Assembly: GCF_038003085.1 (NCBI RefSeq)
Contig: NZ_JBBOOM010000004.1
Location: 1-64,000, forward strand
Reading direction: 5' to 3'
Origin: Psychrobacillus sp. FSL K6-2836
GTDB lineage: Bacteria > Bacillota > Bacilli > Bacillales_A > Planococcaceae
DNA: 64,000 nucleotides
Of this stretch, positions 1 through 64,000 are shown piece by piece. The position numbers and the translations under genes were made by a program. The notes under the pieces are model-generated. The model was not told the origin of the DNA and searched no databases. It was given only the letters and a program-made list of their open reading frames with translations. Positions within the stretch are counted from its first letter, which is position 1. Each line of letters opens with the position of its first letter.

Positions 1-1
1 G

Positions 2-29
2 AAATGACTTCCAATGCGGAAGTCATTTT
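2..29 (+). terminator. Rho-independent terminator at the left edge
   Basis: A perfect 11-bp stem (AAATGACTTCC pairing with GGAAGTCATTT) with a five-base AATGC loop is followed by a short T-rich stretch. It probably ends a gene lying left of the window. Confidence 0.7.
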
Positions 30-110
30 AATATGGAGGAAGGGATTTAGTGCGTTTGAGGAGAATACATTCAAGGGCAGGAGTATTAAACGAAAATAGG
101 GGGAGTAGTA

Positions 111-581
111 TTGGAACAAACAATTTTTAATCATATGCAGGTAGTACGAGGGATAACAGAAAAATCTATCCAGCAAATACCCGAGGAACTAGCAGATATT
201 GTTCCAACAGGATTTACGAATAATATTCGCTGGAACTTTGGTCATATTGCGTATATACAGGAAAAACTTCTATTTGGTGTTTCTGGGCAGAAGATGACTC
301 TTCCTGAAGCATATGAAGTTTTTTTTAGTGCAGGTACGAAACCAGCTAATTGGATTGAAACTCCACCTTCACTCACAGCAATTTCAGGTGAACTGATTGC
401 ACAAAAACAACGAATAAGAGATTACCTACCTGGAAATCTTCAGAAAAGATTGCCCGAGCCATTCACTAACAAAGCTGGGATTACTTTTCACACACTCGGA
501 GAAACATTTCTATTTAGTTTCTATCACGAAGCACTACATATGGAATCCATCAAAAGGATTTATAGAGCTATTAAAAACTGA
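111..581 (+). CDS. DinB-like four-helix protein
   Basis: 156 residues resembling the DinB/YfiT superfamily of small putative metal-dependent proteins. The pattern is an N-terminal helix, an IRWNFGHIAYIQE segment around residue 40 with a candidate metal-ligand histidine, and a C-terminal FYHEALHMESIKR segment where the last histidines usually sit. The start is TTG, chosen because an AGGGGGA ribosome site lies about five bases upstream. It is monocistronic, with a terminator at its left side. Substrate and reaction are unknown; family members are often thiol- or stress-linked. The family call is fairly safe, the function open. Confidence 0.72.
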   Translation: MEQTIFNHMQVVRGITEKSIQQIPEELADIVPTGFTNNIRWNFGHIAYIQEKLLFGVSGQKMTLPEAYEVFFSAGTKPANWIETPPSLTAISGELIAQKQRIRDYLPGNLQKRLPEPFTNKAGITFHTLGETFLFSFYHEALHMESIKRIYRAIKN

Positions 582-659
582 AAAGGTCTATTGCAAAAAA
601 TTTTAGGGTAAATTCCACTAATCACAGTATCAATAATAATGGTAACAGGAGGAACTAAA

Positions 660-1064
660 TTGGAATATGTCTTAGATCACGTTGGAATTGCGGTTAGAAA
701 TATTGATGACGCTCTTCCATTTTATCTTAATGTATTAAATGGATTACTAGAGGATCGTTACACAAGTGACACCCCTGGAGTTGAAGTACACGTAGCTGTT
801 GTAAGAACTAATGATAAAGTAATTGAATTACTAGCACCAACCAACAAGAACTCACCAATGGCTCGCTTTATAAAGCAACGAGGAAAAGGTGTACATCATA
901 TTGCCTATCAAGTGGACGATTTAGAGAAAGCAATACTCGAGGCAAGAAATAATGGAATTCGTTTTCTAGAGGAGACACTACGTACTAACAAACGTGGTAG
1001 AAGGCTCATTTATATTAATCCCGTATCAACTGATGGAACTTTAATAGAACTTTGTAGTTATTAA
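660..1064 (+). CDS. VOC-family protein, methylmalonyl-CoA epimerase-like
   Basis: 134 residues with the vicinal-oxygen-chelate fold. It opens with LDHVGIAVRNIDDALPFY, carrying the first metal-ligand histidine, and the second beta-alpha-beta module begins GVHHIAYQVDD. Glutamates in VIELLAP and LIELCSY match the remaining metal ligands. The best resemblance is to methylmalonyl-CoA epimerase, which interconverts the 2R and 2S forms, but no mutase is nearby, so a glyoxalase- or bleomycin-resistance-like role remains possible. The start is a TTG at 660 preceded by a perfect AGGAGG seven bases upstream; an upstream ATG at 639 lies before that site and is unlikely. Confidence 0.7.
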   Translation: MEYVLDHVGIAVRNIDDALPFYLNVLNGLLEDRYTSDTPGVEVHVAVVRTNDKVIELLAPTNKNSPMARFIKQRGKGVHHIAYQVDDLEKAILEARNNGIRFLEETLRTNKRGRRLIYINPVSTDGTLIELCSY

Positions 1065-1133
1065 AACTTAGACAAATTAGAGAGTTAATCCAATAATATT
1101 TACAGTGAATTTGTAATAAAAAGGGGAGAAATT

Positions 1134-1532
1134 ATGAAGTTTTATATTGCATCTAGCTTTAAAAATATAGACATGGTGAGAAATGTAAGTGAAAAATTAA
1201 AGAATAAAGGATATATCCTTGTATATGATTGGACTGTAAATGAAAATGTAACAACTTTGGAAGAGCTAAGGGTGATAGGTGAAAAAGAGAAAACTGCTGT
1301 AATAGAAGCTGATGTGGTTGTAGTTTTATTACCAGCAGGTAAAGGAAGCCATATTGAACTAGGTATCGCTATTGGAAATGGTAAAAAAATATATCTGTAT
1401 TCACCAAACAAAGAAATAGATAATATTGAAACAACGAGTACCTTTTATCATTTACCCGAAATCGAAAAGTGTTTTGGAACATTAGATGAGTTAGTTGAAA
1501 TTATAGACAATACATCACTAAAGCTATCGTAA
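1134..1532 (+). CDS. Nucleoside 2-deoxyribosyltransferase-like protein
   Basis: 132 residues with a Rossmann-like start (MKFYIASSFKN) and the segment ADVVVVLLPAGKGSHIELG, typical of the nucleoside 2-deoxyribosyltransferase/DUF4062-like fold in which a Glu near the GSxxELG turn is the nucleophile. Here that glutamate is the one in SHIELG. Family members swap bases between deoxynucleosides or cleave nucleotides; many relatives in Bacillales are uncharacterised. An AGGGGAG ribosome site lies a few bases before the ATG. It stands alone between small accessory genes. Fold confidence is good, exact reaction unproven. Confidence 0.65.
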   Translation: MKFYIASSFKNIDMVRNVSEKLKNKGYILVYDWTVNENVTTLEELRVIGEKEKTAVIEADVVVVLLPAGKGSHIELGIAIGNGKKIYLYSPNKEIDNIETTSTFYHLPEIEKCFGTLDELVEIIDNTSLKLS

Positions 1533-1644
1533 GCAAGATGGCCCAATATGACAGTCAAGAGTGTTGTTCAACTAAAGGTATAGTATAGTTACATATTTTA
1601 GGAACGATAGGTGTGCAAATTCGTCTTCTATTAAGGGTGATGTT

Positions 1645-2142
1645 CTGAAAAAATGGATAATTATTATACTTTTTTTATTAGCAGTTACATTATTTTTTAT
1701 TTGGAATAAAACCACTTTAATAAATCCACTTGGGATCGTACATTCGTACAAAACGGAATGGGGAATTAAACTTCCAGTACCAGAGAAAAGGGAAGAGGTA
1801 TGGAGGTCTCAAGCAAGTTTCCAGGGAGATGGAGAATGGTTCAATGTTTTTCAATACGCTACCCCAAAAATCTCTATTGTCGATAGTGGCATGATTGCAC
1901 TATCGACAGATAATGTAGATGAGGCTAAAAAGAAAATTGATCACTTTATAACTACTACCATTACAATGTACCAATTCCAGGGAAATGAAGAACAGGTAAA
2001 AGAGGCATTTGCACATTATCCAATTGAACCTCAAATAGGTGATTTTTACTTTTATAAAGAAAAAAATGGTGGGTTTGATTACTTTATTGCTCTATTTAAA
2101 CAAGACGAAAATAAATTGTATACATTTGAGTGGCATCAATAG
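1645..2142 (+). CDS. Membrane-anchored protein of unknown function, probable CTG start
   Basis: An open frame runs back from the stop at 2140-2142 to a stop at 1573. The only plausible start giving a complete protein is CTG at 1645, preceded by AAGGGTGAT; no ATG, GTG or TTG occurs in frame before an internal ATG at 1891. From the CTG the product is 165 residues: a charged LKKW start, one transmembrane segment at about residues 4-20, then a soluble domain rich in aromatic and acidic residues. The alternative is an 83-residue protein from 1891, which would lose the anchor and lacks a good ribosome site. A mutated ATG or TTG is another explanation. I do not recognise the family. Confidence 0.5.
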   Translation: MKKWIIIILFLLAVTLFFIWNKTTLINPLGIVHSYKTEWGIKLPVPEKREEVWRSQASFQGDGEWFNVFQYATPKISIVDSGMIALSTDNVDEAKKKIDHFITTTITMYQFQGNEEQVKEAFAHYPIEPQIGDFYFYKEKNGGFDYFIALFKQDENKLYTFEWHQ

Positions 2143-2236
2143 ATTTCTCAAATGGAAGTATTAAAATAATTTTTCTACTCGACTAATGCAAGTAGGTAAA
2201 GATAATTCGATGAAATTAGGGAGGAAGAGAAAATCT

Positions 2237-2776
2237 ATGAGATTTCCAATATTGGAAACAAAACGACTGAAATTAGTTCAAGTTGAAAAAGAACATACCC
2301 AAAGTTTTTACGACATTATGTCAAGAGACGAAGTGACGAAGTATTATGGAATGGAGAGCTTGAAAAGTATAGAAGATGCTTCAAAAATAGTCGAGTCTTT
2401 CCAAAACACATATGAGAGCAAAAGGGGTATTAGATGGGGAATCGTATTAAGAGAGACAGGGGAGTTTGTTGGGACGTTGGGATTAAACAATCTTATCACT
2501 TGGAGTAAAAAGGCTGAAATTGGTTTTGAGCTGCATCCTTCATATTGGAACAAAGGAATTACGACTGAAGCAGTAAAAGAAGTATTACGATACTCATTTG
2601 AGGATTTAGAAATATTTAGAATAGGTGCCATAACTTATCCACAGAATGAGCCGTCTAAACAATTATTAAAACGGTTGGGTTTTAACGAGGAAGGATTATT
2701 AAGGGGTTACCTCTATCAAAATAATCAGTCTCACAATGCTTTAGTTTTTTCATTGTTAAGAACAGAATGGCAATAA
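2237..2776 (+). CDS. RimJ/RimL-type GNAT N-acetyltransferase
   Basis: 179 residues with the hallmarks of ribosomal-protein-alanine acetyltransferase relatives: N-terminal LETKRLKLVQV, a central GTLGLNN strand, AEIGFELHPSYWNKGITTEA (the acetyl-CoA pyrophosphate loop is WNKGITTEA) and the C-terminal NEPSKQLLKRLGF motif. It would transfer an acetyl group from acetyl-CoA to an amine, the substrate unknown. I prefer the ATG at 2237 because a GGGAGGA site lies just upstream and the family normally begins near FPILETKRL; an upstream ATG at 2186 would precede that site. A weak terminator hairpin follows at 2859. Confidence 0.75.
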   Translation: MRFPILETKRLKLVQVEKEHTQSFYDIMSRDEVTKYYGMESLKSIEDASKIVESFQNTYESKRGIRWGIVLRETGEFVGTLGLNNLITWSKKAEIGFELHPSYWNKGITTEAVKEVLRYSFEDLEIFRIGAITYPQNEPSKQLLKRLGFNEEGLLRGYLYQNNQSHNALVFSLLRTEWQ

Positions 2777-2858
2777 TAAGAGTGAATAGTTGAATTAGGT
2801 TAACATACTGTGGATTAAAGCCATTTGTAGCGGCTAATGAGAACATGCCAAAATGTTG

Positions 2859-2892
2859 TGAAATCAATGTTTTGGGATTTCATATTTTTTAA
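2859..2892 (+). terminator. Probable terminator after the acetyltransferase gene
   Basis: TGAAATC pairs with GATTTCA across a ten-base loop and a run ATTTTTTAAT follows. It lies between two converging genes. Confidence 0.45.
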
Positions 2893-2904
2893 TAGAAAAT
2901 ACAA

Positions 2905-3444
2905 TTATGATCGATACATAAGATTAATCTGCTCGGCAATATATGCTGAATCCAGATGTAAGCCATCTTTTAACCACCACATAATGATGCCGACAATGGA
3001 AGCAGTTTTAATATCAGGATCTACAATGATTTTTCTTCCTATATTCTTAGATTGACTTCTTCGGTTTACTATTAAATCTTTCATCAACAAAAGTAAATGC
3101 TGCTCTACTTGTTCAAACTGTACTAAAGCCAAAATGGAATTCCTTTGTTCAACAAGATAATCCAATAGCTGTATTAAGTGCTCTTTTCGATTCCTATCAA
3201 AAATGGAGTTTAAAGCTTCTATTTTGTCAGTTAACGCTTGTAAAATATCATTTATTAAATGTTCCTTTAATTCATTAATATTCTGATAGTGTAAATAAAA
3301 GGTCGTACGGTTCAATTTTGCTTTCTGTGTTAAAGTTTGAATCGAAATTTGATGGAGTGAGTGGCCTTCTTGTAATAGAGTTAGTAGGGCTTCTTTTAGC
3401 ATTTCCTGCGTACGAATGGCACGAGGATCTTCTTTAAAAGTCAT
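2905..3444 (-). CDS. TetR/AcrR-family transcriptional regulator
   Basis: 179 residues. The N-terminal helix-turn-helix follows the TetR pattern: RTQEMLKEALLTLL, then a recognition region with LNRTTFYLHYQNINEL. The C-terminal part, a mostly helical ligand domain, contains a WWLKDGL segment near the end. It is divergent from the drug-efflux-type MFS gene at 3585, with 140 bp between them holding candidate operators, so it most likely represses that transporter and itself. I place the start at 3444 because AAGGA sits nine bases before it; an upstream ATG at 3453 directly abuts the ribosome site. Family certain, ligand unknown. Confidence 0.85.
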   Translation of the reverse strand: MTFKEDPRAIRTQEMLKEALLTLLQEGHSLHQISIQTLTQKAKLNRTTFYLHYQNINELKEHLINDILQALTDKIEALNSIFDRNRKEHLIQLLDYLVEQRNSILALVQFEQVEQHLLLLMKDLIVNRRSQSKNIGRKIIVDPDIKTASIVGIIMWWLKDGLHLDSAYIAEQINLMYRS

Positions 3445-3471
3445 GTAAATCATTCCTTTTTAATATTATAT

Positions 3472-3556
3472 TGTCTACTAATCGACAGAAATGACCTGAT
3501 TGTATATGGCTGTTATAATTCTTCTGCTATTATATTTTTTAGACACTTTGTCGATA
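3472..3556. promoter_or_regulatory. Divergent promoter region with two candidate TetR operators
   Basis: TGTCTACTAATCGACA at 3472-3487 is an imperfect palindrome with TGTC/GACA ends (6 of 8 pairs match). A related arrangement with the same half-sites in everted order, TAGACA-CTT-TGTCGATA, lies at 3540-3556, close to the start of the transporter gene. Their placement flanking a TetR/MFS divergent pair suggests repressor binding; this is inference from symmetry and position. Confidence 0.4.
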
Positions 3557-3584
3557 ATATATATTATATGGGAAGGAATTTTAT

Positions 3585-4970
3585 ATGCAAAATGAAATGT
3601 CGAGTAGTACTAAAAAATTACTACTTATAATAATGATAACAGGAACCTTTTTTTCTACATTAAATCAAACATTGTTAAACGTTGCACTTAGTGATTTAAT
3701 GGTTGTTTTTGATGTAAATACCGCAACAATTCAATGGTTAGCAACTGGCTTTATGCTTGTAAATGGTGTGTTAGTACCAGTTACAGCTTACTTAATGAAA
3801 CGTTTTTCAACACGTCAGTTATTTATCAGCTCATTGTTATTTTTACTAATCGGCTCTATTATTGCAGCATGTGCGAATAATTTCGGCGTACTATTAACAG
3901 GTAGAATGATTCAAGCAGTGGGTGCTGGAATTATCATCCCTTTAATGATGACTGTAATTGTTTATCTATACCCAGCGGAAAAACGTGGAGCAGTTATGGG
4001 GAATATCGGCTTTGCCATTATTTTTGCACCAGCAATTGCACCAACACTATCAGGGTTTATATTAGAGTATTTATCTTGGCGATGGTTATTTATCATCATG
4101 ATTCCATTCGTAGCAATAATCATCATTCTAGCTAACAAATATTTAGTTAATGTAGCTGAAACGTCAAAAGTAAAGCTCGACGTAGTTAGTGTGATTTATT
4201 CGACTGTTGGCTTTGGACTTGTTCTTTTTGGCTTTAGTAGTGCAGGCAGCCGAGGATGGGATGATTATATCGTCATTACATCAATTGTTGGGGGTTTGCT
4301 CGTAACAATCTTGTTCTGTCATAGACAAATAAAGTCTGCTGAACCTTTATTGAGCTTAAATGTCTTCAAATTTAAAGTATTTACGATGACGACGGTAGTT
4401 AATATTGCAATTACCATTTTAATGTATGCCGATTTAATATTACTGCCAATTTATCTGCAGGATGGACGAGGTTTTACAGCACTTGATGCAGGATTGTTAT
4501 TATTACCGGGTGCCATCATTAATGCAATGCTTTCCCCAGTAACTGGAAAGCTATTCGATAAATTTGGGGCAAAACCTTTGTTCATTCTAGGAACAGGTTT
4601 AATCGCGATATCGATGCTTGCGGTAATTGACTTATCATCAGAAACAACAACAGTATATATTTTAGTTCGTACAATTTTATTGCGTATTGGTTTAGCGTTT
4701 ATTACGATGCCGTTAAACACAGCTGCTTTAAATGCATTACCAAGAGAACTAGCCTCTCATGGGTCTTCGATTAATAACACAATTCGCCAACTAGCTGGAG
4801 CAATTGGTACAGCAGTTATTATGACGATTTATACTATTCAATTATTGAATGTTTCGTTAGAATCTAAGACAGGTTATATTAGTGCCGCGAGTAACACGTA
4901 CTTGTATATGTTTGTTATCTCTATAATTGCGTTCATAATCACATGGTTTACGCCGAAAAAGACGAGTTAA
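3585..4970 (+). CDS. MFS drug:proton antiporter, DHA2 (EmrB/QacA) type
   Basis: 461 residues, almost wholly hydrophobic, with many transmembrane helices. The N-terminal LNQTLLNVALSDLMVVF is the helix-1 signature of the DHA2 family, followed by the TIQWLATGFML segment and the motif-C-like region with GFAIIFAPAIAPTLSGF. It should export cationic drugs or other toxic compounds in exchange for protons at the cytoplasmic membrane. The divergent TetR gene and shared operators suggest substrate-induced derepression. The ribosome site GGAAGGA lies upstream of the ATG, and a strong terminator closes the unit. Length is slightly short for a 14-helix member. Substrate unknown. Confidence 0.85.
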   Translation: MQNEMSSSTKKLLLIIMITGTFFSTLNQTLLNVALSDLMVVFDVNTATIQWLATGFMLVNGVLVPVTAYLMKRFSTRQLFISSLLFLLIGSIIAACANNFGVLLTGRMIQAVGAGIIIPLMMTVIVYLYPAEKRGAVMGNIGFAIIFAPAIAPTLSGFILEYLSWRWLFIIMIPFVAIIIILANKYLVNVAETSKVKLDVVSVIYSTVGFGLVLFGFSSAGSRGWDDYIVITSIVGGLLVTILFCHRQIKSAEPLLSLNVFKFKVFTMTTVVNIAITILMYADLILLPIYLQDGRGFTALDAGLLLLPGAIINAMLSPVTGKLFDKFGAKPLFILGTGLIAISMLAVIDLSSETTTVYILVRTILLRIGLAFITMPLNTAALNALPRELASHGSSINNTIRQLAGAIGTAVIMTIYTIQLLNVSLESKTGYISAASNTYLYMFVISIIAFIITWFTPKKTS

Positions 4971-5012
4971 CTTAAATACGAAAATACTAGTGGCGTTAAT
5001 ATATGGATACAT

Positions 5013-5055
5013 AAAAAGACTTAAGTCCTTACTAATTGGACTTAAGCCTTTTTAT
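5013..5055. terminator. Bidirectional terminator between the MFS and PAP2 genes
   Basis: AAAAAGACTTAAGTCC pairs with GGACTTAAGCCTTTTT (one mismatch) around a nine-base loop, with A and T runs on both sides, fitting use by both convergent genes. Confidence 0.8.
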
Positions 5056-5108
5056 TAGTTTGTGACAGTTTGGTTGATACAGAAATTGAGAGAAAGAAGG
5101 TAGCACAC

Positions 5109-5711
5109 TTATTTGCTAAAATCGTGATTTCCTCTTTTGTACCACCATAAGCAAAGGACAAACCAACTATATCCAAGCAACCAACCAGCTAAAACATCAG
5201 AAGCAAAGTGACGTCCCTCTGTTATTCGAGAGAGCCCTATTAATAAGGCGAATAGAATGGCTGCTATCCAAACGATGATTGAAGCCCTTTTTGAAGTGAC
5301 AGTTCGATTAAATAGATAGGCGATTGTTAATAAAAACAATAAACCATGCATTGCATGTCCAGAGGGAAAACTAAAAGTGGAAAACTGATCTACAATCTCA
5401 GGACGTGGTCTTTCAATTACACGTTTTAAAAATTGATACAAGCCATATCCCACACCAACGGATAAAAATACAAAAACCATCAATTTATAGTTCTGCTCAC
5501 GAATCCAAATAATGAGTAAGACAATTAATGTGACAGCAAATATAAACTTGGTTTCACCTAAATAATGAAACATTGTGATGAATTTGTTTCCATATAATGA
5601 ATCAGAAGTTATTCTGTCGAAAGCTTGTATGAATGGTGTCTCATAGGTCATCCATAAAATACAGAATACAACGAAAGTACAGAAAGCTAAAACATATTGC
5701 AACTTGTTCAT
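5109..5711 (-). CDS. PAP2-family membrane phosphatase (undecaprenyl-PP or lipid phosphatase)
   Basis: 200 residues with several transmembrane helices and the three PAP2 signatures in order: KRVIERPRP near residue 91, PSGHAMH near 117, and SRITEGRHFASDV near 161, giving the Lys/Arg, Ser-Gly-His and Arg-His-Asp catalytic set. Such enzymes hydrolyse phosphate from lipid pyrophosphates at the outer membrane face; BcrC-like members recycle undecaprenyl pyrophosphate and confer some bacitracin resistance. Which lipid is used cannot be told from sequence. Monocistronic and convergent with the MFS gene. Confidence 0.82.
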   Translation of the reverse strand: MNKLQYVLAFCTFVVFCILWMTYETPFIQAFDRITSDSLYGNKFITMFHYLGETKFIFAVTLIVLLIIWIREQNYKLMVFVFLSVGVGYGLYQFLKRVIERPRPEIVDQFSTFSFPSGHAMHGLLFLLTIAYLFNRTVTSKRASIIVWIAAILFALLIGLSRITEGRHFASDVLAGWLLGYSWFVLCLWWYKRGNHDFSK

Positions 5712-6055
5712 ATTACCATCCCTTCTAAAATTATACTTAGGTTTAAATAATGTGAGCAGGTCTCAATAAATAAAGAGAAAATAGAACAAATTATTACTAT
5801 GATGAATATTGGTCTTTTTGTCCTTATATCAAGAAATATATTTTAGTATGGCTAAGCTTTAATTAAAAATACTAATTATGTAATATAGAACATAACTTAG
5901 TGCAGAAATGCTTGCCCTTACAAGTTCCCCTTATAATGTATTTATAAACTATTTATTCAAGAAGGAGAATTGCTCTTTGTTATTGAAATAACTGAGAGTA
6001 GCAACAAGTAGTTTTATGCTATAAAGTACTATACTTTAATATATGTACCAAAAAG
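5712..6055. other. Intergenic stretch with no recognised gene
   Basis: Very A+T-rich. It must contain the divergent promoters of the PAP2 gene and the following small membrane gene. A purine-rich AAGAAGGAGAA near 5960 looks like a ribosome site but is followed by no sustained reading frame. Confidence 0.5.
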
Positions 6056-6244
6056 ATGGAGGTAAGAAAAATAAGGAAAAAGCATATCATAAATCTTATT
6101 GGTTGGATTTTCATTATTTTCCTAACAATAATTAAGTTTAACTTTTCGGAACAATTTTCAATTATTACAACTGGTTTTGGTGGATTAATCTGCATAGTAA
6201 TAGGAGCAGTTTTAGTATTTTATAAGCCAAAGAAGAAAGATTGA
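6056..6244 (+). CDS. Small two-helix membrane protein, unknown function
   Basis: 62 residues: a strongly basic start (MEVRKIRKKH), one hydrophobic segment at about residues 12-27, a short polar linker, a second segment at about 38-55 and a basic tail KPKKKD. Both ends are predicted inside. The ATG overlaps the only GGAGG-like motif, so translation must use a weaker AAAAAG upstream or a rare start just after GGAGG. It precedes the methyltransferase gene by 36 bases and may be cotranscribed. Function unknown. Confidence 0.5.
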   Translation: MEVRKIRKKHIINLIGWIFIIFLTIIKFNFSEQFSIITTGFGGLICIVIGAVLVFYKPKKKD

Positions 6245-6280
6245 AAAGATTTATAGTTTTAATAAAAGGAGATAAATATA

Positions 6281-6916
6281 ATGGAATTTTGGGAATCGAG
6301 TTTTATCGAAAAACAAACTATGTGGGGATTTGAACCTACTGACTCTGCAATCTTAACAAAGGATTTTTTCCTTGAAAAAAATGTTAAGGATATTTTGATA
6401 CCAGGTATTGGGTACGGTAGAAATGCAAAGGTTTTTATTGATAATGGAATAAATGTTACAGGTATTGAGATTTCAGAAACAGCGATTGATTTGGCGAGGC
6501 AAAATGGACTTGATATAAGCATTTTTCATGGTTCTGTAACTGACATGCCTTTTGATAACAAACTCTATGACGGTATATTTTGCCATGCACTTCTCCACTT
6601 ATTGAATAAGCATGAAAGAGAAAAGTTTATTAATGATTGTTATAGTCAGTTAAAGCCAAATGGTTATATGATTTTTACAACTGTTTCAAAAAAAGCCACA
6701 ATGTTTGGTAAGGGAAAACAATTGGATAAAGACTATTTCGAAATAATGGAAGGCGTAAAAATGTATTTTTATGATTCGGACTCCATTAAACGAGATTTTG
6801 GAAAGCACGGACTAGTAGATTTTACAGAAATTGATGAGCCGAATAAAGATATGAAAAACAAACCTTCTATAAACTTTATCGTTGTAAAATGTAAGAAAAG
6901 TTATAAGAATAATTGA
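6281..6916 (+). CDS. Class I SAM-dependent methyltransferase
   Basis: 211 residues with a Rossmann methyltransferase core. Motif I reads ILIPGIGYGRNA, followed by the acidic end of strand 2 in VTGIEIS; the motif IV region is LYDGIFCHALLHLL, and motif VI is PNGYMIFTTVS. The N-terminal FWESSFIEKQTMWGFEP resembles TPMT/TehB-like small-molecule methyltransferases. It should move a methyl group from S-adenosylmethionine to a small acceptor, unknown here. A clear AAAGGAGAT site lies before the ATG. A perfect terminator follows at 6971, possibly shared with the small membrane gene upstream. Confidence 0.78.
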   Translation: MEFWESSFIEKQTMWGFEPTDSAILTKDFFLEKNVKDILIPGIGYGRNAKVFIDNGINVTGIEISETAIDLARQNGLDISIFHGSVTDMPFDNKLYDGIFCHALLHLLNKHEREKFINDCYSQLKPNGYMIFTTVSKKATMFGKGKQLDKDYFEIMEGVKMYFYDSDSIKRDFGKHGLVDFTEIDEPNKDMKNKPSINFIVVKCKKSYKNN

Positions 6917-6970
6917 TAGAAAGGGTATTTCTAGCATATAGAAAGTGGATATTCTAAATGCTGCTCTTTT

Positions 6971-6999
6971 AAAATAGACCATTTCGATGGTCTATTTTT
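6971..6999 (+). terminator. Strong terminator with TTCG tetraloop
   Basis: AAAATAGACCAT pairs perfectly with ATGGTCTATTTT around a TTCG loop and ends in a T run. It closes the methyltransferase unit. Confidence 0.85.
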
Positions 7000-7101
7000 G
7001 TATCCAAAACATCATGAAGAGTTCAAGGTTCCGTTGTTAAATTTACAAAAAATTGCAACTTCTAATTGTGTTGAACGTATTAAAGTAAAGACGGGGATTA
7101 A

Positions 7102-7420
7102 GTGAAATAAACGAACATAAAAAAAGATTGCAATTTTAGTATGAATTGTACTATCTATTTCCGCAGTCTGTTATTTTTCCAAAAGGGTACTTCGTATTCA
7201 GAACCTCAGGAAGCTTTATTTGCATTTGAAAAAGATTTATTGTTAATTTCAGTCTATAAATTAAACGAAGATTCCTTTTCTTCTTCATAAAAAATAAGAA
7301 TAATATCGGAGCTGCATATCTTCAAGAAGGACTACTTGGATAGATGAACATCACTTAGAGGATTTGTGCATTTGGTATTTTGAAAATGAAACTGTGCTAA
7401 GCGAAAATATATACACTTAA
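7102..7420 (+). pseudogene. Decayed gene for a small Bacillus membrane or secreted protein
   Basis: No single frame is open, but three successive frames read as one protein: a hydrophobic start KIAILV then IVLSISAVCYF (with an internal TGA), then GTSYSEPQEALFAFEKDLLLI, then FLFFFIKNKNNIGAAYLQEG, then HHLEDLCIWYFENE before a TAA at 7418. The joins need frameshifts near 7190, 7275 and 7340. This matches my memory of a small Bacillus hypothetical protein family with the same SEPEEALFAIEKD/WYFENE landmarks. The central part between QEG and the HHLEDL segment looks deleted. It is a remnant, not functional. Confidence 0.6.
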
Positions 7421-7475
7421 ACCAACGACCAAACTGGAAATAAATTTTTTTTATTAAAGAAAAAGGAGATCGTGT

Positions 7476-8603
7476 ATGAACAAAACTAATTACAAACTAA
7501 GTCTAATAACGGATTATATTAACGAAATTATTAATATAGAGCAGGGTGTTGGATTAAGCGTTGGAATTGTTAAAGACTCAGATATTATCTATTCAAAAGG
7601 TTTTGGGTACTCTCAGCTCCAACCTGTAAAACGCCCAATTGATGGGGATACTTTGATGAGCATTCAAAGTATTTCAAAAAATTTTATGGCAGTTTCTATT
7701 ATGCAGCTTGTTGAAAAGAACTTGATTTCCCTGGATCATCCTGTTGTGAAACATTTGCCATACTTCAGAACAAAATATAAAGAACATAGTGATACAATCA
7801 CCATACGACAACTCTTATCCCATACGGCAGGGTTTCCTTCGAACTTAGGAATTGCTAATATGATCGCTCCTAATGTAAAAGAAATTTTCTCAGATACACC
7901 TACAGAATTTCAAGAGGCATTGGATTATTACAACCTTACAGAAGAAGAGATTAGAACTATTCAAACTCGAGATGATATAACGAAGTGGTTTAAAAAAGTA
8001 GAGTTAGAATATCCCGTAGGTCAGGGGTGGAATTATTGCACAGATGCATATGTAATTCTTGCTGATTTGTTCGAAAAAATAACAGGTTCCAATTGGGAAA
8101 ACTGTCTTAAAGATGAAATCCTCACCCCACTGAAAATGAATCGAACAACTAATGATTCACGAATCGTTGAAATGGATATGAACAGTGCCAGATATTATTT
8201 AGGCCAGGGTAGAATAGAAACTCCTTTTCCAAAAAACTCTACTTCAGCTCCAATAGGGTACTTATATTCTACAGCAAATGATTTAGGAAAATATATGTTA
8301 TTCCATTTGAATACACACTCCAAAATTTTACAGCCAAATTTAGTTGAAGAAATGCAAAATGCTATTCATCTTGTCAGTGAGGAATGGCGTTTCGAAAGTG
8401 ATATCAGAAGTTACGGACTCGCATGGTTTATAGATAAATATAGAGGATTAAGAATAGTAGAGCATGGAGGCGGTCAATTGGCCGTAAGATCACTGATGTC
8501 AATTGTACCTGAACTCAATTTAGGTGTAGTGATTTTACTAAATTTTGATGGAACCATTCATCATGATATTTGTAAAAAAATAATAGACATTTTTATAGAT
8601 TAA
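7476..8603 (+). CDS. Beta-lactamase-fold serine hydrolase (class C/PBP-like)
   Basis: 375 residues. The nucleophile motif SxxK is seen as SISK in MSIQSISKNFMA near residue 66. The second motif appears as YCT in NYCTDAYVILAD (class C enzymes usually have YxN), and the third is HGG in VEHGGGQ near 333. Together these define the serine beta-lactamase/DD-peptidase superfamily, whose members include esterases and D-aminopeptidases. There is no signal peptide, so it should be cytoplasmic, arguing against a true beta-lactamase. AAAGGAGAT lies before the ATG. The gene may be cotranscribed with the acetyltransferase that follows. Substrate unknown. Confidence 0.75.
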   Translation: MNKTNYKLSLITDYINEIINIEQGVGLSVGIVKDSDIIYSKGFGYSQLQPVKRPIDGDTLMSIQSISKNFMAVSIMQLVEKNLISLDHPVVKHLPYFRTKYKEHSDTITIRQLLSHTAGFPSNLGIANMIAPNVKEIFSDTPTEFQEALDYYNLTEEEIRTIQTRDDITKWFKKVELEYPVGQGWNYCTDAYVILADLFEKITGSNWENCLKDEILTPLKMNRTTNDSRIVEMDMNSARYYLGQGRIETPFPKNSTSAPIGYLYSTANDLGKYMLFHLNTHSKILQPNLVEEMQNAIHLVSEEWRFESDIRSYGLAWFIDKYRGLRIVEHGGGQLAVRSLMSIVPELNLGVVILLNFDGTIHHDICKKIIDIFID

Positions 8604-8641
8604 TAAAATAAAGATCAAATTTGGATAAGGGGAATTTTAAT

Positions 8642-9073
8642 ATGGAACATTTGGTTAAATGTAAATTTAGTGATTTAGATGAAATAGTGAAAATTGATAT
8701 AGAAGTAATAGGTAATGATAGCAGACGAAAATACATAAACAAAGCTATTGAGGAAGATAGATGTATAGCTATTAAAAATGAGTCCTCAGTTGTAGGATTT
8801 TTAATATTTGATATTCATTTCTTTAATTGTAGCTTTATATCTTTGATAATTATTAAACCGACTGAAAGACGAAAAGGATATGCAACATCCCTTATAGAAT
8901 ATTTTATAAGCATATCGCCAACTAACAAAATATTCTCTTCAACCAATCAATCAAATATAACAATGCAAGAAGTATTTAAAGCAATTGGATTTATGCAAAG
9001 TGGAATTATTGAAAATTTAGATGAAGGAGATCCAGAAATAATTTACTTTATATCAACAAAAGCAACAGTTTAG
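8642..9073 (+). CDS. GNAT-family N-acetyltransferase
   Basis: 143 residues with a compact GNAT core: an N-terminal LDEIVKIDIE helix, SSVVGFLIFDIHFF, the strand LIIIKPTERRKGYATSLIEYF, in which RRKGYA is the acetyl-CoA pyrophosphate-binding loop, and the C-terminal MQEVFKAIGFMQSG. This should acetylate an amine on a small molecule or protein. I use the ATG at 8642 because AAGGGGA sits ten bases before it; an upstream TTG at 8621 would overlap that site. It follows the hydrolase gene by 38 bases, so the two may share a transcript. Confidence 0.72.
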   Translation: MEHLVKCKFSDLDEIVKIDIEVIGNDSRRKYINKAIEEDRCIAIKNESSVVGFLIFDIHFFNCSFISLIIIKPTERRKGYATSLIEYFISISPTNKIFSSTNQSNITMQEVFKAIGFMQSGIIENLDEGDPEIIYFISTKATV

Positions 9074-9153
9074 TATTATAAAATACAACATGGGGTTGTG
9101 GAAAATGAACTGCGATACCTGATAGTCAAAATATTGGAGAGTGTAAATGAAAA

Positions 9154-9531
9154 ATGGATAAGCCGAGCTATTTTAACGAAAAAACCTGTTTAGAACATGC
9201 TTTAAAACTACTGATTAAAGTTGGAGAAGTGCAATTGAATGAAGTTATAGTACAAAGAACTATTAATGAAGAAAATTACCCAGAAGGTCATTATGAAGAC
9301 CTATATAATCTTTTACAAAGAACTCAATTTAAAGAAAAGTATAAAAAAGCTGTTTTAGATAATCCATATATGCGTAAACAAACTGAATTTGATGCAAGGG
9401 TCTGTCTGTCGGTGGCGTTATCATTTCTAACCGATATAGGAGAATTGGAAGGAGAAGAAATAGCGAAAATTATCATAAACGAAAGTTATCGAGGTGTATA
9501 TAAACTTTTAGAGAGAGGTATTCAAAAGTAA
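9154..9531 (+). CDS. Two-fold repeat protein of unknown function
   Basis: 125 residues built from two copies of one helical unit. Copy 1 (about residues 6-56) reads FNEKTCLEHALKLL..GEVQLNEVIVQRTINE..YEDLYNLLQR, and copy 2 (about 77-123) reads FDARVCLSVALSFL..GELEGEEIAKIIINE..YRGVYKLLERG. Shared landmarks are F-x3-CL-x2-AL, GE, a conserved NE and an aromatic-LL-R end. No signal peptide or membrane segment. GGAGAG precedes the ATG; a competing ATG at 9147 stops after four codons. I do not recognise the family. It lies at the edge of a decayed region. Confidence 0.6.
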   Translation: MDKPSYFNEKTCLEHALKLLIKVGEVQLNEVIVQRTINEENYPEGHYEDLYNLLQRTQFKEKYKKAVLDNPYMRKQTEFDARVCLSVALSFLTDIGELEGEEIAKIIINESYRGVYKLLERGIQK

Positions 9532-9540
9532 TAGTTCGAA

Positions 9541-9690
9541 GTTGGTAGACTGATGACCGATGGAGTAGTACCACGCATGAATATGGTTTACCAGCAGTTG
9601 TCAGGGAAGAAAATGCCACCTAATAAATAAAGACCGTCAACGGATTCGCGTGCATGGAACAGAAGGGTATAAGGTAATTAGTGCACTACA
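9541..9690 (+). pseudogene. Remnant of the swivelling His domain of a PEP-utilising enzyme
   Basis: Two adjacent frames carry pieces of the C-terminal phosphohistidine domain of PEP synthase or rifampicin phosphotransferase-like enzymes: [15 protein letters not shown], then after stops and a frameshift DRQRIRVHGTEGYKVIS. In intact proteins the matching line is [22 protein letters not shown]..IKDGQRIRVxGTEG. The catalytic Thr-His-Gly region just upstream is destroyed; only LMTDGVV can be guessed. Nothing before 9541 continues the protein, so about 90 percent of the gene is gone. Confidence 0.6.
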
Positions 9691-9984
9691 GAAGGATTTT
9701 TAAAATAGCTGAGCCTTCAGAATAATTATATTGAGCTAATAGGTATCAAGAAAAAATTCCATTCTTCCTGGAATAAAGGCAGCGGTGAAATTCCTAAGTA
9801 GGATTAATATCTCCCTTGAGTACGCCAGTTGGGATGCGCCTTGATCGTTTAAGTCAGCCTAACGGGGGAGCTTGGTTAAACAAGGAGTTCAAAGGACGAT
9901 TAGAGAAAGTTAGCTAATAAAAATAAACTCGGGATCGGAAATGACAAGTTCTTATTAGTTTAAAAACGGAAAGAATAAGTGCAT
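9691..9984. other. Intergenic stretch, probably decayed DNA
   Basis: Every frame is broken by stops. The segment near 9780-9900 is richer in GC than its flanks, which suggests old coding or mobile DNA, but I cannot identify it. Confidence 0.4.
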
Positions 9985-10012
9985 AAATAAAAAGGACAAA
10001 AAATGTGGTCCT
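9985..10012 (-). terminator. Terminator of speD
   Basis: Reading the minus strand, AGGAC pairs with GTCCT across a long loop and is followed by TTTTATTTAT. It lies directly after the speD stop codon. The stem is short, so it is moderately supported. Confidence 0.5.
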
Positions 10013-10019
10013 AAAACTT

Positions 10020-10835
10020 TTATTCAGCTCTTGACATGTTTTTAGCGTAGAAAATCTCATCCATTTCTGTTTTTAACTTCTTCGTAATAGATTTTATTTC
10101 TTCATCAGTTAACTCGTCTTCTGTGTAGCCAAAGAGGTAGTTATTTAAATCAAATTCCTTGAGTTTACATTTTGTATGAAATATATTTTCCTGGTATACA
10201 TTTACATCTATCATTTGATAATATTCCTGTAAGCCAAGGGGAATATAGTTTTGAATGGAATTAATGTCATGATCGATAAATAATTTATGACCCGTTACGT
10301 CTCTAGTAAAGCCACGTACACGATAATCCATTACCATAACATCTGTCTCAAATGAATGAATTAAATAATTCAGCGCTTTCAAAGGGGAAATCTCTCCACA
10401 GGTGGAAATATCAATATCCGCACGGAATGTGCTAATCCCTTCATCCGGGTGATACTCTGGATAAGTATGAACGGTTATATGACTTTTATCTAGATGTCCC
10501 ACTACTGTTTCAGGTAGCGGTCCTGGTGATTCTTTAAAAGAATCCACTGGAGAATCATCAACAGGTCCTTCCGAAACCAAAATAGTTACACTTGCTCCCT
10601 GTGGTTCATAATCTTGCTTTGCGATATTTAAAATATTTGCCTCAATAATGTCCGACACTTTGGTTAATATTTTAGTCAACCGATCCGCATTATATTGTTC
10701 ATCGATATAATCAATATAAGCCTCTCTTTCTTCTTTTGTTCTTGTGTAGCAAATATCATACATGTTGAAACTTAAAGACTTCGTTAGGTTATTAAAGCCA
10801 TGTAACTCAATTCTTTGCTTAGGAGTTAAACTCAT
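10020..10835 (-). CDS. speD: S-adenosylmethionine decarboxylase proenzyme, E. coli type
   Basis: 271 residues, close to the 264 of E. coli SpeD. Landmarks run in the same order: [20 protein letters not shown] at the start, [16 protein letters not shown], the self-cleavage region [16 protein letters not shown] (the serine becomes the pyruvoyl group), [35 protein letters not shown] and [12 protein letters not shown]. It makes decarboxylated AdoMet for spermidine synthesis. B. subtilis carries the unrelated-length short SpeD of about 126 residues, so this long class 1A form is notable in a Bacillales genome. No spermidine synthase adjoins it. AGAGGTGAG precedes the ATG. Confidence 0.93.
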
Positions 10836-11499
10836 ATTGAACTCACCTCTTTCACTTGAATTTTTAGACCCAGTTAATTATAAGTATGCGTTAAAACTAG
10901 TATTACATTCCCTGTAGTTTATTTTCCCACAAACAACGTATTCTGAAACATAATGTTCTTTTTTTAGTATATCTCCAAGGGGAAGTATTAACGCTCTCTT
11001 TGCAGCCATTCGACTAGGGATATGGACTTAGAACTTGTTGATTATTGTATCAAAAGAACAACTTATGAAAGCATGGTAAAGGTTAAAGTTTACTTGCATT
11101 TATGGCTAATGGGGCAGATTAGTTCAATAAGGAGATCGAAATAGAAGTTGAGGATCTCGAGTTTGAATAAAGGAGAGGCTGGTACAATAACCAGAGTAGT
11201 GCTACTCATATTGAGCGCTAGAGTCTGTTAATTTAAACAACTTTAATGGCCTTACTATATAGTTAATGTAGTACGGTTGTAGTTTTATTAGAAGAAAATT
11301 AAATTTTATTTCAATGCATAAGTTTATTTAGCCGTGATTTGACGTACCTATGTGTGAGTTATGAAGAACAGTCCAAGCGCCCTTCAAAGAAAAATCAGCC
11401 ATAAATGGTCTTGTAAGATCCTGAGAAGTTATTTTGTCCGGACGTTAATTCATACGCAAAGTAAAAATTAGCGCAACTTTCTATTTTATCAAATTTTTT
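10836..11499. other. Long intergenic stretch upstream of speD
   Basis: 664 bases without a sustained frame. Around 11090-11200 one frame gives FNKEIEIEVEDLEFE between stops, then RRGWYNNQSSATHIER, which looks like decayed coding sequence of unknown origin. The speD promoter must lie near 10840-10950. I see no RNA gene or repeat here. Confidence 0.4.
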
Positions 11500-12468
11500 T
11501 CACATAGTGATAACGATTTTACCTTGAGTATGCCCTTCTTCAAAATATCTAAAAGCGTTTGGGACTTCACTCAACTTATAGTATCTGTCAATTACAGGTT
11601 TTATTTTTCCAACTTCTAGAAGGTCTTTGATGAAAATCAAATCATTTTGATTTGGCCTTTGCAGAAAGCTCCCTAGTTTCTTACTCCCTGTCATGGAAAG
11701 TAAAGGACCTAAGATCATAGCTTGAGTTAATTGTACTCCGGAACCTCCGACCATTACATAATTGCCATTCGGACTCAGAGAACGCTTATAAGCCGAAATT
11801 GGATGGTACCCGTTTACAGCAAGAATCAGGTCATAATTTTCCGTATTTTTTGTGAAGTCTTCTGTAGTATAATCAATGACATTGTCTGCACCAATAGATT
11901 TTACAATATCTAAATTTCTTGTGCTACATACCCCGGTAACCTCTGCTCCAAATGATTTAGCAATCTGTACTGCAAAAGTACCTACACCACCAGATGCACC
12001 ATTAATCAAAACCTTTTGTCCAGATTTGATCTTGCCTTTATCTCTTAAACTCTGAAGGGCAGTGGTGGCAGCCATAGGCACTGCAGCAGCTTCCGCGAAT
12101 GAAATATTACTTGGTTTAAGTACCAATGAATGTTCAGAAACTGTTACATATTCAGCAAAACCTCCCCATCCACAGCCAGAGAGATCACCAAATACTTCGT
12201 CACCTGGTTTAAAGTGTTTTACATTTTTTCCAACAGATTCAATCCTCCCAGATATATCACCCCCGGGTATGATGTATTTTGGTTTAGAAAGTCCAAAAGC
12301 AAAGCGTGCCAGGAACGGTTTTCCTTTTAAAAGAACTAGATTTCCATAATTCAAGGAGGCCGCGTAAATTTTTACAAGTACTTGATCATCGTTAGGAATA
12401 GGATTTTTTACCTCTCTTAAATCAATCACATCTGGTGAGCCATATTTGGTAGTTATTATTGCTCTCAA
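11500..12468 (-). CDS. NAD(P)-dependent MDR-family oxidoreductase (quinone reductase-like)
   Basis: 322 residues of the medium-chain dehydrogenase/reductase superfamily. The N-terminal GroES-like domain contains GDISGRIESVGKNVKHFKPGDEVFG near residue 70; the nucleotide-binding domain has VLINGASGGVGTFAVQIAK near 150, with GASGGVG as dinucleotide loop, and IGADNVIDY near 194. Cysteine ligands for a structural zinc are absent, pointing to the zinc-free quinone oxidoreductase/enoyl reductase branch. It would reduce a quinone or alpha,beta-unsaturated carbonyl with NADPH. AGGAGGAATATC precedes the ATG. Monocistronic. Confidence 0.82.
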   Translation of the reverse strand: MRAIITTKYGSPDVIDLREVKNPIPNDDQVLVKIYAASLNYGNLVLLKGKPFLARFAFGLSKPKYIIPGGDISGRIESVGKNVKHFKPGDEVFGDLSGCGWGGFAEYVTVSEHSLVLKPSNISFAEAAAVPMAATTALQSLRDKGKIKSGQKVLINGASGGVGTFAVQIAKSFGAEVTGVCSTRNLDIVKSIGADNVIDYTTEDFTKNTENYDLILAVNGYHPISAYKRSLSPNGNYVMVGGSGVQLTQAMILGPLLSMTGSKKLGSFLQRPNQNDLIFIKDLLEVGKIKPVIDRYYKLSEVPNAFRYFEEGHTQGKIVITM

Positions 12469-12557
12469 AGATATTCCTCCTAATTATCATTGAATTTTCC
12501 TGCTAAACTAATTAGAAAATATGCTAATAAAAATTAAAAAGACCTGAAATTTAAATT

Positions 12558-12588
12558 AAACCCAAGGTAAATTCACCTTGGGTTTAAA
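12558..12588. terminator. Terminator hairpin after serC
   Basis: AAACCCAAGGT and ACCTTGGGTTT form a perfect 11-bp stem around AAATTC. T/A-rich tracts flank both sides. It sits immediately after the serC stop on the minus strand and upstream of the start of the next minus-strand gene. Confidence 0.75.
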
Positions 12589-12592
12589 CAAT

Positions 12593-13690
12593 TTATTGGT
12601 GTTTAGTTTGAAAAGCAATCATAAAATCACTAAGAGCTTTACATGTTTCGAGTGGAACTGCGTTATAAGTAGAAGCTCGGCAACCACCTACAGAGCGATG
12701 TCCATTTAAGCCGATAAAGCCTGCATCTTTTGCTTCAGCTAAAAATTGTTTTTCTAATTCCTCATCTGCTACGCGGAACGTAATGTTCATAAGAGAACGA
12801 CTTTCTTTTGAAGCATGTCCCGTATAGAAGCCATTGCTGTTATCAATCACATCATAAATCAGTTTTGCTTTTTCCTCATTTTGTGTAGCGATTGCAGTTA
12901 AACCGCCTTTTTCTTCAATCCATTTTAACACTTCTCCAAGCATATAGATGCCGAATGTCGGTGGTGTATTGTATAGAGAATTACTTTCAGCATGTGTGCT
13001 GTATTTTAGGATTGTTGGAATTTCTACGTTTGCCTTCGCCAGAAAATCCTTACGGGCAATAATGACAGTGACTCCGGAAGGTCCCAGGTTTTTTTGGGCT
13101 CCAGCGTAGATCATATCAAATTTACTAACATCTACAGGTTTTGACATTATATCACTCGACATATCTGCGATTAATGGAACCTCACCTGTGTCAGGAAACT
13201 CGGCCCATTGTGTACCGTAAATTGTATTATTCGATGTTATATGTACATATGCTTCTTCTGAGTCGAAATGGATTTCGTCTAATGAAGGGATATTACGGTA
13301 TTTATTTTCTTTTGTACTTGCAATTTGCACAGGTTCGCCAAATAATTTCGCTTCTTTATAAGCTTTTTCTGACCAAACGCCTGTCAATATATAACTTGCC
13401 TTTTTTCCAGCCTCTAAGAAGTTCATCGGAATCATTGTAAATTGAAGGCTTGCTCCACCTTGTAGGAAAAGAATTTCATAATCGTTTGGAATAGCGAAAA
13501 GCTTTCTTAAACGGGAAATAGCTTCATTATGTACTTCTTCAAAGGTTGCGCTGCGGTGACTCATTTCCATAATAGACATGCCATAACCTTGGAAATTAAC
13601 TAATTCTTGCTGTGCCTTTTCTAATACTTCTAGTGGAAGTGCGGAAGGACCAGCATTAAAATTATACGCACGTTGATTTGATTGACTCAA
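12593..13690 (-). CDS. serC: Phosphoserine aminotransferase
   Basis: 365 residues, the usual length. It begins RAYNFNAGPSALPLEVLEKAQ, the SerC signature, followed by GMSIMEMSHRS near residue 37, LFLQGGASLQF near 73, and the pyridoxal-phosphate lysine in YAGAQKNLGPSGV near 197. The end has GLNGHRSVGGCRASTYNAVPLE, binding the substrate phosphate. It converts 3-phosphohydroxypyruvate and glutamate to phosphoserine and 2-oxoglutarate in serine synthesis, and also acts in pyridoxine synthesis. serA and serB are not adjacent. GGAGAG precedes the ATG. A dispersed repeat lies just upstream. Confidence 0.95.
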   Translation of the reverse strand: MSQSNQRAYNFNAGPSALPLEVLEKAQQELVNFQGYGMSIMEMSHRSATFEEVHNEAISRLRKLFAIPNDYEILFLQGGASLQFTMIPMNFLEAGKKASYILTGVWSEKAYKEAKLFGEPVQIASTKENKYRNIPSLDEIHFDSEEAYVHITSNNTIYGTQWAEFPDTGEVPLIADMSSDIMSKPVDVSKFDMIYAGAQKNLGPSGVTVIIARKDFLAKANVEIPTILKYSTHAESNSLYNTPPTFGIYMLGEVLKWIEEKGGLTAIATQNEEKAKLIYDVIDNSNGFYTGHASKESRSLMNITFRVADEELEKQFLAEAKDAGFIGLNGHRSVGGCRASTYNAVPLETCKALSDFMIAFQTKHQ

Positions 13691-13724
13691 GATGAACTCT
13701 CCTATCGTATTGGTTTGAATTTAT

Positions 13725-13871
13725 TTACCCCGCATTAACAGGCAGTAAGACTTCCACATCAAGGCTTGACCAAAGTAAGCGGGAGATCAACTGCCTGTAA
13801 AAGCCCGATTGGTTCAACTAACATTCGGTGGGGGATGGAGAAAACCCCACTGTTCGAGGTTTCACTTTATC
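13725..13871 (-). repeat. Dispersed element, copy upstream of serC
   Basis: Read on the minus strand it begins GATAAAGTGAAACCTC, continues through a CAGTGGGG..CCCCAC hairpin, then CGGGCTTTTACAGGCAGTTG, GGTCAAGCCTTG, and ends ACTGCCTGTTAATGCGGGGTA. The same landmarks in the same order occur at 50309-50526, and the terminal motif recurs inverted at 50726-50741. It is therefore a member of a family of small non-coding repeats, lying in the serC 5' region. Confidence 0.75.
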
Positions 13872-14069
13872 CATTATATACGGTTTTTAACCTGACAAAT
13901 TAAAAATAGTGAAATTTATTTAAAAAAGTGAATAAAGTGTTAACTTTCTAATATTAGTTGAGCCGATGAAAGTATTTCAGAAACCGAATTATTTTGTTTT
14001 TCATCTATCGGAATGTTCGAATATTTGCTAAAATAGTAAAGTCTTAATATATATAGTGGGGGAAGAAAA

Positions 14070-15824
14070 GTGAAAGTATTCTTGGATTTAGGTTGGTTTT
14101 TTAAACAAAGGAAAAAGCAATATCTAATTGGAATTCTAATGTTACTGTTTGTTGCATTTCTACAACTATTACCACCAAAAATTATTGGGTATATAGTTGA
14201 TGAGATCAGTCAAAATTCATTAACAACTGAATTTTTAGTGAAATGGTTAGGTGTCTTAGCATTAGCTTCAATTGGGATGTATATTTTACGTTATTATTGG
14301 CGTATTATGATTTTCGGTTCAGCAATATTCTTAGCAAGACAATTAAGAGAAAATTTGTTTCGCCATTTTACAAAAATGTCTCCGTCTTTTTATCAAAAAA
14401 AGCGTGTTGGGGACTTAATGGCGCATGCGACGAATGACCTTTCAGCAGTACAACAGACAGCGGGAGCAGGTGTACTGACGCTTGTAGATTCGTTAGCAAC
14501 AGGAGGGTTTGTAATCGCGGCAATGGCGATAACGATTAACTGGAAGCTAACATTGATAGCATTGCTACCATTGCCATTAATGGCTATTTTAACAAGCTAC
14601 TACGGAAAACTGTTACATCAGCGCTTTCGGTATGCACAAGAAGCTTTTTCAAATTTAAATGATAAATCACAGGAAAGTATTTCCGGTGTGAAAGTCATTA
14701 AAACATTTGGGCAGGAGAAAGAGGATACAGAGGATTTTGTTCAATTATCGCAAGAAGTAGTAGATAAAAACATTCGTGTGGCAAAGGTGGATGCATTATT
14801 TGATCCGACAATCTCATTAATTGTTGGGATGTGTTTCTTCCTATCTATTGTATTTGGTACTCGTTACATACTTGCTGGAGAAATGTCGATAGGGGATTTA
14901 TTTGCTTTTACCTCTTATCTTGGATTACTCGTTTGGCCAATGCTCGCGTTTGGTTGGCTTTTCAATATTGTGGAGCGTGGTCGGGCATCTTATGATCGTA
15001 TTAATAATTTAATGGATGAAAAGATCGAAATAGATGATAGTCCGGATGCAGTGGATGTAAAGCCAGAAGGAGATATTTACTTTCAAATGGAGGAATTTAA
15101 ATTTCCAGGAGATGATCGAGCTGCATTACATCATGTAGATTTTACCCTTAGACGAGGTGAAACATTAGGTATTGTCGGTAAAACAGGTGCTGGGAAAACA
15201 GCTATATTAAAACTGTTAATGCGAGAATTTGAAGGATATACAGGGGAAATTATGTATGGAAATCATGCGATTGACAAGTACAAAAAAAGAAGCTTACGTG
15301 AAGCAATCGGTTACGTACCACAGGATCATTTTCTATTTTCTACTACAGTTGCAGGTAATATAGCATTTGCCAATGCAGGTGCTACTATGGAGGCTGTGGA
15401 GGAAGCTGCAAAACTGGCTTATATACATGAAGATATTTTACAGTTTACTAATGGCTATAATACAGTTGTTGGAGAACGTGGTGTATCGTTGTCAGGTGGG
15501 CAAAAACAGCGTATATCTATTGCACGGGCGCTGATGATGGAGCCCGAGTTACTTATTTTAGATGATTCTTTATCGGCTGTAGATGCTAAAACCGAAGAAG
15601 CCATATTAGAAGCATTGAAAGCTAAACGTAGTGATGAAACAACCATTATTACCTCTCATCGATTAAGTGCGATTCAACACGCACATCAGATCATTGTGAT
15701 GAATGATGGAACAATTGTAGAAAAAGGGTCCCATGAACAATTAATGGAAAAGCAAGGAATGTATTACGAAATGTATCAACTACAGCAGCTAGAATCATTA
15801 GTGGAACAAGGGGGTGAATCATAA
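14070..15824 (+). CDS. bmrC: Heterodimeric ABC multidrug exporter, BmrC/YheI-like subunit
   Basis: 584 residues: an exporter-type transmembrane domain (about 1-310, six helices) and an ATPase domain. Walker A is GKTGAGKTA, the signature LSGGQKQ, and Walker B LLILDDSLSAVD, in which the catalytic glutamate is replaced by aspartate. This is the pattern of the degenerate-site subunit of BmrCD/YheIH, and the length matches BmrC (about 585). With the next protein it should export drugs at the expense of ATP. GTG start after GTGGGGGAAG; the stop overlaps the next ATG by one base, so the subunits are translationally coupled. No BmrB-type leader peptide was recognised. The symbol rests on similarity only. 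Confidence 0.85.
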   Translation: MKVFLDLGWFFKQRKKQYLIGILMLLFVAFLQLLPPKIIGYIVDEISQNSLTTEFLVKWLGVLALASIGMYILRYYWRIMIFGSAIFLARQLRENLFRHFTKMSPSFYQKKRVGDLMAHATNDLSAVQQTAGAGVLTLVDSLATGGFVIAAMAITINWKLTLIALLPLPLMAILTSYYGKLLHQRFRYAQEAFSNLNDKSQESISGVKVIKTFGQEKEDTEDFVQLSQEVVDKNIRVAKVDALFDPTISLIVGMCFFLSIVFGTRYILAGEMSIGDLFAFTSYLGLLVWPMLAFGWLFNIVERGRASYDRINNLMDEKIEIDDSPDAVDVKPEGDIYFQMEEFKFPGDDRAALHHVDFTLRRGETLGIVGKTGAGKTAILKLLMREFEGYTGEIMYGNHAIDKYKKRSLREAIGYVPQDHFLFSTTVAGNIAFANAGATMEAVEEAAKLAYIHEDILQFTNGYNTVVGERGVSLSGGQKQRISIARALMMEPELLILDDSLSAVDAKTEEAILEALKAKRSDETTIITSHRLSAIQHAHQIIVMNDGTIVEKGSHEQLMEKQGMYYEMYQLQQLESLVEQGGES

Positions 15825-17608
15825 TGAATGAAAAACAGCCGCAACTGACAGGAAAAGACCAGTGGGTAGTTTTCAAACGTTTACTCAGCTACTTGAGGCC
15901 ACATAAAAAAGTAATTGCGATCGCTCTACTTTTACTAATATTAACTGTAACCGGTGATATTCTTGGTCCTTATTTAATCAAAACATATATGGATGATTTT
16001 TTAACACCGAGACATTTTCCAACGGGTCCGCTTGTTGGTCTTGCAGTAGGTTATATATTTATACAAATTGGAAACGTAATTGTCAGCTATTTTCAACTAC
16101 TAACTTTCCAAAAGCTAGCACTGAATATTATTCAACAGATGCGAATTGATGTATTTACGAAAGTACACAAGCTAGGAATGCGCTACTTTGACAAAACTCC
16201 TGCGGGTAGTATTGTATCTCGTGTAACAAATGACACAGAGGCGATTAAAGATATGTTCGTTAGTGTCTTGGTGGGATTTGTACAAAGTGGTTTTTTAGTA
16301 ATCGGTGTATATATTGCCATGTTTATATTAAATGTAAAACTAGCTCTTGTTACAACGATTTTATTGCCAATAATGGCTGTCATTATCCTGACGTATCGAA
16401 AACATAGTTCGGTAGTTTACCAGGATCTTAGAGAACGACTAAGTCAATTAAATGCAAAGCTTGCAGAGTCATTACAAGGAATGACAATGATCCAAGCATT
16501 TAGACAGGAAGATCGTCTGCAGGATGAATTTAATGAGATAAATGATTCACATTGGAATGCAGGAAAACGGAACATCAAACTAGATAGCCTATTGCTTCGA
16601 CCTGCAATAGATTTGGTTTATGCCTTAGCCATTATTATGGTGCTTAGTTATTTCGGGATTACCTCTATGAACAATATTGTAGAAGTTGGAGTTATCTATG
16701 CTTTTGTTACGTATATCGATCGTTTCTTTGAGCCGATCAATCAAGTGATGCAACGACTATCCATTTTCCAACAAGCAATTGTTGCAGCTTCAAGGGTTTT
16801 CAAATTACTAGATGAGAAAGACTTAGCTCCAAATCAACAAAACAATGAATTTGCAAAAATTCAACAAGGGAAAATTGAGTTTCAAAATATCACTTTCTCG
16901 TATGATGGGAAAACGGATGTGCTGAAGAACATTTCGTTTACTGCAGAGCCTGGTCAAACTGTAGCGTTAGTTGGTCATACTGGTAGTGGGAAAAGTTCTA
17001 TTATTAATTTGCTTATGCGCTTTTATGAATTTGAACAGGGTGATATTAAAATAGATGGTCATTCTGTGAAAGATTTCAAATCAGAAGAAATGCGTGAAAA
17101 AGTAGGGCTTGTATTGCAGGATCCATTTATGTTTTACGGGGATATCGAAAGTAATATTCGTCTTCATGCTAATGATATGACGGATACAGAAGTAAGAGAA
17201 GCAGCAGAATTTGTACAGGCAAATAATTTTATCGAAAAACTACCAAATGCTTATAAACAAAAGGTAACAGAAAGAGGTTCAACTTTCTCTAGTGGGCAGA
17301 GACAATTGGTCGCATTTGCTCGTACAATTGCTACTAATCCAAAGATTTTAGTGCTCGATGAAGCTACTGCGAATATTGACACGGAGACGGAAGTTGCTAT
17401 TCAAAGTAGTTTAGAAAAAATGAGAAAAGGGCGAACGACTATTGCAATTGCCCATCGTTTAAGTACGATACAAGATGCAGAGCTAATACTTGTGCTGCAC
17501 CATGGGGAAATAGTGGAACGTGGAACTCACCAAGAGTTGTTAAACCAAAAAGGTTTATATCATAAAATGTATCTATTACAGAACAATGTTGTGGATGATA
17601 TCGCATAA
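15824..17608 (+). CDS. bmrD: Heterodimeric ABC multidrug exporter, BmrD/YheH-like subunit
   Basis: 594 residues with a six-helix membrane domain (about 30-330) and an ATPase domain: Walker A GHTGSGKSS, a deviant signature FSSGQRQ, and a complete Walker B LVLDEATANID with the catalytic glutamate. Paired with the preceding subunit this gives one normal and one degenerate ATP site, the known architecture of BmrCD-type exporters. It lacks the extra extracellular segment that makes B. subtilis BmrD about 673 residues, so orthology to BmrD versus another LmrCD-like pair is open. A strong terminator follows at 17620. Confidence 0.83.
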   Translation: MNEKQPQLTGKDQWVVFKRLLSYLRPHKKVIAIALLLLILTVTGDILGPYLIKTYMDDFLTPRHFPTGPLVGLAVGYIFIQIGNVIVSYFQLLTFQKLALNIIQQMRIDVFTKVHKLGMRYFDKTPAGSIVSRVTNDTEAIKDMFVSVLVGFVQSGFLVIGVYIAMFILNVKLALVTTILLPIMAVIILTYRKHSSVVYQDLRERLSQLNAKLAESLQGMTMIQAFRQEDRLQDEFNEINDSHWNAGKRNIKLDSLLLRPAIDLVYALAIIMVLSYFGITSMNNIVEVGVIYAFVTYIDRFFEPINQVMQRLSIFQQAIVAASRVFKLLDEKDLAPNQQNNEFAKIQQGKIEFQNITFSYDGKTDVLKNISFTAEPGQTVALVGHTGSGKSSIINLLMRFYEFEQGDIKIDGHSVKDFKSEEMREKVGLVLQDPFMFYGDIESNIRLHANDMTDTEVREAAEFVQANNFIEKLPNAYKQKVTERGSTFSSGQRQLVAFARTIATNPKILVLDEATANIDTETEVAIQSSLEKMRKGRTTIAIAHRLSTIQDAELILVLHHGEIVERGTHQELLNQKGLYHKMYLLQNNVVDDIA

Positions 17609-17619
17609 CTATTACATGC

Positions 17620-17660
17620 AAATAAACCAGCATGAGTTTAGACTCTTGCTGGTTTATTGC
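17620..17660 (+). terminator. Terminator of the ABC exporter operon
   Basis: AATAAACCAGCATGAG pairs with CTCTTGCTGGTTTATT (one mismatch) around TTTAGA. A T-rich tract follows. Confidence 0.8.
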
Positions 17661-17671
17661 ATTTGGGGAGA

Positions 17672-17720
17672 TTGTAGAAGTGTGACGGGCAACGCCATAA
17701 AATTACCGAAAAAAAGAGAT
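17672..17720 (+). repeat. Left half of the nested-stem dispersed element
   Basis: This segment runs TTGTAGAAG, then GACGGGCAACGCCATAA, then ATTACCG and AAAAGAGAT, matching the left arm of the full copies at 35300 and 49063. The right arm is absent: after AGAGAT the sequence is unrelated, so the copy is truncated and cannot form the nested stems. Confidence 0.65.
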
Positions 17721-17847
17721 ATTGGTTTAGCACGTTTTTTCTTAACTATCAAGATCAACTCATTTCGCAAAGCGAGCTGATAAATTGTAATGACATTTCA
17801 CTTATGAAAGGATAGAGAGGGTTACAATTTTGAAGGGAGACGATCTG

Positions 17848-18492
17848 ATGAAAGTAGTAATAATTGGAGCAAACGGACAAATTGGACAGCATGTAGTAAT
17901 GGAATTACAACGGAGTGACACTCATACGGTGACCGCAGTGGTCCGAAAAGAAGAACAAGCGCAAAAGCTTAAAGCTAACAACATCCAAGCAATTGTAGCT
18001 GATTTAGAAGGCTCAGTCGATGATCTTGCAAAAGCAATCACTGGAGCAGATGCAGTTATTTTTATAGCTGGTTCAGGGGGGCATACAGGTCCTGACAAAA
18101 CATTATTAATTGATTTAGATGGTGCTGTGAAAACGATGGAAGCTGCTAAACAGGTAGGGATAGATCGTTATATTATGGTAAGCGCATATGGTGCGGATAA
18201 ACGTCAAAATTGGAACGAAGGAATGCGTCCCTATTATGTAGCGAAACACTACGCCGATCGGTTGCTAGAAGCAAGCGGTTTAAATTACACAATAGTTCGG
18301 CCGGGTGGACTTGTAAACGAGCCGTCAACCGGAAAAATTGCGGTAGGGGCTGAAGCTAACCCAAGTACGATCACACGAGAAGACGTAGCGCATACACTTA
18401 TTGCTACATTGGAAAATGAAAAAACCTACAAGAGAGCATTTAATTTAGTTAACGGAGAACATTCAATTGAAACTGCATTAAAGAGCTTATAA
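17848..18492 (+). CDS. NAD(P)-binding atypical SDR, YhfK-like
   Basis: 214 residues, the length of B. subtilis YhfK. The N-terminal glycine motif VVIIGANGQIGQHV binds the dinucleotide. Other shared landmarks are VVRKEEQAQKL, IVADLEGS, IFIAGSGGHTGPDKTLLIDLDGA, ERxMRPYYVAKHYAD-like YYVAKHYADRLLE (Tyr and Lys as in SDR enzymes) and YTIVRPGGLVNEP. It is a probable NAD(P)H-dependent reductase or sugar-epimerase relative of unknown substrate. ATG at 17848 is preferred: AAGGGAGA lies eight bases upstream. A TTG at 17830 precedes that site. Confidence 0.85.
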   Translation: MKVVIIGANGQIGQHVVMELQRSDTHTVTAVVRKEEQAQKLKANNIQAIVADLEGSVDDLAKAITGADAVIFIAGSGGHTGPDKTLLIDLDGAVKTMEAAKQVGIDRYIMVSAYGADKRQNWNEGMRPYYVAKHYADRLLEASGLNYTIVRPGGLVNEPSTGKIAVGAEANPSTITREDVAHTLIATLENEKTYKRAFNLVNGEHSIETALKSL

Positions 18493-18535
18493 TTCGAATA
18501 GAATAGTCTTTTCATAATTTACGAGTAATAAAATC

Positions 18536-18574
18536 TGCCTCTTAAGAATTTACTTATATGAGAGGCTTTTTTAT
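18536..18574 (+). terminator. Terminator after the YhfK-like gene
   Basis: GCCTCT pairs with AGAGGC over an 18-base loop that can partly pair itself, followed by TTTTTTATT. Confidence 0.7.
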
Positions 18575-18658
18575 TGTAAAAAAACTCTAATAATTTTGTA
18601 TTCAAGTCTTTCACAAAGGTTGCAGATTTGCTAAACTTAAAAAGTCATATTAGATATT

Positions 18659-18687
18659 TTGATAAAGCTTATATTATCTAATATACT
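18659..18687 (+). promoter_or_regulatory. SigA-type promoter of the ccd operon
   Basis: TTGATA at 18659-18664 and TATACT at 18682-18687 are spaced by exactly 17 bases, close to the consensus. A leader of roughly 120 bases would precede ccdA. The flanking gene-free stretch 18493-18814 otherwise holds only the terminator. Confidence 0.6.
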
Positions 18688-18814
18688 TGCTTCCAAAAGG
18701 AGTAATAGAGAACTACCTGATTAAAAGAGTCAAAAAGCTGTCACAAGCAATTATGAGGTCAAACAAAAGAAAATTTGTTACGATAGGTACAGAAATTCGG
18801 AAAGGTTGACTGCC

Positions 18815-19525
18815 GTGAGTACAGATGTAAACATTCTATTGGCATTTGGTGCGGGCTTTTTAAGTTTCATTTCACCTTGTACGCTACCATTGTATCCTGC
18901 ATTTTTATCATACATTACAGGAATGTCATTAGAAGAAATAAAAACAGACAAGAAATTAATGCAAAAAAGGGGAATGCTTCATACATTATTCTTCTTATTA
19001 GGTTTTTCTATCATATTTGTTGCTATAGGTTTTGCAACGTCATTGGTAGGTACATTTTTCATACAATATGACGATCTACTTCGTCAAATTGGAGCAATAT
19101 TCATCGTCATATTCGGTTTAGTCATTGTTGGCTTATTTAAACCAGAATTTTTAATGAAAGAAAAGAAAATTCAATTTAAAAATCGACCTGCCGGTTATTT
19201 GGGAACGATTATAATCGGTATGGCTTTTGCGGCGGGTTGGACCCCATGTACAGGACCTATCTTAGCAGCCGTTATCGTAATGGCTGGATCAAATCCTGAC
19301 GCCGGTATTTGGTATATGCTTGCTTATGTACTTGGCTTTGCTATTCCATTTTTCGTATTGTCTTTCTTTGTCACACGCCTTAACTGGATACGCAAAAATA
19401 GTAATTTAATCGTAAAAGTTGGCGGTTATATTATGATTGCTCTTGGATTGATTTTATTTTTTGATGGTTTAACGTATATTATTCGTATATTAAGCCCGAT
19501 TTTCGGAGACTTTACTGGATTTTAA
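18815..19525 (+). CDS. ccdA: Cytochrome c biogenesis protein CcdA
   Basis: 236 residues with six transmembrane helices of the DsbD-beta/CcdA family. The redox cysteines are visible in [15 protein letters not shown] near residue 17 and in [12 protein letters not shown] near 143. CcdA carries electrons from cytoplasmic thioredoxin across the membrane to keep apocytochrome c haem-site cysteines reduced; in B. subtilis it is also needed for sporulation. GTG at 18815 is chosen because AAAGG sits nine bases before it. It heads the ccdA-ccdB-ccdC order known from B. subtilis. Confidence 0.93.
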
Positions 19526-19538
19526 AGTGAGGGGGACA

Positions 19539-19910
19539 ATGCAAGTGCCAACAGTATTAGTAGTAGATGATGCCATATTTATGCGCACGACGATTAAGAG
19601 AATGCTAGAAAATCATCAGTTTGAAGTTGTTGGCGAAGCATCTAATGGATTAGAAGCAGTAGAGCTTTATAAGACGCTTTTACCAGATGTCGTAACGATG
19701 GATATAACAATGCCTGGTATGAATGGGATAGAAGCTGTCAAAGAAATTATTGCAGAATATCCAAATGCTAAAATAGTGATGGTTACTGCCCTAGGTCAAC
19801 AAAAGTTAATCGTGGATGCACTGGAGTTTGGAGCAAAAGACTTTATCACAAAACCTTTCGATCCAGATCAAATTGTAAATGTGTTACATAATGTTACTTC
19901 AGATATGTAG
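19539..19910 (+). CDS. ccdB: CheY-like single-domain response regulator CcdB/YneI
   Basis: 123 residues forming only a receiver domain. Acidic pocket residues occur in VLVVDDAIF, the phospho-acceptor aspartate in DVVTMDITMPGMNG, the conserved Thr in MVTALG and Lys in FITKPF. There is no output domain. Position directly after ccdA and before ccdC matches B. subtilis yneI (ccdB), which is dispensable for cytochrome c synthesis there. ATG at 19539 has AGGGGGA just upstream; a GTG at 19527 would precede it. No partner kinase is in the window. Confidence 0.9.
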   Translation: MQVPTVLVVDDAIFMRTTIKRMLENHQFEVVGEASNGLEAVELYKTLLPDVVTMDITMPGMNGIEAVKEIIAEYPNAKIVMVTALGQQKLIVDALEFGAKDFITKPFDPDQIVNVLHNVTSDM

Positions 19911-19959
19911 GAACTTATAGTATAGTAACAGAAGAAATAAAAGATATGGGGAATTACTA

Positions 19960-20460
19960 ATGTTAGATAAAATATCTCCAAATATGATGCTGATTGCTTC
20001 CACAGTGGTCGCAATTGGTATGGGAATACTCGTTACAACAGTTCGTGCGAAATCTGCTAAGCGGCCAGCAAGTGTGAAAAAGATATTATTACCACCTATG
20101 TTCATGTCAACTGGTGCTTTAATGTTCGTTTTTCCGTATTTCCGTGTTACTTTGATGGAATTTATAGAAGCAATTGGAGTAGGAATGCTATTCTCTATTG
20201 TTCTTATTTGGACCTCTAAATTTGAACGAAGAGACGGAGATATATATTTAAAGCAATCGAAGGCATTTATATTCATCTTGTTCGGTTTGTTGATTGTACG
20301 TATTATAGGGAAAATAATACTAAGTTCTACTATCGACATAGGTGCACTTAGTGGTATGTTTTGGATACTAGCATTCGGAATGATTGTTCCTTGGAGAATT
20401 GCCATGTATGTGCAATTTAAAAAATTACAAAATAAGATAGAAAAAGTGAGCGTCCTATAA
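19960..20460 (+). CDS. ccdC: CcdC/YneJ membrane protein
   Basis: 166 residues with about five hydrophobic segments: near the N-terminus, SVKKILLPPMFMSTGALMFVFPYFR, LFSIVLIWTSKFE, FIFILFGLLIVRI and MFWILAFGMIVPWRI. This is the DUF1453/CcdC family. It is the third gene of the ccdA operon in B. subtilis, where its loss does not stop cytochrome c formation; its role is unknown. The terminator hairpin at 20441 overlaps its stop codon. Confidence 0.88.
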   Translation: MLDKISPNMMLIASTVVAIGMGILVTTVRAKSAKRPASVKKILLPPMFMSTGALMFVFPYFRVTLMEFIEAIGVGMLFSIVLIWTSKFERRDGDIYLKQSKAFIFILFGLLIVRIIGKIILSSTIDIGALSGMFWILAFGMIVPWRIAMYVQFKKLQNKIEKVSVL

Positions 20461-20481
20461 ACTAGGAACGCTCACTTTTTT
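20441..20481. terminator. Terminator between ccdC and yneK
   Basis: AAAAAGTGAGCGT-CCTA pairs with TAGG-AACGCTCACTTTTT around TAAAC and runs into T7. The stem's left arm contains the last ccdC codons; it can serve both convergent genes. Confidence 0.85.
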
Positions 20482-20491
20482 TGTTATTGAT

Positions 20492-20953
20492 TTAATTTGA
20501 TGGCCTGTCCACTGACAGTTCAAAATACTTGTTGAAAGGTGTTACATCAATGTTCAATTCAGCAAGCTTTTTTCGCAAAAATTTATGATCTCGTTTTGGA
20601 GTGGCAATAATATATCCGCGTATCAACAGTTCCCGAGTAATAGATGTTGCTTTTTCCTCTATAGCTAACTGCCCAATTTTCCCAGCTATTTTTTGTTTAG
20701 CTACTGGTCTGAACAAATCAGGAACTGGAGAAACCAATTCATTGAGCAGATGCTTTTGCTCATCATTCCAAAGATGTATTGTTTGATCTACGTAGTATTC
20801 TTCCCAATCTAAATCAGATTTACCGTCTTTCTTAGGTAGTGCCTTTCCGAACTTGCGGAACATAAAGAAACCGCCAATTCCCATAAGCATCACTAAAAGT
20901 ACAACCCAAAAAAGGATAAACCATAAAAACCAACCTTCTAGCAAACTATTCAC
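20492..20953 (-). CDS. yneK: YneK-like protein (DUF2621)
   Basis: 153 residues with one N-terminal transmembrane helix (about 5-30, WFLWFILFWVVLLVMLMGIGGFFMF) and a soluble domain. Landmarks include DLDWEEYYVDQT, DLFRPVAKQKIAGKIGQLA and GYIIATPKRDHKFLRKKL, as in the DUF2621 family. In B. subtilis yneK likewise lies next to ccdC, supporting the name. Function unknown. It is convergent with ccdC and divergent from the DUF1659 gene. Confidence 0.8.
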   Translation of the reverse strand: MNSLLEGWFLWFILFWVVLLVMLMGIGGFFMFRKFGKALPKKDGKSDLDWEEYYVDQTIHLWNDEQKHLLNELVSPVPDLFRPVAKQKIAGKIGQLAIEEKATSITRELLIRGYIIATPKRDHKFLRKKLAELNIDVTPFNKYFELSVDRPSN

Positions 20954-21059
20954 CTCATTCTCTTATATTCAGTATAAGTTGTTCCGTAAAATATTTCATC
21001 CTCCATGTATACTTTCTTTTAAAAAAGTTCTATTTAGTAATTGAAAGGAGGGGATACAC

Positions 21060-21275
21060 ATGGCAAATCTAGAGTATAAGCATGCAGTTTTAAAACTCAT
21101 TTTTGAAGGAGAGGTAACCGAAGATGGTAAGATGATAACAAAGTCAAAATCTTACCGTAATATTCGATCAAATGTAACAGCAGACCAACTTGAAACTGTT
21201 GCTACAACACTTAGTTCATTTTCCGAGAGACCATACATCGGAGCAGAAAAGATTGAAACAATGCAAGTAATCTAA
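21060..21275 (+). CDS. DUF1659 small protein
   Basis: 71 residues of the DUF1659 family: LKLIFEGEVTEDGKMITKSKSY at the start, NIRSNVTADQLETVATTLSSF, ending in a short beta strand. A near-perfect GAAAGGAGGGG site precedes the ATG, suggesting strong translation. The family regularly sits before a DUF2922 gene and a YvrJ gene, as here. No function is established; the proteins are small, soluble and without signal peptides. Confidence 0.85.
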   Translation: MANLEYKHAVLKLIFEGEVTEDGKMITKSKSYRNIRSNVTADQLETVATTLSSFSERPYIGAEKIETMQVI

Positions 21276-21299
21276 TAACTGGAAAGGAGACAGGAGGAA

Positions 21300-21512
21300 A
21301 TGAGTAAAACACTACAGCTACAATTTGAAACAGCACTCGGAAAGAATATCACAATATCAGTAGATGAACCGAAAAGCAATCTAACAGAAACGGATCTTCA
21401 AACAGGAATGCAGGCAATTATTGCAAGTAATGCTTTTCAATCAGATGGATCCCCTTTGGCTGTTATTAAAAGTGCCAAGGTAGTAGACAGAACTGTTACC
21501 GAAATTATTTAA
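21300..21512 (+). CDS. DUF2922 small protein
   Basis: 70 residues of the DUF2922 family, with LQLQFETALGKNITISVDEPKSNLTE, then a VQAAMQxII-like TGMQAIIASNAFQSDG segment and the closing SAKVVDRTVTEI. It starts 24 bases after the DUF1659 stop with AAAGGAGACAGGAGG in between, so it is part of the same operon. Function unknown; sequence and gene pairing suggest the two products work together. A terminator follows directly. Confidence 0.85.
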   Translation: MSKTLQLQFETALGKNITISVDEPKSNLTETDLQTGMQAIIASNAFQSDGSPLAVIKSAKVVDRTVTEII

Positions 21513-21518
21513 CACGCT

Positions 21519-21547
21519 AAAGACTCTCCCGAAAAGGAGAGTCTTTT
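21519..21547 (+). terminator. Terminator between DUF2922 and YvrJ genes
   Basis: AAAGACTCTCC pairs with GGAGAGTCTTT around CGAAAA and ends in TTTTT. It would stop most transcripts before the YvrJ-like gene, so that gene is expressed by read-through or from its own promoter. Confidence 0.8.
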
Positions 21548-21579
21548 TAAAAGAATAAAAAAGGATGGATGTGAATAAT

Positions 21580-21702
21580 ATGGAGCAGTGGCTAAGTGTA
21601 ATTCAAGATGTTGGCTTTCCGATCTTTGTGTCATTTTATTTGATGCACCGAGTGGAAACAAAACTAGAAGAAATAAAAAACGTACTATTATCGCTAAATT
21701 AG
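21580..21702 (+). CDS. YvrJ-family small membrane peptide
   Basis: A 40-residue frame: MEQWLSVIQDVGFPIFVSF, continuing LMHRVETKLEEIKNVLLSLN. A single membrane segment (about 11-22) is followed by a charged amphipathic helix, the pattern of YvrJ-family peptides, whose signature is the GFPIxVSxYLLxRxE stretch. AAAGGATGG lies upstream of the ATG. YvrJ genes commonly follow DUF1659 and DUF2922 genes, supporting the call in spite of the small size. Function unknown; it resembles holin-like BhlA/YvrJ peptides in layout. Confidence 0.72.
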   Translation: MEQWLSVIQDVGFPIFVSFYLMHRVETKLEEIKNVLLSLN

Positions 21703-21806
21703 TGCATTTATTCACAAAACTGTTGAAATAAATAAGGCAATGTAGTTGAAGGTGGAAAATTGTTTCGTTAAGATGAGGGTATGAAGAGAAAAGCGAGGTC
21801 TCATGA

Positions 21807-22397
21807 ATGAAAAAGTTATTTGTAGTATTATTTATTTCCGTACTTGTTCTTGTTGGCTGCGGTAGCAGTGGCAATTTTGAAGCACAGACAAACTGGGAAG
21901 TTTCCGATTTTGAATATGAAAATCAGCATGGAGAGATGGTTTCTTTAGAAGATTTAAAAGGAACAGTATGGTTATCGACATTTATTTTCACAAATTGTGA
22001 AACAGTATGTCCTCCAATGACATTCAATATGAGTGACATTCAAGAAATGTTAAGTGAAAAGGGTATTGAAGATTATAAAATTGTTGCATTTAGTGTCGAC
22101 CCAGAAGTTGATACTCCAGATAAACTTCAGGAATATATCGGAAATTACGATGTAGTAGATGAAAGTAAATGGGAGCTCTTAACTGGCTATTCACAGGAAC
22201 ATATTAGTGGCTTTGCAGCTGATTCCTTTAAGACCTTAGTTAGAGATGATCCGAATACAAACCAAGTTATTCATGGTACGTCTTTCTATTTAGTAGACCA
22301 AAATGGTGTAGTTGTAAAAAACTATAGCGGTAATACTGATGTGCCTAAAGAAGAAATTGTAATTGATGTGGAAACATTAATCGAAGATGGAAAATAA
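21807..22397 (+). CDS. Sco1/SenC-family copper chaperone lipoprotein
   Basis: 196 residues. A lipoprotein signal (MKKLFVVLFISVLVLVGCG) anchors it outside the membrane. The thioredoxin-like domain has CETVCPPM near residue 70, giving the CxxxC copper ligands, SVDPEVDTPDKL near 105, and the third ligand histidine in VIHGTSFYLVD near 152. It matches B. subtilis BsSco (YpmQ), which delivers copper to the CuA site of cytochrome c oxidase. Monocistronic; its terminator is shared with mscL. Confidence 0.9.
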   Translation: MKKLFVVLFISVLVLVGCGSSGNFEAQTNWEVSDFEYENQHGEMVSLEDLKGTVWLSTFIFTNCETVCPPMTFNMSDIQEMLSEKGIEDYKIVAFSVDPEVDTPDKLQEYIGNYDVVDESKWELLTGYSQEHISGFAADSFKTLVRDDPNTNQVIHGTSFYLVDQNGVVVKNYSGNTDVPKEEIVIDVETLIEDGK

Positions 22398-22431
22398 AAA
22401 TCAGCCTTTCCAAATGGAGAGGCTGATTTTT
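22396..22431. terminator. Bidirectional terminator between sco and mscL
   Basis: AAAAATCAGCCT-TTCC pairs with GGAG-AGGCTGATTTTT around AAAT, with T and A runs on both sides. The left arm includes the sco stop codon. Confidence 0.85.
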
Positions 22432-22433
22432 AT

Positions 22434-22811
22434 TTATGCGTTATTTTGCTTTTTCAATAAATCTCTAATCTCTTCCAATAATACCTCTTTCGAATCAACG
22501 GGAGGTGCTTCTTTTGTAACTGCCACAACATCCTCTTTACGTTTAAACTTAGATAATAGTCGAATAAACATGAAAATAGCAAAAGCAACAACTAGAAAAT
22601 CAAAAACGGATTGTATGAAATTACCGTATAAAATTTCTTTATAATGTAAAGAAGAAAACTTACCACTAGGAAGTAGTAAACCAATAGTTGGCATGATTAT
22701 ATGCTCTACTAACGATGTAACGATCTTTCCAAAAGCCGCTCCAATCACAACAGCAACTGCTAAATCTAGCACATTACCTTTAAAAGCAAACTCTTTGAAG
22801 TCTTTCCACAT
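22434..22811 (-). CDS. mscL: Large-conductance mechanosensitive channel MscL
   Basis: 125 residues. The N-terminal [19 protein letters not shown], the first transmembrane helix [21 protein letters not shown] (pore-lining), a loop and the second helix [17 protein letters not shown] are diagnostic. The C-terminal charged bundle ends EEIRDLLKK. It opens under membrane tension to release solutes after hypo-osmotic shock. I place the start at the MWKD methionine because GGAGGTG lies seven bases before it; an upstream ATG would overlap the site. Confidence 0.95.
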
Positions 22812-22945
22812 ATTTTTCACCTCCATACTGTCATACTACAAAAAAATCAATAGTTTGTATATACCGACATTTTCCACATTTAGACTATTGTTTATACTGA
22901 TTTTATGCTATTGTTTTTATAGAATTCAAGCAAGGAGGTGTCCTT

Positions 22946-24433
22946 ATGAAGGTGAAAAAAACATATCGAAAAATATCGTTTCGAATTGTTATTATCTATA
23001 TAATCATCAGTTTGTTCTGGATACTATTATCTGATGTATTATTATTCAGATTCTCCCCAGAAAGTCTGTTTATATCGATGACGAAAGGTATCATTTATAT
23101 AAGCTTAAGTGCACTTTTACTTTTGTATTTGATGAAGCAATCCTGGAGTGTTCAAAATGACCTCATCGCAAAAGAGTATGAAGATGACTTGACGGGACTT
23201 CAAAATAGGAGCTCTTTGCAAAAGAATTTAACAAATATTATACATAATAAGGAAAGATTTCATTTGTTATTTATCGATTTTGATCGATTTAAGATGATTA
23301 ACGACTTATATGGACACGAAATAGGGGATATTGTACTAAAGAAGGTCTCCGACACATTACGAGATAATTCGCATATTAGATTCTCAGATGTTATATCTAG
23401 ATGGGTAGCGGATGAATTTATAGTCATATTGAAGAATAAATCGGATTATGAAGTAGACTTGTTTGTAAGTAGCATACTAGCAGAAACTTCCGTTCCGTTA
23501 CATATTGCTGGTAAAGAAATAGTGAATCATATTAGTATTGGTTCAGTTCATTACCCACACGATACGACAAAGAGCTCTGAACTATTACGATTTGCAGAAA
23601 TTGCAGCAGAAGAGGCGAAGAAAAATGGTGGGTTAACCCACATAAGATATCGAAAAGAATTATCTGATAAAGTAAATAGAGAATTATATTTAGAAGAAGG
23701 TTTAAAGCATTCCTTAGAAAAACAAGAACTATTTCTTAACTTCCAACCACAGATTTCAACAAATACACAGGAGATTATTGGTGTAGAAACACTCATTCGT
23801 TGGGTTCACGATGAACAAACAATATCACCAGGAGAGTTCATTCCGATTGCTGAAAAAAGTGGGCTGATTATTCAAATAGGTGACTATGTACTACGCGAAA
23901 CATGTAAGAACATTCCTTGTATTGAAGATACAATAGGGAAAAGTTTATACTTTAGTGTAAATGTATCAGCTAGACAATTTTATCAAAAAGATTATATTTC
24001 TAGAACAAAACAAATAATTAAAGAAACTAATATTAATCCAGCTAAAATTGTATTAGAAATTACAGAATCCATCATTATGGAGTATACTGATTTTGTAATT
24101 GAATCATTGCATGAGTTAAGAGAATTTGGCTTTCAAATAGCAATTGATGATTTTGGTACGGGATATTCTTCGTTTAAATATTTAGAATTGCTTCCGGTGA
24201 ATATTATTAAAATAGACCAAAGCTTTACACAGTCTATTGATAAGGTTAGAACCAAAGCAATTGTACAATCCATCATTTCCCTTGCGCATAACTTAGATAT
24301 GCAGATTTTGGCGGAAGGAGTAGAAGATCTCTTCCAAGTGAATAGTTTGAAAAAAATGAACTGTCATTTTTTACAAGGATATTATTTTAGTAAACCTTTA
24401 ACATTAGATAATCTTTTACAGCAATATAAGTAG
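22946..24433 (+). CDS. Membrane GGDEF-EAL protein, probable c-di-GMP phosphodiesterase
   Basis: 495 residues: two transmembrane helices (about 10-28 and 33-55), a GGDEF domain (about 75-230) and an EAL domain (about 240-490). The GGDEF site reads WVADEF in place of GGDEF, so cyclase activity is probably lost. In the EAL domain the first motif is ETLIRW, with the key glutamate kept, and NVSARQF, EITES, DDFGTGYSS and IKIDQSF carry the metal and catalytic residues, so hydrolysis of c-di-GMP is likely. AAGGAGGTG lies before the ATG. The transglycosylase gene follows by 17 bases, probably cotranscribed. Confidence 0.88.
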   Translation: MKVKKTYRKISFRIVIIYIIISLFWILLSDVLLFRFSPESLFISMTKGIIYISLSALLLLYLMKQSWSVQNDLIAKEYEDDLTGLQNRSSLQKNLTNIIHNKERFHLLFIDFDRFKMINDLYGHEIGDIVLKKVSDTLRDNSHIRFSDVISRWVADEFIVILKNKSDYEVDLFVSSILAETSVPLHIAGKEIVNHISIGSVHYPHDTTKSSELLRFAEIAAEEAKKNGGLTHIRYRKELSDKVNRELYLEEGLKHSLEKQELFLNFQPQISTNTQEIIGVETLIRWVHDEQTISPGEFIPIAEKSGLIIQIGDYVLRETCKNIPCIEDTIGKSLYFSVNVSARQFYQKDYISRTKQIIKETNINPAKIVLEITESIIMEYTDFVIESLHELREFGFQIAIDDFGTGYSSFKYLELLPVNIIKIDQSFTQSIDKVRTKAIVQSIISLAHNLDMQILAEGVEDLFQVNSLKKMNCHFLQGYYFSKPLTLDNLLQQYK

Positions 24434-24450
24434 AATAGGTGAATGAGTAG

Positions 24451-25119
24451 ATGAAGAAACAAAAGGGAATATCCTATAAAACAAAGGTTTGGACGATTGT
24501 GTTACTTCTTCCTTTTACCATAACAATTTATATACTAGCAATTATAGGATGGAAAGAACTAGTAAAAATACCAGTTGTACAAGAATGGGCTGAAACGCTT
24601 CAAAAAAGTACCGTAAAATTGGATGTGCCTAACGAATATATTGATTTGTATAAAAAAGCAGAAGAAAATTATGGTGTTCCTTGGACATTATTGGCTGCTC
24701 ACCATCGCATCGAGACTAGATTTTCGACGATGGATCCTTTACTTTCCCCTGCTGGTGCTGAAGGACATTTGCAATTTATGCCCTGTACTTTTGTTGGTTG
24801 GTCACACCCAAGCTGTGGGGGATTGGGCAAAGGAGAAATTCCTGAAAAGGATAAGGTTAATCCAGCTATTATTGAAAAATATGGTGGGTATGGGGTAGAT
24901 GCTAATAATGATGGTAAAGCTGATCCGTACGATTTAGAGGATGCAGTATTTAGTGCAGCCAATTATCTCGCAGCAAGCGGTGCTGCTGATGGTGAGATTG
25001 AAAAAGCTATTTTCAATTATAATCATAGCGAGAAATATGTGAAGGACGTTCTTCATTTTTATCATTTGTATGAAAATCAGTTAAAAGAAATTCAAGCAGC
25101 ATATGCGCCCAAAAAATAA
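24451..25119 (+). CDS. Membrane-anchored lytic transglycosylase (SLT-like)
   Basis: 222 residues: a basic start, one transmembrane helix at about 14-33, then a lysozyme-like domain. HHRIETRFSTMD near residue 88 carries the likely catalytic glutamate; SPAGAEGHLQFMPCTF follows, matching SLT motif II (GxxGxxQFMP), and NYNHSEKYVKDVL near 196 fits the closing YN-x-Y-V motif. It should cleave peptidoglycan glycan strands to anhydro-muropeptides at the outer membrane face. DANNDGKADPYDLED resembles a calcium-binding loop. Adjacency to the c-di-GMP protein hints at joint control. Confidence 0.8.
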   Translation: MKKQKGISYKTKVWTIVLLLPFTITIYILAIIGWKELVKIPVVQEWAETLQKSTVKLDVPNEYIDLYKKAEENYGVPWTLLAAHHRIETRFSTMDPLLSPAGAEGHLQFMPCTFVGWSHPSCGGLGKGEIPEKDKVNPAIIEKYGGYGVDANNDGKADPYDLEDAVFSAANYLAASGAADGEIEKAIFNYNHSEKYVKDVLHFYHLYENQLKEIQAAYAPKK

Positions 25120-25143
25120 GTAAAACCGGGTAAAAGAACACCA

Positions 25144-25215
25144 TGTCCTTCACAGTCAAAACCTGTTTCTATTGTTTTCGAAGGGCTTTGGACAGACGTG
25201 TTGCAATATTATCGC
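25144..25215 (-). repeat. Right half of the nested-stem dispersed element, inverted
   Basis: On the minus strand it reads GATAATATTGCAACAC, GTCTGTCCAAAGCCCTT, AACAATAGAAACAGGTTTTGAC and AAGGACATGG, matching the right arm and downstream flank of the copy at 35300. The left arm is missing; instead it joins GTCCATCTGAAACTGAAATCA, the end of a different repeat family seen at 34826. It is a chimeric or truncated copy. Confidence 0.65.
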
Positions 25216-25312
25216 CGAGTCCATCTGAAACTGAAATCATAGGATTATTCATACCATCAAAACCCGTGAACGCAGTGTTTACGCTAAGTTTTTAATACTT
25301 TCTTAATCTTTA

Positions 25313-25350
25313 AAAAAGGAAGTACTCATAATGAGTACTTCCTCTTTTTT
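25313..25350. terminator. Terminator of the GlsB-like gene
   Basis: AAAAAAGGAAGTACTC pairs with GAGTACTTCCTCTTTTTT (one bulge) around ATAAT. It lies right after the stop of the minus-strand gene. Confidence 0.8.
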
Positions 25351-25356
25351 GGAGTA

Positions 25357-25608
25357 TTAAGCTTTACGCATAGCTTTTAAGATAAAGCTCAGTACAAGTA
25401 CTAAAATAATCGCACCGATCAATGCTGGAATAATTGCCATATCCCAAATAACTGGTCCCATGTCAGGGAATATTAATCCACCGATCCATGCACCGATAAT
25501 ACCAGCGATAATATTACCAATAATTCCTCCTGGTATGTCTTTACCTAAAATAAGACCTGCTAGCCAACCGATTATACCACCTATTATTAAATACAAAATG
25601 AATCCCAT
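25357..25608 (-). CDS. GlsB/YeaQ/YmgE-family small membrane protein
   Basis: 83 residues with three glycine-rich transmembrane segments: LIIGGIIGWLAGLILG, GGIIGNIIAGIIGAWIGGLIF and a final IPALIGAIILVLVLSFILK. This is the transglycosylase-associated (Tag) family, often induced by envelope or general stress; its molecular role is uncertain. I choose the methionine of MGFILYL at 25608 because AAGGAG needs the extra spacing; an ATG nine bases upstream abuts the site. Monocistronic. Confidence 0.88.
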   Translation of the reverse strand: MGFILYLIIGGIIGWLAGLILGKDIPGGIIGNIIAGIIGAWIGGLIFPDMGPVIWDMAIIPALIGAIILVLVLSFILKAMRKA

Positions 25609-25684
25609 TATTTCCATCTCCTTATGAATGAATTATTGCTTCACACTCTTTATATATCCATTCATAAGTATTAATAAACCTATG

Positions 25685-26236
25685 TCAATTATTTTTTATA
25701 ACTTTTGCACCTAAGGAACTGGTAAAATGGCCTAAAGCCCATTCGTGACCGGCAGAATTGAAGCTTGCCACGGCATCTTTATATACAACAATTTCATAAC
25801 CCAAGTTGTAAGCATCTACCGCAGTGTGGAGAATACAAATATCTGTACATACTCCAACTAAATGAATTTCCTCCACTTTTCGCTCGCTAAGTAATTGCTG
25901 TAAGTTCGTTCCGGCAAAAGAGCTGTAACGCGTCTTATCTAGCCAAATGATTTTTTCCTTATTGTCTTCGTAAAGCTTATTTAGCTTACCATACAATTCT
26001 CTTCCTTTTGTTCCTCTTATGTTGTGCGCGGGGAAAAGTTTGGTTTCCGGATGAAACAAGTCATTTCTTTCATGTAAATCCACAGGTAGGACAACGAGCT
26101 CATTTTCCTCGAGGAATTTTTTTGTTAACGAAACGATCGTATTTTCAATTTCTTGACCAGGTTTACCACAAGTCAATGCACCTTCATCTGAAACAAAGTC
26201 TACTGTATAGTCAATAACTAATAACACCTTTTTCAC
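25685..26236 (-). CDS. pncA: Nicotinamidase (isochorismatase family)
   Basis: 183 residues, exactly the size of B. subtilis PncA (YueJ), with matching landmarks: IDYTVDFVSDEGALT with the catalytic Asp, VDLHERNDLFHPETKLFPAHNI with the metal-ligand region, DKTRYSSFAGTNL with the catalytic Lys, and VGVCTDICILHTAVDAY with the nucleophilic cysteine. It converts nicotinamide to nicotinate for NAD recycling. Cytoplasmic and apparently monocistronic. Confidence 0.9.
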   Translation of the reverse strand: MKKVLLVIDYTVDFVSDEGALTCGKPGQEIENTIVSLTKKFLEENELVVLPVDLHERNDLFHPETKLFPAHNIRGTKGRELYGKLNKLYEDNKEKIIWLDKTRYSSFAGTNLQQLLSERKVEEIHLVGVCTDICILHTAVDAYNLGYEIVVYKDAVASFNSAGHEWALGHFTSSLGAKVIKNN

Positions 26237-26379
26237 GAATGTATCGCCTCCTCTTTACTTATTTTTAGTATGAAGTAAAACTGCAAAATATCTAGCAAAA
26301 TATTATAATTAATTTATTCTAAATATTTTGTATTTTTAGGTTAATTGTATTATAATATTGAAAAAAGGGAGTGGAGAAC

Positions 26380-26487
26380 ATGGATATTCGTAATAACAAA
26401 AGGCTAAATAAGCAAGGAGTATTTTTAGCAATTCTCCATACAATAATTATTCTAAATTTAACAATTGACTTTTTCTTCGTTCATTAA
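26380..26487 (+). CDS. 35-residue single-span membrane peptide
   Basis: MDIRNNKRLNKQGVFLAILH begins a 35-residue frame that continues through a hydrophobic stretch (TIIILNLTIDFFFVH). AAAAAAGGGAGTGG lies well placed before the ATG, and a hairpin terminator follows the stop by ten bases, so the unit is framed like a real small gene: one membrane helix with a basic, inside-facing N-terminus. I do not recognise a family. Confidence 0.55.
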   Translation: MDIRNNKRLNKQGVFLAILHTIIILNLTIDFFFVH

Positions 26488-26496
26488 TATTTGTTT

Positions 26497-26521
26497 AAAG
26501 GGCAGTTTGCAGCTGCCCTTT
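26497..26521 (+). terminator. Hairpin after the 35-residue gene
   Basis: AAAGGGCAG pairs with CTGCCCTTT around TTTGCAG. The following T run is weak. Confidence 0.55.
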
Positions 26522-26554
26522 ATACTGTAGCTATAATAAATTTTATGTATTAAT

Positions 26555-26825
26555 AGAGGCTGGGACAGAAGTAGAAATTTTATTGGATAAGGAGAAACTT
26601 TTACTAAATAATGGGTATTTAATAAAATTGATTGAAATGGAGGGGCGACTCCTACGGGAATAGCGTGACGCCTGAGACTACAGGCTCAGGCCACGCCCGT
26701 GGAAAGCGTCCTCCGTAACGGAGAACAACGGCTACAAGTAGACATAAAAATAAAGCAGTTCAAATTTTACTCATCGTAAAATTTGAACTGCTTTTAATTT
26801 TGAGGTGAGTTCTGTCCTAGCCTCT
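26555..26825. repeat. Dispersed element with terminal inverted repeats
   Basis: The ends AGAGGCTGGGACAGAA and TTCTGTCCTAGCCTCT are inverted repeats differing by one wobble pair. Inside are a GC-rich core (GGGCGACTCCTACGGGAATAG to GTGGAAAGCGTCC) of a type I recall being common between genes in Bacillales, and a perfect 16-bp hairpin with loop TCATC at 26755-26791. No coding capacity. Its right end abuts the yfkAB stop and a T run, so it can end that transcript. Confidence 0.75.
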
Positions 26826-26830
26826 TTTTC

Positions 26831-27940
26831 TTATTTTACAGATCCACTAACAAACTGATCAGCTTTATAATACATATTTTTTACTAAAATATTTGGTCCT
26901 AAGCATTTAACTGCTGGACAATGGCAATTAAGTGATTTCGAAAGCGGAGTATCTAACCACTTATCAAAAATGGTTGGAAGTGTATCTGTTTGTATATTGC
27001 CTAGAGCAGGCGCATCCCCAAAATCAGTGACAATAACCTCGCCAGTAAATATGTTAACATTCAGTCGTGAACGACCATCAGGATCATTTCTTGTAGACAC
27101 ATTTTTTGTTTGACGTAGTCGCTCTAATAATTGAATGCTTTTGTCATTTTGACTGCATGGATAAAAGGGTAATGTTCCAAATAACATCCATACATTGTCA
27201 TCCCGAAAATCTAGTATTTGTTCAATTGCTTCATGTGTTTCTTCCAATGTTAGTGTCGTTAATGCGCTAGCAAAATCGGAAGGGTACATAGGGTGAATTT
27301 CATGGCGAGCACATTTCATCTCATCCACTATTTGCCTATGAATATGCTCTAAATAGGGGAGTGTTTTTTTGTTCAACATCGTTTCAGCTGAAACCATTAC
27401 ACCAGCTTCAGAAAGCATACGGCTATTATCTATCATTCGTTGGAATAAGCTAGCTCGCTGTTCATATGTAGGTTTTCGCTCCATCATAGCAAATCCAGTT
27501 TCGACAAATTCATCTACCGTTCCCCAGTTGTGGGAAATATGTAAAACATCTAAATAAGGAGCAATCAGTAAGTAACGTTCAGGCTCTAATGTTAGGTTGG
27601 AATTCATCTGTGTACGAACGCCTCTATTATGGGCATACTTTAACAAGGGGAGAACGTAATTAGTAATGGATTTTTTGGATAGCATAGGTTCTCCACCCGT
27701 AATACTAATAGTTTTTAAGTGAGGAATCTCTTCTAAACGTTGGAGGATTAGTTCTATTGGAATTGCATCAGGATCTTTCGTTTGTAATGTATATCCTACT
27801 GCACAATGCGCACAGCGCATATTACATAAAGTAGTTGTTGTAAATTCGATATTGCTTAAGGTTAGCTTTCCAAATTGCTCCATGTCTCGGTATGCTTCCC
27901 ACGGATCGTTTATTGGATTCATCGTTTTCATTTCTATCAT
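26831..27940 (-). CDS. yfkAB: Radical SAM protein of the YfkAB type
   Basis: 369 residues. The iron-sulfur motif is TTTLCNMRCAHCAVGYT near residue 35, spaced CxxxCxxC, followed by ISITGGEPMLSKKS for SAM binding. A second cysteine cluster, CHCPAVKCLG near 343, may bind a further cluster or substrate. Identity to B. subtilis YfkA/YfkAB is suggested by DPWEAYRDMEQFGKLTLSN and LDVLHISHNWG. Reaction unknown. AAGGAAG lies before the start. The dispersed element directly after the stop likely works as terminator. Confidence 0.85.
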   Translation of the reverse strand: MIEMKTMNPINDPWEAYRDMEQFGKLTLSNIEFTTTTLCNMRCAHCAVGYTLQTKDPDAIPIELILQRLEEIPHLKTISITGGEPMLSKKSITNYVLPLLKYAHNRGVRTQMNSNLTLEPERYLLIAPYLDVLHISHNWGTVDEFVETGFAMMERKPTYEQRASLFQRMIDNSRMLSEAGVMVSAETMLNKKTLPYLEHIHRQIVDEMKCARHEIHPMYPSDFASALTTLTLEETHEAIEQILDFRDDNVWMLFGTLPFYPCSQNDKSIQLLERLRQTKNVSTRNDPDGRSRLNVNIFTGEVIVTDFGDAPALGNIQTDTLPTIFDKWLDTPLSKSLNCHCPAVKCLGPNILVKNMYYKADQFVSGSVK

Positions 27941-28072
27941 TAGTTAAACTTCCTTTCCAGTAATATATTGTCGCATATTTGGAGAGAAAAGAAAATAACA
28001 GAACATATTAGCTTGTATATCGTTTAAAATGGGTATAAAGGAAGTACAACGTAAGGAGTGGAGGATTTATAT

Positions 28073-28570
28073 ATGTTTATAGAAAAAAATAACGAAATAA
28101 GAAAGAACTTATTTCAACAAATTGATTCCCTAACAAACGAACAATTTAACGAAAAACCAGATGATGTGTCTTGGTCTCCTAAAGAAATTATAGATCATTT
28201 AGTGAAAATGGAACTGACAATTATTAAAGGCATAAAAAAAGAGCTCGCTAACCCAACAAGTCCTAGGGCAAAGAAAAAACCAATACAGATATCTACTTTA
28301 CGAATAGTAAAAGTAAAGGCTCCGTCTCATACTGTACCGTCCAGTGAATATAAAAGAACGGAAGAAATGAAAGCACAGCTGCATCAAGCAAGAATGGAAC
28401 TACTAACTATCTATAAATCAAGCAATCCTTCTATACTAAAAGAAAAATCATTAAAGCATCCTATTTTTGGACAGGTACCTCTCATACAATGGTTTGCATT
28501 TACGGGATTACACGAAAAGAGACATGCAAAGCAATTAGAAAAGACAATCGAAAAAATAAAAGGTCATTAA
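28073..28570 (+). CDS. DinB-family protein
   Basis: 165 residues of the DinB/YfiT-like four-helix superfamily: EIRKNLFQQIDSLTNEQFNEKPDDVSWSPKEIIDHLVKME contains the first candidate metal-ligand histidine, and the C-terminal FTGLHEKRHAKQLEKTIEK holds the other two. Such proteins use a metal to act on thiols or small molecules, but the substrate is not known. AAGGAGTGGAGG precedes the ATG at 28073; a GTG at 28058 lies inside the ribosome site. It is distinct in sequence from the DinB-like protein at the left edge. Confidence 0.78.
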   Translation: MFIEKNNEIRKNLFQQIDSLTNEQFNEKPDDVSWSPKEIIDHLVKMELTIIKGIKKELANPTSPRAKKKPIQISTLRIVKVKAPSHTVPSSEYKRTEEMKAQLHQARMELLTIYKSSNPSILKEKSLKHPIFGQVPLIQWFAFTGLHEKRHAKQLEKTIEKIKGH

Positions 28571-28572
28571 CA

Positions 28573-28587
28573 ATAATTATGACTTAT
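28573..28587 (+). promoter_or_regulatory. Candidate CcpC box upstream of acnA
   Basis: ATAATTATGACTTAT fits ATAA-N7-TTAT, the dyad described for the LysR-type repressor CcpC at B. subtilis citB. Its centre is about 59 bases before the start predicted from the promoter at 28604-28632, near the known CcpC position. An ATAA half-site recurs just downstream. Confidence 0.6.
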
Positions 28588-28603
28588 AATAATTTTAATC
28601 TAA

Positions 28604-28632
28604 TTTACTTATCAAGTATATTCAAGTATGAT
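28604..28632 (+). promoter_or_regulatory. SigA-type promoter of acnA
   Basis: TTTACT and TATGAT are separated by exactly 17 bases, giving a start near 28639 and a leader of about 50 bases. Confidence 0.6.
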
Positions 28633-28690
28633 TAGTAGTGGAGAAAAGTCCTAGATAGACACTTTTCAATAGATCTTAGGAGGAATACAA

Positions 28691-31399
28691 ATGGCAAAAA
28701 GTAATTTACACAATAGCCGAACTTCGTTTTCTCTAAATGGTAAAGAGTATAACTACTATCGTTTAGCAGCATTAGAAGAAGCCGGCATCGCAAAAGTTTC
28801 ACGCCTTCCTTATTCAATTAAAGTATTATTAGAATCCGTTTTACGTCAATACGATGGCTATGTTATCAAAGAAGATCATGTAAACCAATTAGCAAAATGG
28901 GGTAAGGACGCTAATACTGAAGCAGAAGTGCCATTTAAGCCTTCTCGCGTTGTACTTCAAGATTTCACAGGAGTACCAGTAGTTGTAGATTTAGCATCAC
29001 TTCGTTCAGCGATGAATGAAATGGGTGGTAACCCAGACAAAATCAATCCTGCAATTCCAGTTGACCTTGTAATTGACCACTCAGTACAAGTAGACAAATA
29101 TGGTACTGCATCAGCTTTACAAGCTAATATGGACCTTGAATTTGAGCGTAATGCTGAACGTTACAACTTCTTAAAATGGGCTCAAACTTCATATGACAAT
29201 TTCCGTGCTGTTCCTCCAGCAACTGGTATCGTTCACCAAGTTAACTTAGAGTACTTAGCACCTATCGTCCATGTGAACGAAGGTACTGATGGCACATTAG
29301 AAACTTTCCCAGATTCAGTAGTAGGTACTGACTCTCATACAACAATGATCAATGGTCTTGGAGTACTTGGATGGGGTGTAGGTGGTATTGAGGCAGAGGC
29401 TGGAATGCTTGGTCAACCTTCATACTTCCCAATTCCAGAAGTAATCGGAGTTAAATTAGTTGGGGATCTTCCAAACGGAACAACTGCAACTGACTTAGCG
29501 CTAAAAGTTACTCAAGTATTACGCCAACAAGGTGTTGTTGGTAAATTTGTTGAGTTCTTCGGACCTGGTGTATCTAAATTACCATTAGCTGACCGTGCGA
29601 CAATTGCGAACATGGCTCCTGAGTATGGTGCTACATGTGGTTATTTTGCAATCGATGAAGAATCTATCAACTATTTACGTCTAACTGGACGTGACGAAGA
29701 GCATATTGCTGTCGTAGAAGCTTACTTAAAAGCTAATGATATGTTCTTTGATCCAACTCTAGAACCTGTTTATACAGACGTTGTAGAGATCAATCTTGGA
29801 GATATCGCAGCAAACCTTTCTGGACCGAAACGTCCACAGGATTTAATTCCACTTACAGATATGAAAGCTCGTTACCGTGAAGCAGTTGTAGCTCCACAAG
29901 GTACACAAGGTTTCGGTCTATCTGAAAAAGAATTTGACAAAACAGCAACTGCTAAATTTGCAGAAGGTGATGTAGAAATTCCAACAGGTGCTGTAGCTAT
30001 TGCTGCTATCACTTCTTGTACAAATACATCTAACCCTTATGTAATGTTAGCTGCTGGTTTAGTTGCTAAAAAAGCGGTAGAAAAAGGACTTACAGTTCCT
30101 GCTTACGTTAAAACTTCTCTAGCTCCAGGATCTAAAGTAGTAACTGGTTATTTAGAGGATTCTGGCTTAAACACTTACTTGGATCAAATCGGATTCAATA
30201 CTGTTGGTTACGGTTGTACAACTTGTATCGGTAACTCAGGTCCATTATTACCTGAAATTGAAAAAGCAATTGTTGACGAAGATCTATTCGTAACTTCTGT
30301 TCTTTCCGGTAACCGTAACTTTGAAGGTCGTGTACATCCACTTGTTAAAGCAAACTACTTAGCTTCACCACCATTGGTAGTAGCTTATGCACTTGCTGGA
30401 ACTGTAGATATTGATCTAGAAAAAGATTCATTCGGTAAAGACAAAGATGGTAACGAAGTATACTTTGCTGATATTTGGCCATCAACGGAAGAAGTAAACG
30501 AAGTGCTTTCAACTGTTGTTACTCGTGAATTATTCCAAAAAGAATATGCACGTGTATTCGATGAGAACGAAGCATGGAATGCAATTGAAACGTCAACTGA
30601 ATCTTTATATTCATTTAATGACAAGTCAACTTACATTCAAAACCCACCATTCTTCCAAGGATTATCTAAAGAGCCTGGTGCTATCCAATCACTTGATAAA
30701 ATGCGCGTAGTAGCTAAATTCGGTGATTCGATTACAACAGACCATATTTCACCAGCTGGTGCAATTGGTAAAGATACTCCTGCAGGTAAATACTTGCGTG
30801 AGAATGGCGTTGAAATCCGTGACTTTAACTCATACGGTTCTCGCCGTGGTAACCATGAAGTAATGATGCGCGGTACATTCGCTAACATCCGTATCCGTAA
30901 CCAAGTAGCTCCTGGTACAGAGGGTGGATATACAACTTACTGGCCAACAGGCGAAATTATGCCTATCTATGATGCAGCTATGAAATATCAAGAAGCGAAT
31001 ACTGGCTTAGTAGTACTTGGTGGAAAAGATTATGGTATGGGATCTTCTCGTGACTGGGCAGCTAAAGGAACTAACCTATTAGGTATCAAAGCTGTTATTA
31101 CAGAAAGCTTTGAGCGTATACATCGTTCAAATCTAGTAATGATGGGTGTTTTACCACTTAATTTCTTACCAGGTGAAAACGTTGAAACACTAGGCTTAAC
31201 TGGTAAAGAAGAAATTAGCATAAATATCGCAGAAGGTGTAAAACCTCGTGATATTTTACAAGTAACAGCTAAAGCTGAAGACGGTTCTGAAAAAGTATTC
31301 AACGTACTTGCTCGTTTCGATTCAGAAGTTGAAGTAGACTACTACCGTCATGGTGGTATCCTTCAAATGGTATTACGTAACAAAATGTTAGAAGCATAA
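28691..31399 (+). CDS. acnA: Aconitate hydratase
   Basis: 902 residues, the normal length of the AcnA/IRP1 class (citB in B. subtilis). The [4Fe-4S] ligands are seen in [13 protein letters not shown] near residue 437 and [15 protein letters not shown] near 503; [18 protein letters not shown] and [13 protein letters not shown] near the end bind substrate. It isomerises citrate to isocitrate in the TCA cycle and, without the cluster, can bind RNA. AGGAGG precedes the ATG, and the codon use (strong preference for GGT, CGT, AAC-type codons) suggests high expression. A CcpC-like box and a promoter lie upstream. Confidence 0.97.
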
Positions 31400-31409
31400 G
31401 AAGTACTTT

Positions 31410-31448
31410 AAAGAGACTATTCCTTTTTAGGAATTAGTCTCTTTTTTT
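31410..31448 (+). terminator. Terminator of acnA
   Basis: AAAGAGACTA-TTCCT pairs with AGGAATTAGTCTCTTT around a T-rich loop and runs into T9. Confidence 0.85.
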
Positions 31449-31548
31449 TTGCGTAAAATATTGAAATGAAAGAATTGTTATTTAATTCAAAATATTATTA
31501 TGTTAGGATTAGGCTAATGTCTGATTGTAATTCGATAGGAGGTATAAG

Positions 31549-34500
31549 ATGGATCAGCCTACCATAATTTTATCCAAATTAAGTGCGCCAGTACCGTCTT
31601 CTACTTATATGAGAAGGTCCTCATTGTTGAAGAAACTAAAAGCGAATACTCATAAGAAGCTAACTTTATTACATAGTGGAGCAGGTTATGGAAAAAGCTC
31701 TGCACTAGCTCAATATTTTGCAGATTCCAGAGGTCTTTATTCTTGGTACTCTATTACGGAGGAAGATGATGGTATACTTCCTTTTCTTCGTCATCTCATT
31801 AGAAGTATACAAAAAACTGTTCCAACATTCGGTAGAGGGTTTAAAGATAAAGACTTAATTTCAGTTTATCCAAAAGAGGCAGAACTTCAGCAATTGTATT
31901 CTCTATTTAGTAATGAACTATCTAATATTGATGAGTCATTATCCATAGTGGTAGATGATTTCCATCTTGTGGATCATGTATTTCATATCAATTATATAAT
32001 GGAAAAAATAATAGAATTTCTTCCGCCCAATATCCATGTAGTAGTTTCTACAAGGCTAAAACCTAAATGGTCCATTTTATTAAAATTAAAACTGAGTGGG
32101 CAGTTGGTTGAAATAACAGAGAGTGATCTAATGTTCACAGAGGAAGAAATACTCGTCTTTTTTGAAGACTATTTCGATAAACGTATCTCTATTGATGATG
32201 CTTCCGAAATCATGAGACTTACAGAAGGTTGGGCAATCGCCATCCAATTGATAGCTATGCAAGTAGCTGAGACGAATAGGCAAATTAGTCATCTAGTAAA
32301 CCCAGCTTTGAACGACTTATTTTCCTATTTACTAGAAGAAGTGTTTTTGCTTTTATCGACAGAAGATCAGCAATCTCTTTTAAATTTTAGTATCTTCCCG
32401 TTATTTACTGCAAATGATATTCAAGATTTTTTTAATGATGAAGAAGCAAAAAGTATGGTACGACTAGCTAGTAGTCATGCGTTTATACAGCCATTAGGCG
32501 ATTCTAATACATTTAGATTCCATTCACTATTCCAACAGTTTTTAGAAACGAAATCGAAACAAAAGGATATTCACGCCTTTTATGAAACTCATCGGAAGGC
32601 TGCGAATTATTTTCAGGTAAAGGGAAACATCGTTCAGGCAGTTCACCATGCGGTAAAAGCAAATGATGAAAGCTTTTTAGCTGAGCTACTAACTATCTTT
32701 GCACCAAAAATGATCAAGGGAGGACAATTCGATTGGTTACTGGATCTATTAGGTGACCATTTATCGAAGGCTATTCGAGATCACTTTTATGAACTGTATT
32801 ATTATGAGGGCGAATGTCATCGGTACAGAGCCTTTTATGAAAAGGCAAGACTCTCCTATGAGGCCGCTTTAGAGAAAGCCTTTCAAAAAGAAAATATTTT
32901 ATATATTAGTAGAGCAAATGCAGGACTTGCACATATATACCTTGATACAATTCAACCAGCTTTGGCACAACCCTTCTTAAAAGAAGCAATCGAATGGGCT
33001 GAAAAGGGAAAAGACATCTCTTCTTTAGAAAAAGTTTTTTTGCAGCGCTTGATGGCGGAGAATTTAGTTAATGTAGGAAAAGCGAACGATGCAAAAACTT
33101 GGATAGAAAAAGAGAAACTAGATCCTGCTATATTAACCGAAGGAAATTTAGATGCGAGGATCTTATTAAGGACTGGTAGGTTGATCGAAGCTCAACAATT
33201 ACTAGAAAGTAGGACAAGGGACGAAGATAGCTTGCCGGATTCTCATCGTGAAACGGATGTGTTATTATCCTTTATTTATTCACTTTCGGGGAAGGTTGAA
33301 AGAGCGAAAGTATCTGCCAATAAAGGAATCGAAACAGGTATTCGGGAAAAGTCTGGATTTGTGGAAGCAGTTGGTTTAATCCGGCTTGGGCATTCTGAAT
33401 TACTAACTAATCCCTTTGATCTAGAAACTCCAGAAGTATATTATTTGAAAGCGATTCAAAAAATGGATGATTTGAATGTAGCTAGAGCAAAAGCAGAACC
33501 GTATATGGGACTTTCCATTTTAAAATCACGGCAAGGTTTTTTTCGAGAAGCAATTGACTATGGAGAAAAAGGTTTACGTGAGACAAAAAAAGTAAATGAC
33601 TACTGGCTGTCTGCTTATATATTATTGGGTCTTGGTATCGTCTATTTGGAAAATGGTGAGTATATAGAAGCTGTGGAGCATATTAGACAGTCAAATGAAT
33701 TATTCACCAATTGTGAGGATGTATATGGAGAAGTGATCTCGCATTATTGGTTAATGCGTATTTATAATGAGTTTAATGATGAAGCTTCCTTTAGTGAGCA
33801 TGCTAAGTGTTTTATGGAATTATGTGGAATGCATAATTATTTCTTCTTTTTACAAAATCGAACTGTTTTTGGCCCAATTGATCTTCAAACAAACTATCCT
33901 ATTTTGCAAAAGGTATATACGATTCATCACGATAATAAGTATGTCGGGCAAATCATAGATAAGTTAAATATTTCAACTAAAACTAATTATCCTGGCTATA
34001 CTCTTTATGTTCGTCTTTTAGGGCCTTTCACGTTATATATGGGAACTGATGAAGTAAATGATCGAAAATGGCAACGAGATAAATCGAAGGAACTGTTTGC
34101 ATACCTCTACTTGCAAAGCCATCGTTATGTACCAAAAGAAGAATTGATACAAATGCTTTGGGGAGAAAGTGACACTAAGAAGCTAGACCGAGATTTTAAG
34201 GTTACTTTGAATTCCTTATTAAAGGTACTTGAACCAAATAGGCAAGCACGTGAGGAATCCTACTTTATATTGCGCAAGCAGTCGATGTATCGGTTAAATC
34301 CAAATGCGTACGTAGGGAGTGATGTGCTAGATTTTAACCATTTTGCTCAGAATGGAATTGAGGAAATATCTCCTCACTTATCAAAGGAACTTTTGCTAAA
34401 AGCAGTCCATTTATATAGAGGAGAATTATTTGAAGACAGAATCACGATAGAATGGATTTCATCGGAACGGGCAAAGGCACAGCAGCTATTTATACAAGTT

Positions 34501-34758
34501 TTAGAAAGACTCTCCCAAACCTATACTAGATTAAAAGAATTCGAGAAAACGATTTATTGGGCAGAAAAACTATTAATATACGATTCTACCTGGGAGGAAG
34601 CTTACCGCCTATTAATGTTTGCCTATTATCAGCTTCAAAACAGAAGCCAATCCGTTAAATGGTATGATCGCTGCGTGCATGTACTGGAGAAGGAGCTAAA
34701 TATAGAACCAATGCCTACAACCATTCAGATGTATGAAATGATTACTGGTTATGAATGA
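31549..34758 (+). CDS. Large ATP-binding regulator with TPRs and SARP/BTAD DNA-binding end
   Basis: 1069 residues. Residues 1-330 form a MalT-like STAND ATPase: LLHSGAGYGKSSAL (Walker A, about 41) and LSIVVDDFHLVDH (Walker B, about 130). A long helical-repeat region (about 350-800) follows. From about 820, VRLLGPFTLYMG begins an OmpR-type winged helix with ELFAYLYLQSHRYVPKEELIQMLWG, and the last 130 residues form a bacterial transcriptional activator domain ending EKELNIEPMPTT. Such proteins are ligand- and ATP-controlled activators. It lies directly upstream of the Liv/acyl-CoA operon, whose promoter has SARP-like direct repeats, so it probably activates that operon. Ligand unknown. Confidence 0.88.
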   Translation: MDQPTIILSKLSAPVPSSTYMRRSSLLKKLKANTHKKLTLLHSGAGYGKSSALAQYFADSRGLYSWYSITEEDDGILPFLRHLIRSIQKTVPTFGRGFKDKDLISVYPKEAELQQLYSLFSNELSNIDESLSIVVDDFHLVDHVFHINYIMEKIIEFLPPNIHVVVSTRLKPKWSILLKLKLSGQLVEITESDLMFTEEEILVFFEDYFDKRISIDDASEIMRLTEGWAIAIQLIAMQVAETNRQISHLVNPALNDLFSYLLEEVFLLLSTEDQQSLLNFSIFPLFTANDIQDFFNDEEAKSMVRLASSHAFIQPLGDSNTFRFHSLFQQFLETKSKQKDIHAFYETHRKAANYFQVKGNIVQAVHHAVKANDESFLAELLTIFAPKMIKGGQFDWLLDLLGDHLSKAIRDHFYELYYYEGECHRYRAFYEKARLSYEAALEKAFQKENILYISRANAGLAHIYLDTIQPALAQPFLKEAIEWAEKGKDISSLEKVFLQRLMAENLVNVGKANDAKTWIEKEKLDPAILTEGNLDARILLRTGRLIEAQQLLESRTRDEDSLPDSHRETDVLLSFIYSLSGKVERAKVSANKGIETGIREKSGFVEAVGLIRLGHSELLTNPFDLETPEVYYLKAIQKMDDLNVARAKAEPYMGLSILKSRQGFFREAIDYGEKGLRETKKVNDYWLSAYILLGLGIVYLENGEYIEAVEHIRQSNELFTNCEDVYGEVISHYWLMRIYNEFNDEASFSEHAKCFMELCGMHNYFFFLQNRTVFGPIDLQTNYPILQKVYTIHHDNKYVGQIIDKLNISTKTNYPGYTLYVRLLGPFTLYMGTDEVNDRKWQRDKSKELFAYLYLQSHRYVPKEELIQMLWGESDTKKLDRDFKVTLNSLLKVLEPNRQAREESYFILRKQSMYRLNPNAYVGSDVLDFNHFAQNGIEEISPHLSKELLLKAVHLYRGELFEDRITIEWISSERAKAQQLFIQVLERLSQTYTRLKEFEKTIYWAEKLLIYDSTWEEAYRLLMFAYYQLQNRSQSVKWYDRCVHVLEKELNIEPMPTTIQMYEMITGYE

Positions 34759-34825
34759 AAGCAGAGAGTTTTTTTGCTTTTTAAAAGATAAAAAAGTATT
34801 TAAAAATGTCCTGTAATACTGGGTT

Positions 34826-35055
34826 CAAGATGCAATATAGAATAAATAATCCTACTGATTTCCGTTTCAGATGGAGACAAAGGAACAAAGGCTAAGAACG
34901 CCACCTCGTGTGGCAACGCCTTCGTGACCAACATCTTGTTGGCCTCCGCAGGGTGAGCGATGAACATCACCGACGCTTGCGCGTTCGCCTGTGATGTTTC
35001 ATCTGTCTCACTGATCCTGCCGGAGTCGCCACCTTTCCCTACAATCAATCAGTTT
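34826..35055. repeat. Modular GC-rich dispersed repeat, copy A
   Basis: On the minus strand it begins near GGTGGCGACTCCGGCAGGAT, runs CAGTGAGACAGATGAAACATC, a GATGTTCATCGCTCACCC module, CCAACAAGATGTTGG, GGCGTTGCCACACGAGGTGG and ends CTGAAACGGAAATCAG. Related pieces occur at 48583-48760 and 55752-55875, and the CCAACA/TGTTGG and GCC-TCGTG-GGC hairpins recur at 50380-50430. GC content is well above that of flanking genes. Confidence 0.7.
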
Positions 35056-35299
35056 GTAGTACTCCACGATAAGTTTTACTCTAACTTATCGCTTAGATGA
35101 TAGGATTTGTCAAATTTTAGAGAGTGATCAAATTATTTGTAAACGCCTTCAAATTAGAAATGCGATTTTCCAATGAGCGAGGAAGTAAGCAGTAAGTGTT
35201 CTTCCAATAAAGAAGCGAAATAGCGAACGAAATTGCATCTTCGAGAGCTTATTCTCTAAATTAGAAAGGATCTTTTCTCTAGTTGTCCAATAACGCATT

Positions 35300-35471
35300 A
35301 ACCTGTTTCTAAGAGTTGTAAGAGGGCGACGGACAGACAAACGCCATAAGATTACCGAGAAAAGAGATGCAGGTTGTGACGTCAGTCACGACCTGCATCT
35401 CAAAAAAATCAAACGGTAATAATATAGCAAAATGTCTGTCCAAAGCCCTTTGAAAACGATAGAAACAGGTT
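35300..35471 (+). repeat. Nested-stem dispersed element, full copy 1
   Basis: Five stems are nested in order: AACCTGTTTCTA (35300) with TAGAAACAGGTT (35460), GGGC with GCCC, GGACAGAC (35331) with GTCTGTCC (35434), ATTACCG (35351) with CGGTAAT (35414), and a 17-bp apical helix GAGATGCAGGTTGTGAC (35364) with its complement (35385) around GTCA. No coding capacity. The second full copy at 49063 keeps the architecture with compensating changes. Confidence 0.75.
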
Positions 35472-35516
35472 TTGACTTTAAAGGACCTGGCATGTCTTTT
35501 GCCTGGTTTTTCTTAT

Positions 35517-35585
35517 TTTGCTCCTGCGCAAGCTCGTCGCAAATAAAGCAAAAACCTTTGCTCCTGCGTACAGCTCGTCGCAAAA
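35517..35585 (+). repeat. Short direct duplication
   Basis: TTTGCTCCTGCG followed by AGCTCGTCGCAAA occurs twice, at 35518 and 35557, differing by one or two bases and separated by about 14 bases. It lies between the dispersed element and the operon terminator; no role is evident. Confidence 0.65.
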
Positions 35586-35617
35586 CCCATTTACTCTGCT
35601 GAGTAAATGGGTTTTGT
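35582..35617 (+). terminator. Terminator-like hairpin before the Liv operon
   Basis: AAAACCCATTTACTC pairs perfectly with GAGTAAATGGGTTTT around TGCT, followed by GTAAC and TTTT. It would isolate the operon from upstream transcription. Confidence 0.75.
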
Positions 35618-35645
35618 AACTCTTTTGTAACTCCTCTTTTGTAAG
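35612..35645 (+). promoter_or_regulatory. Direct repeats, candidate SARP-type operator
   Basis: TTTTGTAACTC at 35612 and 35623 are exact tandem copies spaced 11 bp, and a third TTTTGTAAG lies at 35637. A TATGAT -10 follows at 35658 with no good -35, as in activator-dependent promoters. Direct repeats of 11-bp period just upstream of the -10 are how SARP-family winged-helix activators are known to bind; the regulator at 31549 has that domain. Confidence 0.5.
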
Positions 35646-35659
35646 ATGAAACAGAAGTA

Positions 35660-35673
35660 TGATAGCGCTTACA
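35660..35673 (+). promoter_or_regulatory. Candidate cre (CcpA) site
   Basis: TGATAGCGCTTACA matches the catabolite-responsive element pattern TGWAANCGNTNWCA with one mismatch. It overlaps the -10 and the likely transcription start, a position expected to repress when glucose is present. Confidence 0.5.
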
Positions 35674-35695
35674 AAAAATGTTGAGGGGGATGTAT

Positions 35696-36952
35696 ATGGC
35701 TAGAAAGTGGAAATTATTATTAACTCTCTTGTTTTTACTGATGATTACTGCTGCTTGCAGTGATAAGGGAAGCACGACAAAAGAAGCTGAAGGTGAAAAA
35801 GGTGAAACAACCGCTACTTCTGGAGAAGTAACTGAAGAAGGTGGAACGATCAAAATTGGTGTACTTGCTTCATTAACTGGGGCATTAGAATCTTACGGAA
35901 AGCAAACAAAAAATGGATTTGAACTAGGTCTAGAATATGCTACTGACGGAACAATGGAGGTAGCAGGCAAGAAAATAGAAGTTGTATTTGAAGATACAGA
36001 AACGAAGCCAGAAGTCGCGGTACAAAAAGCTACGAAACTATTAGAAGAGGATGAGGTTGACTTCTTAGTTGGATCTTCTAGCTCCGGTGATACGTTAGCA
36101 GTACTCCCATTAGCAGAAGAATACGAAAAAATTATGATTGTCGAACCTGCCGTTGCTGACAGCATCACTGGTTCCGAATTTAATCCTTTTCTTTTCAGAA
36201 CTGGTCGAAACTCTTCACAGGATGCTGTTGCAGGTGCTGCAGCTATCGCTAAGCCTGGCGTGAAAATAGCAACATTTGCTCCAGATTACTCGTTTGGTTG
36301 GGATGGAGTTGCTGCATTTAAAAACGCTGCTGAAGAACTAGGTGCTGAAATAGTTTTGGAAGAATTTGCAGATCCAGCAGCGACTGATTTTACATCAAAT
36401 CTACAAAAAATCATTCAAGCAAAACCCGACTACTTATTTGTTGTATGGGCAGGCGCTAACTCACCTTGGAACCAAATAGCAGATTTGAAGCTACAAGAGA
36501 ATGGCATCAAAATTTCTACTGGCGCTCCTGATATTCCAGCACTTTCTATAATGGAGCCACTTGTAGGTATGGAAGGATTCTCTGTTTATTATCACACTCT
36601 ACCAGATAATGATATTAATGACTGGTTAGTCGAAGAACATAAAAAACGTTTTGAAGGGGCAGTACCTGACCTATTTACTCCTGGCGGTATGACAGCGGCA
36701 ATTGCCATAGTGGAGGCACTAGAAAAATCAGAAGGAAATGCAGATGCCAATGAATTGATCAAGATCATGGAAGGAATGTCATTTGAAACACCGAAAGGAA
36801 CAATGACTTTCCGACCAGAGGATCACCAAGCATTGCAAACACTATATTCGATTAAGCTAGAAAAACAAGATGGTGTGGATTATCCAGTACCCGTTCTCAT
36901 AAGAGAGCTTTCACCTGAAGAAACGGAGCCACCAATATTAAATAATAAGTAA
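35696..36952 (+). CDS. Liv-type ABC substrate-binding lipoprotein
   Basis: 418 residues. A lipoprotein signal MARKWKLLLTLLFLLMITAAC is followed by a Glu/Thr-rich linker and a periplasmic-binding type 1 domain: IKIGVLASLTGALESYGKQT, VFEDTETKPEVAVQKATKLL, DFLVGSSSSGDTLAV and APDYSFGWDG fit LivJ/K-like binders. It captures the substrate outside the membrane for the transporter encoded next. The family binds amino acids, amides, urea or aromatic acids; the CoA-ligase context favours a carboxylic acid. ATG at 35696 has GAGGGGG six bases before it. Two hairpins separate it from the ATPase genes. Confidence 0.88.
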   Translation: MARKWKLLLTLLFLLMITAACSDKGSTTKEAEGEKGETTATSGEVTEEGGTIKIGVLASLTGALESYGKQTKNGFELGLEYATDGTMEVAGKKIEVVFEDTETKPEVAVQKATKLLEEDEVDFLVGSSSSGDTLAVLPLAEEYEKIMIVEPAVADSITGSEFNPFLFRTGRNSSQDAVAGAAAIAKPGVKIATFAPDYSFGWDGVAAFKNAAEELGAEIVLEEFADPAATDFTSNLQKIIQAKPDYLFVVWAGANSPWNQIADLKLQENGIKISTGAPDIPALSIMEPLVGMEGFSVYYHTLPDNDINDWLVEEHKKRFEGAVPDLFTPGGMTAAIAIVEALEKSEGNADANELIKIMEGMSFETPKGTMTFRPEDHQALQTLYSIKLEKQDGVDYPVPVLIRELSPEETEPPILNNK

Positions 36953-36957
36953 AAAAA

Positions 36958-37027
36958 AGTGACGACCTATTTATCTTGGGTCGCTCACTCTCCATAGGAT
37001 AGAACGATTCTCTATCCTATGGAGAGT
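36958..37027 (+). promoter_or_regulatory. Two adjacent hairpins between binding-protein and ATPase genes
   Basis: Hairpin 1 pairs AGTGA-CGACC with GGGTCGCTCACT (one bulge, 36958-36990). Hairpin 2 pairs ACTCTCCATAGGATAGA with its complement (36987-37027), overlapping hairpin 1 by a few bases so that full forms compete. No long T run follows. Such structures commonly protect the abundant binding-protein mRNA or partly terminate. Confidence 0.6.
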
Positions 37028-37050
37028 GATTTTGGAAAGGGGCTTAAAGG

Positions 37051-37818
37051 ATGGAACCAATATTGAGTACAGAAAATTTAACGATAAAATTTGGTGGGCA
37101 AACTGCAGTAGATAATGTCAATTTTGAGATGCCAGAAAAACATTTCAAATCCATAATCGGACCAAATGGGGCAGGAAAGACAACCTTTTTTAATCTAATA
37201 AGTGGGGAACTGAAACCGACTAGCGGAGATGTGTTTTTTCGAGGGGAATCACTGGCAGGAAAATCCTCAGTTGCACGTACTCGGAAAGGACTTGGACGTT
37301 CTTTTCAAATAACTAATGTTTTTCCTAATCTAACCGTCATTGAAAACGTTCGCCTCGCAGTTCAATCTAAAGAAAAAATTAGATATCAATTTTTTCGACA
37401 TTTTACGTCATACAAAGATTTACACGTAGAAGCAGAAAGGCTATTAGATATTGTCCTACTGTCTAGCAAAGCAAATGCATTTGCCACACAACTCTCTCAT
37501 GGCGAAAAGCGAAAGTTAGAGATTGCCATGCTACTAGCACTAGACACAGAGGTTTTACTACTAGATGAACCTACTGCAGGGATGTCATTAGAAGAAGTGC
37601 CAGCTATTTTAGATGTTATTAAACAGATTAAACAAACGGGTGAAAGAACGATATTATTGATCGAACATAAAATGGATATGATTATGGATTTGTCTGATTC
37701 TATTATGGTTTTGTTCAATGGTAGATTACTTGCGGACGGCACACCTACTGACATTATGAACAATGAAACCGTTCAACATGCTTATTTAGGAGGATTATAC
37801 GATGAGCACCTTGCTTAA
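37051..37818 (+). CDS. Liv-type ABC transporter ATPase (LivG-like)
   Basis: 255 residues: Walker A GPNGAGKTTF, Q-loop in RSFQITNVFPNLTVIENV, signature LSHGEKRKLEIAM and Walker B LLLDEPTAGMS. The LSHGEKR signature and the RKGLGRSFQ line are typical of LivG in branched-chain-type importers. It powers uptake through the two permeases encoded downstream. The reading frame overlaps the next ATPase gene by 17 bases, so they are translationally coupled. AAAGG precedes the ATG. Confidence 0.93.
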   Translation: MEPILSTENLTIKFGGQTAVDNVNFEMPEKHFKSIIGPNGAGKTTFFNLISGELKPTSGDVFFRGESLAGKSSVARTRKGLGRSFQITNVFPNLTVIENVRLAVQSKEKIRYQFFRHFTSYKDLHVEAERLLDIVLLSSKANAFATQLSHGEKRKLEIAMLLALDTEVLLLDEPTAGMSLEEVPAILDVIKQIKQTGERTILLIEHKMDMIMDLSDSIMVLFNGRLLADGTPTDIMNNETVQHAYLGGLYDEHLA

Positions 37819-38509
37819 AGTAGAGAATGTGCATACGCATATAGGTCAATATCACATTTTACAAGGCGTTTCCTTCGAGGCAAAAGCCGGTGAGGTCAGT
37901 GTGTTGCTCGGTCGAAATGGTGCGGGGAAAACAACCACATTAAAAACGATTATGGGTTTAACTCCTGCCTCTTCGGGTCAAATCACATTTGACCATAAAT
38001 CTATTGTAAAGACGCCGACTTACCATATTGCCACTAGCGGTATTGGGTATGTACCAGAAGATCAAGGAATTTTCGGTGCATTAACAGTTGAAGAGAATAT
38101 AAAAGTAGCAATAAGAAAAGAAGATGATGCCGCTTTAGCGAGACAAGAATATGTCTTAGAGCTATTTCCAGATTTAAAGAAATATTGGAAAAAGGATGGT
38201 GGCCATTTATCTGGAGGTCAAAAGCAAATGCTATCGATGGCAAGAGCATTCGTAAATGAAAGTAAATTACTATTAATCGATGAGCCCTCCAAAGGTCTGG
38301 CACCTGTCGTCATAGAAAAAGTAATGGAAGCAATCAATGAAATGAAAAAACAAACAACAATCATTCTCGTGGAGCAAAATTTTATGATGGCTAGCAAAAT
38401 TGGTGATACATACACACTAATCGATGATGGAGAAACTGTGCAGTCCGGGCTTATGCAGGAACTGATTGAAAATGAAGAACTCAAGCGTAAGTACCTAGGA
38501 ATCGGCTAA
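37802..38509 (+). CDS. Liv-type ABC transporter ATPase (LivF-like)
   Basis: 235 residues: Walker A GRNGAGKTTT, GIGYVPEDQGIFGALTVEENI as Q-loop region, signature LSGGQKQM and Walker B LLIDEPSKGLAPV. The SKGLAPV line is characteristic of LivF. Together with the preceding LivG-like ATPase it forms the ATPase dimer of the importer. The start ATG lies inside the preceding gene after AGGAGGA. Order SBP-LivG-LivF-LivH-LivM is unusual compared with the common order ending in the ATPases. Confidence 0.93.
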   Translation: MSTLLKVENVHTHIGQYHILQGVSFEAKAGEVSVLLGRNGAGKTTTLKTIMGLTPASSGQITFDHKSIVKTPTYHIATSGIGYVPEDQGIFGALTVEENIKVAIRKEDDAALARQEYVLELFPDLKKYWKKDGGHLSGGQKQMLSMARAFVNESKLLLIDEPSKGLAPVVIEKVMEAINEMKKQTTIILVEQNFMMASKIGDTYTLIDDGETVQSGLMQELIENEELKRKYLGIG

Positions 38510-38521
38510 GGAGGTTATTAA

Positions 38522-39382
38522 ATGGAGTTACTAATCAACTTATTAATTAATGGTTTAGCAACAGGAATGTTAATATTTCTTTTAGCTGCTGGACTAACGT
38601 TAATATTCGGTTTGATGGATGTATTGAATTTCGCTCATGGAGGTTTATTTGCTTGGGGGGCATTTTCGGGCGTTTGGTTTTACGGTATAACAGATAGTTT
38701 TACCCTTGCTATACTTGGGGCAATATTAACTGGCGTTGTTCTTGGTTTTATAACTGAAAAGCTAATTATTAAGCCGGTTTATGGAAATCATGTACAACAA
38801 ATACTAATCACACTTGGCTTTATGATCGTGTTATCAGAAATGCTAAAGGTCGTTTTTGGACCAAATCAACTTGCTGCTAAAACACCACCCCTATTATCGG
38901 GAAGCTGGGAAATTGGCGATGTAATCATTATCAAGTATCGGTTATTTATTATTATCATTGGATTTATCGTGTTTGGAATTTTTCAGTTCATCTTAAAGCG
39001 TACAAAGATCGGTTTAATCGTTCGTGCAGGGGTTATGAACAAAGAAATGGTGCAGGCACTTGGTATTAATATTAAGCAAGTATTTTTATATGTATTTATG
39101 GCTGGTGCTGCACTAGCTGCTTTAAGTGGAGTACTCATGGCTCCATATTCCGGAGTAATTTATGCAGAGATGGGGATGGAATTTGCTATACTCGCTTTCA
39201 TCGTTGTCGTTATTGGAGGAATGGGCAGTTTTCCAGGCTCACTTCTTGCTGCAATATTAGTAGGGCTGGCTGGTAGTTTCATGGCTTACTATGTTCCAGC
39301 TTTATCGCTTGCGGTCAATATGATGCTTATGGCAATCGTATTAATATTCCGTCCGCAAGGCTTGTTCACGGCGAAAGGATGA
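38522..39382 (+). CDS. Liv-type ABC permease (LivH-like)
   Basis: 286 residues with about eight hydrophobic helices. LIFGLMDVLNFAHGGLFAWGAF near residue 27 is the LivH N-terminal signature, and ALGINIKQVFLYVFMAGAALAALSGVL followed by VIGGMGSFPGSLLAAILVGL is the cytoplasmic-loop region contacting the ATPase. It forms half of the membrane channel. AAGGAGG lies before the ATG, 12 bases after the LivF stop. Confidence 0.92.
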   Translation: MELLINLLINGLATGMLIFLLAAGLTLIFGLMDVLNFAHGGLFAWGAFSGVWFYGITDSFTLAILGAILTGVVLGFITEKLIIKPVYGNHVQQILITLGFMIVLSEMLKVVFGPNQLAAKTPPLLSGSWEIGDVIIIKYRLFIIIIGFIVFGIFQFILKRTKIGLIVRAGVMNKEMVQALGINIKQVFLYVFMAGAALAALSGVLMAPYSGVIYAEMGMEFAILAFIVVVIGGMGSFPGSLLAAILVGLAGSFMAYYVPALSLAVNMMLMAIVLIFRPQGLFTAKG

Positions 39383-39388
39383 TGCAAA

Positions 39389-40393
39389 ATGAAGTCAACG
39401 TTCCAAGTTAATAAGATTATATTATTGGTGATTGTCGTCGCTTTAGCCATTTTCCCTTTTGTATCCGATTCACGTACATGGACAATATTACTGACTCAAA
39501 TATTTATCTTTTCTATCCTAGCAATGAGCTATGACATATTACTTGGATATACCGGTATTGTATCTTTCGGTCATGCGATGTTTTTCGGAATGGGCGCTTA
39601 TGCTACTGCAATTATGCTCGATCGTTTCGAACCAACCGTTGGAATGTTTGTTTTATCGATAGCAGTTGGAATGTGTATTGCAGGAATTATTAGCTTTTTA
39701 GTTGGTTTACTTACACTGAGATTGAAAAGTCATTTCTTCGCTATGCTGACAATGGCAGTATCGGGATTGTTTTTAGTATTAGCAGAGAAATGGAGAACCT
39801 TAACGTTTGGTAACGATGGATTTACATTTCGAGCACCAGAGATTTTTAAAGATCGTATGATGTATTATTTACTCGTACTAGGTTGTTTAGTGTTAGTGTA
39901 CCTCTGCTTACGTAGATTTGTAGATTCGCCATTAGGCAGAGTATTAATAGCAGTAAGGGAAAATGAACAGCGCACCAAATCATTAGGCTTTCAAACTTTG
40001 CACTATAAGGTAATAGCGTCTGTTGTTGCAGGTGTAATTGCTAGCTTAGCTGGATCCCTTTATGCAGTGTCGTTGAGGTTCGTAAATACGAGTGTCCTAA
40101 CGATGGATATCACCTTAGATGCTCTTCTCATGACAATCATCGGAGGAGTAGGTACGTTAATAGGTCCAATTATTGGAGCAGGCGTGATTGAGTTAGCCCA
40201 ACATTATTTATCCGGGCTTGCAAAAGAGCATCCTATATTTGAACGCTGGATTATTTTCTTTGGAATAGTGTATATATTAGCCGTTATTTTCTTCCCTAGA
40301 GGCATTGTTGGTACCGTTAGACAATTGTTTTGGAAGAAAAAGAATCCTATAAAAATTGCTATTTCCCCTAAAAGAAAGGGGTTAGCAAAATGA
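39389..40393 (+). CDS. Liv-type ABC permease (LivM-like)
   Basis: 334 residues with about nine hydrophobic helices. AMSYDILLGYTGIVSFGHAMFFGMGAYA near residue 46 and RVLIAVRENEQRTKSLGF near 190 are LivM signatures, with the ATPase-contact loop TIIGGVGTLIGPIIGAGVIE near 250. It completes the transporter channel. Its last codons overlap the start of the condensing-enzyme gene (ATGA), directly coupling transport to the downstream enzyme genes. Confidence 0.92.
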   Translation: MKSTFQVNKIILLVIVVALAIFPFVSDSRTWTILLTQIFIFSILAMSYDILLGYTGIVSFGHAMFFGMGAYATAIMLDRFEPTVGMFVLSIAVGMCIAGIISFLVGLLTLRLKSHFFAMLTMAVSGLFLVLAEKWRTLTFGNDGFTFRAPEIFKDRMMYYLLVLGCLVLVYLCLRRFVDSPLGRVLIAVRENEQRTKSLGFQTLHYKVIASVVAGVIASLAGSLYAVSLRFVNTSVLTMDITLDALLMTIIGGVGTLIGPIIGAGVIELAQHYLSGLAKEHPIFERWIIFFGIVYILAVIFFPRGIVGTVRQLFWKKKNPIKIAISPKRKGLAK

Positions 40394-41397
40394 CCATTGG
40401 AATTGCGAGCTCAGGTGTTTATATTCCGGAAAATGTGATGACAGCAGAAGATATTGCGGAGCAATCGGGTCTACCTCTTTTTGTAGTTAAAAACAAAATG
40501 GGGATAACACAAAAACCAATTCCTGGCCCAGAAGACCACACTGTAGCCATGGCGATAAAAGCAGCAGAAAAAGCATTGCAAAAGGGAAATATAGATCCGA
40601 AAGTAATTGATCTCATCATTTACATTGGTGAAGAGCATAAGGAATATCCGCTGTGGACAGCTGCTATTAAAATTCAAGAAGAGCTAGGCGCTTATCATGC
40701 ATGGGGGTTCGATGTTGCACTGCGCTGTGGAACTACCATCATGGCTATGAAGGTCGCAAAAAGTTTAATGGAATCAGATCCAACTATAAATACAGTACTT
40801 TTAGCGGGAGGATATCGAAATAGTGATTTGATAGATTATACAAACGAACGAACAAGATTCATGTTTAACCTAGGGGCTGGTGGAGCGGCAATGATTTTAA
40901 AGAAAAACCAATATGAAAATACTATTTTAGAATCGGATTTAATTACAGATGGATCCTTCTCCGAAGACGTACTTGTACCGGTGGGGGGAACAAAGGAACC
41001 TTTAACCCCATTACATTTAGAACAGGGACTTTATCGTTTGGATGTAATGGACCCTGAAGGAATGAAAGCAAGACTAGAACAAAAATCGATGCAAAACTTT
41101 TTACTCGTTATTAGAAATGCATTAATGAAAAGTGGATACTCCGAGAAGGATATCAATTATTTGGGAATCCTTCATATGAAAAAATCTGCACATGACTATG
41201 TGTTAAATGAATTGGGTTTAACGACGGATCAATCTATTTATTTGAGTGATTACGGACATATTGGCCAGATGGATCAAATTATCTCTTTAGAACTTGCCCA
41301 AGAGGCGGAGAAACTAAAAAATGGAGATATTGTTGTTCTAGTAAGTGCAGGTATTGGCTATGCGTGGGGAGCAGTAGTAATTAAATGGGGAAAATAA
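40390..41397 (+). CDS. KAS III-like thiolase-fold enzyme with altered active site
   Basis: 335 residues of the FabH/OleA-type thiolase fold. The nucleophilic cysteine appears in FDVALRCGTTIMAMKVA near residue 115 and a histidine in LGILHMKKSAHDYVL near 255. Where FabH has an asparagine (GNTSAAS), this protein has YLSDYGHIGQMDQI with histidine, so the Cys-His-Asn triad is changed. GIASSGVYIPENVMTAEDIAE and the WGAVVIKWG end fit FabH-like N- and C-termini. It probably makes or breaks a carbon-carbon bond on an acyl-CoA derived from the imported compound rather than starting fatty-acid synthesis. Translationally coupled to the permease gene. Confidence 0.75.
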   Translation: MTIGIASSGVYIPENVMTAEDIAEQSGLPLFVVKNKMGITQKPIPGPEDHTVAMAIKAAEKALQKGNIDPKVIDLIIYIGEEHKEYPLWTAAIKIQEELGAYHAWGFDVALRCGTTIMAMKVAKSLMESDPTINTVLLAGGYRNSDLIDYTNERTRFMFNLGAGGAAMILKKNQYENTILESDLITDGSFSEDVLVPVGGTKEPLTPLHLEQGLYRLDVMDPEGMKARLEQKSMQNFLLVIRNALMKSGYSEKDINYLGILHMKKSAHDYVLNELGLTTDQSIYLSDYGHIGQMDQIISLELAQEAEKLKNGDIVVLVSAGIGYAWGAVVIKWGK

Positions 41398-41410
41398 AAG
41401 GAGAATGTTT

Positions 41411-42292
41411 ATGAGTTTACCAAAGATTCAGCTTTCAAATGGAGAAAGTATTGCTTATCGTGTTCGTTCGGGTGGAGAGGAAACAATCTTACTCGTCCAC
41501 GGAAATATGACATCTTCTAAGCATTGGGATGTTCTGATAGAAAGACTAGATAAAAGATTTACGATATACGCTATTGATCAAAGAGGCTTCGGGGAATCGA
41601 CCTATCACAATCGAATTCATGGAATAAAAGATTTTGCGGATGATTTAAGTGAGTTCGTGAATGCCTTAGACTTACAGAAATTCTATTTAATCGGCTGGTC
41701 GACTGGAGGCGCTATTAGTATGCAATATGTAGTGGACCATCCTGGTCGCTGCGAAAAGCTGGTATTGCTTGCATCTGCATCGACAAGAGGCTATCCATTT
41801 TACGGTGTAAAAGACAACGGAACACCGGACCTAAATAGCAGACTAGCAACAATCGAAGAAATAGAAGCAAATCCATCAAAGACACTTGTCATACAAGGTT
41901 TATATGATTCTGCCGATAAAGAAGGATTAAAAGAAGTATGGAATGCAGCAATCTATTCACATAAGCAACCTGATGCTGCAGCATATGAGGAATATGTAAA
42001 CGATATGTTGACCCAGCGAAATTTAGCAGATGTCTATCATGCGTTAAACACGTTTAACATTAGCGGAACCAATAACGGACTTTCTGAAGGCACAGACCAA
42101 GCAAAGCAAATTACTATACCAGTTCTTATTTTAAGAGGAGATAGAGACTATGTCGTTTCAGAAGAGATGACGCAAGAAATCGTAGCAGACTTAGGAGAAA
42201 ATGCCACGTATATTCCATTAATTGATAGTGGTCACTCACCGCTAATAGATGATCTAGAACAGCTAACTGAGAAAATTGAAGCGTTTTTATAA
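41411..42292 (+). CDS. Alpha/beta-fold hydrolase
   Basis: 293 residues. The catalytic set is visible: nucleophile serine in LIGWSTGGAISMQYV near residue 96, acid in ILRGDRDYVV near 245, and histidine in IDSGHSPLID near 275; HGNMTSS near 30 forms the oxyanion loop and DQRGFGES follows. It hydrolyses an ester, amide, thioester or C-C bond. The operon setting suggests release or ring-opening of the imported acid. ATG at 41411 is preferred, eight bases after AAAAGGAG; an ATG at 41405 abuts the site. Confidence 0.82.
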   Translation: MSLPKIQLSNGESIAYRVRSGGEETILLVHGNMTSSKHWDVLIERLDKRFTIYAIDQRGFGESTYHNRIHGIKDFADDLSEFVNALDLQKFYLIGWSTGGAISMQYVVDHPGRCEKLVLLASASTRGYPFYGVKDNGTPDLNSRLATIEEIEANPSKTLVIQGLYDSADKEGLKEVWNAAIYSHKQPDAAAYEEYVNDMLTQRNLADVYHALNTFNISGTNNGLSEGTDQAKQITIPVLILRGDRDYVVSEEMTQEIVADLGENATYIPLIDSGHSPLIDDLEQLTEKIEAFL

Positions 42293-42307
42293 AAGGGGAA
42301 TGAACAT

Positions 42308-43048
42308 ATGAGATTGAAGGATAAAGTAGCAATCATAACAGGAGCAGCGAATGGAATAGGATTAGCTGCTGCACAACGTTTTGCAGAAGAAGGTGCAAAG
42401 GTTGTATTAGCAGATTATGATGCGGAGGCAGGAGCGGAGCAAGAAGTAGAACTAAACAAACAAGGCTATGAAGTTAAATTTATTCAAGTAGATGTTGCGA
42501 ATAGAGAAAGTGTAAATGCCCTTGTAGAACAAACAATTGATAATTTTGGCCAGATTCATATTCTTGTTAATAATGCTGGTATTACTAGGGATGCCATGCT
42601 GACAAAAATGACCGAGGATGATTTTTCAAGCGTTCTTCATGTAAATATCACTGGTGTTTTTAATTGTACACAGGCAGTTGTACCACATTTAGTGAAGCAG
42701 GGTCATGGGAAAATTATTAATACGTCCTCTGTAAGTGGTGTGTATGGAAATGTGGGTCAAACAAATTATGCCGCATCCAAAGCTGCTGTAATAGGGATGA
42801 CCAAAACATGGGCTAAAGAGTTAGGTAGAAAAGGTATAAATGTAAATGCGGTTGCACCAGGTTTTACAAGCACTGCAATGGTAGCGAAAATGCCGGAAAC
42901 GATTATCAGCCAAATGAAATCCGTCGTTTCACTGCAGCGTTTAGGTGATCCAAGAGATATAGCAAATGCTTATTTATTTTTAGCATCGGAAGAATCTAGT
43001 TATGTGCATGGTCATGTACTACAAGTAGATGGCGGTATTATGATGTGA
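42308..43048 (+). CDS. Short-chain dehydrogenase, 3-oxoacyl reductase type
   Basis: 246 residues of the classical SDR family: cofactor loop VAIITGAANGIGLAAAQRF, NNAG in HILVNNAGITRDAM, catalytic Ser in INTSSVSGVYG, and YAASK with Tyr and Lys near residue 155; the C-terminal LFLASEESSYVHGHVLQVDGG is typical. Similarity is to FabG/PhaB-like 3-oxoacyl-ACP or acetoacetyl-CoA reductases. Given the ligase and condensing enzyme beside it, a 3-oxoacyl-CoA/3-hydroxyacyl-CoA conversion is the likeliest role. AAAAGGGGA lies before the ATG. Confidence 0.85.
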   Translation: MRLKDKVAIITGAANGIGLAAAQRFAEEGAKVVLADYDAEAGAEQEVELNKQGYEVKFIQVDVANRESVNALVEQTIDNFGQIHILVNNAGITRDAMLTKMTEDDFSSVLHVNITGVFNCTQAVVPHLVKQGHGKIINTSSVSGVYGNVGQTNYAASKAAVIGMTKTWAKELGRKGINVNAVAPGFTSTAMVAKMPETIISQMKSVVSLQRLGDPRDIANAYLFLASEESSYVHGHVLQVDGGIMM

Positions 43049-43066
43049 TGGAGGAGGCTGTACCAA

Positions 43067-44578
43067 ATGTATACGGAACAAGCATGGATATATAAACGTG
43101 CAGCGCTGACACCAGCTAAAACTGCTCTGATTGATAGTAGCACAGGAATACATTGGAACTATGAGCAATTGATCAGTCAGATTTCTATGTGGACTCATTT
43201 TTTCCAACAACATAAATATGAAAAAGGCGATCGCATCGTAGTTTTGTCTCAAAACAGGATTGAATTATTTGCCATTCTATTTGCTTGTGGAATGACTGGA
43301 CTCATTTATGTACCTTTGAATTTTCGTTTAAGCAATAGAGAGTTGCAGTACATTTTGGATGATTGTAAGCCAGTGTTAATTATTTGCGACGAGGAGCATC
43401 AGCAAGCTGGTGAAGCATTTTTAGATATAGAATTAGTATTAGTCACAAACATATTAGAAATTTCAACCATTCATTCTACTAATCACAAATGGAGCTCGGC
43501 GGATCCTTGGATGATTATTTACACAGGAGGAACTACAGGTAAACCAAAGGGCGTAGTTTTATCATTTAATGCAGTCAATTGGAATGCGATGAATACTATT
43601 ATAAGCTGGGGACTTAGTGATACTGATTGTACTTTAAATTATATGCCTATGTTTCACACAGGGGGGATTAATGCACTTTGTATACCTATTTTAATGGCAG
43701 GTGGAACGGTCGTCATAGGTAGTCGTTTTCAAGCAGAAGATGCTTTGAAAGCGTTAAATACATACAACACAACAATTTCACTTTTCGTTCCAACTATGTA
43801 TCAGGCCATGCTCGATACGGAGTATATAAAAACTACTACTTTTCCAACCGTAAAAGTTTTTTTAGCTGGAGGGGCACCATGTCCTCATTCTATTTATGAT
43901 AAGTTCCAGGAGAAAGGGATACTATTTAAAGAAGGATATGGATTAACTGAAGCAGGTCCAAATAATTTTTTTATTGATCCATTAATTGCTTATAGCAAAA
44001 AAGGCTCGGTTGGAAAGAGCATGCAGTTCAATGAAGTAAAAATCATCAACAAGGAAGGGCGAGAGTGTAGAGTAGATGAAGTAGGTGAGCTTTATATTAC
44101 GGGAAAACACCTATTCACCCATTATTGGAACAGTGAGGAAGAGACGGAGCTTACCCTTCAAGATGGTTGGTTAAAATCCGGAGACTTAGCAAGATTCGAT
44201 AAAGATGGTGACTACTATATTGTCGGTAGAAAGAAGGAAATGATTATTACGGGTGGGGAGAATGTCTATCCACAGGAAGTGGAGCAATGTCTCATTTTGC
44301 ACCCGATTGTTCGAGAAGCAGCCGTTATTGGAATCCCAGATAAAAAATGGGGAGAATGTGTTACTGCTTTTATCTGTAGTACTGCATATAACCGATCTTC
44401 AGAGGATGAGCTAATATCACATTGTAAATATTATTTAGGTGGTTATAAAGTTCCTAAAAAGATTATCTTTGTAGATAAATTGCCCCGAACGGACGTAGGA
44501 AAAATTGATAAAAAGAAATTATATGAATTGGCTAGGGAAGACTCAAATAAAGGTATAGCAAAGAGGGGATCGGTATGA
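43067..44578 (+). CDS. Acyl-CoA synthetase (AMP-forming)
   Basis: 503 residues of the ANL superfamily. Motif A3 is MIIYTGGTTGKPKGVVLS near residue 150, A5 is EGYGLTEAGPN near 290, A7-A8 is WLKSGDLARFDKDGDYYIVGRKKEMIITGGENVYPQEVE near 370-410, and the catalytic lysine A10 lies in TDVGKIDKKKL near 485. It activates a carboxylic acid with ATP and CoA. Resembles medium/long-chain fatty acid and aromatic CoA ligases; the substrate is presumably what the upstream transporter brings in. It is the last gene of the operon, followed by a terminator. Confidence 0.88.
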   Translation: MYTEQAWIYKRAALTPAKTALIDSSTGIHWNYEQLISQISMWTHFFQQHKYEKGDRIVVLSQNRIELFAILFACGMTGLIYVPLNFRLSNRELQYILDDCKPVLIICDEEHQQAGEAFLDIELVLVTNILEISTIHSTNHKWSSADPWMIIYTGGTTGKPKGVVLSFNAVNWNAMNTIISWGLSDTDCTLNYMPMFHTGGINALCIPILMAGGTVVIGSRFQAEDALKALNTYNTTISLFVPTMYQAMLDTEYIKTTTFPTVKVFLAGGAPCPHSIYDKFQEKGILFKEGYGLTEAGPNNFFIDPLIAYSKKGSVGKSMQFNEVKIINKEGRECRVDEVGELYITGKHLFTHYWNSEEETELTLQDGWLKSGDLARFDKDGDYYIVGRKKEMIITGGENVYPQEVEQCLILHPIVREAAVIGIPDKKWGECVTAFICSTAYNRSSEDELISHCKYYLGGYKVPKKIIFVDKLPRTDVGKIDKKKLYELAREDSNKGIAKRGSV

Positions 44579-44596
44579 TTTTACCGGTCTTTTTTA
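44567..44596 (+). terminator. Terminator of the Liv/acyl-CoA operon
   Basis: GATCGGT pairs with ACCGGTC (one G-T pair) around ATGATTTT, followed by TTTTTT. It overlaps the acyl-CoA synthetase stop codon and fixes the end of the nine-gene unit. Confidence 0.75.
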
Positions 44597-44654
44597 ATTT
44601 GTTAACAAAGACGGAAATTAGTTTATACTTAAAGGAACATAAGGAGGAGATTCC

Positions 44655-45266
44655 ATGTTTGGGAATTTATTTAAAAAGAAAGATCCTATCGAGAAGTTTT
44701 GGCAATACTTTATAGATCATGAAAAAGAATTGTATAATTTCCGCGAAGAGGACATAGAAAGACTATTTAGAGATTTATATATATTGATAAACAAAGTGAA
44801 TAACCAACTAGTGTTTTCCATGCCGAAACCATTGATCGACGAAAAAAGGGAATTTACTATTAGTGGATCAGGCATCGGAAATAACTTTCCAGATGTAATT
44901 CGTCTAGTAGAGGCTGCTCCAGAAATGGAGCGATTTACAATCATTGCATTTAACCAACGCAATGATGATGAACATGGAACGGCAAGCAATGATATAGAGA
45001 TTACTCGAGATGATGTCTTCTTCAACTATACATATGACCAGGAATATAGTGCATTCTATCTAACGCTATATATTAAAGGCTTTGATGAAAAAAATGATAA
45101 CTATTATGCTGTAGTTTTTGATTTGCTTGAGATAGTTATTGGGGAATATGTGCTCGGTACTGAAATTACTGAAATCGAATTTAAAAAGTATGATCATGAA
45201 GATGACTTATTACCAATTAATAATTTACCTAAAATACTAGAAGATATTAAAAAGGGATCATATTAA
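44655..45266 (+). CDS. Conserved hypothetical protein, acidic
   Basis: 203 residues, strongly acidic (many Asp/Glu in EREDIERLF and NDDEHGTASNDIEITRDD). No signal peptide or membrane helix. The start is MFGNLFKKKDPIEKFW, and the middle holds a beta-rich stretch FTIIAFNQRNDDEHG and YSAFYLTLYIKGFDEKNDNYYAVVFDLLEIVIG. I do not recognise a named family. It has its own AAGGAGG site and lies after the operon terminator, so it is a separate unit before yneP. Confidence 0.65.
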   Translation: MFGNLFKKKDPIEKFWQYFIDHEKELYNFREEDIERLFRDLYILINKVNNQLVFSMPKPLIDEKREFTISGSGIGNNFPDVIRLVEAAPEMERFTIIAFNQRNDDEHGTASNDIEITRDDVFFNYTYDQEYSAFYLTLYIKGFDEKNDNYYAVVFDLLEIVIGEYVLGTEITEIEFKKYDHEDDLLPINNLPKILEDIKKGSY

Positions 45267-45350
45267 GAAGTGATGAGACATAATTGAAAAGTGTTCCTAT
45301 ACAGTATTTTTATTTGCTATTTAGTATAATAGGCTCTGAGGTGACCATAA

Positions 45351-45776
45351 ATGTTTTTAAGTGAAAAAGAAATTGAAGTACGTTATGCCGAAACAGATCA
45401 AATGGGTGTAGTATACCACGCAAACTATGTCATTTGGTTAGAAATAGGTCGAACCCAGCTCATTAAAGACTTAGGATTCTCCTATGCAGGTCTGGAGCAA
45501 GACGGATACCTATCACCAGTAACGAATGTGAACGTAAATTATAGAACTCCAGTAAAATACGGGGAAACAGTTATAATTAGAACATGGATCGAAAAACACA
45601 GTAAGCTACGAACAACATACGGTTACGAAATTGTCCATGATGATGGCACAGTTGCCTGTACTGCTACATCTGAGCATGTGGTAGTAAAGAAAGATAACTT
45701 CCGTCCAGTATCGCTCAAAAAAATTCATGAGGCCTGGGATGCAAAATATGTAGAAATAGCCAAGGTGAATGGTTAA
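45351..45776 (+). CDS. yneP: Acyl-CoA thioesterase, YneP-like (4HBT family)
   Basis: 141 residues with the hot-dog thioesterase core: IEVRYAETDQMGVVYHANYVIWLEIGR contains the catalytic aspartate of the 4-hydroxybenzoyl-CoA thioesterase class (DQMGVVYHANY). The remaining sequence tracks B. subtilis YneP closely (RTQLIKDLGFSYAGLEQDG, VRDNFRPV-like KKDNFRPVSLKK). It hydrolyses acyl-CoA. It is followed by a yneQ homologue whose ATG overlaps its stop, as in B. subtilis order. Confidence 0.88.
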   Translation: MFLSEKEIEVRYAETDQMGVVYHANYVIWLEIGRTQLIKDLGFSYAGLEQDGYLSPVTNVNVNYRTPVKYGETVIIRTWIEKHSKLRTTYGYEIVHDDGTVACTATSEHVVVKKDNFRPVSLKKIHEAWDAKYVEIAKVNG

Positions 45777-46087
45777 TGGCATTTGGTATTAAACGGCATG
45801 AGTTGAATGTATGGAAACAGGATGTACAGAATGGGAAAATAGCATTTTTAACTCATTATTGGATTGATGAACGTTTTCCTGGCTGTAACACGGTGACTAA
45901 AGTTGGCTGCAATGATGTACAAAAGTTAATCAATTGGGGTCAGCAACATGGCTTACAAGCAGAATGGATTGACTATAAGGAAGCATATCCCCATTTTGAT
46001 TTGTTCGGCAAATACGAATTAGATATTATGGAAAAAGAAGGGTTAAAGGAGCAGCTAGACAGATTTAAAAAACCATTTAATCGTTAA
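45776..46087 (+). CDS. yneQ: YneQ-like protein
   Basis: 103 residues. Landmarks FGIKRHELNVWKQDVQNGKIAFLTHYWIDERFPGC and AEWIDYKEAYPHFDLFG match my memory of B. subtilis YneQ. No membrane segment. Two cysteines (FPGCNTVTKVGC) are spaced eight apart. Function unknown. Its ATG overlaps the yneP stop codon, so expression is coupled to the thioesterase; a strong terminator follows. Confidence 0.82.
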   Translation: MAFGIKRHELNVWKQDVQNGKIAFLTHYWIDERFPGCNTVTKVGCNDVQKLINWGQQHGLQAEWIDYKEAYPHFDLFGKYELDIMEKEGLKEQLDRFKKPFNR

Positions 46088-46094
46088 AATTCAT

Positions 46095-46136
46095 AAAAAC
46101 AGCCTGTGATATGTAAAAATCACAGGCTGTTTTTAT
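46095..46136 (+). terminator. Terminator of yneP-yneQ
   Basis: AAAACAGCCTGTGAT pairs perfectly with ATCACAGGCTGTTTT around ATGTAAAA, followed by T-rich sequence. Confidence 0.85.
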
Positions 46137-46224
46137 ATTCTACTAAGTTCTTCGTAAATGTCTAAGAAAGTCATACAATAAGAAATAAATACCAATTATT
46201 TTCAACCAAACATGGGGGATCACA

Positions 46225-46390
46225 TTGACACAAGCAAAAAATCTAGATATAAAATAATACAAGTGGTACATGTTATTGGAGCAGATGCAGGTACTCCATA
46301 GATCTTAAAGAACAAGAGAAAATTAAAGCCGTGGCAGAATACGGTCTTTTAGCTTTAAATTTAGGGTGCCAGGTTCTAACACAATTTTGA
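46225..46390 (+). pseudogene. Possible decayed small gene
   Basis: After GGGGGAT and a TTG start the sequence reads MTQAK, then with a +1 shift in a run of six A residues SRYKIIQVVHVIGADAGTP, then after a TAG and another shift DLKEQEKIKAVAEYGLLALNLGCQ to a TGA at 46388. The three pieces look like one short protein with two lesions. I cannot name it; the end overlaps the palindrome at 46365. Confidence 0.35.
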
Positions 46391-46411
46391 ATTGTTTTAG
46401 AACTTGGTACC
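46365..46411. terminator. Long palindrome, terminator-like
   Basis: GGTGCCAGGTTCTAA pairs with TTAGAACTTGGTACC (wobble pairs included) and ACAATT with AATTGT nearer the loop, giving a stem of about 20 bp. It may end the decayed gene or belong to a dispersed family. Confidence 0.55.
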
Positions 46412-46474
46412 TTTCATTGTTATTTTTTGCGCGTTTCATAATTTCATCTTCAAATCTATCAAACTTTAAAGCTT

Positions 46475-47536
46475 CTAAGCAATAAAATAGGCAAGAATGG
46501 ACAGGAGGACCGAGGTAATCAACATTGCAATCAGCGGTCGCGCTGCCTTGGTCTTTAGATCACGCAAGCTTACATTTAAGCCAAGGCCAACCATCGCGGA
46601 TGTCATAATAAATGTTGTTGCCATTGCAATCACTTCCATGACTTTGTTCGAAACCGGAATCGAATGACCAAGAACATAGCTTCCAAACAAACTCATTACA
46701 ATAAAGCCAATTAGAAACCAAGGGAACTCAATTTTTGTATCCCCGGTATTCCCGGAACTTCGTCTTTTTACCCAATACATAAGAATAAAGCATAACGGAA
46801 CAAGCAGCAGCACCCGACCTAATTTTGCTAGCAATGCGATTGCAAGACCATCTGGACCTGCTGGGGCCCCGGCTAATGCAACATGAGCTATTTCATGAAG
46901 GCTGATTCCACTCCAAATCCCATAATCAATCGAAGATAAAGGAAGAATAGGGCGTAAGATGGTATAACCAACTGAAAAAATGGTCCCAACGAGCGCAATA
47001 ATCCCTACTCCAATAGCTGTATCCTCATCTTTCGCTTTAATAATCGGTGACACAGCTGCAATCGCAGCTGCCCCGCATACACCAGTACCAATACCTAGCA
47101 TTAGTACGAGGGAGGATTCTGCTTTTAGCAATTTTCCGATCCATACTGTCAATAGAATTGCAAAGGCAATGACAACTATATCTCGTGCTAGCAGCCCCAG
47201 TCCTTGATGAAGCACAACGTCAATATTTAACTTCAGTCCGTATAAAATTATCGCAAACCGTAAAAAACGTTTGGTGGAAAATTGGATTCCCGCACGGATC
47301 TTTTCTGGGTAATTAAAAAAGTGTCGATAAATGACCGCAATCACGATCGCACAGGCAAGAGGTCCGACACGATCAAAGCCTGGCACTTTCGCTAATAAGA
47401 AACCGATTGCGGCAATTGCAATGGTAAAGGTAATACCTCCAAGCCATAAACCAGCGGAAGGCTTTTGTTTAGGCTTTTGTTGCTGCTGTCCTTCATGTTC
47501 ATTTAAAGATAATACATTTGCATTTTGATCTTCCAT
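46475..47536 (-). CDS. YeiH/UPF0324-family membrane protein, putative anion exporter
   Basis: 353 residues with about ten hydrophobic helices. Landmarks of the YeiH family are GIQFSTKRFLRFAIILYGLKLN, LMLGIGTGVCGAAAIAAVSPIIKAKDEDTA and ISLHEIAHVALAGA. A Gln/Lys-rich cytoplasmic N-terminus (GQQQQKPKQKP) precedes the first helix. The family is annotated as putative sulfate exporter; transport has not been firmly shown to my knowledge. It is divergent from a LysR gene, the same pairing seen for yeiH/yeiE in E. coli. Confidence 0.82.
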   Translation of the reverse strand: MEDQNANVLSLNEHEGQQQQKPKQKPSAGLWLGGITFTIAIAAIGFLLAKVPGFDRVGPLACAIVIAVIYRHFFNYPEKIRAGIQFSTKRFLRFAIILYGLKLNIDVVLHQGLGLLARDIVVIAFAILLTVWIGKLLKAESSLVLMLGIGTGVCGAAAIAAVSPIIKAKDEDTAIGVGIIALVGTIFSVGYTILRPILPLSSIDYGIWSGISLHEIAHVALAGAPAGPDGLAIALLAKLGRVLLLVPLCFILMYWVKRRSSGNTGDTKIEFPWFLIGFIVMSLFGSYVLGHSIPVSNKVMEVIAMATTFIMTSAMVGLGLNVSLRDLKTKAARPLIAMLITSVLLSILAYFIA

Positions 47537-47665
47537 TCCTTCACCTCAGTTCACTTTCTACATTTAGCATACTCGCAGTTCGTGCATCAGGAAAATAAAG
47601 ATATATAATGTAGATGATAACTAAATGGTTATACAAGCGCTAAATTTCAAAAAGGGGAGAAAATA

Positions 47666-48568
47666 ATGGAACAACATTTAGAAGTGTTTGTAAAAGTTGT
47701 GGAAAAAGAAAACTTTTCTAAAGCAGCAGGGGAACTGCATATGACCCAGCCAGCAGTTAGCCAATATATCAGAACCTTAGAGGAATCTATTGGCACAAGG
47801 CTGCTGGAACGGAGTAATAAATATGTGCGTCTTAATAAGGCTGGGGAGATTGTCTACCACCATGCAAAAGAAATCATTGCTCTTCATACAAAAATGCAGA
47901 CATTAGTAGATGACCTAACAAATAAAGCAAGTGGACCGATTACGATTGGTGCGAGCTATACGTTTGGTGAGTATATCCTTCCTCATATTATTTCCAAAAT
48001 GCAGGAGAAACACCCCCTTATTAATCCATCCATTAGCATACAAAATACAAAGAAAATCATTGAACTTGTAAAATCACATCAATTGGATATCGGCATCATA
48101 GAAGGATTTTACAAACAAGAAATTCTAAATGCTGAAGTAGTTTCCACAGATAGGATGGTTATTGTTGCTGCACCACGTCTTCTGATTAAAAAAGGGGAAA
48201 TAAGAATATCAGATTTGGAGGAAGAAACATGGATCCTAAGGGAAGAGGGTTCCGGGACAAGGGAGGCTGCTGATAATTTATTTCGGATGTATGATTTCAC
48301 CCCAAAGAAAATTATGGAATTCGGCAGTACGCAGCTGATAAAGGAATCGGTTGAAGCAGGGCTGGGTATAAGTTTGTTATCTAGCTGGGCAATCAAAAAG
48401 GAGCTCAGGAACGGCTACATAGGAATTATTAACGTAAAAGGACTGCCCTTTAAACGAAACTTCTCCATCCTAACCCATACCACCTATCAAACAAAAGCAT
48501 TAAAAACGTTCATTGACATACTAAGAGAATACTTGGCTGATCAAAAAAAACATACTTTTAAAGCCTAG
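47666..48568 (+). CDS. LysR-family transcriptional regulator
   Basis: 300 residues. The N-terminal winged helix-turn-helix reads VEKENFSKAAGELHMTQPAVSQYIRTLEESIGTRLLERS, the standard LysR signature. The C-terminal effector domain starts GPITIGASYTFGEYILPHII and has EEGSGTREAADNLF near residue 190, resembling CysL/YwfK-type regulators of sulfur metabolism. It lies 130 bp from and divergent to the YeiH gene and most likely controls it. AAAAGGGGAG precedes the ATG. Confidence 0.88.
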   Translation: MEQHLEVFVKVVEKENFSKAAGELHMTQPAVSQYIRTLEESIGTRLLERSNKYVRLNKAGEIVYHHAKEIIALHTKMQTLVDDLTNKASGPITIGASYTFGEYILPHIISKMQEKHPLINPSISIQNTKKIIELVKSHQLDIGIIEGFYKQEILNAEVVSTDRMVIVAAPRLLIKKGEIRISDLEEETWILREEGSGTREAADNLFRMYDFTPKKIMEFGSTQLIKESVEAGLGISLLSSWAIKKELRNGYIGIINVKGLPFKRNFSILTHTTYQTKALKTFIDILREYLADQKKHTFKA

Positions 48569-48582
48569 TTTAGTTTAAGGTG

Positions 48583-48760
48583 GACGCTTTCTGTGGGCAC
48601 AGCTTCAATCTCCTCGGTCCAAAAGGATGTTGGTCACGAAGATGTTGCGATCGTTTGTGGCGCTTTTAGCCTTTGTTCCTTGTAAATGTTCTTGTAGGGC
48701 TTTCAGCTATTTCCTCTGGAGTCGCCGCCTTAGACTTCAATCATTAAAGAGAGTTGTACT
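48583..48760 (+). repeat. Modular GC-rich dispersed repeat, copy B
   Basis: CAAAAGGATGTTGGTCACGA and GTGGCGCTTTTAGCCTTTGTTCCTT match the minus strand of copy A at 34826 (AAGATGTTGGTCACGAAGG, GTGGCGTTCTTAGCCTTTGTTCC), and TCTGGAGTCGCCGCC matches its inverted other end. The piece looks rearranged. The rest up to 49040 is A+T-rich and carries nothing I recognise. Confidence 0.6.
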
Positions 48761-49062
48761 CAATTATAAGATTTTACAAAGCTTTTTGTTGTTATAAAAA
48801 AAATTGTAAAAGTTAAAGTAGTATAAACCATTCCGTCTATGCTGTTGAATTAGGGGAGCGATTTTTTAGTATTTCTGCTCAAATTTCGCGCATTATTATT
48901 GGATGAAGTATTGAAAATCTAGATTTACTTTATGTAGTGGAAATACAGAGAAGTAGTTATTGTTTACCAAATAAGGAGGGAAGGGGGCAACCGAAATTAC
49001 TTCTTCGGGCGCAAATATATGAGTAGGAAAGAATCACTTCTCTAATTATCCAAAAACGCACT

Positions 49063-49232
49063 AACCTATTTCCAAAAGGTGTAGGAGGGCGACGCTTAGG
49101 TAAATGCAGCAAGATTACCGAGAAAAGAGAGGGGGATCGTGAACATTAGTCACGACCACCCTCTCTAAAAAATCAAGCGGTAATTTTATAGCTTTAAGTC
49201 TGTTGGAAGTCTACCGAAAAGAATAGAAATAG
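49063..49232 (+). repeat. Nested-stem dispersed element, full copy 2
   Basis: It has the same order of stems as the copy at 35300: CTATTTC (49066) with GAAATAG (49226), CTTA with TAAG, ATTACCG (49114) with CGGTAAT (49178), and an apical helix AGAGAGGGGGATCGTGA with TCACGACCACCCTCTCT. The invariant parts are AACGCA-TAACCT, GAGGGCGAC and ATTACCGAGAAAAGAGA; stem arms differ from copy 1 but remain paired. Confidence 0.75.
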
Positions 49233-49252
49233 TTTTTTGCTTTAAATGACAC

Positions 49253-49546
49253 TTACGCTTTTTTATATGCATAAGATAATTCGTCTCTAGTGGAATCCAG
49301 TTCTACGTACAGATCATGTCCATCAAAATACCATTCATCTGTTTCTTCTATAAAAAATAGGATATCGTCTTTTTTATAGGTCACAGTAGGCTCAAAGGGT
49401 GTGTCCTTTGTAACTCCTAAGGAAAAGCCTTCATGTAGAGGGCTCGACCCGCCATAACGGGCAAAAAAACGAATTGTATCACCTTTTACTGCTTCCATTT
49501 CCTTATGAAACCAATTCAATGCATCGGATGAAATAATTATTTTCAT
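49253..49546 (-). CDS. yneR: HesB/IscA-like protein, YneR type
   Basis: 97 residues of the HesB-like fold: MKIIISSDALNWFHKEMEAVKGDTIRFFARYGGSSPLHEGFSLGV, then DEWYFDGHDLYVELD. The YGGSSP and DxWYFDGHDL segments match B. subtilis YneR (about 95 residues). The three cysteines used by IscA for iron-sulfur assembly are absent, so a carrier role is doubtful. ATG at 49546 is chosen by length and a GGTGGT site; a further ATG lies 12 bases upstream. It is next to plsY as in B. subtilis. Confidence 0.82.
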   Translation of the reverse strand: MKIIISSDALNWFHKEMEAVKGDTIRFFARYGGSSPLHEGFSLGVTKDTPFEPTVTYKKDDILFFIEETDEWYFDGHDLYVELDSTRDELSYAYKKA

Positions 49547-49570
49547 ACGTACCACCATACTTTCATTAGA

Positions 49571-50176
49571 TTATATCCAAGTTACTTTTGGTTCGGTACC
49601 AGCTTTAATGCGTTTAATATTTGCTCGGTGACGATAAAATATAAATACTGCCAGTAGCAGCAAAATAATTATAAGAGGCCAATCCTTATCTACAGTAAAG
49701 TAATAGATGACACTATAAATGATAGCAATAATCGCTAAAATCATAGATGTTAGGGACACCATCTTCGTCAATTTCAAGACGATAAAAAATCCAATAATTA
49801 AGATAACAAAAATCGGCCAATTATATCCTAGTAAAAGACCACCTGAGGTTGCTACAGCCTTTCCACCTTTAAATCTTGCAAAGATCGGGAACATATGACC
49901 GACCACTGCCATAATTCCTAAAATTAGCGGATGAATATTTGCTGATTCGAATATGGCCAAAGAACCTAAAAGAGTTGCAGCGGTCCCTTTAAGAATATCC
50001 ATTATTGTGACAACTAAGCCAGCCTTTTTCCCGAGTGTTCTAAATGTGTTTGTCCCACCTAAGTTACCACTACCATGCTCTCGTATATCTATATTATAAA
50101 ATAGTTTGCCAACCCATAGTCCGGATGGAAGGGAACCAATAAGATAAGCGAGTAAGAGTAAAAGAATTATGATCAT
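49571..50176 (-). CDS. plsY: Glycerol-3-phosphate acyltransferase PlsY
   Basis: 201 residues with five membrane helices. The three catalytic motifs are visible: LIGSLPSGLWVGKL near residue 12 with GSGNLGGTNTFRTLGKKAG near 36, GHMFPIFARFKGGKAVATSGG near 93, and the TKMVSLTSM region near 137. It transfers the acyl group from acyl phosphate to glycerol-3-phosphate, the first step of phospholipid synthesis. B. subtilis name yneS. RBS-like AAGGGG precedes the ATG on the minus strand. Confidence 0.95.
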   Translation of the reverse strand: MIIILLLLLAYLIGSLPSGLWVGKLFYNIDIREHGSGNLGGTNTFRTLGKKAGLVVTIMDILKGTAATLLGSLAIFESANIHPLILGIMAVVGHMFPIFARFKGGKAVATSGGLLLGYNWPIFVILIIGFFIVLKLTKMVSLTSMILAIIAIIYSVIYYFTVDKDWPLIIILLLLAVFIFYRHRANIKRIKAGTEPKVTWI

Positions 50177-50308
50177 AGAATACCCCTTTAATATAAATCT
50201 AATATTATCTTTAACAATTTTAAGTGTACCATGTACATTTGTAAGTATTCAATGCCCTAGATGGAAAGGTTTTTCAAATCTTTTATTAAGTCATGATACA
50301 ATTGAAGA

Positions 50309-50741
50309 GATAAAGTGAAACTTCAATGAGTGGGCATTCTCTTCATCCCACTCATTGAAAAATGAACTCAGGCAAATTACGCCGCATCGTGCGGCAAAGC
50401 CTGAGTGTCCAACATTCTGTTGGCTCGAACAAGTCGGGCTTATAGTGGCAGTTAACTCCCACTAATGCTTTGTCACTTGGGTCAAGCCTTGAAGTAGGAG
50501 CATACTGCCCGTTAATGCGGGGTAAAAGAACGAAACATACATAAAACCAAATAAATTAGTATTATTAGGTTATAATCATTGGTAGCCGAACTAATCTCAG
50601 TTTAAGAGGCTGTAAATTCCCGTTTGGTGGTCAACAGGATGTTAATCACCCAAGAGTTGCCGCACGATGCGGCATTAGGGTCTGAGTTCAATTTCTTTAT
50701 AAATAGGGGATGTAGAGCCCCACTGGAAGTTTCACTTTATC
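50309..50741. repeat. Head-to-head pair of dispersed elements with inverted ends
   Basis: GATAAAGTGAAACTTC at 50309 and its exact inverse at 50726 bound the element. The left unit (50309-50526) carries TGAGTGGG..CCCACTCA and GCCGCATCGTGCGGC hairpins, CAAGCCTTGAAGTAGG and a GTTAATGCGGGGTAAA end like the copy at 13725. The right unit, read inverted from 50741, repeats CATCCCC, TTGAACTCAG, GCCGCATCGTGCGGC and CATCCTGTTG in diverged form. No coding capacity. Confidence 0.75.
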
Positions 50742-50983
50742 AAAAGTAGAGTAGATGGAGTAGCCAATGCGTTACTCCAGTTTTTTATTCCTTAATCTCT
50801 ATTAGTCAAGAAGGAATAGTGTAAAGAAATATAGAATGCATTAAAAGGGAGTTTGCATTCTAATTAATCTTTCCTTACAATTAAATTCTGATATTAACTA
50901 CTGAAAAAATTGACATAATGAATATCCATTTGTACGCTTAAGAAAGAATAAAGAACAGATGTTTTGTTTTGGAGGGAACGTAT

Positions 50984-52954
50984 TTGAGTAAAGTTGGAAC
51001 AGTAAATAGCTATAGTGATGATGATATTCAGGTCTTAGAAGGCTTAGAAGCCGTTCGTAAAAGACCGGGTATGTATATTGGTTCTACAGATGCAAGAGGA
51101 TTGCATCATTTAGTATATGAGATCGTAGATAATGCAGTAGATGAAAGCCTTGCCGGTTTTGGGAATCATATCATCGTAACAATTCATGAAGATCAAAGTA
51201 TTACAGTACGTGATTTTGGCCGCGGAATGCCTACTGGTACACATAAAACAGGTATACCGACCGCAGAAGTAATTTTTACTGTTTTACATGCCGGTGGGAA
51301 ATTCGGGCAAGGTGGATATAAAACAAGTGGTGGACTCCATGGTGTAGGGGCTTCAGTTGTAAATGCACTTTCTACTTACGTAGATGTAGAAATACATCGA
51401 GAGGGTAAAAAGTTCCATCAACGATTTGAAAATGGCGGTAAAGTTGTTCAGTCACTAAAACAAGTTGGAACAACGAAAGAAACTGGGACATCTGTTCGTT
51501 TCTTACCAGATGACACGATATTTTCTGCGTCCAAATACAATTACGAAACATTATGTGAAAGATTAAGGGAATCTGCTTTTCTATTAAAAGGATTAAAAAT
51601 CGAATTAATAGATGAGCGCACAGAAGCACATGACGTATTCTTTTATGAAACGGGTATAGAAGCTTTCGTTTCCTATTTGAACGAAGAAAAAGATGTCTTG
51701 CACCCTGTATTTTACATGGAGGGCATACAAGATGAAATTGAAGTAGAATTTGCCTTTCAGTTCAATGATGGATATTCGGAAACCATTTTATCATTTGTAA
51801 ATAATGTTCGTACTCGTGATGGTGGAACGCATGAAACAGGAGCAAAAGCTGCTTTAACTAGAGTTTTTAATGAATATGCTCGTAAAACTAACCTATTAAA
51901 AGAAAAAGCGAAAAACCTAGAAGGCTCTGATATTCGAGAAGGTATATCTGCTATCATATCTATTCGTATTCCAGAGAATATACTACAATTCGAAGGACAG
52001 ACAAAAGGAAAACTTGGTACTAGTGAAGCTAGAAGTGCTGTAGATTCCGTAATTTCCGAGAAATTACAATATATCTTAGAAGAAAATTCAGAGTTAGCCT
52101 CTTCGCTAATACGAAAAGCAGTTCGTGCGCAGCAAGCCCGAGAAGCTGCTAGAAAGGCCCGAGAAGATGCTCGTAACGGTAAAAAACGGAAGCCTTCTGA
52201 ATTATTATCTGGTAAGTTAACACCTGCCCAATCAAGAAACGCTGCGAAAAATGAACTTTATTTAGTAGAGGGAGACTCTGCTGGAGGATCTGCAAAACAA
52301 GGTCGAGATCGTACATTCCAAGCCATTCTTCCCCTGCGTGGTAAAGTTATAAATACAGAAAAAGCAAACTTGGCTGATATTATGAAAAATGTTGAGATTG
52401 CTACAATCATTCATGCCATTGGTGGTGGCGTAGGAGCAGAATTCCAAATTGAAGATATCGCATACGACAAAATCGTCATTATGACAGATGCTGATACCGA
52501 TGGTGCACATATCCAAGTACTTTTACTAACATTCTTCTACCGCTATATGAAACCGTTAATTGAAAATGGCAATATATATATTGCCCTACCTCCACTTTAT
52601 AAAATTTATAAAGGTGTAGGTAAAAAAGAAGTTTCTGAATATGCATGGACAGAAAAAGAATTAGAAGCCGCTTCCGGACGGATTGGAAAAGGCTACATAC
52701 TTCAACGTTATAAAGGTCTTGGGGAGATGAACGCTGACCAATTATGGGACACTACGATGAATCCTGATACTAGAACACTTATTCGAGTGACAATTGAAGA
52801 TGGTGCACGTGCAGAAAGACATGTGACCACTCTTATGGGAGACAAAGTAGAACCGCGCCGTAAATGGATTGAAGCTAATGTCAACTTCAGCTTAGAAGAT
52901 GATTCAAATATATTAGAAAATGACAGAATACACACGGAGGATGAATTAGCATGA
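50984..52954 (+). CDS. parE: DNA topoisomerase IV subunit B
   Basis: 656 residues. The GHKL ATPase part has [39 protein letters not shown] and [15 protein letters not shown]; the TOPRIM part has [31 protein letters not shown] and [11 protein letters not shown] for metal binding. With ParC it decatenates daughter chromosomes. I place the start at TTG 50984, seven bases after GGAGGG; another TTG at 50969 precedes that site. The stop overlaps parC (ATGA). No yneT homologue precedes it, unlike B. subtilis; repeats fill the gap. Confidence 0.95.
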
Positions 52955-55377
52955 CACAAACCGAACGTTATCAAAATTTGCCATTAGAAGAGGTGATCGG
53001 TGATCGGTTTGGTCGTTATAGCAAATACATCATTCAAGATCGTGCACTACCTGATGCCAGAGATGGTCTTAAACCCGTTCAACGCCGCATTCTATTTGCG
53101 ATGTTCCAAGAAGGTAATACAAATGATAAACCATTCCGAAAATCGGCTAAAACAGTTGGGAATGTAATTGGGAACTATCATCCACATGGTGATAGTTCCG
53201 TTTATGAAGCAATGGTTCGTATGAGTCAAGACTGGAAGCTGCGCCATATGACAGTAGAGATGCATGGTAATAATGGTTCTGTAGATGGAGATCCACCGGC
53301 TGCGATGCGTTATACGGAAGCTAGACTGTCAGCTATTTCTCATGAACTACTACGCGATATCAATAAAAACACAGTTGACTATATTCCAAACTTCGATGAT
53401 TCTGATTCAGAACCGGTAGTATTACCAGCTAGGTTCCCAAATTTAATCGTAAATGGATCTACAGGTATATCGGCTGGTTATGCGACAGATATTCCCCCAC
53501 ATGCACTACATGAAGCTCTTGATGCTGTACTGATGAGAATTGAAAATCCTGCTGCAACTGTGGATGAGTTAATGACTGTTATTAAAGGTCCCGATTTCCC
53601 AACAGGTGGGATAATTCAAGGTGTAGAAGGCATAAAAAAAGCATACGAAACAGGAAAAGGGAAAATTGTCGTTCGTTCCAAAACGGAAATTGAAACGATA
53701 AAAGGTGGTAAGCAACAAATTGTTATTACCGAGATTCCTTTTGAAGTGAACAAAGCAAATCTAGTAAAGAAAATTGATGAACAAAGACATGATAGACGTC
53801 TAGAAGGAATTGCGGAAGTCCGCGACGAATCCGACCGTACTGGGTTACGCATAGTCATAGAAATGAAAAAAGAAGTGGATGCACATGGTATTCTTCAATA
53901 TTTATTAAAAAATACTGATTTACAAGTGACTTACAATTTCAATATGATTGCTATTCATAATCGTAGACCAACGATGATGACTCTACCGCTTCTTTTGGAT
54001 TCATACATTGGTCACCAAAAAGAAGTTGTCACTCGCAGAACAGTTTATGATTTGAAAAAAGCTCAGGACCGATTACATATTGTAGCTGGTCTGATGAAAG
54101 CACTATCTATTCTTGATGAAGTCATCAAAGCAATCAGAGCTTCCAAGGATAAAAGGGATGCCAAGAATAACTTAATTTCATTATTCGATTTTTCAGAAGC
54201 ACAAGCCGAGGCAATTGTTTCCTTACAACTATATCGATTAACTAATACAGATATAACAGAACTTCAAAATGAGGAAGAAACCCTCAATAAATTAGTGAAA
54301 GAATTAGAGAACATTCTTGCAAAGGAATCTGCCCTTTTAAGAGTGATAAAAAAAGAGCTTTTAACAGTACGAAAACAATTTGCAGAGCCTCGCAAATCAA
54401 TAATTGAAGATGAAATTGAAGAGATTAAAGTTACTTTAGATGTCCTTATTCCAAGCGAAGAAGTATATGTTACTGTAACGAAGGACGGCTACATTAAACG
54501 GACAAGTACACGTTCATATACAGCCTCTAATGGACAGGATTTCGCCATTAAGGATTCGGATTATTTACTATATAAAGCACCAATTAATATGCAGAGTCAT
54601 CTACTATTGTTTACTTCTAAAGGTAATTACATTTACCAACCGGTACATGAATTACCAGATATACGTTGGAAAGATCTTGGCCAGCACATTTCGAGTATTG
54701 TACCTCTGGATTCTCAAGAAAGAATTATCCAAGTTATGGGGATAGATTCATTTGACCAAGATTTGAGCGTTTTAACAGCAACGAAAGATGGACAGATTAA
54801 GCGTTCATTACTTTCTGATTATGTTGTACAAAGATACGCAAGACCGATTAAGACGATCAACCTAAAGAATACCGATGAACTAATCATGGCAGAACTCGTT
54901 GCACCATCTGATGATGTTCTTATAACGACATATGCTAGTTATTCCGTTCGCTTCTCTTTAGATGAAGTGCCAATCACTGGTGTGAAGACTGGTGGAGTTA
55001 AAGCAATTAACTTAAAAGAAGAAGATTTTGTAGTAAGTGTTCAGCCAATTTCACAAGAAAGTAACAAAGACATTATGCTTATCACCCATAGAGGTGCCAT
55101 TAAAAAGATGGTCATAAGTGAGATTGAAGCTGGCGTTAGAGCCAAGCGTGGAGTGGTTACTTTAAGAGAGTTAAAAACGAACCCTCATCGCGTGTTTGAT
55201 GTATTGTTAGTACAAAAAAATGACCAACTTATTATAGAAACAGAAAAAGGGCAGGAAACGATACAAGTTAATGCATTCCGTCCATCGGATAGATATTCAA
55301 ATGGTTCATTTGTTATTGATACAGAAAAGGACGGACCTATAGTTCGTGTATGGAAGCAGCCAAAAGAAGAGAATTAA
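52951..55377 (+). CDS. parC: DNA topoisomerase IV subunit A
   Basis: 808 residues. [34 protein letters not shown] starts the winged-helix domain; the catalytic tyrosine is in [11 protein letters not shown] near residue 120. The quinolone-determining stretch reads [17 protein letters not shown], with the usual serine and glutamate, so no classical resistance substitution is present. The C-terminal beta-pinwheel blades ([35 protein letters not shown]) wrap DNA. Coupled to parE by a four-base overlap; a terminator follows. Confidence 0.95.
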
Positions 55378-55386
55378 TAAATATGA

Positions 55387-55420
55387 AAGACAGACAAATG
55401 TACACATTTGTCTGTCTTTT
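55387..55420 (+). terminator. Terminator of parEC
   Basis: AAAGACAGACAAATG pairs perfectly with CATTTGTCTGTCTTT around TACA, followed by T residues. Confidence 0.85.
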
Positions 55421-55431
55421 TAACTGATGAG

Positions 55432-55748
55432 AACGAGGGGCTCTCGTATAGCAGACATTCTTTCTCGTATAAGCCCGAATCACGCTCACATAGACATAGA
55501 GGACTCTCGTATAACCATGTGTCTCTCGTATAGCAGACATTCTCTCTCGTATAAGCCCGAATCACGCTCACATAGACATAGAGGACTCTCGTATAACCAT
55601 GCGGCTCTCGTATAGCAGACGTTCTTTCTCGTATGAACTCGAATCACGCTCGTATAGACGTAGAGACCTCTCGTATAACCATGCGGCTCTCGTATAGCAG
55701 ACATTCTTTCTCGTATGAACTCGAATCACGCTCACATAGACGTAGAGG
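55432..55748. repeat. 82-bp higher-order tandem repeat
   Basis: Four copies start at 55441, 55523, 55605 and 55687, the spacing exactly 82 bp; the last is truncated. Each is built of four monomers of 21, 21, 21 and 19 bp starting with a CTCTCGTATA-like core, diverged to CTCACATA in the third monomer (CTCGTATA in copy 3). Because 82 is not a multiple of three and all frames are open only by composition, it is unlikely to be coding. GC is higher than in flanking DNA. Confidence 0.85.
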
Positions 55749-55751
55749 TTA

Positions 55752-55875
55752 TATCTGGACGCGTGTGTGGACTACGGTGATGGCTTCTCGCTCCCCCTGG
55801 AGGTTGGTCACAGGGGGTTAGCTCGCTTGGTGGCACTCTTAGCCTTCGTTCCTTTACCTGAAACGGAATTCAGCA
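55752..55875 (+). repeat. Modular GC-rich dispersed repeat, copy C
   Basis: CGGTGATGGCTTCTCGCTC, GGAGGTTGGTCACAGG, GTGGCACTCTTAGCCTTCGT and CTGAAACGGAATTCAG follow the order of copy A read on the minus strand (GGTGATGTTCATCGCTC, GATGTTGGTCACGAAGG, GTGGCGTTCTTAGCCTTTG, CTGAAACGGAAATCAG). It joins directly to the 82-bp array. Confidence 0.65.
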
Positions 55876-55877
55876 GT

Positions 55878-56096
55878 TTATACAGTAAAGACATAATAAA
55901 AAGCATTTCCATCAGGTATTATACCTTTTGTGAAATGCTTTTCGTATTTTGTATATTGTTGCTGTAGTTTCGCTTTTTTCGATTTAGTTATTCGGACATG
56001 TGTACTAAAATCAACCTCATTTCTTGCTATTGTCACATCTTTGCCCAGATTACGTAATAGGTGTTCTCGCTTACGTTTTGCAGCCGATTTAGCCAT
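55878..56096 (-). CDS. Small very basic protein, unknown function
   Basis: 72 residues beginning MAKSAAKRKREHLLRNLG, rich in Lys and Arg, with a hydrophilic middle (RITKSKKAKLQQQYTKYEKH). A good AGGAGTGAT site lies before the ATG at 56096. I recall short Bacillus proteins starting MAKSQAKKxRE with unknown function, probably nucleic-acid binding by charge. Oddly, the reading frame runs through a terminator-like hairpin at 55895-55943, so the last 15 or so residues may be an extension after a frameshift. The tail GIIPDGNAFYYVFTV is unlike the rest. Confidence 0.6.
   Translation of the reverse strand: MAKSAAKRKREHLLRNLGKDVTIARNEVDFSTHVRITKSKKAKLQQQYTKYEKHFTKGIIPDGNAFYYVFTV
55895..55943 (-). terminator. 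Terminator hairpin inside the 3' end of the small basic gene
   Basis: On the minus strand AAAAGCATTTC pairs with GAAATGCTTTT (stem of 11) with an inner GGTATAATACC hairpin as loop, followed by TATTATGTCTTT. It overlaps the final codons of the gene rather than following the stop. Confidence 0.7.
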
Positions 56097-56237
56097 TAAA
56101 ATCACTCCTATTGATCTAATTTTATCCTTTAAGGGTATCTTATCCTAAAGAAAATTACAAACTTCACACATTCTTCATAGCTTTATGGTATAAGTATAGT
56201 GGCAGTAAATAGTATATACAAATATTTGGAGGTAATT

Positions 56238-56786
56238 ATGAAAAAGATATTATGGATGACAATTGCATGTGTATTTTTGTTTAGTAACAGCGCACTAGCA
56301 CATACTGGCTTGGAAAGTTCTACTCCAGCTCAAGGGAGTACGGTTACAGAAAAGCTAAATGAAATTACACTTACATTTTTAACAAAGATAGAAGAGACAA
56401 GCTCATTCACACTAACGAATTCATCGAATGAAGAAATGGATTTAAATGATATTACTGTAAATGACAACATTCTGACTGGTAATGTGATTGAAAGCTTGGA
56501 AAATGGAGCATATCAAATCAATTGGAAAATAATCGGGGCTGACGGCCATCCGATGGAAGGTGTAATTGATTTTGTATTAGAAGCACCTGAAGAAGTTGAA
56601 GCAGTAGAACCAACTACTGAACCAATTGATGCAGTAGAACCGAATGATTCCAGCACCGAAGAGCAGGAAACAACAGTAGAAGCTGATGAAGAAGAGAGCA
56701 CCAATTCTACGGTAGGAATTATTGTAGTACTAGTCATAATACTGGCACTAGCTGCTTGGTGGATGACTCGGAGAAATAAAAAATGA
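56238..56786 (+). CDS. CopC-domain copper-resistance protein with C-terminal anchor
   Basis: 182 residues. A signal peptide ends in ALAHTGLESSTP, where the mature protein starts with the metal-ligand histidine of CopC. The domain then runs QGSTVTEKLNEITLTF and NWKIIGADGHPMEGVIDFVL, with the second histidine in DGHP. A Glu/Thr/Pro-rich linker follows, and VGIIVVLVIILALAAWW anchors it near the C-terminus before RRNKK. It should bind extracellular copper and pass it to the CopD-like protein. ATG at 56238 follows GGAGG; the stop overlaps the next ATG. Confidence 0.87.
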   Translation: MKKILWMTIACVFLFSNSALAHTGLESSTPAQGSTVTEKLNEITLTFLTKIEETSSFTLTNSSNEEMDLNDITVNDNILTGNVIESLENGAYQINWKIIGADGHPMEGVIDFVLEAPEEVEAVEPTTEPIDAVEPNDSSTEEQETTVEADEEESTNSTVGIIVVLVIILALAAWWMTRRNKK

Positions 56787-57889
56787 TGTTTATTTTGACA
56801 ACTATTAGCGAGGCACTTCTTTATGTGTGCTTCGCTTTGTTGATGGGGAGCTATATTCTAGCATTATTCCCAAATGATTTAATCCCTATTATTATTGTTC
56901 CTAGAAAAGTAAAATTAGTTGCAGTAATTGGCATAGCAATCTTTTCTTTTGTTCCGCTTATTAGTTTGATCATGTATTTGTATGAAGACTATGGTTTAGT
57001 CGATTCATTACAATCTATTTTATTGACCTTCGAGGTAGGTAAATCATGGTTGTTTATGTTTATTGTCACGTTGTTTTTAGGATTGTATATTCTATTCTTT
57101 GAACATAGGCGATCAAACTTTTACTCGATTATGGGGATTTTACTAGTTTTAGTACTTATCATGAGTGTAAGTTGGTCAAGTCATGCAAGTTCTATTCAAA
57201 GTATTAAGGGGTTAATCACTCATTTCACTCACTTTACATCAGTAGTTATTTGGGTTGGTATATTGTTTGTAATAACTTGGTTCTCCCAAAATACGAATAA
57301 TTGGCTTTCGTTTTTAAAATGGTTTCATATAACAGCATTATATTGTTTTGGAATAATTATGATAACTGGATTTTCCTTGATGAGTTTTTCAACACCGCTT
57401 GCTGCATATACTGATACTTGGATGGTTTCATATGGGCAAAGCCTACTGATCAAGCATCTGCTGATTATTCCACTAATTGCATATGCATTTATCAATGGAA
57501 TTCTTATGAAAAAACGGTTACTTAAAAACGATAACTTCGATGCTCGACCATGGACAAAAGTAGAGTTTTTCGTCCTTCTCCTAATTTTTGCAGCTACTGG
57601 TGCTATGAGTCAACAATCACCACCACATAATCTGTATGAAACAATAAATAGTGAAGGTTTTTCTTCTTTGTTTTTGCTGTTTCATGATGGGATTGTTTCA
57701 TCGGGCATTGCAGCCGAACTGGTATTTAATACAGATGGACTGCTTTTATTATGTATTTCTGCTGTTTTTCTTGTAATGAGTCTTTTCTCATTCGTGAAAA
57801 GAATGCCAGCCATATTTTCCTTTATCATGAGCCTGTTCGTCGTTATTACGGCCTATCTTGGTCTATTATTTAGTATTCAAATTGTATAA
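56783..57889 (+). CDS. CopD-family membrane protein
   Basis: 368 residues with eight or nine hydrophobic helices. The CopD domain lies in the C-terminal two thirds, with SWSSHASSIQ near residue 132, LITHFTHFTSVVIWVGILFVITWF near 145 and AATGAMSQQSPPHNLYE near 272; histidines at SSHA, HFTHFT and SPPH are candidate copper ligands. It is proposed to import copper into the cytoplasm, as YcnJ does in B. subtilis, where CopC and CopD are fused. Coupled to the CopC gene by a four-base overlap. A terminator-like hairpin follows. Confidence 0.87.
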   Translation: MMFILTTISEALLYVCFALLMGSYILALFPNDLIPIIIVPRKVKLVAVIGIAIFSFVPLISLIMYLYEDYGLVDSLQSILLTFEVGKSWLFMFIVTLFLGLYILFFEHRRSNFYSIMGILLVLVLIMSVSWSSHASSIQSIKGLITHFTHFTSVVIWVGILFVITWFSQNTNNWLSFLKWFHITALYCFGIIMITGFSLMSFSTPLAAYTDTWMVSYGQSLLIKHLLIIPLIAYAFINGILMKKRLLKNDNFDARPWTKVEFFVLLLIFAATGAMSQQSPPHNLYETINSEGFSSLFLLFHDGIVSSGIAAELVFNTDGLLLLCISAVFLVMSLFSFVKRMPAIFSFIMSLFVVITAYLGLLFSIQIV

Positions 57890-57898
57890 GAGTTCTTT

Positions 57899-57945
57899 TA
57901 AAAGCATTTCCGACGGTGTATAATCCATGTTGGAAGTGCTTTTAT
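57899..57945 (+). terminator. Terminator after copCD
   Basis: AAAGCATTTCC pairs with GGAAGTGCTTT (one G-T pair) over a long loop, followed by TATTTAT. It overlaps upstream positions of the next frame, supporting the later start for that gene. Confidence 0.7.
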
Positions 57946-57968
57946 TTATAGGAAAATGGGGAATACAG

Positions 57969-58472
57969 ATGAATCAAGAGATAACTATTAATGAAATGAT
58001 AAGTTCCGATTGGGGACAAGTCAGAGAGATATTCATCGAAGGTATTGGTACTGCTAATGCCACATTTAGAACAGAGGCACCAGTCTGGGATGAATGGGAT
58101 AAAGATCACTTAAATATTTGCAGATTTGTTGCTAAACAAAATGAGAAAGTAGTAGGGTGGGTAGCATTAACTCCAATTTCTAGTATGCGAGCATTTTCAG
58201 GAGTTATGGAAGTTAGTATTTATATTGCTTCTAGTGCAGCGGGGAAAGGCGTTGGCAGTAGATTGCTACAACAAGTGATTGACTCAAGTGAGCAAAACAA
58301 AATCTGGACGATCCAAGCAATGATTTTTCCAGAAAATGCTGCGAGCATAAATTTACATAAAAAATTTGGTTTTGAAGAAGTAGGAACAAGAAAACAAATA
58401 GGGAAATTAAATGGAGTTTGGCGTGACGTAGTATTACTTGAGCGTAGAAGTAATAAAGTTGGTGTTGAGTAG
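57969..58472 (+). CDS. GNAT N-acetyltransferase, phosphinothricin acetyltransferase-like
   Basis: 167 residues. EIFIEGIGTANATFRTEAPVWDEWD near residue 17, VGWVALTPISSM near 60, VEVSIYIASSAAGKGVGSRLL near 80 (GKGVG is the acetyl-CoA loop) and FPENAASINLHKKFGFEEVGT near 118 match the PAT/YwnH type, which N-acetylates phosphinothricin or amino acid analogues. The true substrate here is unknown. ATG at 57969 is chosen: GGAAAATGGGGAA lies just upstream and the earlier ATG at 57927 lies within a terminator hairpin. Confidence 0.82.
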   Translation: MNQEITINEMISSDWGQVREIFIEGIGTANATFRTEAPVWDEWDKDHLNICRFVAKQNEKVVGWVALTPISSMRAFSGVMEVSIYIASSAAGKGVGSRLLQQVIDSSEQNKIWTIQAMIFPENAASINLHKKFGFEEVGTRKQIGKLNGVWRDVVLLERRSNKVGVE

Positions 58473-59026
58473 AAATTTAGAAGTGCACAAATATGAAAAT
58501 ATATGTGCGATATAAAATATAATAAATAGATTAGTAATCTCATAGGGTTGTTTGAACTCTTCATCTTTTTCTGGCTAAGTAAATTGGCAGAAAGGGGTCT
58601 GCTTTTAACTATATTTGAATCGCTTGTAATCATGATTAGTTTTAGTTTTCAACGCTAATCATTGCGCTTATTACACTGACTTATTTAGGGACACGAAAAA
58701 AGTAATACACCTATGAGTTAGCGCTCGGATGGATTACTTTTGCCAAATTTACCATTCCCTCTTGAAGGGTACTGGTTCTATTTTACCGTTTAGATGCAGC
58801 CACATCAAAACGGTATTTTATTATACGCTTTTCTAGGATAAGTATCCAATCATTCATCTAGGAAGCATTTTACATTGAAAAAGCCATTAATTTTATTAAA
58901 TAGACGATAAAGACCGATGTAAACAGGGATTTTAATCCTATTTTTGGTTATTGAAGGTGTCCCGTTATTAAAGAGAGTCATATTATAAGGGTACCATAAA
59001 TTGGACTGTTAATAGGAGGGAATTAC
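58473..59026. other. Intergenic stretch with two hairpins
   Basis: 554 bases without a gene. AAAAGTAAT (58699) pairs with ATTACTTTT (58732) over a 25-base loop, and ACCGTTT-A-GATG pairs with CATC-A-AAACGGT at 58785-58814 followed by ATTTTATT, both terminator-like. Otherwise A+T-rich and, to my eye, empty. The leader of the nucleoside hydrolase gene lies at its right end. Confidence 0.5.
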
Positions 59027-59992
59027 TTGGTAAAAAAAGTACTTTTATTCGGAGATATTGGTATCGATGATACAGTTGCTTTAATTTACGCAAGTTTAAC
59101 TAAAGAAATAGAGATTGTTGGTATAGTTGCCGATTATGGTAATGTATCAAGAGAAGATGCAGTGTCCAATATCTATTATTTGATGAAATTGTTTGACTTT
59201 CCACAAGGTATACCTGTTATCCGGGGGGCAGAAGTACCTTTAACAGGTGAACAGCCCACTTTCTATCCAGAAATACACGGGGAGCGTGGACTAGGACCAA
59301 TCATACCGAATGATGATCACAGATTAAAAATCGAAAACTTTTTAGAAATAGTGAACCTAATTGAAAATTATAAGGATGAACTAATTATTGTAAATATTGG
59401 TCGTCTTACTTCACTTGCGACGATGTTCATACTATACAGAGATCTTATGACAAACGTAAAAGAGTTTTATATTATGGGTGGAGCATTTTGGATTCCTGGA
59501 AATGTTACAACCGTTGCAGAAGCGAACTTTCATGGGGATCCTGTTGCTGTGAATATCGTCTTGACGTATGCTAATAACATTACAATAATTCCATTAAATG
59601 CAACTCAAAAGGCAATTGTAACACCTGAGATGGTTGCGTATATAGAGCAATTCGGAAAAACTAAAATTTTCAAACCATTAATGGATTACTATACTCGTTT
59701 TTATAAAGAGCGAGACCCGTCCCTTCAAGGAAGTCCCGTCCATGATGCCCTAACACTAATGGCAGCAATTCATCCTGAAATGTTCATCTTTGAGTCTTAT
59801 CCTATTGTAGTTGTTGATGACTTGGATGGACCAACTAGAGGACAAAGTATTGCTGATACTCGGCCGTATTCAAATAATAATGGTGAAAAAAAACATCGTA
59901 TAGCATTCGATATTCATTATGAAATGTTCTTTTACAATTTTTTATCCGTTATGACAGGTCAAGATTTAAATAATGGATTAACTGAAGTATGA
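59027..59992 (+). CDS. Nucleoside hydrolase (IunH family)
   Basis: 321 residues. VLLFGDIGIDDTVALIYASL at the N-terminus is the calcium-binding DxGxDD motif, GVADYGNVS follows, and VHDALTLMAAIHPEMF near residue 235 supplies the late aspartate ligand. The first Asp of the usual DTDPG is replaced (LFGDIG), but the three calcium-ligand Asp residues remain. It hydrolyses the N-glycosidic bond of nucleosides for base salvage. The start is TTG after a perfect AGGAGGG at 59014-59020. Monocistronic. Confidence 0.86.
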   Translation: MVKKVLLFGDIGIDDTVALIYASLTKEIEIVGIVADYGNVSREDAVSNIYYLMKLFDFPQGIPVIRGAEVPLTGEQPTFYPEIHGERGLGPIIPNDDHRLKIENFLEIVNLIENYKDELIIVNIGRLTSLATMFILYRDLMTNVKEFYIMGGAFWIPGNVTTVAEANFHGDPVAVNIVLTYANNITIIPLNATQKAIVTPEMVAYIEQFGKTKIFKPLMDYYTRFYKERDPSLQGSPVHDALTLMAAIHPEMFIFESYPIVVVDDLDGPTRGQSIADTRPYSNNNGEKKHRIAFDIHYEMFFYNFLSVMTGQDLNNGLTEV

Positions 59993-60021
59993 GCATATTA
60001 AGAATTTGAGATCAATCAACA

Positions 60022-61152
60022 TTACTCAAAAACTCCGTTTCTTAATATAACAAAATCTATATCCACATTTACTTTCATGTTTTTAAACATCTCCCGCCAT
60101 TTTTCCTTAGTCAGATCAGAGTTCCTCACTTTGCTTCTATATTTTTCACCAAAGCCAAAAATATCAGATTCCACTTCCTGAGCATGGGCAATAACTCTGG
60201 ATATTTCACTTGATAGGTTTTTACTGATTGCTTTTTCAAGTTTCGTTACAAGTTCAGGATCACCTAGATTTACATCTGGATATATTTCTAATACTCTTGC
60301 TTTTAACTTTAGGTTTAGGTCAAATTCAGGTGTGGAAGTGGAAGCATCGATTAATTTCAATTCTCTTTTTGAGCGAATGGCATCAAATACAATTGGAATT
60401 TCGCTCGCAGGTTTTTTCAGTAAACCGGGGGGGATTTCTTCTTCCTTTAACTTAGTCTCAAAAAATCCTGACTTAAAACTATCTCTCACAAGCTTTACGA
60501 AAAAACTATCCTTCACTGGAAGTGAACTAACCATTGTGCCACCTTTGAATAGAGCTATCCCACTCATTTCAATGTGTTCTTCGTTTCTTTTTATAATTGG
60601 CATAGCAATATCCCTACCAATGGAATAAAAATCGTGTGCAGTTTCATGAAGAGTAGGAGAGATCATATATTCCTGACTGATATTTTGTTCTAATAGCCTA
60701 AATATATGCTGCCCAATATCATCAATATTTTTATATTCATAATTGAGTAATGATGCCGTCTCATCTTCTACCACAGCCATAAATAGACCATTACTTACAT
60801 TTGCATTTTCTAAGTTTAAGTCAATGTAGTAATGGAGGTTTTCTTTAGCCAACTTTTCGCCGAACAAAATGACCCTCATTTGACCAACCGTAATTTTTTT
60901 AGATAGTTTTCGATTAGCTTTCATCCGATTACCCTTACTAGTGTCATTTTCTGTTGTAATAATTTCCACATTACTTTGAAATTCAGGATTCACTTCGCGA
61001 ATAACTGCAGTAATCTCCATTTTATCTTCGGTTCCCAAATCATAGCCAACTAAAGTCGTCAACCCTATTTTATCAAGAATATTTGTCTCAGCACATCCAG
61101 ATAATAGACAAGATAAAAAAAGAAGCATGAGACAGAAATTATACTTTTTCAT
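60022..61152 (-). CDS. Spore germinant-receptor lipoprotein, GerAC type
   Basis: 376 residues. A lipoprotein signal with LLFLSCLLSGCAETNILD anchors it outside the forespore inner membrane. Landmarks of the Ger(x)C family follow: IGLTTLVGYDLG, KLSKKITVGQMRVILFGEKLA and the C-terminal domain with FDLNLKLKARVLEIYPDV and LSSEISRVIAHAQE. It is the C subunit of a GerA-type nutrient receptor. Its frame overlaps the preceding B-subunit gene by 14 bases. It is the last gene of the operon. Confidence 0.92.
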   Translation of the reverse strand: MKKYNFCLMLLFLSCLLSGCAETNILDKIGLTTLVGYDLGTEDKMEITAVIREVNPEFQSNVEIITTENDTSKGNRMKANRKLSKKITVGQMRVILFGEKLAKENLHYYIDLNLENANVSNGLFMAVVEDETASLLNYEYKNIDDIGQHIFRLLEQNISQEYMISPTLHETAHDFYSIGRDIAMPIIKRNEEHIEMSGIALFKGGTMVSSLPVKDSFFVKLVRDSFKSGFFETKLKEEEIPPGLLKKPASEIPIVFDAIRSKRELKLIDASTSTPEFDLNLKLKARVLEIYPDVNLGDPELVTKLEKAISKNLSSEISRVIAHAQEVESDIFGFGEKYRSKVRNSDLTKEKWREMFKNMKVNVDIDFVILRNGVFE

Positions 61153-62260
61153 CTCTTTGTCCCTTCCTTGATGTGAATTTTTTCTTCAACATAGTGATCA
61201 TAAATAAGAGAATAGGATATATAAACACAATATAGAAAGCAATTTGTCCAAAATGAGTGTTAATCGAATTTATCTGTGTGCGAGTCTGAACTATTAATGT
61301 ACCGATGAAAATAAGTAAAGAGAATATCCAAACAAATTTCGTTCCGCTTATTTTGACTAATCGTATAGTCCCCCGATAAGCAGCCCAAAGATAAAGACAA
61401 AGATTAGGTAAAATGATCAGCATCCAAAAACAAACCGCAACAAACTCAAATCGCTCCATAAATGGAAAACTGATAAAACTAAACAATGTCAATGTCGCCC
61501 ATATTGTTTTAAGTAACTTTCCTTCACTATAATAGGTAATCGATACCATCATGACGGAAAGATAAATAATGGTCGTAGCTAACAAACCTAAATGCACATA
61601 CTTCTTGACTTTTTTCTTTTCTTTGATGAAGGGATAAATCACATTTAAGATTTCAAAGCCAATAATCGTAAACGTCATGGATTTTGCTCCTTTTAATATA
61701 GAGCTAAAGTTTGTCTCCAAAATAGGAAAAAGGGCTTCCGATGAAGAAAATTTCATAGGGAAAATTAACATTGGAAAGATCCAAAGTGCGAGTACGACAC
61801 TAAAAAAAGAAACGCCGACTACTACTCGAAGTCCACCTGTAAACGCATATATAATGATAAGTAATAAGGTGGCTGAAAGAAACCAAGTACCTAAATTAGG
61901 AAAAATCCAGGCTTGAATAACTTCAATATAATTTCGTAAAACGGAGAAAAATGCTATAAAACAATACACTACATAAAGGGCATTTAAAAAATTACCAATC
62001 CAAATTCCAAAAATATCTTGTTGAATTCCATAAAGGTCATTGGAACCGTACACTTCTAGTGTCTTAATCATGCAAAAAGCAACAATGTGGGTTGCAAGAC
62101 CTGCAAGTAACACTGATATCCATGCATCGTGCTTAGCATCTTGATATATAATACGTTGGAACCCCTGTATCCCCACTCCAACTTGAGCACTATGAATCAC
62201 AAAAAAAAGTAAATATGCATTTATCATATCTTTAGAACTAAGTCGTATTGGATTCTTCAC
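61139..62260 (-). CDS. Spore germination permease-like subunit, GerAB type
   Basis: 373 residues with about ten transmembrane helices of the amino-acid/polyamine permease fold. ISSKDMINAYLLFFVIHSAQVGVGIQGFQR-like opening (residues 5-34), the DAWISVLLAG segment and FISFPFMERFEFVAV near 270 are typical of the B subunit, which carries the germinant-binding site. The germinant cannot be read from sequence. It starts 17 bases after the A-subunit stop. Confidence 0.92.
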   Translation of the reverse strand: MKNPIRLSSKDMINAYLLFFVIHSAQVGVGIQGFQRIIYQDAKHDAWISVLLAGLATHIVAFCMIKTLEVYGSNDLYGIQQDIFGIWIGNFLNALYVVYCFIAFFSVLRNYIEVIQAWIFPNLGTWFLSATLLLIIIYAFTGGLRVVVGVSFFSVVLALWIFPMLIFPMKFSSSEALFPILETNFSSILKGAKSMTFTIIGFEILNVIYPFIKEKKKVKKYVHLGLLATTIIYLSVMMVSITYYSEGKLLKTIWATLTLFSFISFPFMERFEFVAVCFWMLIILPNLCLYLWAAYRGTIRLVKISGTKFVWIFSLLIFIGTLIVQTRTQINSINTHFGQIAFYIVFIYPILLFMITMLKKKFTSRKGQRDEKV

Positions 62261-62276
62261 TCATTTCACCTACAGT

Positions 62277-63797
62277 TCAACTTTTATCAGGCTTTATAGG
62301 TTGGGGATTGTATTTCTCTTCATTTGTCGGTCTTGTAAGAGCCGGTCTTTTTGCAGTGAACGGTAAAGGCATTCTTATGATACTATTTCGCATATCTTTC
62401 AACCTTGGCGGATAAAAAGGAGATAAATATGGTGCACCCATACTGGATTGACGCAAAAGATGAATGAGGATAAAACAAAAAGCAAGCATAATACCATAAA
62501 AACCCCAAAATCCTGCTAGTATGATAATTGGGAAACGAATGAGTCTGATAACATTGCCCATCATATAACTTGGAGTTGTAAATGATGCTAATGCGCTTAA
62601 AGCGACAAAAATGAGTAGTATATTGCTTGTAATTCCTGCTTGGACAGCTGCTGTCCCAATTACGATACCGCCAACAATACCGATAGTTTGTCCAATTTTT
62701 GTTGGTAATCTCGCTCCAGCCTCTCTAAGTAATTCAATTATAAATTCAAGAAGCAATGCTTCAAACACAGGTGGAAATGGAACTAATGCTCTCGATTCAC
62801 TAAGTGGAACCAAGAAGGCTTGTGGGATTACTTCATAATGAAAGGTCAGTGCCCCTACATATATTGGTGTCAAAAAAACTGATAAAAGTATGGCCGTAAA
62901 TCTTAATAACCGAGCAAATGTTGCAATATGCCATCTTAGATTTTGATCTTCTTGACTTTGAAAGAATTCGACAAACGACTGAGGACATATGATAGCCATA
63001 GAACTACCGTCCACAATTAGACCTATTTTGCCATTTAACAGACCGTCGCAAAACCTATCAGGTCTTTCAGTCAATAGCATTTGTGGAAAAACCGATAACG
63101 AGTTATCATCAATCATCTCTGAAAGAACAGCACTGTCGATTAACGCATCTATTTCAAGACTTGTGATTCTTTGCTTCAGTGAATTTATCATTTGATCATC
63201 AGCAATACCATTCATGTACAATAATGCAACTGATGTATTTGTGCGCTTCCCAATTGTAAATTTTTCGTTACAAAGATCAGAACTCGCTATGTAGCGACGG
63301 ATCAAGGAAATATTTGTAGAAAGGCTTTCATTAAATCCTACCTGAGCACCTATTACTTGTGATTCATTTTCAGGTGCTGCCAAACTTCGGGATTCTCGTG
63401 TGGTGATATTTGCTATTATTGCTTGAGGGTAACCGTCCAGATGTATAAGGACAGATCCATGAATGATTGATTCAATCGTTTTCTCTAGTTGACCGGATAT
63501 ATTAACTTCAGGTATGGAGAGAGCATCTTTAATAGTTTCCGGTGTTTCATTATGTTTATTCTGTAAATTTGATATGATATGCTCGTTTAAGGTCTGGTCT
63601 TTAACTAAATTATCTATATAAATAATCGTAAGATTGGGTGGTATAGATTTAATGATTAAATCAAATGGATTATGAGTAGCATCTTTTATCTGCTGAATAA
63701 AACCATCATTAGAGGAAGAAATCATTTTAGTGTCTAAGTTAGTTTTATATAATACTTTAGGCGTCTGTTTCTTATTGAAAGGTAGTTTAAATTTCAT
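62277..63797 (-). CDS. Spore germination receptor subunit, GerAA type
   Basis: 506 residues. A large soluble N-terminal domain (about 1-290) carries QIKDATHNPFDL, RREVNISGQLEKTIESI-like VNISGQLEKTIESI and ALLYMNGIADDQM; the family signature RPDRFCDGLLNGKIGLIVDGS near 255 follows, then membrane segments from about 300 and the ALLLEFIIELLREAGARLPTKIGQTIGIVGG region near 355. It is the A subunit of the nutrient receptor, first gene of the gerA-gerB-gerC operon. AGGAGAAT lies upstream at a long spacing. I could not see an unambiguous sigma-G promoter. Confidence 0.93.
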   Translation of the reverse strand: MKFKLPFNKKQTPKVLYKTNLDTKMISSSNDGFIQQIKDATHNPFDLIIKSIPPNLTIIYIDNLVKDQTLNEHIISNLQNKHNETPETIKDALSIPEVNISGQLEKTIESIIHGSVLIHLDGYPQAIIANITTRESRSLAAPENESQVIGAQVGFNESLSTNISLIRRYIASSDLCNEKFTIGKRTNTSVALLYMNGIADDQMINSLKQRITSLEIDALIDSAVLSEMIDDNSLSVFPQMLLTERPDRFCDGLLNGKIGLIVDGSSMAIICPQSFVEFFQSQEDQNLRWHIATFARLLRFTAILLSVFLTPIYVGALTFHYEVIPQAFLVPLSESRALVPFPPVFEALLLEFIIELLREAGARLPTKIGQTIGIVGGIVIGTAAVQAGITSNILLIFVALSALASFTTPSYMMGNVIRLIRFPIIILAGFWGFYGIMLAFCFILIHLLRQSSMGAPYLSPFYPPRLKDMRNSIIRMPLPFTAKRPALTRPTNEEKYNPQPIKPDKS

Positions 63798-63915
63798 CTT
63801 GAATATTATTCTCCTTCCATTTGTATACTTTCTTTTTAGAATAGGCTTTAAAGAGGTAAACTATACTTTTGTCATTAAGTTTTAATATTTCGTGGGTTTA
63901 TAGAACAAGACAGGT

Positions 63916-63957
63916 AAAACGCTTGGGGTTCCTAAAAAACTCAAGCGTTTTTATTTT
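63916..63957 (+). terminator. Terminator-like hairpin near the right edge
   Basis: AAAACGCTTG pairs with CAAGCGTTTT over a 16-base loop that itself can pair GGTT with AACT, followed by TATTTT. Its gene is probably outside the window on the right. Confidence 0.65.
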
Positions 63958-64000
63958 CTATTAATATTAATGTGTTTGTGCAAATTTTCACACAAAAAAT

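What the first reader, a model, noticed from the sequence alone, without database searches (positions are those of the whole stretch)
35300..35471. Dispersed element of nested stems whose arms covary between copies
This copy and that at 49063-49232 share order and conserved single-stranded blocks (GAGGGCGAC, ATTACCGAGAAAAGAGA, AATCAA-CGGTAAT) but differ in stem arms while staying paired. The outer stem is CTGTTTC/GAAACAG here and CTATTTC/GAAATAG there; the middle stem GGACAGAC/GTCTGTCC is replaced by CTTA/TAAG; the 17-bp apical helix is almost wholly different yet complementary in both. That is covariation, as expected of a selected RNA (or of a hairpin-transposing DNA element), not of a dead repeat. 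I know of no named family with this outline.
Basis: partly seen in the sequence, partly recalled or inferred. Interest (0 to 1): 0.78.

Follow-up and report, generated by a model that had tools for sequence, protein, structure and literature searches.

The report
Mobile hairpin repeat that targets terminators
A long hairpin sequence repeated at least 100 times in a Psychrobacillus genome is part of a non-coding mobile DNA element that inserts just behind gene terminators, and its two arms stay complementary while their sequence changes, which points to a selected or self-correcting DNA hairpin more than to an ordinary RNA gene.

Summary
The 174-nt hairpin at 35300-35473 folds at z = -14.7 and is one of about 109 copies in this Psychrobacillus genome. 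It occurs in all 19 genomes of the genus and in 17 genomes of two related genera. The arms covary, most strongly in the apical helix. Two details are wrong: the 'single-stranded' blocks are largely paired, and the middle stem of the 49063 copy has decayed; it was not replaced.
The hairpin is a cassette in a larger non-coding mobile element (34783-35515). Empty sites in a sister species show insertion directly 3' of intrinsic terminators, without a target duplication. Copies point away from the replication origin (100/107). The right end is itself a terminator, so copies can insert behind one another.
Coreless relatives share both ends, so the hairpin is not needed for mobility. In one related genus the same cassette sits in a different carrier, with terminal inverted repeats and 9-bp duplications.
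Folding energy favours neither strand, and wobble pairs are only modestly commoner than A-C mismatches, so a classical RNA gene is not well supported. A HUH-type (RAYT) transposase acting in trans is my best but unproven guess. New variant of a known kind (bcr1/PATE/MITE-like structured repeats).

The parts
34758..34782 (+). Intrinsic terminator (hairpin plus T-run) of the upstream MalT/LuxR-like gene; the insertion site
   Evidence: Directly read; the alignment to three sister species ends exactly at 34782; weak hairpin by RNAfold, -6.2 kcal/mol
34783..35515 (+). Whole mobile element, 733 bp, absent from the orthologous site in every other genome examined
   Evidence: Intergenic gap in G007, G004 and G006; no core match at this site in 15 orthologous loci
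34783..34835 (+). Left end: AAAAGATAAAAAAGTATTTAAAAATGTCCTGT..., with the family's left-end motif and a weak subterminal hairpin
   Evidence: Motif shared by dozens of copies, most of them just behind a terminator
34876..34942 (+). Bacillaceae-1 RNA (RF01690) module inside the element
   Evidence: cmscan 70.9 bits
35212..35251 (+). Leader hairpin with the loop CGAAATTGCATCTTCG, conserved in three genera
   Evidence: Cross-genus alignment
35300..35473 (+). Core nested hairpin: P1 35300-35311/35460-35471, P1b 35315-35317/35455-35457, P2 35321-35327/35445-35451, P3 35331-35339/35433-35441, P4 35343-35348/35423-35428, P5 35351-35357/35414-35420, P6 apical 35364-35380/35385-35401
   Evidence: Fold z = -14.7; pair counts
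35485..35515 (+). Right end: terminator-like hairpin ACCTGGCA..TGCCTGGT plus TTTTTCTTA
   Evidence: Constant right boundary in most copies with both ends
48578..49270 (+). Second, decayed element copy; approximate bounds, left end eroded, right end degenerate
   Evidence: Sequence and alignment
49063..49237 (+). Core hairpin of the second copy; middle helices broken
   Evidence: 155.9 bits to model R1; fold z = -3.9

Best explanation
The feature is a long imperfect palindrome carried as a cassette (leader hairpin plus 174-nt nested hairpin) inside a non-coding, non-autonomous mobile element. SHOWN for Psychrobacillus: the element has a constant left end and a constant terminator-like right end, inserts immediately 3' of intrinsic terminators on the same strand, leaves no recognisable target duplication at the clean sites, and points away from the replication origin. 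Its right end is itself a terminator, so it can serve as a target for further insertions, and tandem copies exist. Elements with the same ends but another interior exist, so the hairpin is not required for mobility. INFERRED: mobility is by single-strand DNA cleavage and joining on the lagging-strand template, supplied in trans, the best candidate being the RAYT-like Y1 (HUH) transposase found once or a few times per genome. INFERRED: complementarity of the arms is kept at DNA level, through selection on an extruded or single-stranded hairpin and/or template-switch correction of one arm by the other, which gives Watson-Crick double changes in one step.
For: About 109 copies. Empty sites: L178, L250 and L252 clean, L169 and L025 near-clean, plus the window copy. 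No duplication of 8 bp or more in 17 end-defined entries, some of them the same site twice; the 7-bp hits are A/T runs. A terminator precedes the left end in 18/24 own copies against 1/58 control windows, 19/27 left-end loci (partly the same copies) and 8/8 loci of other species. Tandem insertion behind another copy's right end: L013/L270, L249. Orientation 100/107 by replichore with dnaA at 2.199 Mb, in the region of the strand switch; 26/26 and 17/17 of the listed hits in G007 and G015 fit a single strand switch. Coreless elements with the same ends (L261, L260, L268, and related L271, L273, L277). Y1 transposase in 18/19 genomes. Both strands fold equally well; GU 13 vs AC 18 in apical arms of related genera; longer variants gain 4 bp in both arms.
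Against: No convincing element ends flank the RAYT gene, and its NCBIfam score (50.6) is below the curated cut-off of 80. G002 lacks it but has only weak copies, so co-occurrence is not decisive. The left-end hairpin varies between copies. Wobble pairs exceed A-C mismatches 285 to 130 within the genus, more than the 1.2:1 substitution asymmetry would give, which leaves room for selection on one strand as RNA or ssDNA. The leader loop and internal-loop motifs are conserved across three genera, more than a passive palindrome needs. Genes also tend to point away from the origin and insertion follows their terminators, so the strand bias is not purely a replication effect.
Confidence: 0.62

Rival explanations
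1. A selected structured RNA: the leader hairpin and nested hairpin are transcribed by read-through or their own promoter, end at the element's terminator, and act as a small RNA or as a mobility cofactor.
For: Significant covariation; leader loop and internal-loop motifs conserved across three genera; right end is a terminator; GU exceeds AC within the genus (285 vs 130).
Against: No strand preference in folding energy; GU does not exceed AC in apical arms of related genera (13 vs 18); outer helices P1-P3 only 72-79% Watson-Crick; no Rfam match; no expression data.
Confidence: 0.2
2. A retro-type element: an RNA ending in the terminator U-run is reverse-transcribed into the T-run behind other terminators, as group IIC introns target terminators.
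For: Same target class as group IIC introns (PMC4424553); constant 3' end; no target duplication; strand bias.
Against: Internal-deletion copies keep the left end (L009, L169, L250), unlike 5' truncation; no group II intron match; no RT at E<=1e-6 in 4 of 19 genomes, including G016 which holds strong copies.
Confidence: 0.1
3. An ordinary DDE-transposase MITE with terminal inverted repeats.
For: In related genus g3 the same hairpin cassette does sit in such elements, with TIR CACGTCTGTTGATTAACC and perfect 9-bp duplications in 8 of 12.
Against: Psychrobacillus elements show no comparable TIR (at most TAAGAAA, read by eye) and no target duplication, and target terminators.
Confidence: 0.05

Closest known systems
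bcr1 and other BCR repeats of the Bacillus cereus group
   Same: Taxon-restricted, up to about 130 copies, 100-400 bp, structured, mobile features, no own transposase described (PMC6542083; PMC2267715)
   Different: BCR mobility is linked to a TTTAT motif; this element inserts behind terminators and has other ends. Sequences were not compared, since no bcr sequence was on hand.
PATEs / IS200-IS605 non-autonomous elements (HUH Y1)
   Same: No terminal inverted repeats, no target duplication, fixed orientation, lagging-strand preference, 3'-of-target insertion (PMC7290912, PMC6006769)
   Different: No autonomous IS with the same ends was found; the target is hairpin plus T-run, not a tetra- or pentanucleotide; the left-end hairpin is poorly kept.
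REP / BIME / REPIN with RAYT
   Same: High-copy intergenic palindromes with a RAYT-like gene in nearly every genome
   Different: Far larger; no GTAG-type foot identified; the RAYT gene is not flanked by the element.
Group IIC introns
   Same: Insert at intrinsic terminators (PMC4424553)
   Different: No ribozyme match, no encoded reverse transcriptase; both ends kept in deletion derivatives.
Bacillaceae-1 RNA (RF01690)
   Same: Multi-copy; found inside several copies of this element
   Different: A separate module; does not match the hairpin core.

Membership tests
IS200/IS605-type non-autonomous element (PATE) | No target-site duplication | tested here: met
   Clean empty sites L178, L250, L252 and 17 end-defined entries
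IS200/IS605-type non-autonomous element (PATE) | No terminal inverted repeats | tested here: met
   Ends compared by eye; only TAAGAAA is shared, at different offsets
IS200/IS605-type non-autonomous element (PATE) | Subterminal hairpins at both ends | tested here: inconclusive
   Right-end hairpin clear; left-end hairpin good in some copies and poor in others
IS200/IS605-type non-autonomous element (PATE) | Ends match an autonomous element encoding Y1 TnpA | tested here: not met
   Y1 genes in the genus are RAYT-like and their flanks carry no element ends
IS200/IS605-type non-autonomous element (PATE) | Orientation bias towards the lagging-strand template | tested here: met
   100/107, dnaA at 2.199 Mb
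REP/REPIN with RAYT | REPs flank the RAYT gene | tested here: not met
REP/REPIN with RAYT | Full-score REP-associated tyrosine transposase in the genome | tested here: inconclusive
   NF047646 at 50.6 bits, cut-off 80; Pfam Y1_Tnp above cut-off
Selected structured RNA family | Compensatory base-pair changes beyond shuffles | tested here: met
   76 double-change cells, 0/500 shuffles
Selected structured RNA family | Strand-specific pairing (wobble favoured over A-C, better fold on one strand) | tested here: inconclusive
   Equal MFE; GU/AC 285/130 in the genus, 13/18 in the second set
Selected structured RNA family | Expression as a discrete transcript | not testable with these tools
   No RNA-seq available
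Rfam family | Match at gathering score | tested here: not met
bcr repeats | Sequence match to bcr1-bcr18 and TTTAT motif at ends | not tested
   No bcr sequence on hand; the original paper is not held
Group IIC intron | Group II ribozyme domains | tested here: not met
   No group II intron match in cmscan

The most novel reading that the evidence does not exclude
A conserved roughly 270-nt hairpin cassette (leader loop CGAAATTGCATCTTCG plus nested hairpin with a GTGAC-NNN-GTCAC-type cap and freely exchangeable but always complementary apical arms) has spread through three genera by riding in at least two mechanistically different non-autonomous carriers: a terminator-targeting, duplication-free element in Psychrobacillus and a TIR/9-bp-duplication MITE in a sister genus. 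It does something for carriers or hosts as a folded nucleic acid.
Probability: 0.35. Interest if true: 0.75.

Novelty: new variant of a known kind. Interest (0 to 1): 0.52.

Why it matters
A non-coding DNA element that inserts behind intrinsic terminators, and brings its own terminator so that each insertion is again a target, occupies a low-damage niche best known from group IIC introns; my literature search, limited to open-access papers, found no DNA element described this way. The same hairpin cassette in two carrier types across three genera gives a natural experiment: is arm complementarity kept by selection on RNA, by selection on DNA hairpins, or by palindrome self-correction? The finding also warns that covariation in high-copy repeats does not prove an RNA gene, and that Bacillaceae-1 'RNA' can travel inside a mobile element.

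Tried and rejected
Rfam family: none matches. Plasmid or phage element: no match. Flanks of the Y1 transposase genes as the source of the element: only chance-level matches, plus one unrelated left-end copy about 1 kb away. Middle stem of copy 2 as compensation: rejected, the arm has drifted. The first alignment used unflipped minus-strand loci and was redone. The first automated empty-site script found nothing because its end coordinates were too strict; one search replaced it. My first view that the core is genus-restricted was wrong. My first reading that wobble and A-C mismatches are equal counted isolated mismatches only; consensus-pair counts show a modest GU excess.

Full report
CHECK OF THE OBSERVATION. 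The window belongs to a Psychrobacillus-like genome: named loci with an exact 23-base core match are all Psychrobacillus. The copy at 35300-35473 folds into one nested hairpin at -87.9 kcal/mol against -31.1 for shuffles, z = -14.7. The 49063 copy folds much less well, z = -3.9. A covariance model of 31 copies gives about 109 non-redundant places in the genome. All 19 genus genomes carry the core, as do 17 genomes of two other genera, g3 and g11, among the 261 family genomes searched. On 31 copies the structure has 90.1% paired cells, 18 pairs with double changes and 76 double-change cells; no shuffle of 500 reaches the number of double-change cells, and slid controls fall far below. The signal sits mostly in the apical helix.

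THE REAL UNIT. Homology extends far beyond the hairpin. In the window the unit runs from 34783, directly after a terminator, to 35515. Sister species G007, G004 and G006 align up to 34782 and again from about 35519-35613, with only short unrelated DNA between, and none of 15 orthologous urtA loci carries the core. Clean empty sites in G007 exist for L178, L250 and L252, and near-clean ones for L169 and L025. For example, L250 has GTCTTTTTTTTGTAGAAAAATCC in G007 where the query genome carries the insert between the T-run and TAGAAAAATCC.

ENDS AND TARGET. The left end is close to AAAAGATAAGAAAGTATATAAAAATGTCCCGTGAACACTGG and the right end is a terminator-like hairpin followed by TTTTTCTTA. A terminator by a strict fold criterion precedes the left end in 18 of 24 copies against 1 of 58 control windows, in 19 of 27 loci found by the left end alone, which partly overlap the first set, and in 8 of 8 loci from other species. 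Several of the remaining sites have an evident hairpin that the criterion missed. In L013/L270 and L249 the left flank is the right end of another copy. No duplication of 8 bp or more is seen in 17 end-defined entries, some of which describe the same site twice.

ORIENTATION. 100 of 107 copies on the main contig obey a two-replichore rule. dnaA lies at 2.199 Mb, in the region where the strand switches, so copies point away from the origin and the element strand equals the lagging-strand template. The listed hits of G007 (26) and G015 (17) each fit a single strand switch. Because insertion follows terminators of genes that themselves tend to point away from the origin, part of this bias may be indirect.

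THE HAIRPIN AS CASSETTE. Loci L261, L260 and L268 carry the left and right ends but a second Bacillaceae-1-type module in place of the hairpin; L271, L273 and L277 share that interior. The hairpin is therefore not needed for movement. In genus g3 the hairpin and leader sit in 360-800 bp elements, often as an inverted pair, with terminal inverted repeats CACGTCTGTTGATTAACC and perfect 9-bp duplications in 8 of 12. The leader loop CGAAATTGCATCTTCG and motifs such as GCGACGGA, GATTACC and TCCAAAGC are shared by most copies of all three genera. The apical arms differ between genera but stay complementary.

RNA OR DNA. If + strand RNA were selected, that strand should fold better and tolerate G-U far more than A-C. 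The two strands fold equally in 90 Psychrobacillus copies (p = 0.55) and in 33 further copies, mostly g3 and g11 plus three from Psychrobacillus G002 (p = 0.39). Apical arms of 27 of these have 13 GU and 18 AC cells against 496 Watson-Crick. Within the genus, pairs that are Watson-Crick in the consensus show 285 GU against 130 AC, more than the 1.2:1 substitution asymmetry of the same columns predicts; some of the excess is inherited at a few pairs. The test is therefore mixed: DNA-level maintenance is favoured and an RNA role is not excluded. Simultaneous 4-bp gains in both arms fit template-switch copying of one arm from the other.

MOBILITY ENZYME. Absence of duplication, absence of TIRs, polarity and terminal structure resemble HUH Y1 elements (PMC7290912, PMC6006769). 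The Y1 genes of the genus are RAYT-like, with a main ortholog in 18 of 19 genomes that is syntenic in the four genomes I read. The link to the element is inference: flanks do not match and the NCBIfam score is below cut-off. A reverse transcriptase is absent at E<=1e-6 from 4 of 19 genomes, and deletion copies keep the left end, which argues against a retro mechanism.

VERDICT. A new variant of a known kind: structured, high-copy, non-autonomous repeats comparable to bcr repeats, with an unusual terminator target and a hairpin cassette shared by two carrier types.

Noticed in passing
window 34876-34942: Bacillaceae-1 RNA (RF01690) lies inside the mobile element as one of its modules, which suggests that at least some Rfam members are parts of transposable repeats.
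   Followed up: partly
L007, L010, L013, L015, just upstream of the core: An antisense Bacillaceae-1 match occupies the same internal position in four copies, suggesting a nested insertion that spread with the element.
   Followed up: partly
L004 and L022, between left end and core: Both copies share an IS3-like insertion at the same junction, so either the composite was copied or the site is a hot spot.
   Followed up: no
L303, L295, L309, L293 (genus g3): Divergent pairs of two hairpin subfamilies form TIR-type MITEs of about 700-800 bp; perfect 9-bp target duplications flank several g3 elements. The transposase was not identified.
   Followed up: partly
L163 (own genome C1:1067439-1068038): Single-copy RAYT-like Y1 transposase between a response-regulator gene and a glutamine-amidotransferase-like gene, syntenic in other species of the genus.
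   Followed up: partly
window 50357-50423 and 50631-50696: Two further Bacillaceae-1 matches in opposite orientation in the plsY-parE intergenic region.
   Followed up: no
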